This document shows, one piece after another, positions 1 to 20,742 of a stretch of 20,742 bases of DNA. The notes below the pieces were generated by a model. It was not told where the DNA came from. It saw nothing but the letters and a program-made list of their open reading frames with translations, and did no database searches. The stretch comes from a virus, in the IMG/VR virus record IMGVR_UViG_3300022602_000499, positions 1 through 20,742 of that record. One strand, given 5' to 3'. Made by a program: the position numbers and the translations under genes. Numbering within the stretch: the first letter of the stretch is position 1; every line of letters begins with the position of its first letter.

Positions 1-381
1 GTTAGTTCTACTACCTCCACCATAATTACCGCCTAATGCAGTAACACTAGCAAATACAGAATTATTACCTGGACTTCCGTTTATGTTGGTCTCGCCACCT
101 GTGCCACCTGCACCGCCTGTGCCAACTGTGACAGTATATTGTGTTCCTGGAGTTACAGATAATGAGCCAGTGAGAACCATACCGGCTCCGCCACCGCCAC
201 CTGCTCCATTGTCGTAGCCGTTACCACCACCGCCACCACCGCCAACCACCAAGTAATTTACAGATGTAACCCCGGGAGGTGCAGTCCATGTAGTGGTGCC
301 GCCAGTGGTAAATGAAACTATTCCATGTGCAATATCCGTCACATAGCCAACGTTGGTTAATTTAACTCCACTTATTATCAT
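1..381 (-). CDS. Glycine-rich virion protein, N-terminal part (3' end outside window)
   Basis: Reading the minus strand from the ATG at 381-379 gives 127 open codons that run off the left edge. The first ~20 residues (MIISGVKLTNVGYVTDIAHG) are followed by a stretch with TTTWTAPPGVTSVNYLVVGG and then long glycine runs. This W-T-A/V-P-x-G-V-T-x-V-x-Y-L-V-V-G-G-G-G pattern is the glycine-rich domain common in phage tail and fiber proteins. The start codon overlaps the stop of the large fiber gene by one base (TAATG), so the two are probably translated together. It is inferred to be another tail-fiber or adhesin component; the function-bearing C-terminus is not in view. Low-complexity composition limits family assignment, but the coding call is firm. 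Confidence 0.8.
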   Translation of the reverse strand, partial: MIISGVKLTNVGYVTDIAHGIVSFTTGGTTTWTAPPGVTSVNYLVVGGGGGGGNGYDNGAGGGGGAGMVLTGSLSVTPGTQYTVTVGTGGAGGTGGETNINGSPGNNSVFASVTALGGNYGGGSRTN

Positions 382-3300
382 TATGCTGTCTTCACTCCCC
401 AGATTGCCCAATTAAATCCATCTGATATTAATTCAAATAAAGTAGTATTGTTATTGCCCAAGGTTACTGTAGCAGTTCCAGTGCCACTGGTTGTTCCACT
501 GTAAGTAACAAGAATATTACCAGCCGGAGTGGTAAGAGTTATAGTACTAGCGGTATTAAGCCATAAAGTAATTTGTCCTTTATACACAGTGGGATTAGGC
601 AGTGTATAAGTTCCTGCCGCATTGATTTCTAATACACCACCATAAAAAGATGGGCTCACGGTTGAAGTGCCGCTTAATATCACCGATCCAGTTTGTACTC
701 TGCCACCATTAAACACCACACTGGCCGATGGCAATGTTATATTACCAGTATTGTCAAATGTACTTGAATAACTGCCAGCTTGTAGTGTAACATTGCTACT
801 GGTTCCGTATATGTTGCCATAATTGTTTGCAGTAATTCCAGTCAATGCCGATCCATTGCCCACAAAGTATGCAGCAGTTGCATTGCCAGTGACTGTGACA
901 CTCGATGTACCGTTTAGGGTCGACAGTATAGTTGTGCCATTAGAAACTATGTTGGCATAAGCAGGAATTGCTATGTTACCATCCATGCTGAACAACCAAT
1001 TGGCCACACCTTGACCACTATAGTTGGGATTGTAATTGCTTAGTATAACTGTAGAACCGGCGCCGCCTGGTAAGGTCAATACGTCGCCGTTCTTGTATCC
1101 CGTGCCGGGATTGACTATAACGTAGGAGTTGGGATAACCACCTGTGGCACCATAATTGGCTGTCATGCCTGTACCTGAACCACCTGTTAGTGATTGGTTA
1201 ACATATGGAGGACTGTTATATCCGCCTGCACCACTATAGGTACTTAGAAGATTCCAGGTACCTTGAGCACGTACTGATATATTGCCAGTGTTATTTCCAA
1301 TGTTGCCATAACTGTAAAGGTTACCGGAAAATATTGTTGATCCAGTGCTGGCGCCTACAGTAATAGTAGTTGCGGCAGGAAATATCGAAGCCGACGCCTG
1401 ATTTGTTGTGATGCTGGCTGAGGTATTAAGTGCTAGGCCATTGGTAGATGTTAACCCAACACCAGTGACAACCCCAGCACTAGTGATACCAACTGAGTTA
1501 TATGTAGTCAATGCGGTGCTGGTTAAAGCCATTCTAGTGCCCATGCCAGCTACTGCGTTAGCAGTACCGATACCCTGTCCGTTCCAATAGAAGCTACCTC
1601 CGTCTATGTAAAACTGTCCAGCACCATTAGAGTAGGTGTTGCGAATATACATAGCGCCGTTGCTACCAAAGTAAGCGTTGTTTAGAATCTGTGTGGCTGA
1701 TAAGTTTGTACCCGTGCCTGTACCAATTGTTGTATTGTTACCAATAAACACCTGTGTGATGTTGCTCTGTAATGGATATGTGGCCACATTGCCTACGTTA
1801 CCAATAAAGACGGCGGTGTTAGCACTCAACATTGCAACCACGCTGGCGTTACTGTATGTGCCTGATCCGCCACCACCCACAAATGCGGTACCGTTGGCAT
1901 AGAAGAATCCGGTGGCCAACACGTTACCAACAAATAAGTTGCCCTGTATGCCGGCGCCGCCTGCTACCTGTAGTGCACCGGTCGTGGTACTGGTACTTGG
2001 AGTTGTTCGATACAGTATCAAGCCCACATTGCTCTTGAAACGTGCCTGTTGATTGACCAAGCCTTGACCGTTGGTGCTGATCACCACGTCGGCTGCAGTA
2101 TCTGTTGTAATTAATAAATTACCGTTGTTGCTGGCAGTTCCAGTCACCAACAAATAGCCATCTAGTGGATAGTTGAGTTCGTTTCCGGTACCACCAACAA
2201 ACCCGCTGCTGTTGATACCCATGTCAATAAAGCCACTGTTGCTATTACCAATATCGGCAGTTGCAACAAAGTCAGTACTTGCTCGAGTTCCTGAGTTGAT
2301 ATTTTGATGATTTATCTGTGCATAATCATTAAAGTTTGTGCTGGCCTGTATAACTGTTTGCGGCTGATACGAATAACCCGAAACAATACCAGCGTAAATT
2401 GCACCAAAGCCGGCCACGTTGCCAGTGAAATTACCAGTTTGTATATTTTGCACTATGGCATTGCCCACATAGTTTATATTACCCGAAATAGTCAAATTAC
2501 CAGCAGTCAAGTTGCCCGAATAAGACGGCAAGTATGTGGTCAAGTAGTTAGATACTGATGTATTAAACGGAGTCTTAAATGTGCCGAGCGGAACTGTTTC
2601 CCAAATTGTGGGTTGACTTGGGTTGGTCAATGTGGCTGTACCACCACCAGCTTGCCCGTATCCGGTGCCAACGAATGTAAGTTGCCAATTACTTCCACTA
2701 TCTGTCACAGTGGCAATAGTCCATGGACCATATCCACTATTGTTGCTAACAATCCAGCCCACTTGTGGAGTTGGGTACGACCCTTTAGCAATAAAAATTG
2801 TGTTACCGCTAGCGCCCTCCCAGCCCACGGTATAGTAGTTTGGTACAAAGGTACTTGTACAATAGTACAGGTAGTTGTTGTCTACACGTATTGCCCCAGC
2901 AACATCACCCAAAGCACCAACTGAGGAACTGGGAGCTGATCCAGTCACCACCAGGTTGGCAAACGAGCCAAGCGGAGTCTGGAACGAACTGAACGGAATC
3001 GATTCCCAAATTGTGGGATAGACCGGATTATAGAATGTAACTGCTTGTCCTGTAATTACACCATTGTTTCCTATATATGCAGATTCTATGCCCCACGTTG
3101 ATCCATTATCAACAACACCAGTGATAGTTGTTGTGCTATTATATCCGCCCATACCATCAGGTGCATGAGGATATGTGTCTCCGGTTATGGTCCAACCAAT
3201 TTGTGGTTCAGGATAGCTGCCTTTGTCAATGTACCATATGCCATTAACATATTGTGTTTGTGACGTTGCTGAATAGTGTTGATCCGCATAAGTTGCGGTA

Positions 3301-5990
3301 CAGTGGTACAGATAGTCGGAGTCAACTCGAATCATGCCAGCAGTATCACCGGCACTGCCAGTCAACGCTACAGGTGCACCTCCTGTGATAGTCAAGTTAC
3401 CTACATTAACTGTACTAGAAGACAAATAAGCAGTCACATTGGAATTACCGTATGGTGTTACTGGCACATAGGCCGTGGTTTGCACAGTAGCATCTGGGAA
3501 TACGATATTTCCAGTAGTATCAAATACCCATTGATGTCCATTAAATGGTGTGTCTGGTAAAGTTACCCCAGTACCAATAGTCATGCTACCATCAGTCTGT
3601 GTACGAATATATTGTGCATCACTGCCCAAGAAAACGCTGGTTTGAGCCAAGTTGCCCGATGCCAGGTGTACATGATCGCCTTCGGTCATGGTTGGGTAAA
3701 CCAATAATTGTTGTGTGGGAGTGGATCCACCATGCGGTGTAAACACCATGGCCTGTCCGGTACCATTTGGACTCAGTGATTCACTGATGGTACTAAGATT
3801 AGGTAAAGTTATATTACCTGTGTTATTGAATGTCCAATTGGTGGTGTCAGCAGTGATGGTCACATTAGTACCAAGGCCGATTATGTCATTGCCCATGAAT
3901 GTGATGTCACCAGTGTTGGCGGCGCCGCCCACGATGCCGCTCAGGATACTGGTGCCATTGGCATAGTTGATTGAGGCTGTATTTGATGGCAAAGTTATAT
4001 TGCCATTTTCGCCAAATTCCCAAATCAACTCACTGGTGTTTTTGTTTGATTTTAGATATAAATTATTACCAGCAGCCAATGTGGTGTCGTTTAAATAAAT
4101 GTTTAGTCTATCATTACCGGAAACTTTGGCTAGGAATCCTGCCGATACCGAGGCCAACATGTTGCCGCCACTGTCGACATTTAGGTAACCGTTGTTAGTA
4201 CTGCCACTGTCAGGACTGAAAACAATGGCCTGTGTGCCATCTGCCGAGTTTGCAATTATGCTGCCCGGAACTATAAATTGTCCAGTGGTGTTAAATGTCC
4301 ATGTGTCACTGCCGGCATACAACTTGATACTGTTTGCACTTGACATCCAAGTTGTCGAACTATCTATACCAATAGCATACTGATATTGCCCGGGGTATAA
4401 GTTTATACGATTGCCGCCGGCGGTGCCAGGAGCGCCAACTGTGGTTGAACTAAATGATATCGAATTAGGCAACGTTAGTGTGCCAGCGTTATCAAAATAA
4501 TAATTGTAGGATCCTGCGGTGACCTGAGTAGAATTTGTTGAGGTCAACTGTATGCCACTTGGTCCTTCTAGTATCAAAATACTGTCTTCGTATATATTTG
4601 ATCCACCGCCCCAGGTGATGCTGCCTGATATGTTAACAGCGCCAGTTCCTATTGTGCCGGTTGTTGTAATTACATGACTGCCAAACGAGCTCAATAACGA
4701 TATTACGTTGGCATCAGTATAATTACTACCGCCGCCACTGCCACTCACTTGACTACCATTAACCAACAAGTTACCGGTACTGTCAACAGTTAGTGTACCT
4801 CCCGGGAATGTGATCACATTGCCATCTTCAATTGTGATGTTGCCAAGATAAAAACTAGGTGCCGGAGCCACTGTGGGATTGGCATCTACCCACACCGAGC
4901 CAATGTTGGCATACATTCTACCGTCTGTGGTGTCATACCATAATGATCCTGTGCCAGTTGTGGGCGCAACATTGCCAACGTTGGCCGATTGCCCGCTCCA
5001 GGCAGTGGTTTGTCTTGTGTTGTCCGGGAATGTTATGCCGCCAAGTTTGTCAAACGTCCATACATTTCCGCCACCGGTAAGAAAATTTGTACCAATATAG
5101 GCCGCGTAGTTGTCGGCCTCGATCCATTGATCGCCGGTGTGGCTATTAATGCCGGCATAATCACTAGAGCCAGCACCAGCGCCAATACTTGTACCGCGCC
5201 CGTCACTGTAGGTATCGCCTATGACACCACCTTGCGGTGTCGTTATCTCACCGTTGGTGCCAAATGTCCAAGTTTGAAATGGAAGGTCGGCGCCATCATT
5301 TACTGTTAGGTGAACCGGATACCAACTATTAATACCCAATTGACCGCTACCGCCCAGTCCCGGTACTTTATAGTCGACGTTACCGGCTAAAGATAAAGTA
5401 CCATTGGAACCCAATGATACAGTATAACTACCATTAACTAATGTACTGCCTGTGCCCCCACCTCCACCGCTGATACCGGCCAGAATGCTTTGACCGTTGG
5501 CATATACTATGGGATTGGCCACGTCGGCCAGCACCAATTCTCCGTACTGATTTAGATGTAGCAGTCCGCCCGGTGTGTGCACAGTAATTGCTCCTGTGGT
5601 TTCAACCTTGATGCCGCCGGTGTTGGCATGATTATACATGCCCACATCACCACTATATCCATTACCAGTAATGCCGTAGATGTTGGATGTGGTTATCACA
5701 TCAGGAATTATGGCAGTGACTGGAAACTGTGCTAGATAGTCAGCCACATTGGCATTGCCGTACAGTTCCATTGATGTAACTACAGCAGTCAAATTGGCCA
5801 CATTACTTGACAAGTTGCCAAAATCACTAGCTGTGGTCAGCAAGTGTCCGCCAGCTATGTTTCCATCTTGTACTCTAATGTTATGTAAATCTGTGTCTAT
5901 TACCAGTTCGCCCAAGGGACCGGTATAGGTGCTTGAGTGGGCAGTATTGCCTCTTTTAAGTAATATTGTTTCAATGTTTATGTTTGCCAT
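381..5990 (-). CDS. Giant repeat-rich tail fiber protein, 1,869 aa
   Basis: The first ~50 residues (LLKRGNTAHSSTYTGPLGEL..DTDLHNIRVQDG) match the short N-terminal domain that starts many phage tail fibers and the Bordetella phage major tropism determinant; it usually attaches the fiber to the baseplate. The rest is beta-rich, Gly/Asn/Thr/Ser-heavy and built from repeats: about nine W/Y/S-x-F-x-x-x-G-x-I-T-L/F-P units, often followed by YANGTSIL, plus a late VGNGSALTG motif typical of T4-like fibers. Residues ~860-1000 and ~1005-1135 form a diverged tandem pair (AGxIRVDxxYLYxCT ... PTIWExxP). Residues ~1220-1300 form a distinct non-repetitive domain. There is no signal peptide and no transmembrane segment. 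It lies between two other structural genes with TAATG overlaps at both ends. Role inferred: trimeric fiber for host recognition. Receptor specificity cannot be read from sequence. Confidence 0.85.
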   Translation of the reverse strand: MANINIETILLKRGNTAHSSTYTGPLGELVIDTDLHNIRVQDGNIAGGHLLTTASDFGNLSSNVANLTAVVTSMELYGNANVADYLAQFPVTAIIPDVITTSNIYGITGNGYSGDVGMYNHANTGGIKVETTGAITVHTPGGLLHLNQYGELVLADVANPIVYANGQSILAGISGGGGGTGSTLVNGSYTVSLGSNGTLSLAGNVDYKVPGLGGSGQLGINSWYPVHLTVNDGADLPFQTWTFGTNGEITTPQGGVIGDTYSDGRGTSIGAGAGSSDYAGINSHTGDQWIEADNYAAYIGTNFLTGGGNVWTFDKLGGITFPDNTRQTTAWSGQSANVGNVAPTTGTGSLWYDTTDGRMYANIGSVWVDANPTVAPAPSFYLGNITIEDGNVITFPGGTLTVDSTGNLLVNGSQVSGSGGGSNYTDANVISLLSSFGSHVITTTGTIGTGAVNISGSITWGGGSNIYEDSILILEGPSGIQLTSTNSTQVTAGSYNYYFDNAGTLTLPNSISFSSTTVGAPGTAGGNRINLYPGQYQYAIGIDSSTTWMSSANSIKLYAGSDTWTFNTTGQFIVPGSIIANSADGTQAIVFSPDSGSTNNGYLNVDSGGNMLASVSAGFLAKVSGNDRLNIYLNDTTLAAGNNLYLKSNKNTSELIWEFGENGNITLPSNTASINYANGTSILSGIVGGAANTGDITFMGNDIIGLGTNVTITADTTNWTFNNTGNITLPNLSTISESLSPNGTGQAMVFTPHGGSTPTQQLLVYPTMTEGDHVHLASGNLAQTSVFLGSDAQYIRTQTDGSMTIGTGVTLPDTPFNGHQWVFDTTGNIVFPDATVQTTAYVPVTPYGNSNVTAYLSSSTVNVGNLTITGGAPVALTGSAGDTAGMIRVDSDYLYHCTATYADQHYSATSQTQYVNGIWYIDKGSYPEPQIGWTITGDTYPHAPDGMGGYNSTTTITGVVDNGSTWGIESAYIGNNGVITGQAVTFYNPVYPTIWESIPFSSFQTPLGSFANLVVTGSAPSSSVGALGDVAGAIRVDNNYLYYCTSTFVPNYYTVGWEGASGNTIFIAKGSYPTPQVGWIVSNNSGYGPWTIATVTDSGSNWQLTFVGTGYGQAGGGTATLTNPSQPTIWETVPLGTFKTPFNTSVSNYLTTYLPSYSGNLTAGNLTISGNINYVGNAIVQNIQTGNFTGNVAGFGAIYAGIVSGYSYQPQTVIQASTNFNDYAQINHQNINSGTRASTDFVATADIGNSNSGFIDMGINSSGFVGGTGNELNYPLDGYLLVTGTASNNGNLLITTDTAADVVISTNGQGLVNQQARFKSNVGLILYRTTPSTSTTTGALQVAGGAGIQGNLFVGNVLATGFFYANGTAFVGGGGSGTYSNASVVAMLSANTAVFIGNVGNVATYPLQSNITQVFIGNNTTIGTGTGTNLSATQILNNAYFGSNGAMYIRNTYSNGAGQFYIDGGSFYWNGQGIGTANAVAGMGTRMALTSTALTTYNSVGITSAGVVTGVGLTSTNGLALNTSASITTNQASASIFPAATTITVGASTGSTIFSGNLYSYGNIGNNTGNISVRAQGTWNLLSTYSGAGGYNSPPYVNQSLTGGSGTGMTANYGATGGYPNSYVIVNPGTGYKNGDVLTLPGGAGSTVILSNYNPNYSGQGVANWLFSMDGNIAIPAYANIVSNGTTILSTLNGTSSVTVTGNATAAYFVGNGSALTGITANNYGNIYGTSSNVTLQAGSYSSTFDNTGNITLPSASVVFNGGRVQTGSVILSGTSTVSPSFYGGVLEINAAGTYTLPNPTVYKGQITLWLNTASTITLTTPAGNILVTYSGTTSGTGTATVTLGNNNTTLFELISDGFNWAIWGVKTA

Positions 5991-6490
5991 TAGATAGTTC
6001 CGCCGTCAAATGTGTATGTGGTAGATTCTGGAGGTGGTGCACTCTCAGAATAGTATGCTGGCAACACTTCTAGATCTAATGGAACTCCGTAGTTGTCATC
6101 GATATACAAGGGGCTAGATATGTTGGTGCTGGTTTTTGTTAGTTTAAAAGTTAACTTGTAGAATCTATTTTCTAAACTGCTGATTGTGGCGTTATCAAGT
6201 GTGAAATTGCCTTGTCCCAGTTGTATATTTCCCTGAGCAAAGCTGACTGCGTAGGCATTCACAGTGACTTGATTGGTGGGATCTTGTATCTGTGCCTCTA
6301 CAGTGTAAGCACTGAGATCAACACTTTTTTGATCCTGATTACGGATGATAACTTGTATGGGATTGTCTATGCCTTGATAGACTTTGATAGGACGACTATA
6401 CACAACTCGGTTCCTTGTAGTAAATATGCTGGGATCAAAAACTTGAACCTCGGCTGTATTTGGATATAAATATGCTTTGACAGTGATCAT
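5990..6490 (-). CDS. Virion structural protein, baseplate/fiber-associated (166 aa)
   Basis: The ATG is at 6490 and the stop overlaps the ATG of the giant fiber gene by one base (TAATG). The protein is soluble and beta-strand rich, with a segment PIKVYQGIDNPIQVIIRNQD followed by LSAYTVEAQIQDP. This resembles the N-terminal beta-sandwich seen in baseplate-upper-protein (BppU-like) phage structural proteins; the similarity is a pattern judgement. The C-terminus carries a proline/serine-rich tail. Because it directly precedes the fiber gene, it could be a fiber connector, a fiber-associated baseplate protein or a chaperone. A GATAAATA octamer on the same strand 17-24 bases upstream is a possible late promoter. 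No strong Shine-Dalgarno is present; AAAG lies in the expected region. Confidence 0.72.
   Translation of the reverse strand: MITVKAYLYPNTAEVQVFDPSIFTTRNRVVYSRPIKVYQGIDNPIQVIIRNQDQKSVDLSAYTVEAQIQDPTNQVTVNAYAVSFAQGNIQLGQGNFTLDNATISSLENRFYKLTFKLTKTSTNISSPLYIDDNYGVPLDLEVLPAYYSESAPPPESTTYTFDGGTI
6465..6472 (+). promoter_or_regulatory. T4-type late promoter octamer TATAAATA (plus strand)
   Basis: The sequence is an exact match to the T4 late promoter core recognised by gp55-type phage sigma factors. It lies within the coding start of the 166-aa minus-strand gene and points at the only plus-strand gene. A transcript would begin near 6478, which argues against the earliest possible TTG start (6477) of that gene. 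It could be a chance match, because the same bases encode Y-L-Y on the other strand. Confidence 0.5.
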
Positions 6491-6506
6491 TTTATTGTCT
6501 TTAACA

Positions 6507-6514
6507 TATTTATC
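6507..6514 (-). promoter_or_regulatory. Late-promoter-like octamer GATAAATA (minus strand)
   Basis: Read on the minus strand this is GATAAATA, one base from the T4 late consensus, ending 17 bases before the ATG of the 166-aa structural gene at 6490. It would drive the virion genes leftwards with a very short leader. One mismatch and AT-rich context keep this tentative. Confidence 0.35.
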
Positions 6515-6521
6515 GGATACT

Positions 6522-6896
6522 GTGGAAGAACACTACAAGCAACTACTAGGCGAATACCCCTTTATTACTTTTTTGACCTACGGGAACAACGAGTACATAG
6601 GTATCATACAAAATTTTGATGAAGTAATCACTACCATTTATGATTTTGGATTACTCAAAGATCCCGGGCTTAAAAAAAGCTATTTAGAACTGGGAGAAAC
6701 TTGGTGGTGGGAAAGCAATAGGTTGATACCTATCAATGTGTTTTTGAAGCAGGATTGGGCGCAGTTTAGGCCCTATCTACGCACCATGAACAGTAAGGAC
6801 GTAGAGATCAAGATGGGGCCCTATGTGAGCCTAAAAGAAATGGCTACCAAGCGTAGCAAGAGAAAGTCAATTACCTTGGTTAGAAAGGTTGCTTAA
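6522..6896 (+). CDS. Conserved-looking phage protein of unknown function, lone plus-strand gene (~124 aa)
   Basis: The open frame runs from TTG 6477 to the TAA at 6894-6896. The GTG at 6522 (VEEHYKQLLGEYPF...) is taken as start because upstream residues look non-protein-like, overlap the divergent gene and would precede the transcript start from the TATAAATA at 6465. TTG 6477, GTG 6483 and TTG 6495 remain possible. The protein is compact and mixed alpha/beta, with conserved-looking core LELGETWWWESNRLIPINVF and a basic C-terminus (KRSKRKSITLVRKV). There is no membrane segment and no recognised domain. The basic tail may bind nucleic acid (inference). Its last 30 bases overlap, tail to tail, the end of the mini-DnaE gene. 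Codon use resembles its neighbours. Coding call is fairly firm, function unknown. Confidence 0.7.
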   Translation: MEEHYKQLLGEYPFITFLTYGNNEYIGIIQNFDEVITTIYDFGLLKDPGLKKSYLELGETWWWESNRLIPINVFLKQDWAQFRPYLRTMNSKDVEIKMGPYVSLKEMATKRSKRKSITLVRKVA

Positions 6897-7457
6897 CAAG
6901 TTCATGTTTACACACACAAGATGTGCATAACTGACTGCGTGTGACTTCTTGAAAAAATAACTGTCATCTATAGGACGTTGCCATATAGTTTCAGCAACTT
7001 CACTCCAAGTACGACCTATCAAATGTCGTTTGGCCGGACGTATAATGGCCAAGAACATGGCCATTCGTGGTATGGAATTTACTGCCTCGGGCATACGTAT
7101 CAAAGTATCATAGTGATTGCCGATATGTATCAGTTGGCTGCAGAATTCACTATCATACAATCGATCCCAAGCCGGCTCCTGTGCCATCAGTTCAACCAAA
7201 TGCGATTCGCTCTTTATCTGTGTATATAATGACACATTCAAAAAGTCCAATTTGGTATAGCCTAGATCTTCTGCTGTATTGTAATCCAGGGATGCTTGTC
7301 CCGTAAATGGATCTTGCGGTATCTCGGTAACATAAATTCCGGTGTTGTGTCTGGTCAACCGACCGTCTCGTAGTATACTGGCAGCAGTATGCGGCAACAA
7401 CGTCAAGGCTGCATCACGATTGGCGAAGTCTATGTCAATATCTGACTTAAATTTCAT
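6867..7457 (-). CDS. Miniature DnaE-like (Pol III alpha palm-like) protein, 196 aa
   Basis: The start is ATG at 7457, chosen because it overlaps the stop of the zinc-finger gene as ATGA and follows AGAAGG seven bases upstream; the open frame extends to 7490. Motifs appear in the same order as in bacterial DnaE. DIDIDF at residues 6-11 (DnaE D-F-D-V-D-F with two catalytic Asp) is followed by RHNTGI at 36-41 (DnaE RHATGI), then KLDFLNV at 69-75 (DnaE KFDFLGL, third catalytic Asp), IIRPAKR at 138-144 (LFRPGPL) and KKSHAVSYAHL at 170-180 (NKSHSAAYAL). All three metal-binding aspartates seem to be kept (D8, D10, D71). Bacterial DnaE exceeds 1,100 residues; the PHP exonuclease, OB and tau-binding parts are absent here. 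It sits downstream of gp62 and the zinc-finger gene. Whether it polymerises is unknown; it may be a regulator, a host-clamp decoy or a tiny polymerase. Family call inferred from motif order. Confidence 0.72.
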   Translation of the reverse strand: MKFKSDIDIDFANRDAALTLLPHTAASILRDGRLTRHNTGIYVTEIPQDPFTGQASLDYNTAEDLGYTKLDFLNVSLYTQIKSESHLVELMAQEPAWDRLYDSEFCSQLIHIGNHYDTLIRMPEAVNSIPRMAMFLAIIRPAKRHLIGRTWSEVAETIWQRPIDDSYFFKKSHAVSYAHLVCVNMNLLSNLSNQGN

Positions 7458-8164
7458 AGGCCGGCCTTCTGTAAAACATGTTTGCACCATTCGGTATCAG
7501 CAACATAGTCACGAAATTTCTGATCCCAGTAGTCGGGATTGATCCAGGGCATTATGATTTCCATTTGCTCTCCATTGAGCGATTCAAGGAATTCAAGCCC
7601 ACTTGTGCAATTATAGATAATCCAAGGACTAATACGACCGGTAGTGATATGAAAGCAAACACGATTAGGGTTAGCATATCGAAAATAGTCACTAAACCCG
7701 TTTTTAAGATCTGAGTGTTCTTCTGCATAGTCGGTCATTTCCTTTAAAGCACGTTCCAGTGCATCTTGCGTGGCTTCACGTCGCACATATTCGGCCAGCC
7801 ACTCGCCGTAAACTGTGTCCCGGCACCAAAAATCTATTTTTTTATTATTGCGTAGTAGCCAATCAAGGAAAGCAGTAAAATTAATACACCGTATAGATTG
7901 GCAGTATCGTCCAAATTTGACGAAAGCATTATAATAAGGGCTAGCCACAAAAGTTTCATAATTTTTTAACCGGGCACTACCCTGCGTGGTTTCATAAAAT
8001 CGCAGATATGCTTTTAACCCAAGTTGTACTCCTACTTCTTTTTCCTGTTGCCATCGGCGTTTGTTTTCACACAAGTGAGCTATTAATGTGGTTTCTTTGC
8101 GAAATGGCTTTTCGCAGTAGCGACATTTATAGCTCGGCTTTGATTCTTCTATCGTCCCAACCAT
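7454..8164 (-). CDS. Zinc-finger protein of T4-like phages, unknown function (236 aa)
   Basis: Near the N-terminus, Y-K-C-R-Y-C at residues 12-17 followed by H30 and C32 gives a C-x2-C-x12-H-x-C zinc knuckle of the C2H2/C2HC kind. The remaining ~200 residues are mostly helical with many aromatic residues (SPYYNAFVKFGRYC, FLDWLLRNNKKIDFWC, TGRISPWIIYNC). I recognise the overall pattern from conserved hypothetical proteins of marine T4-like phages but know no assigned function. It starts inside the last 38 bases of the gp62 gene and ends in an ATGA overlap with the mini-DnaE gene, so the three are probably expressed together. A DNA- or replisome-binding role is inference from context. The start ATG at 8164 has no strong Shine-Dalgarno, consistent with coupling to gp62 translation. 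Confidence 0.75.
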   Translation of the reverse strand: MVGTIEESKPSYKCRYCEKPFRKETTLIAHLCENKRRWQQEKEVGVQLGLKAYLRFYETTQGSARLKNYETFVASPYYNAFVKFGRYCQSIRCINFTAFLDWLLRNNKKIDFWCRDTVYGEWLAEYVRREATQDALERALKEMTDYAEEHSDLKNGFSDYFRYANPNRVCFHITTGRISPWIIYNCTSGLEFLESLNGEQMEIIMPWINPDYWDQKFRDYVADTEWCKHVLQKAGL

Positions 8165-8636
8165 GTTTACGTGCCAATTCTTTTAAATCTTCTTTGGTAT
8201 TAACTCGTTCCATTAAACGTATCTCGTCCTCTTTGGCTTCGGGATACATTAGGCGCAAAAACTTCAAACTTTTGTTGTCACTATCTTTTTTCTTTGCACT
8301 GATCCACTGATGATGTTGTTTGCCCAAGTCTGGACTCACTGTTGTGGCCAGCAACCACTGTAGTTTTTTATGCTTGGTTGTGCTGATGTCAAAAAAGTTA
8401 CGATTCAAGTTGTCATTTAAATTGGTCAAGTAGTAGCGTTCTAGATCAGGATCACCGGTCACGCTACTGCCCCAACGTATCATCAAAAATGGACTAAAAG
8501 ATTTTTGTTCTTCTGCAGTCATACTGTCGTAGTAGCCACGATCCTTGCGATCAAATGCAGCCATTTCGTTTCCGATATACAACTTTGAACTGTAATCTGT
8601 CGGCGCTCGCGGTTTAGTGGGTTTCTTTGTTGCCAT
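8127..8636 (-). CDS. 62: Clamp-loader small subunit, T4 gp62-like (169 aa)
   Basis: In T4 the gp44/gp62 complex loads the sliding clamp gp45; gp62 is the non-ATPase small subunit. This protein is close to the T4 length (187 aa) and shares its layout: a basic N-terminus, F-S-P-F-L-M-I-R, then KLQWLLATTVSPDLGKQ..QWI, which lines up with the T4 Y-L-M-A-A-V-P-x-G-K-x-x-x-K-W-A region, and a final helix rich in Lys/Glu. The start is set at ATG 8636 (MATKKPTKP), which follows the previous stop as TAAAATG; the frame opens upstream at a TTG (8657) with no reason to prefer it. Partners gp44 and gp45 are not in this window. The next gene overlaps the 3' end by 38 bases. Assignment rests on recalled family features rather than an alignment. 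Confidence 0.65.
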   Translation of the reverse strand: MATKKPTKPRAPTDYSSKLYIGNEMAAFDRKDRGYYDSMTAEEQKSFSPFLMIRWGSSVTGDPDLERYYLTNLNDNLNRNFFDISTTKHKKLQWLLATTVSPDLGKQHHQWISAKKKDSDNKSLKFLRLMYPEAKEDEIRLMERVNTKEDLKELARKHGWDDRRIKAEL

Positions 8637-8637
8637 T

Positions 8638-8931
8638 TTATACTCTATGATGTTCAACTGTGGTATTCTCTTGTTGGATCAAGTGATATAGCATTATAAC
8701 ACGTTCAAGTTCGGCTTGTAAAGTGGGATTTGTTCGAGCCAGTCTACGAATATTGCCCCACATTTGGTCTTCTCGCAAGTGGTCTATTGTGGGCCTACCA
8801 TCACAGGTTCTTGCATCATAGTCGTGTCCCACTGCAAAGCGTGTGTTGGGATCGGCACCAAACTCACGTGCATAGGTAGTGCCGTCTATTTTTTCATACA
8901 CATAGGTTGCACCCGGCCTTAAAGTTCCCAT
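8638..8931 (-). CDS. Small conserved-looking phage protein, unknown (97 aa)
   Basis: The protein begins MGTLRPGATYVYEKIDGTTY and ends in a helical region (QAELERVIMLYHLIQQEN). The motif TCDGRPTIDHLREDQMWG in the middle is rich in charged residues. No known domain, cysteine cluster or membrane segment is visible. The start is ATG 8931, which overlaps the stop of the 166-aa gene upstream as TAATG; a GTG six bases earlier is less likely. It is followed after one base by the gp62 start (TAAAATG). Its place between UvsW and gp62 suggests a role in replication or recombination, but that is only context. Confidence 0.75.
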   Translation of the reverse strand: MGTLRPGATYVYEKIDGTTYAREFGADPNTRFAVGHDYDARTCDGRPTIDHLREDQMWGNIRRLARTNPTLQAELERVIMLYHLIQQENTTVEHHRV

Positions 8932-9431
8932 TACCACACCTTGGAGTAATCAACCACTTCGCTTTGGCGACTGATGTCCTTGATAAAATAGGCACACAAT
9001 GGATTTTCACCTTCGGTCAGCGGTATGGCCAACAGTTGCCCGGGCTTGAGTTTGGGAAAATACCATTTGACGTCTTGATAGATGTCTACAATTTCTACTG
9101 GCATGAATTCGGGCCTAAAACTCTTCATGGGATTAAAGCAGAACACATTGAAGCCACGATCGTTTATGCTGGTTAATGGTATAACTTCTAGGTCACCAAA
9201 GTCGGGTTCGCCAATTAAGAGTTGCCAATCCACTGGCATGCGTATCACATGCTCGCCTATACGCAATACCAAGGCCGGGCTATTAAAACTTTCCAAAAAT
9301 ATTAGTGGTATATAATAGTAGTCGGGGTCTTTGGGATCGCTATTGTCCAGTACGCAGAAGCGTAGCTCATCTATTTCCTCAGGAATTTGATCCATGGGAT
9401 AAGCTGTGTTATCAAGTGTTAGTATTCTCAT
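8931..9431 (-). CDS. Conserved-looking phage protein, unknown (166 aa)
   Basis: This soluble, acidic, beta-rich protein starts MRILTLDNTAYPMDQIPEEI. Distinctive stretches are FCVLDNSDPKDPDYYYIPLI, VLRIGEHVIRMPVDWQLLIG and WYFPKLKPGQLLAIPL. I do not recognise a named family. The ATG at 9431 comes 12 bases after the UvsW stop codon, and the 3' end overlaps the 97-aa gene as TAATG, so it belongs to the UvsW-gp62 operon. The composition is that of a folded globular protein rather than a DNA-binding one. Similar proteins are likely in other aquatic T4-like phages (impression from the sequence style, not a search). Confidence 0.78.
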   Translation of the reverse strand: MRILTLDNTAYPMDQIPEEIDELRFCVLDNSDPKDPDYYYIPLIFLESFNSPALVLRIGEHVIRMPVDWQLLIGEPDFGDLEVIPLTSINDRGFNVFCFNPMKSFRPEFMPVEIVDIYQDVKWYFPKLKPGQLLAIPLTEGENPLCAYFIKDISRQSEVVDYSKVW

Positions 9432-9443
9432 GTTGTCTTTCGA

Positions 9444-10904
9444 TTATTTTTGCCATTCCACTTTTTCCACAGTGAATGGATAGTTGGCTTCTCGATAAAA
9501 AGCCTTGCGTTTTGTCAGATGACGTTTTGCGAATTTGCAGGTAGACGTTATGTCCCAGATCTCTACATGGTCTTTGTCTTCTGCTTTTCGAATACCTCGT
9601 CCAATGCTTTGTATAACCCTAACAAAGCTCTTTCCGGGTTCCACCAAAACCAGATTAAAAATACGAGGGATATTAATACCCACTGCGGCCACACCGTAAG
9701 TCGCCACAATAATCTTGTCAGTAGCAGTTGCCACCTCGTCATACTCTGCTTGTCGTTTTGTTCCTTTTGTTGCTCCACTTACAAATACCGCCTTATCACC
9801 TAAGAGTTCTACCAGTAGTTTACCTGTTGCAACTCGATCTACGAGCACTAGAGTGTTACCAGTTTCATTTACATTAGCAACAAACTTGCTGATATACGCT
9901 ATTCGATCCTGTGTATCTAATAAGTATTTTAGCTCTTGTTGGTAATCTTTATATTCGACATAGTCCACCATCTGTACAATGTTGACATGACAGTTGGCCA
10001 AATGTCCCGCTTCTTGAAGATCACTAGCACTGAGTTTTCCAACTACAAGTCCTAGACTACAAAATATACTTATCTTTTCAAAATCCTCTTTAGGAATTGT
10101 TCCGGTCAAGCCCCAACGAATTGGCACATGAGCAAACACTCCAGTGAGCAAAGTTTTGAGTGCATCGGCCTTGGCCATGTGAACTTCATCTACCATGACA
10201 CATACTACACCTTCAATAAAGTCTCGAATGTCAACTTCGGCTTCACCGCTCTTGGTCATCTTTAACATGTTGTTTAGACTTTGCCAAGTACAAATAGTGT
10301 GTGTTCGATTGTATTCTTTTCTATCGCCAAAATACACACCCACATCCAGACCAAGATTTACATAGTCAGCCTCGGTCTGTGTCACTAGACTCTTGTTGGG
10401 CACTATCACAATACTTCGTCCATAGGGCTCAACGCTACGACTCAGGGCCGCAGTCATTATGGTCTTGCCTGCGCCTGTGGCCACTTCCTGTATGCTTTGC
10501 GGATTGGTTAAAAAGTTATTGAGAATCTGCGGTTGATAATCTCTGAGTATGATGGGTTCTCCCGCTCTAGGATGTCCCTTGGGCCAAGTCTTGTCCGCAA
10601 ATGTATCTTCTCGTATTTGGGTAAAGTTAAACGTGGTACTGTATTGACGTTGATCTATTACCTCAATGTCGTAGTTTTCGGCTTCCAGTATGGGAATGAT
10701 ATCAGGTAGCAGATTGATATAGCTGCTACCGCCCAGCTGAAAGAACGCAATTTTGCCATCCCAACGTCCCAGTCTAACCGCAGGAGTATAACGAGCCTTG
10801 GGATCTGAGTATTTGAATTTGTCTACTAGACGCTTTCGTGTGCTCAGTTCCAAGCCTTCGATTTTTACATTCACCTCATCTTTGATTATTAGTCGAGCCT
10901 GCAA
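9444..10904 (-). CDS. uvsW: UvsW recombination DNA/RNA helicase (486 aa)
   Basis: UvsW is a T4 superfamily 2 helicase that unwinds R-loops and branched DNA, regresses stalled forks and helps the switch from origin- to recombination-dependent replication. Length matches the family (T4 ~500 aa). The N-terminal ~115 residues include the family-typical ..RYTPAVRLGRWDGKI. Walker A ATGAGKT is at 142-148, the DEVH box at 239-242, motif III-like GLTGTIPK at 265-272 and motif VI QSIGRGIRK at 432-440. The frame starts at TTG 10904, seven or eight bases after a clear AAGGA, so a TTG start is likely real and may lower expression. The first 16 bases overlap the preceding 389-aa gene. It is transcribed from the promoter at 12064-12093 with that gene. 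Confidence 0.95.
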   Translation of the reverse strand: MQARLIIKDEVNVKIEGLELSTRKRLVDKFKYSDPKARYTPAVRLGRWDGKIAFFQLGGSSYINLLPDIIPILEAENYDIEVIDQRQYSTTFNFTQIREDTFADKTWPKGHPRAGEPIILRDYQPQILNNFLTNPQSIQEVATGAGKTIMTAALSRSVEPYGRSIVIVPNKSLVTQTEADYVNLGLDVGVYFGDRKEYNRTHTICTWQSLNNMLKMTKSGEAEVDIRDFIEGVVCVMVDEVHMAKADALKTLLTGVFAHVPIRWGLTGTIPKEDFEKISIFCSLGLVVGKLSASDLQEAGHLANCHVNIVQMVDYVEYKDYQQELKYLLDTQDRIAYISKFVANVNETGNTLVLVDRVATGKLLVELLGDKAVFVSGATKGTKRQAEYDEVATATDKIIVATYGVAAVGINIPRIFNLVLVEPGKSFVRVIQSIGRGIRKAEDKDHVEIWDITSTCKFAKRHLTKRKAFYREANYPFTVEKVEWQK

Positions 10905-12058
10905 ATCGTTTTTCCTTTATACTTGGTATTATATACTTCGTTGTTCAAGTACACAACCTTTTCAGCTTGTTGTACCCACAACTGTCGGTCTCCGCCAAAC
11001 ATCATGGTGGATGTACTTACCAATAACGGTATTCTATCAACTCGGTTCTTGTATATCTTGTTGGTATATATTAATTTATGCTCGGGCAAGATCTCTTGAT
11101 TGGCACTGTCAAGACCCACAGTTTCGCTCTCATCAAAATGACGCCTGAATCGAGTGATTAAATCAGTAGAAAGATCAGGTTCAAACAGGTATAAGGGCAA
11201 TCTATTGGTGGCTCGAGCATAGCGAACAATTTCACCTATGGTATCTTCGTTGATGTTGTTTTTCTTTAGGCTCAACACACTGTTGGTGCACAGACTGTAG
11301 AATCGTATGCCACTGTCCTTGATCACAATTTTTTCTATTTCTTTATTGACTGTATAGCCTAGCACCGAACTCCAGTCCAACAATTTTACTATGTTGTCGT
11401 CACCAAATCCGCCCGCCACAGTTTCAATGTATTCAATCAGGCCCAGCTCAGCATTGGTGATTCTAAATCCTGAAGCGGCTATTTGTAGTTCTATGGCATA
11501 CGGTTCTGATTCAGCGGCCAACACTTTCTGCATGAGGTCTTCAACTTCGGGATCAATGTTGAATTGATTTGATGTGGCAAACACGTACAAACAGGTCAAG
11601 TTGTGTTCGGTCAATGCACTTTGCCACACACGATTGGGTTTGTCAAACTTCAAGAACCCGCGACTTTCCTTGGCCACTTGTCTGATGGATTCTATGTAGT
11701 TGTCCTTGTAGGGGAATCTTAAATTGAGCACATCGTTTTCGATCCAAAGACGTGTACTACGATCAATTGTGCGGAATGGCAATCTAAATTGAGCATTTTC
11801 ATGAATGGGCGCTACACTGATATTTTTCTTTAGTAACTGGCGTTCATATTTTAGTACCAACATCTTGGCCAAGCTGGCTTGCCGATCTGTGTAGCCAATA
11901 TTGGAACTGGATTGATTGCTCAAACTTTCTACCATGTTTACATCATAACGTGCCAGGCTAATGGGCGACTCTTGAGCAAACACTAACCCGCCAGCATCAC
12001 GCCAACCCGAGATATACTCGATATAGTCTTCAACATATTGGAATGTAGTTAAATTCAT
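10889..12058 (-). CDS. Unknown protein co-transcribed with and overlapping uvsW (389 aa)
   Basis: It is the first gene of the UvsW operon and overlaps uvsW by 16 bases. No ATPase motif, cysteine cluster or membrane segment is visible. Residues ~111-160 (LNLRFPYKDNYIESIRQVAK ... RVWQSALTEHN) have the pattern of the HARP-like substrate-recognition module of SMARCAL1-type annealing helicases: a beta strand, F-P-Y, I-x-x-I, then F-x-x-x-x-R-x-W. This is a weak, pattern-only resemblance. A helical middle and an alpha/beta C-terminal half (RIPLLVSTSTMMFGGDRQLW) follow. The ATG at 12058 has no Shine-Dalgarno and begins only six bases after a TATAAT box, suggesting a leaderless message. A helicase accessory or DNA-junction-binding role is inferred from position. 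Confidence 0.8.
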   Translation of the reverse strand: MNLTTFQYVEDYIEYISGWRDAGGLVFAQESPISLARYDVNMVESLSNQSSSNIGYTDRQASLAKMLVLKYERQLLKKNISVAPIHENAQFRLPFRTIDRSTRLWIENDVLNLRFPYKDNYIESIRQVAKESRGFLKFDKPNRVWQSALTEHNLTCLYVFATSNQFNIDPEVEDLMQKVLAAESEPYAIELQIAASGFRITNAELGLIEYIETVAGGFGDDNIVKLLDWSSVLGYTVNKEIEKIVIKDSGIRFYSLCTNSVLSLKKNNINEDTIGEIVRYARATNRLPLYLFEPDLSTDLITRFRRHFDESETVGLDSANQEILPEHKLIYTNKIYKNRVDRIPLLVSTSTMMFGGDRQLWVQQAEKVVYLNNEVYNTKYKGKTICRLD

Positions 12059-12063
12059 GTGTG

Positions 12064-12093
12064 TATTATAACAACAATAGAAACAAAAAGCAA
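12064..12093 (-). promoter_or_regulatory. Sigma70-type promoter of the UvsW operon (TTGCTT-17-TATAAT)
   Basis: On the minus strand, -35 TTGCTT (12093-12088) and -10 TATAAT (12070-12065) are separated by exactly 17 bases. The extended box TATAATA is shared with the two other promoters found in this window. The ATG of the 389-aa gene begins seven bases after the -10 box, so transcription should start at or next to the start codon. It lies directly downstream of a terminator hairpin. Confidence 0.75.
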
Positions 12094-12095
12094 AT

Positions 12096-12116
12096 AAAAA
12101 AGCCCCTTACGGGGCT
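12096..12116 (-). terminator. Rho-independent terminator of the small-gene operon
   Basis: On the minus strand the sequence reads AGCCCC-GTAA-GGGGCT followed by TTTTTT: a six-pair GC-rich stem with a four-base loop and a U-tract, the classical form. It follows the 32-aa membrane protein gene (stop at 12121). The T-run abuts the -35 box of the next promoter. Confidence 0.88.
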
Positions 12117-12120
12117 ATTG

Positions 12121-12219
12121 TTAATTTAGGCATACGCATATTACAAATGCCAATAAAAATGCCCAACCTGGACTTCCGGTCAATATTAGAAATGCCACGC
12201 AGAGCCAGGCCAGTTCCAT
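12121..12219 (-). CDS. Micro-protein with one membrane segment (32 aa)
   Basis: The ATG at 12219 overlaps the stop of the preceding gene by one base (TAATG) and the frame ends with TAA just before the terminator at 12096. The product, MELAWLCVAFLILTGSPGWA followed by FLLAFVICVCLN, is almost entirely hydrophobic and would form one membrane helix or a tight hairpin broken at GSPG. There is no other gene in this 100-base stretch. Coupled start, position before a strong terminator and hydrophobic periodicity support a real gene; short length keeps the confidence moderate. Possible roles include envelope interference or holin-like activity, neither shown. Confidence 0.6.
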   Translation of the reverse strand: MELAWLCVAFLILTGSPGWAFLLAFVICVCLN

Positions 12220-12449
12220 TATTCTTCTGCCTGTGGAAGTGTGGCTTCCAACAATACAATCAGTGCACGAACAGAGTTCGGATGCATTGTCAGTGTTATT
12301 GAAGTGTCATTACCAACTCTTAATTGTGTTCTACCATCGGTAGTGATTCCTACCATGAAGCCAGCAGTTGTGTTTTCATTTTCCATGTGTGGCGCCTTTA
12401 ACGGGGTAATTTCGGGTATTGGGGGTAAGTCTATTTTGCGTCTAAACAT
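12219..12449 (-). CDS. Small phage protein, unknown (76 aa)
   Basis: The open frame extends to 12521, but the start is set at ATG 12449 (MFRRKIDLPPIPEITPLKAP) because a perfect AAGGAG lies seven bases before it, and the upstream part overlaps the zinc-ribbon gene in another frame. With this start the overlap is only eight bases. The N-terminal third is proline-rich and extended; the C-terminal part (GITTDGRTQLRVGNDTSITL, then a helix ending LLEATLPQAEE) looks like a small beta hairpin plus helix. No known family. It is coupled to a 32-aa membrane micro-protein downstream. Confidence 0.78.
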   Translation of the reverse strand: MFRRKIDLPPIPEITPLKAPHMENENTTAGFMVGITTDGRTQLRVGNDTSITLTMHPNSVRALIVLLEATLPQAEE

Positions 12450-12855
12450 GTTCGTGCTCCTTGCATCTTGTTCGTATCCAACCGCCACCATTGGCTTCAC
12501 CCGGAGCGCCACATTGTTCACAGGTGACTCCGCTCATGCTTTCGGCCATGGCCACTAGTCCACGTATATAGTCGTCGCCACCACGATAATAAAAACGCAG
12601 GGTGCCAAACTTTTCTTTGACCTGTTCGACCACAACTTGTGGCACTGTTTCTTCTTTCTTATTAGCCCAGTCAATGTGATGTTGTATGTTTTGACAGAGA
12701 TGATTCAGGATATTGAACCATCCATCATCACATTCAAATCCCCAACACATTGCTGTTTGGGTATGATCTAGTTCGCGTTCCGCAAACAATTTGGGATATA
12801 CCCTACACAAATATTCATCATGTTCTTGTTTCATACAATTTATCCGTGCCTCCAT
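12442..12855 (-). CDS. Zinc-ribbon protein of a widespread phage/bacterial family, unknown function (137 aa)
   Basis: The start is set at ATG 12855 (MEARINCMKQEH); the frame opens three codons earlier at a TTG, and ATG 12834 is a third option. Residues 80-89 (KEKFGTLRFY) followed by a helix with AES, then C112, C115, C131 and H134 in CEQCGAPG...GWIRTRC..H, form a pattern I know from many uncharacterised phage and bacterial proteins in which K-E-K-F-G-x-L-R-F-Y precedes a zinc ribbon. The N-terminal half is helical with several His and Cys (CWGFECDDGWFNILNHLC). It probably binds zinc; no enzymatic function is known to me. The next gene starts within its final eight bases behind a strong Shine-Dalgarno. 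Confidence 0.82.
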   Translation of the reverse strand: MEARINCMKQEHDEYLCRVYPKLFAERELDHTQTAMCWGFECDDGWFNILNHLCQNIQHHIDWANKKEETVPQVVVEQVKEKFGTLRFYYRGGDDYIRGLVAMAESMSGVTCEQCGAPGEANGGGWIRTRCKEHEHV

Positions 12856-12867
12856 TCGGTCCAATAT

Positions 12868-13050
12868 TCAATGAGTACTATTGCTATCATTGCCATTTTC
12901 AGCCTCGATTCTTTTGAGATAATCCAGTTTAAGACTGCCACGATCATGGGCATGTCGTATGTTATCTACATACAAGGGGTATGGCTTACCTTTGTAGTAT
13001 AACACATAAGTCCATAATTTAACATCCCATTCAATGGTGGATTCTTTCAT
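12868..13050 (-). CDS. Small phage protein, unknown (60 aa)
   Basis: The ATG at 13050 overlaps the stop of the preceding zinc-ribbon gene by one base (TAATG), which supports both genes. The protein (MKESTIEWDVKLWTYVLYYK ...) has a short aromatic beta-rich N-terminus and a charged helical C-terminus (HAHDRGSLKLDYLKRIEAEN). It is soluble with no recognisable domain. It fills the gap between two zinc-ribbon genes with no wasted bases. Confidence 0.7.
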   Translation of the reverse strand: MKESTIEWDVKLWTYVLYYKGKPYPLYVDNIRHAHDRGSLKLDYLKRIEAENGNDSNSTH

Positions 13051-13271
13051 TATACTGGATCCTTTCCTTCCACAAAGTTTACCAGTTTAAAATTATCAAA
13101 GCAGGTGGGACAAAGTGTATTACGATTACCCGGACCACCTGAGCCACTAATAAAGCGGTGGCAATCGCCACACATTAACACAGCCGCGGTACGTATACCA
13201 CCTCTGGGTTGAATTATGGGCGACCAAGTGTCTTTGCCTGTTTTGCGATAACCTAGAACAGGATCGGTCAT
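13050..13271 (-). CDS. Small zinc-ribbon protein, unknown (73 aa)
   Basis: Two CxxC pairs (C34, C37 and C54, C57 in MCGDCHRF and LCPTCFDN) separated by a Gly/Ser-rich loop make a treble-clef or zinc-ribbon fold likely. The open frame extends to 13340, but the start is set at ATG 13271 because it forms an ATGA overlap with the stop of a 36-aa membrane micro-protein in the other frame, and no Shine-Dalgarno precedes the earlier ATG. It is coupled by TAATG to the 60-aa gene downstream. It may bind nucleic acid or a host protein; no function is known. Confidence 0.75.
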   Translation of the reverse strand: MTDPVLGYRKTGKDTWSPIIQPRGGIRTAAVLMCGDCHRFISGSGGPGNRNTLCPTCFDNFKLVNFVEGKDPV

Positions 13272-13378
13272 ATCATTCTTGCCAGGTAGTTGCCCAATAC
13301 AAATAGCGCAATGCCGGCAATACAAATCAGCACACCCCATATCAACAACAATAACGGTATCAAATTATCTTTTTTCAC
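13268..13378 (-). CDS. Membrane micro-protein, GTG start (36 aa)
   Basis: The frame begins at GTG 13378, six bases after AGGGG, and encodes a basic N-terminus (VKKDN) followed by ~26 hydrophobic residues (LIPLLLLIWGVLICIAGIAL) and a short basic end (NYLARMI). It has the look of a single-pass membrane protein with N-terminus inside. Its stop overlaps the next ATG as ATGA. The AGGGG overlaps the stop codon of the upstream 38-aa gene. The alternative reading of this stretch, an extension of the zinc-ribbon protein, lacks a ribosome site. Confidence 0.6.
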   Translation of the reverse strand: MKKDNLIPLLLLIWGVLICIAGIALFVLGNYLARMI

Positions 13379-13387
13379 ACACTGCCC

Positions 13388-13504
13388 CTAGTACATTTCT
13401 GCCAAGTAGTGCACCACCATGAATCCCTGTGATTCGGCTTCCTGTGCTTCTTCTAGGGTGTCAACTGTGAACAACAACAAATCACCATCGTAAATCTCGT
13501 ACAT
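13388..13504 (-). CDS. Small acidic phage protein, unknown (38 aa)
   Basis: The ATG at 13504 follows AAGGA by six bases. The product starts MYEIYDGDLLLFTVDTLEEA and ends VVHYLAEMY; it looks like a two-stranded beta start followed by an acidic helix (EEAQEAES), the kind of minimal fold seen in small phage proteins. Its stop codon is part of the Shine-Dalgarno of the next gene. It is preceded nine bases upstream by the 58-aa membrane gene. Regular spacing and ribosome sites support it despite the length. Confidence 0.6.
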   Translation of the reverse strand: MYEIYDGDLLLFTVDTLEEAQEAESQGFMVVHYLAEMY

Positions 13505-13513
13505 ATCCTGTCC

Positions 13514-13690
13514 TTATATAGTTGGGGCTATCATGCCAATTGCACTTACAATCAAGTAGAGTCCTAGTAGGACATCTACTGCAAAAAGAATCTTTTGAAA
13601 TGTGTTGGGCTTGATCATTAACATTTGATTCAGCAACATGCCAGCACTAAAACAACAACCTATTCCCAAAAACAATATCAAAGCACTCAT
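13514..13690 (-). CDS. Small protein with two membrane segments (58 aa)
   Basis: The ATG at 13690 follows AGGA by five bases. The product has two hydrophobic segments, residues ~2-26 (SALILFLGIGCCFSAGMLL) and ~34-57 (ILFAVDVLLGLYLIVSAIGM), separated by a short hydrophilic loop with one lysine (MIKPNTFQK). A two-helix hairpin of this size is compatible with a holin-like or membrane-modifying phage protein, but no lysis gene lies beside it. It is the first gene of the small-gene cluster, just after a hairpin that probably ends the ATPase transcript. Confidence 0.65.
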   Translation of the reverse strand: MSALILFLGIGCCFSAGMLLNQMLMIKPNTFQKILFAVDVLLGLYLIVSAIGMIAPTI

Positions 13691-13697
13691 GTCTATC

Positions 13698-13747
13698 CTA
13701 AAAAGAATAAGGGCTTATTGACATTGCCTTATTGTAAAGAAGCCCTT
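13698..13747 (-). terminator. Probable hairpin terminator after the AAA+ ATPase gene
   Basis: On the minus strand AAGGGCTT (13747-13740) pairs with AAGCCCTT (13716-13709), followed by ATTCTTTTT. The loop is long (23 bases), which weakens it, but position between two genes and the T-rich tail fit a Rho-independent terminator. It may only partly stop transcription, because no separate promoter for the following small-gene cluster was found. Confidence 0.5.
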
Positions 13748-13760
13748 GCGGACCTCGGAG

Positions 13761-14789
13761 TTATGCTTTCATGCAAGTGGTACGAGCCATAGCAGTCCAT
13801 TTTTCTGGAAAGCTCTTGCGTAACTGTGCAATCTTGATTGCCATGCGTAAACTTACTTCACGCAATTTATTCTTGTTAAAGTCCATGAATGCAATGATCT
13901 CGTCCTGTGCAGTCTGCTCAAGATCCATGTCCTGGAACAAGGCGCCATCGCTAGCAATCTGTTTGATACGCAACAATTTGTCACGCATGGTGTCTAGGGT
14001 AAGATCCAAGTAGTGACATCTGGATTGTAGTGCATCCAAGTGATCACGCAACTTTTGTGATTTCATGCTGTCAAACTTAAGGTTGGTAATAAAGATTACT
14101 GAGCCGTTAAAGTTGAAGCTATCTGGGATACCTTCACGTCTAAGTGTGCTAGACTCGCTCAACCACGAAATCTTGCGCTTTTTACCTGAGTCCAGGGCAC
14201 CTTTTAACAAGTTGAGTGATACGTCATCAAGCAAAATACTGTCACAGTCGTCAAATACTACTACACAATTTGAGTCCGAGTATTTGTACAGAGTTTGGTA
14301 CAGGCCAATTGGAGTAGCTGAACCTTTTACAACTTCGGCTCTTAGTCGCTTGCCGGCAATTTGATCAAACAAGCAGGCCTTTTCAATAATTTGCTCGACA
14401 CCGTAGCTTTTACCTACGCCAGGAGGACCTGACACAATCATGGCACGAATGTCGCCGTTGGTGGCAGCCTTGGTCATTTCGTCTAGAATTTCAAAACGTT
14501 CTCTAATGCGAGCAATTACTTCGTCATCAGTTTCGGCACCAGCCGAGGCCACTTCGGTTGCAGTTTGGGGCAGGGTTGCATCACCCTCAGTTACAAATTG
14601 ATAGTCCATAGGTCCTGCTACGTTGATGCGAATTGTATCGCTAAATCCTGGGAAAGTGCCGCCATTTCGAACAGTAACAAAGCCGCCTTTGGCACCAGGT
14701 TTGAACTGTTCCACAAGCTCAAATACCTTGCCTGAACAATCTTGTTTACGATAATCACCAGACACAATGCGAATAAAACTTGCTGACAT
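13761..14789 (-). CDS. AAA+ ATPase (342 aa)
   Basis: A classical AAA+ core is present: Walker A GPPGVGKS at 121-128, Walker B VVVFDDCDS at 176-184, and sensor-1-like FITN at 233-236, followed by a helical lid. The first ~85 residues form a separate beta-rich region (IRIVSGDYRKQDCSGKVFEL) that may bind DNA or a partner. Family members use ATP to remodel protein or DNA complexes; the target here is unknown. It is not gp44 or terminase by motif layout. ATG 14789 follows AGGAG by seven bases, and the gene has its own sigma70-type promoter at 14822-14875. It is expected to be expressed early. A hairpin follows the gene. Confidence 0.85.
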   Translation of the reverse strand: MSASFIRIVSGDYRKQDCSGKVFELVEQFKPGAKGGFVTVRNGGTFPGFSDTIRINVAGPMDYQFVTEGDATLPQTATEVASAGAETDDEVIARIRERFEILDEMTKAATNGDIRAMIVSGPPGVGKSYGVEQIIEKACLFDQIAGKRLRAEVVKGSATPIGLYQTLYKYSDSNCVVVFDDCDSILLDDVSLNLLKGALDSGKKRKISWLSESSTLRREGIPDSFNFNGSVIFITNLKFDSMKSQKLRDHLDALQSRCHYLDLTLDTMRDKLLRIKQIASDGALFQDMDLEQTAQDEIIAFMDFNKNKLREVSLRMAIKIAQLRKSFPEKWTAMARTTCMKA

Positions 14790-14821
14790 CTTTTAACTCC
14801 TGATTTATTAACTTATGCTTC

Positions 14822-14875
14822 TATTATAGCACTCTTGCCATTTCTGAGCAAGAGTGTTGTTGCACATTTACAACA
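14822..14875 (-). promoter_or_regulatory. 54-bp promoter module, copy 1 (ATPase gene)
   Basis: On the minus strand: TGTTGT (14875-14870) with a nearby CAACA arm, then -35 TTGCTC (14851-14846), 17-base spacer containing AAATGGCAA, and -10 TATAAT (14828-14823) as TATAATA. It aligns without gaps to copy 2 at 15142-15195. CACTCTTG/CAAGAGTG arms (14830-14837 and 14849-14856) also flank the spacer. The upstream end overlaps the stop codon of the 81-aa gene. Confidence 0.8.
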
Positions 14876-15113
14876 TGAGATGAACACTGGCAAAATTGTA
14901 TTTGTCACGCATTTTCTCTAAAATAACGGGTAATACTTCTGCATTATAAGTTTCTATCGGTAATACTTTAGTATACGCAGCTTTGTTGACACGTAGATTT
15001 GAGATGTTAGCATCTGCAATTAAGGCATAATGTAATGGGATTTGGCTATAAGGACGCTTTTTGAGCACGAGTTTAGCAAAGAGCGTGCTAGACGCTTTAG
15101 AAGTGTACTGCAT
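14868..15113 (-). CDS. Small basic phage protein, unknown (81 aa)
   Basis: The ATG at 15113 follows GGAG by six bases and lies behind its own promoter module (15142-15195). The protein begins MQYTSKASSTLFAKLVLKKR and ends with a helix (LPVILEKMRDKYNFASVHLM). It is basic, soluble and has no cysteine. No family is recognised. As a single small gene with a strong-looking host-type promoter it resembles early phage genes that modify host functions, which is inference from position. Its stop codon is embedded in the start of promoter copy 1 for the ATPase. Confidence 0.75.
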   Translation of the reverse strand: MQYTSKASSTLFAKLVLKKRPYSQIPLHYALIADANISNLRVNKAAYTKVLPIETYNAEVLPVILEKMRDKYNFASVHLML

Positions 15114-15141
15114 TTAGAACTCCGTTTTGTTGTTATGTATG

Positions 15142-15195
15142 TATTATAACGGAGTTGCCATTTTTGGGCAAATTAATTGTTGTGCAAAAACAACA
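15142..15195 (-). promoter_or_regulatory. 54-bp promoter module, copy 2 (81-aa gene)
   Basis: On the minus strand: TGTTGT..ACAACA perfect inverted repeat (15195-15178), -35 TTGCCC (15171-15166), 17-base spacer with AAATGGCAA, and -10 TATAAT (15148-15143). TTGCC and GGCAA form a second dyad across the -35 region. A further pair of nine-base arms, AACTCCGTT/AACGGAGTT (15118-15126 and 15148-15156), brackets the -10 box and the Shine-Dalgarno of the gene. Confidence 0.8.
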
Positions 15196-15198
15196 GAA

Positions 15199-15486
15199 TT
15201 ATTCGGTGATCACGCCCAGGATGTCGTCTTCTTTGAGTATGACAAATTCTTCTTTGTTAACTTCGACCTTGTGTCCACTAAGACTATGGAACAGGATACG
15301 TGCACCGGGAGCGACCTTGATGGCCTTTACTGATCCATCGGCCATGTTCTCGCCGGGGCCAATGGCCAATACCGTGCCTTTGTCGGCATCTTCAGCAAAG
15401 TTATCAGGAATAACAATACCGCCAGCACTGACAGTTTCAGGTTCGTCACGTCGGACTACGATTCTATTTAATATGGGTTTTAGCAT
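15199..15486 (-). CDS. groES: GroES-like co-chaperonin (95 aa)
   Basis: GroES caps the GroEL barrel; phages bring their own version (T4 gp31 is a functional analogue) to fold capsid protein. This protein has full GroES length and clear sequence identity features: start LKPILNRIVVRRDEPE, mobile loop SAGGIVIPDN at ~20-29 with the GroEL-binding G-I-V-I, then DKGTVLAIGPG and ARILFHSLSG..V, and closing EFVILKEDDILGVI. It is closer to bacterial GroES than to divergent gp31. ATG 15486 follows AAGGA by five bases and starts eight bases after the end of the glycan cassette, so it is probably the last gene of that operon. Expected cytoplasmic partner: host GroEL. Confidence 0.93.
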   Translation of the reverse strand: MLKPILNRIVVRRDEPETVSAGGIVIPDNFAEDADKGTVLAIGPGENMADGSVKAIKVAPGARILFHSLSGHKVEVNKEEFVILKEDDILGVITE

Positions 15487-15494
15487 ATGATTCC

Positions 15495-16316
15495 TTAATC
15501 AATGTTTATGGGTGAATTGGCTAGATTGCCATCACGTTCAATCCAGCTGGCCACTGCTTCCAGCAGTTCGGGATTGTGTTCGGTGAGTTGATTTACCATG
15601 TACTCATAGATGTCGTAACGCTCACGTCGCAACACTGCTGCTAACACATGATGCCATTTGAAGTGATTCCACCCTTTATAGTCGATTCGAGTCATGAAGT
15701 AGTCCATGTCAGCATCGGTCATTAGATTGAACACATTCCATAAACCATGGAATCCAAAACTGGGCACATGTTTGCCCAGTTCAAAACTGAACTGTTGTGC
15801 CACCGTGGCCGGAGCATATCGAATACCATAAGTTTCTTCCATGTAGGGTCTTAGGTCATTGCATAGCAGTTTGTCTTCGTACAAATAGGTTTTATCTGCG
15901 CCCAATTTTACTGTATCGTTGGCACAGGCATCTAAGAATCGTTTGCTGCGTAAACTGAATCCACCGTTGCCCACGTTTCGCCCAGCCGGTTCCCAGGGCC
16001 AAACAGCACCAATATAGTCATGGACCAAAAAGTCATCGCTCCACAGTGATCGATCATTGGCAATGCCATCCCACTGCACATACAGAGCATGTTCAGTGTT
16101 CACATGCTCGCCAACACCAATGGTCATGATCTTGGCGTATTCGGCCAGATTGGCCACTGGATCATGTTGTATGTGTCTGGCTCCGGGCAAGATTTCTTGA
16201 TCTGAAATGATCACGATTTCTTTGGGATCTATATTTTCTAAACTGCGTTCAATGGCATAACGTGTGAGATCGTGCCATTGAAATTCGATTGCTACAAGTG
16301 TTATATCTTTAGTCAT
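15495..16316 (-). CDS. DUF5672-type glycosyltransferase-like protein (273 aa)
   Basis: The protein starts with a Rossmann-like strand (ITLVAIEFQWHDLTRYAIER), has QWDG at 81-84 in the place of a GT-A metal-binding D-x-D-like site, then VGNGGFSLRS at 115-124 and FGFHG at 187-191. These motifs are characteristic of the DUF5672 family, found in phages and bacteria near sugar genes and thought to be glycosyltransferases. Donor and acceptor are unknown. ATG 16316 follows the epimerase stop as TAAAATG. It is followed by GroES. It probably adds a sugar made by the preceding enzymes to a surface polymer or virion protein (inference). Confidence 0.78.
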   Translation of the reverse strand: MTKDITLVAIEFQWHDLTRYAIERSLENIDPKEIVIISDQEILPGARHIQHDPVANLAEYAKIMTIGVGEHVNTEHALYVQWDGIANDRSLWSDDFLVHDYIGAVWPWEPAGRNVGNGGFSLRSKRFLDACANDTVKLGADKTYLYEDKLLCNDLRPYMEETYGIRYAPATVAQQFSFELGKHVPSFGFHGLWNVFNLMTDADMDYFMTRIDYKGWNHFKWHHVLAAVLRRERYDIYEYMVNQLTEHNPELLEAVASWIERDGNLANSPINID

Positions 16317-16317
16317 T

Positions 16318-17319
16318 TTACATTAACCTATCTTTCCAAGTTTTGGGTGTCAGCTCGTTTATAATTTCTACCGGGTAACTGTAATCAAACGGTAGTGTTC
16401 CACGCTCGCGAATGTAGGCTATGGTTTGTGCTATACCTTCTTCTAGGCTGGTTGTGGTTTGATAGTTCAACAGTTGTCTTGCTTTGTCGGCACTACAGGT
16501 GGCATGTCTCACTTCTCTTGGGCGATCTTCCATGTACACAGTTTCTCCAGTGTACCCGCACTCACGTGCAATAATTTCGCTCAATTCTTTGATGCTGATG
16601 GTGCCTTCGTCAGGACCAATATTGATAATTTGTCCAACCACACCCGGATCCAGGGCCATCTTTTCCAGACACTGAATACAATCGCCCACATAACTAAAAC
16701 ATCTAGTTTGCAAACCATCTCCGTATATTATGGCCGGCTTGCCCTGTAGGTTACGATTGATCATGATACTCATGACATTGCGAAATGGATCTTCGTAGCG
16801 TTGTCTTGGTCCCACGATATTGTGTGGTACTGCAATATTCCATTCCATGCCATGTGTTTCGCACAAAATCTTTAGCACATCTTCGCCGGCTACCTTGGCC
16901 ACTGCATAGGGATCAACCGGACGCGGGGTCATGTCTTCGGTAAAGGGATTTTCTTGATTGCCGTAACGTGCCATGCTGGAGCAGTATACAAAACGTTTTA
17001 CATTGCATTGTATTGCGGCACTGATTGTGCTCACACTGGCTTCAAATATATTTTTTGTAATAAAGCTGGGACTGAACACACTGAGTCCTTCGTGTGCAGT
17101 TGCTGCGGTATGTATCACTATGTCACTGCCAGCAATGGCTCGTACCATTTCGGTATTGTTGCAACAATCAACTTGGTAGAATGTGACCGACTTGGGCACA
17201 TTGTCCATGTAACCGCCAATCAAGGTGTCGTTGCCGGACACTTCGTGTCCCAGCTCCAGCATACGATCTGCTAGGTGACTGCCTAGGAATCCTGCTACTC
17301 CTGTAATAAAAATTTTCAT
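16318..17319 (-). CDS. NAD-dependent sugar epimerase/dehydratase, SDR family (333 aa)
   Basis: Extended SDR enzymes act on nucleotide sugars (UDP-glucose 4-epimerase, dTDP-glucose dehydratase and relatives). The NAD-binding G-x-x-G-x-x-G is GVAGFLG at 7-13. D70-like strand SDIVIHTAA, catalytic Ser/Tyr/Lys as CSS near 113-115 and YAVAK at 138-142, and the sugar-side motif FSYVGDCIQCL are all visible. Length is typical. ATG 17319 follows AAGGA with ordinary spacing, 10 bases after the GT9 gene stop. It likely supplies an epimerised nucleotide sugar for the neighbouring transferases. Exact substrate cannot be decided from the sequence. Confidence 0.9.
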   Translation of the reverse strand: MKIFITGVAGFLGSHLADRMLELGHEVSGNDTLIGGYMDNVPKSVTFYQVDCCNNTEMVRAIAGSDIVIHTAATAHEGLSVFSPSFITKNIFEASVSTISAAIQCNVKRFVYCSSMARYGNQENPFTEDMTPRPVDPYAVAKVAGEDVLKILCETHGMEWNIAVPHNIVGPRQRYEDPFRNVMSIMINRNLQGKPAIIYGDGLQTRCFSYVGDCIQCLEKMALDPGVVGQIINIGPDEGTISIKELSEIIARECGYTGETVYMEDRPREVRHATCSADKARQLLNYQTTTSLEEGIAQTIAYIRERGTLPFDYSYPVEIINELTPKTWKDRLM

Positions 17320-17329
17320 TGTTTTTCCT

Positions 17330-18214
17330 TTATAATTGTTTTAGTATGGCTTCAGCAATTTGTTCGGTGTCCCACAGTTTGTTACAACGGAAATCACCGT
17401 GTATACAATTGATACCACGTACTGGTCGAGCCTGATTGACATTGCATCCCACGCAGTCAATATTGGCCTGTACCGCAGTCCAGTTCCATGTAGGGTCCAA
17501 TTTGCGTATTGGCATAATATTCTTGGGTGGATTGTGTGTGAGCAATCCGATCACGTGTGTTTTACTGCCAGCAGCAATCTGAAACGGTCCTGAATCTATG
17601 CCCACAAAACACTGTGCATGATCCAGTAGATAGCGCAACTGTTGTGGCGTGTACTTGGCTCTAGCGTCAACAAATAACGGATGATCCAGAGTTAGATCAG
17701 TAGGTCCACCCACTGTGACTATTTTGAAGTCGGCACGTTGTTCAAACACCTTGGCAAAGATATCGCACCAGATTTCTAGATCGATATTTTTCAAGGGCCA
17801 ATGCCAGTGTCGCATGTGCACAGCAATAAACGGCATGGCAATTTCGGCAATGTCTTGATCCACGGTGTCACGGTCATTGTCGTCCACATGTAGGTCAACT
17901 GCTTTATTTAATTGGTTTGCGCCAAACACTCGATAGAACATGGTGTCAATGTAGTGATTGTCGGGACTGAGCTCGTAGGCATCATCAAGATTGTAGACCA
18001 CATCAAAGTCGGCCGGATTGGTCTCGCCCCAGTTACGCAGGTCTCGTATATAGGGATTGTTTTTGTAAACCAAGGGAAATTCAGTTTCTACAGTGATGGC
18101 ACATTGTGCATTGTGTCGTTTGTACAGTTCGCGAACTATGCCAGTGCTCATTACAACATCGCCTAGTGCAGCACGACGTCGAACCAGTATGGTGGTGGGA
18201 GTTTCTATATTCAT
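17330..18214 (-). CDS. Glycosyltransferase family 9-like protein (294 aa)
   Basis: The N-terminus TILVRRRAALGDVVMSTGIV (GDVVMSTGIVREL at 18-30) and the C-terminal GIDSGPFQIAAG at 205-216 are the hallmarks of GT9 (heptosyltransferase-type, GT-B fold) enzymes that act in lipopolysaccharide core assembly. Length is a little shorter than WaaC/WaaF (~320-350). The C-terminal region has C254, C257, C270 and C277, possibly a metal site, which is not usual for WaaC. ATG 18214 overlaps the stop of the methyltransferase gene as ATGA. A role in modifying host LPS or a phage glycan is inferred. The sugar transferred is unknown. Confidence 0.82.
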   Translation of the reverse strand: MNIETPTTILVRRRAALGDVVMSTGIVRELYKRHNAQCAITVETEFPLVYKNNPYIRDLRNWGETNPADFDVVYNLDDAYELSPDNHYIDTMFYRVFGANQLNKAVDLHVDDNDRDTVDQDIAEIAMPFIAVHMRHWHWPLKNIDLEIWCDIFAKVFEQRADFKIVTVGGPTDLTLDHPLFVDARAKYTPQQLRYLLDHAQCFVGIDSGPFQIAAGSKTHVIGLLTHNPPKNIMPIRKLDPTWNWTAVQANIDCVGCNVNQARPVRGINCIHGDFRCNKLWDTEQIAEAILKQL

Positions 18215-19443
18215 TCTTTTATTATACTAGGAAAGTATCGTAAAAACACGTCGCTTGGATGATCTCGTCGAGTTTTGATTTTGTTTTTGATTTCTCGATA
18301 AAAATTCCAGGCCAAGGGCACAAACAAGATGCGTGTGTTGGGATCAGTGAATTGGTCTAGATAATCGATACTGACTACCGGTATTGCAGTTCCTGGACAG
18401 TACAGGCCCTGTTTGAGTGGATTGTCATCTATGACTGCATCTAGTTCAATGTCACTGGCATTAATCAAGGTCATGCCTTTTGCAGCAGCACCATAGCCCA
18501 CAATGGCATAGCCCATTAACCGGTATTGATCAATTTCGGCCTTGAGTTTTTTCAACAGATCACGTACCCCATCGGCCCAGGTACTGTATGTGCTTTCGTT
18601 TGCAAGACCCTGTGCTGATTCCATGGCCAGAATATTTTGCATTCTATATCGGTTTAGTTCGTGTTTGCTCAATACAAATATGTAACTGGTTCCGTGTATG
18701 GGAGTTTTAACCACATCCACTAGATGCAGTCCGGCACGTTCGGCCAGCCTACGCATACTTTCAGCATTGTAGAAACTGATGTGTTCGTGATAGATTGTGT
18801 CAAACTCGCCATTGAGCACCATGTCGGCCTGGCTGGTGCTGATAAAGATCTTGCCATTGGGTTTGAGATATTCCTTGGCCAACTGCAAATACTCTAAGGG
18901 TTTAGGAATGTGTGCAAATGCATTTTGACTGGATATTACATCAAACTTGTGATGTATCTTGTCAGCAGTGGCCGAATTCCAGTAGCCCAACCAAGTGGTA
19001 TGTCGCTTGTTAGTTTCTTCAAACAGGTTTTCGGCAGGATCAACACCAAATGTAGTATAACCTTTGCGCTTGAACGCATCCAGTTGACTGCCATCATTGC
19101 ATCCAATATCCAGCACACTGGGCTTGCCATAGTCATGATAGTTCACATGCTGCTCGTCGACAAACCTGGCATACCAATCCATGTAGTCCACATAGGTACG
19201 ACTGGTACCACTCACATAAAGATAGTATGTGTAGATCACTGCAGGATCCACTGCATGAGTCAACTGTAGATGATTACAGTCCCCACAACGATTCACTGCC
19301 AGCGGGAACCACTCGTCTTGTTCACCGACCCCGGCATGTGTTTGAAAGTTATTAGCCAAGGGCTGATCTCTAAGATCCAGTGTGAGTGTCAGTGCACCGC
19401 CACCACAGGCCAAGCAAGATAAAATACTTTTACAATTCTTCAT
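18211..19443 (-). CDS. SAM-dependent C-methyltransferase-like enzyme, three-domain sugar type (410 aa)
   Basis: Domain order matches sugar C-3 methyltransferases of the TylC3/TcaB9 type. A zinc-binding N-terminus with C10, C13, C53 and C56 comes first, then a class I SAM domain (motif I VLDIGCNDGSQ at 110-120, GVDPAENL acidic loop, FDVISSQNAFAHIP), then a C-terminal Rossmann-like domain (YAIVGYGAAAKGMTLIN, then DAVIDDNPLKQG and PGTAIPVVS). Length (~410) is the family norm. The enzymes methylate nucleotide-linked deoxysugars or act in related glycan modification. ATG overlaps at both ends (19443 with the oxygenase gene, 18211 with GT9) place it in one translational unit. The precise sugar is not determined. 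Confidence 0.9.
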   Translation of the reverse strand: MKNCKSILSCLACGGGALTLTLDLRDQPLANNFQTHAGVGEQDEWFPLAVNRCGDCNHLQLTHAVDPAVIYTYYLYVSGTSRTYVDYMDWYARFVDEQHVNYHDYGKPSVLDIGCNDGSQLDAFKRKGYTTFGVDPAENLFEETNKRHTTWLGYWNSATADKIHHKFDVISSQNAFAHIPKPLEYLQLAKEYLKPNGKIFISTSQADMVLNGEFDTIYHEHISFYNAESMRRLAERAGLHLVDVVKTPIHGTSYIFVLSKHELNRYRMQNILAMESAQGLANESTYSTWADGVRDLLKKLKAEIDQYRLMGYAIVGYGAAAKGMTLINASDIELDAVIDDNPLKQGLYCPGTAIPVVSIDYLDQFTDPNTRILFVPLAWNFYREIKNKIKTRRDHPSDVFLRYFPSIIKE

Positions 19444-20219
19444 TTTTTATATACAGTTTCTGCAGTTGCAATACCACTTCGTTGTCTAATTAGATCCAAT
19501 ACCGCAGGATCCTTGGCCTGAGCACCATGCGGAGCAAACAGTGCCTTGCCTCTAGGATCTGCCAATTCAGCCGGTTTGGTCAAATAGTACACTGCCATGC
19601 TTTGTCTACAAACACCATCAGGACAAGCTAGATCGTCTGGAAGCCCGTGCCAACTGTGTTGTGTGGTATCGAATAGTACAGCACGATTGAACCTGTTGTC
19701 GATCTTCTGTACACATTGATCTGGCAATTCAGTTTGTTCATTGTGACTCCACAATTCCAAGCCACCGCCCCAATTTCGATCCCAGTTGGGTGTCATGTAC
19801 ACAATTAGATTGTAGTGTCTTTGTAATTTTAACTTGGGATGTATGTTGTAGTCAAGATGTACGTTGAGTTTTCCGCCCTTTTGATGGCAATGCCAACCAC
19901 CACCGTGCAAACCAACGTCGGTAATGATACTGTCTTGATTGGTCACGTGCTCGAGTATGCTGACAAACTCTGGACTGTTTAAATATGCAAATGCCCGATA
20001 GGTAGTAGCCGGAAACCGATCCCAGTGATTGCAGGCTTTTTTATCTTCAATGGCATTTTGATAGTGTGCGTTCCAAAGCGGACTAGCATAATCGGGATAG
20101 TCTTTGGCCAACTGTTCGGCTGTTTCTTGATCCCAAAAATTGTCAATTATGACATGATCAAAAGGCTCAGCCGAATGGAACTGTTGTCTAATTTGGTCCC
20201 AGGCGTGGTCATTGATCAT
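19440..20219 (-). CDS. 2-oxoglutarate/Fe(II)-dependent oxygenase (259 aa)
   Basis: The iron-binding H-x-D...H set is visible as LNVHLDYNIHP (H121, D123) and TTQHSWHGLP (H191, with H188 nearby), with R206 in CRQSMAVYYLT likely binding 2-oxoglutarate. The strand order NLIVYMTPNW..WGGGLELW fits the double-stranded beta-helix of prolyl-4-hydroxylase-like oxygenases. Such enzymes hydroxylate proteins, sugars or lipids; T4-like aquatic phages carry many. The start is set at ATG 20219, one base after the preceding stop; a GTG at 20258 opens the frame but would overlap that gene by 38 bases. The 3' end overlaps the methyltransferase gene (ATGA). Glycan or peptide hydroxylation in this cassette is inferred. 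Confidence 0.85.
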   Translation of the reverse strand: MINDHAWDQIRQQFHSAEPFDHVIIDNFWDQETAEQLAKDYPDYASPLWNAHYQNAIEDKKACNHWDRFPATTYRAFAYLNSPEFVSILEHVTNQDSIITDVGLHGGGWHCHQKGGKLNVHLDYNIHPKLKLQRHYNLIVYMTPNWDRNWGGGLELWSHNEQTELPDQCVQKIDNRFNRAVLFDTTQHSWHGLPDDLACPDGVCRQSMAVYYLTKPAELADPRGKALFAPHGAQAKDPAVLDLIRQRSGIATAETVYKK

Positions 20220-20220
20220 G

Positions 20221-20742
20221 CTAGTTCTTGATAGGAGTACCGTTGGGTGCGATAGCACCTTCTACGCCCAATTGTCTCAATTCGGTTACCGATTCAGGAT
20301 TGATAAATTTATACAACACATGCTCAATATCCACATAGCCACCTGCAGCCAAGCGTTCAGCAAAGAATACCAGGCTGTCTTCGTAGACCTGAATCACTTC
20401 CCCCATGCGTGCGATTGGCCAACTCCAGAGTCTGCCCATGTACTGCAATGGCACTGTGGTCACTTCAATTGGAAATTGACTTTTGTGTTTGGGGCCAATC
20501 ACGATTCGATCTTGTATGGTACTGTCTTCATAGGTCATGGGATCAAATAGATCATTCAGCACATAACGTCCTGACATCTTGTGTACACGATCTATGCCCT
20601 GTAAAAGATTTTCATCTCGTAGTTTGTTCAAGATACGTCCAAAACACATGATCTCGGTTCCGTTCTTGACCACGTCCCAGTTGTCGTTGTCGTACAGGGC
20701 CTGTACATCAGGATCCTGACTGTAGTCCACCATGACATCGGC
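20221..20742 (-). CDS. C-terminal part of an unknown protein, possibly a surface-glycan enzyme (5' end outside window)
   Basis: The frame is open to the right edge (A-D-V-M-V-D-Y...), and the ATG at 20733 has no ribosome site, so this is probably the last ~173 residues of a longer gene. Visible stretches include EIMCFGRILNKLRDENLLQG and DRVHKMSGRYVLNDLF. The K-x-S-G-R-Y pattern resembles part of some glycosyltransferase-like proteins of phage and bacterial surface clusters, but I cannot name a family. It ends one base before the 2OG oxygenase start, so it belongs to the same operon. Confidence 0.65.
   Translation of the reverse strand, partial: ADVMVDYSQDPDVQALYDNDNWDVVKNGTEIMCFGRILNKLRDENLLQGIDRVHKMSGRYVLNDLFDPMTYEDSTIQDRIVIGPKHKSQFPIEVTTVPLQYMGRLWSWPIARMGEVIQVYEDSLVFFAERLAAGGYVDIEHVLYKFINPESVTELRQLGVEGAIAPNGTPIKN

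Follow-up and report, generated by a model that had tools for sequence, protein, structure and literature searches.

The 196-residue protein analysed here is an environmental member of the known family of split Pol III alpha subunits. Its gene lies in a 20,742-nucleotide stretch of viral DNA (IMG/VR record IMGVR_UViG_3300022602_000499), which we call the window. We consider it likely that the protein is the C-terminal half (hereafter C-half) of a two-protein family C core of giant T4-related phages, and that together with its N-terminal counterpart (N-half) it constitutes an auxiliary polymerase beside gp43. Iyer et al. (2021; PMC7824862) have already described such a split, minimal Pol III alpha for group 2.2 of the jumbo phages; they made the same split-polymerase proposal and suggested the enzyme as a model of the ancestral Pol III module. 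To this we add where exactly the protein is split, how its residues register with those of DnaE, structural models of the two halves, counts of their co-occurrence, and the environmental spread of the family.

The motifs from which the first-pass annotation recognised the protein (DIDIDF, RHNTGI, KLDFLNV, IIRPAKR, and KKSHAVSYAHL) are all present and in the order it gave. Residues 2-190 match phrog_11778 ("DNA polymerase", 197 positions) with E=1.1e-60, and the protein shows the features of that family, a DxDxD start followed by K-x-D, RPxK, and KKSH. We compared nine DnaE sequences with 93 C-halves and 32 N-halves using HHalign. The C-half aligns over residues 36-143 with E. coli DnaE 510-642 (Prob 96.7, E=3e-10). 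Two weaker collinear pieces (4-22 with E. coli 399-419, and 152-187 with 738-774) are each non-significant alone, and we accepted them because of their order and their motif matches; the alignment reaches the third segment of the fingers only through one such weak piece. In controls with forty column-shuffled profiles per half, the highest Prob was 12 for one half and 2.6 for the other. The comparison with DnaE profiles thus gave a collinear Pol III alpha alignment well above the controls. DnaE was found for the C-half neither by Pfam nor by phmmer and hmmsearch of the PDB, and NCBIfam returned only TIGR00594 (E=0.045). The Pfam and PDB searches miss DnaE because the similarity is below the reach of single-profile sequence search. 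The sole PDB rows for the C-half were two PII proteins (E=0.94), which we rejected as chance similarity around "IRP".

The predicted structure of the C-half was obtained with AF2 from an alignment of 67 window and IMG/VR sequences (pLDDT 92.4, pTM 0.81), and the palm and fingers of DnaE match it along its entire length. The first nine Foldseek matches of the model are all Pol III alpha. With VIA-align, the 13 best rows consist exclusively of Pol III alpha and PolC chains (Z 9.5-5.9), ahead of the next fold at Z 4.5. On E. coli DnaE (2hnh), the model covers residues 397-784 (Z 8.6, 188 residues). The first-pass annotation had named a non-polymerase fold, or aspartates far apart in a predicted structure, as what would refute it. 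The model did not refute it: the fold is that of Pol III alpha, and the aspartates sit on strands 7-11 and 70-74.

The alignment and the model place the catalytic residues in a precise register (Table 1). In E. coli numbering, with PDFDVDF beginning at residue 400 and KFDFLG at residue 553, the HHalign alignment pairs D401, D403, D405, and D555 with D6, D8, D10, and D71 of the C-half. The published catalytic triad of E. coli Pol III alpha, D401/D403/D555, maps to D6, D8, and D71. The first-pass annotation was thus right that three catalytic aspartates are kept, but its assignment of them to D8, D10, and D71 was shifted by one motif position. The C-halves are mostly 186-216 aa long across the 93 homologues, and the fingers motifs that they have in common with DnaE, RPxK and KKSH, are invariant or nearly so among them.

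Table 1. Position of the C-half gene, its active-site motifs, and neighbouring genes in the window.
Feature	Position	Strand	Description
C-half CDS	6867-7457	-	196 aa, ATG start; catalytic Asp palm strands and condensed fingers; phrog_11778, HHalign, AF2/structural matches
D6-I-D8-I-D10 strand	7428-7442	-	E. coli D401/D403/D405; invariant in 93/93; catalytic Asp on strand 7-11 of the model
H37-x-x-G40	7338-7349	-	Counterpart of DnaE KHAGG (E. coli 510-514); H37 and G40 invariant in 93/93
K69-L-D71	7245-7253	-	E. coli K553-F-D555, third catalytic Asp; K69 and D71 invariant in 93/93; strand 70-74 of the model
R140-P-x-K143	7029-7040	-	Counterpart of fingers RPG (E. coli 639-641); R140, P141, and K143 invariant in 93/93
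FKKSHAVSY (169-177)	6927-6953	-	Counterpart of DnaE FNKSHSAAY (E. coli 756-764); PHROG matches over 152-190; H173 invariant in 93/93
Upstream gene	7454-8164	-	236 aa; weak N-terminal C2H2-like zinc-finger match (phrog_11058)
Small convergent gene	6477-6896	+	Overlaps the 3' end of the C-half gene; phmmer homologues
UvsW-type helicase	9444-10904	-	Member of a conserved replication/recombination neighbourhood; same order in phages

The presence of three catalytic aspartates in a Pol III palm fold places the C-half in the family C (DnaE/PolC) superfamily. It is not a complete DnaE: it has 196 aa and no GRGS, and its model spans E. coli 397-784 only. Nor is it a complete palm alone, because the GRGS half is absent from it and is a separate gene (phrog_11127) in every large relative tested. 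The earlier reading of the protein as a stripped-down DnaE palm, possibly a minimal polymerase, is therefore borne out by the profile, the predicted fold, and the invariant catalytic residues, but it has to be revised in that the protein is a half only. The other half is exemplified by CBB_328 of Pectobacterium phage CBB, a protein of 172 aa that the section of the CBB genome paper dealing with it describes as a truncated Pol III alpha (PMC5259590, 2017). CBB_328 matches Pfam DNA_pol3_alpha (E=2e-8) and phrog_11127. It carries GLGRGSS, which contains the GxGRGS motif that is invariant in 32/32 N-halves. Its last residues are EFLKW, a point at which DnaE goes on with FLNPERVSMPDFDVDF, and the C-half begins with MKFKSDIDIDF. 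The two are therefore complementary parts of a single palm.

Models of the two halves locate the cut. The AF2 model of the N-half is of moderate quality (pLDDT 79.7, with lower values at the C-terminus and near the GRGS segment), and above Z 2.4 it matches only Pol III alpha and PolC chains (best match Z 10.0; DnaE 274-393 of 2hnh, Z 8.6). HHalign places N-half residues 95-171 on E. coli 317-393 (Prob 97.9, E=5e-13). The ranges aligned to the N-half and to the C-half abut within 3-4 residues in the E. coli, M. tuberculosis, Taq, and PolC chains (274-393/397-784 in 2hnh, 306-413/416-808 in 5lew, 294-455/458-841 in 2hpi, and 825-965/968-1296 in 3f2b). The position of the cut is common to all these chains and lies directly before the catalytic strand.

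The two halves occur together across large phages. A tblastn search with the C-half returned 63 phage records, none of them reaching 60% identity and each covering at least 80% of the query. They include RaK2, 121Q, PBECO4, GAP32, CBB, PA5oct-like phages, Atu_ph07, Phosso, SCTP-2, XacN1, and CM1, and their hosts range from Agrobacterium to Vibrio. IMG/VR contains 552 stretches related to the C-half. We analysed a set of 14 records with large genomes (288-490 kb; ten isolates and four IMG/VR contigs), each of which encodes a single C-half along with a family B polymerase and gives one significant match to the N-half. A search for a full-length DnaE in these 14 records gave none, since in every one of them the N-half alone produces a PF07733 match above the curated cut-off. 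Of the listed phage records with a C-half, 60 in total, 59 also list an N-half, and the one that does not is 109 kb long. Because some records are duplicate or near-identical genomes, the independent cases of co-occurrence number fewer than 59. That a DnaE-like palm beside a family B polymerase is unexpected, as the first-pass annotation remarked, holds in general; for this phage group the combination was already published (PMC7824862).

Some records show further particularities. A 167-kb contig (record G006) encodes both split halves and an extra single-chain compact DnaE-like protein of 557 aa (L180:669-2342; PF07733, E=2e-42), whose N-terminus is close to the palm, with no room for a PHP domain. 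In phages Cassandra (L083) and Atu_ph07 (L085), the family B matches are in two open frames (825 + 379 aa and 578 + 418 aa, respectively), and gp43 itself seems to be split. Many GenBank entries of jumbo phages annotate the C-half gene (L091:17035-17685 and its homologues) as "hypothetical protein" or "putative membrane protein", and such labels hide the polymerase pair.

Roughly 15-240 kb separate the genes of the two halves, and their neighbourhoods differ; we counted this against the two-protein reading, since such an arrangement does not by itself imply joint expression. In annotated isolates, the N-half gene is found a few genes upstream of a gp44-like clamp-loader gene or of another AAA/P-loop gene, and it often adjoins a GroES gene. 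The C-half gene of most isolates is located between uvsW (or the genes after uvsW) and the genes of the primase and the gp41 helicase, with a different arrangement in XacN1. The window, a 20.7-kb fragment, holds the C-half only: a search of it revealed no N-half and no family B polymerase. The TGA of the upstream gene overlaps the ATG of the C-half gene (ATGA). Eight isolated jumbo phages carry a convergent homologue of the small gene (phmmer E=2e-40 to 2e-9) immediately after the C-half gene, with the two one gene apart in XacN1. The neighbour at 8127-8657 had been taken for gp62; relatives of this gene occupy the same place in jumbo phages, but none of the tools gave gp62.

Other parts of the window can be described briefly. 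A GroES-like gene (15199-15486) lies near the gene of an AAA+ ATPase (13761-14789; phrog_1250, weak clamp-loader similarity). The N-half gene of the isolates lies directly upstream of a GroES gene and gp44; in the window that place is taken by a different gene, encoding 273 aa without a PHROG match. The 1869-aa repetitive protein encoded at 381-5990, also without a PHROG match, is probably a tail or surface fibre. The gene of a 389-aa protein without significant family match (10889-12058) overlaps the start of the UvsW gene. Finally, a row of genes at 16318-19443 encodes a nucleotide-sugar epimerase, a protein resembling glycosyltransferases, and a methyltransferase, which suggests a glycan-modifying cassette.

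From the homology, the predicted fold, the complementary split point, the co-occurrence of the halves, the residue invariance, and the purifying selection, all observed here, we infer heterodimer formation, polymerase activity, and a cellular job. The N-half would supply the GxGRGS helix that holds the triphosphate of the incoming nucleotide, and the C-half would supply the three metal-binding aspartates (D6, D8, and D71) and the fingers residues, such that the heterodimer would have a single active site of the Pol-beta type. Once assembled, the enzyme would be devoid of the PHP domain, of most of the thumb, and of the clamp-, OB-, and tau-binding C-terminus. Owing to these losses, it would be distributive and suited to short synthesis. 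Its most likely role is a low-processivity auxiliary one, in gap filling, primer extension, or repair, while gp43 would replicate the genome. The near-absent thumb may leave too little grip on DNA. We give roughly even chances to a fuller version of this scenario. In it, neither of the two proteins (some 170 and 195 aa) is active by itself, and a thumb-less family C DNA polymerase arises when they come together, with no intein involved. Its Pol III-type catalytic core would be exceptionally small, the supply of either half during infection could act as a switch of its activity, and it would share the work with the family B replicase.

Other functions can be weighed against the same evidence. 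The halves might assemble into a non-templated nucleotidyltransferase on a Pol-beta-type core, involved in primer handling, end tailing, or nucleotide signalling. This would accommodate the complete set of active-site residues in an enzyme deprived of thumb, clamp-binding, and OB parts, as well as the family B replicase already found in related genomes. We regard it as unlikely, because such an enzyme has no obvious need for the DnaE fingers motifs RPxK and KKSH, conserved here, and because both half genes sit among replication genes. A decoy of the host Pol III, a fragment that would block replication in the host by binding DNA or the partners of host DnaE, was among the earlier suggestions and has in its favour that the protein is small and resembles part of the host enzyme. 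We find it very improbable given that the catalytic aspartates are kept in 93/93 homologues and the complementary half is retained alongside in 14/14 genomes, whereas the DnaE domains contacting the clamp and tau are absent and the hosts are as distant as Agrobacterium and Vibrio. Decay of a captured bacterial dnaE would explain why the protein is far shorter than DnaE but is hardly conceivable for a gene with hundreds of relatives in IMG/VR, an active site invariant down to 27% pairwise identity, and purifying selection relative to its closest relatives (dN 0.065, dS 0.70, dN/dS around 0.09). We thus rejected the mimic and decay readings on conservation.

The two-protein family C polymerase is the reading that we retain, and our search of the open-access literature found no experimental or biochemical study of the split enzyme. 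If the halves make up an active enzyme, they would mark the minimum for a bacterial-type replicative polymerase, and two unrelated polymerase families would be working in one viral genome. The split point, the residue register, and the list of isolates make the idea of an ancestral Pol III module directly testable.

Compared with bacterial DnaE (1160 aa in E. coli), the C-half has the palm aspartate strands and the KxD, RPx, and KSH fingers motifs in the same order and the same predicted fold, but it lacks the PHP domain, most of the thumb (approximately E. coli 433-510), a fingers segment of about 95 residues, and the C-terminal clamp/OB/tau region. Bacterial DnaE is a single chain, whereas the phage palm is cut in two between E. 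coli 393 and 397. A split DnaE exists in cyanobacteria, where dnaE-n and dnaE-c are two distant genes whose products are rejoined by a split intein. The cut is elsewhere in that system, and the phage halves stop and start right where the DnaE homology does, leaving no space for an intein. In phage CBB, CBB_328 is the N-half partner of a C-half whose gene carries the label "putative membrane protein", and the section on CBB_328 in the genome paper draws no link between the two (PMC5259590). The closest known system is the split Pol III alpha of group 2.2 (PMC7824862), whose two families, judging from their description in that paper, correspond to phrog_11778 (C-half) and phrog_11127 (N-half). 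The protein of the window belongs to the same family and has the same size; in its large relatives, the enzyme is likewise split into two distant genes and accompanied by a family B polymerase. It differs from the isolates of this group in coming from an uncultured phage and in being only about 30-52% identical to their C-halves.
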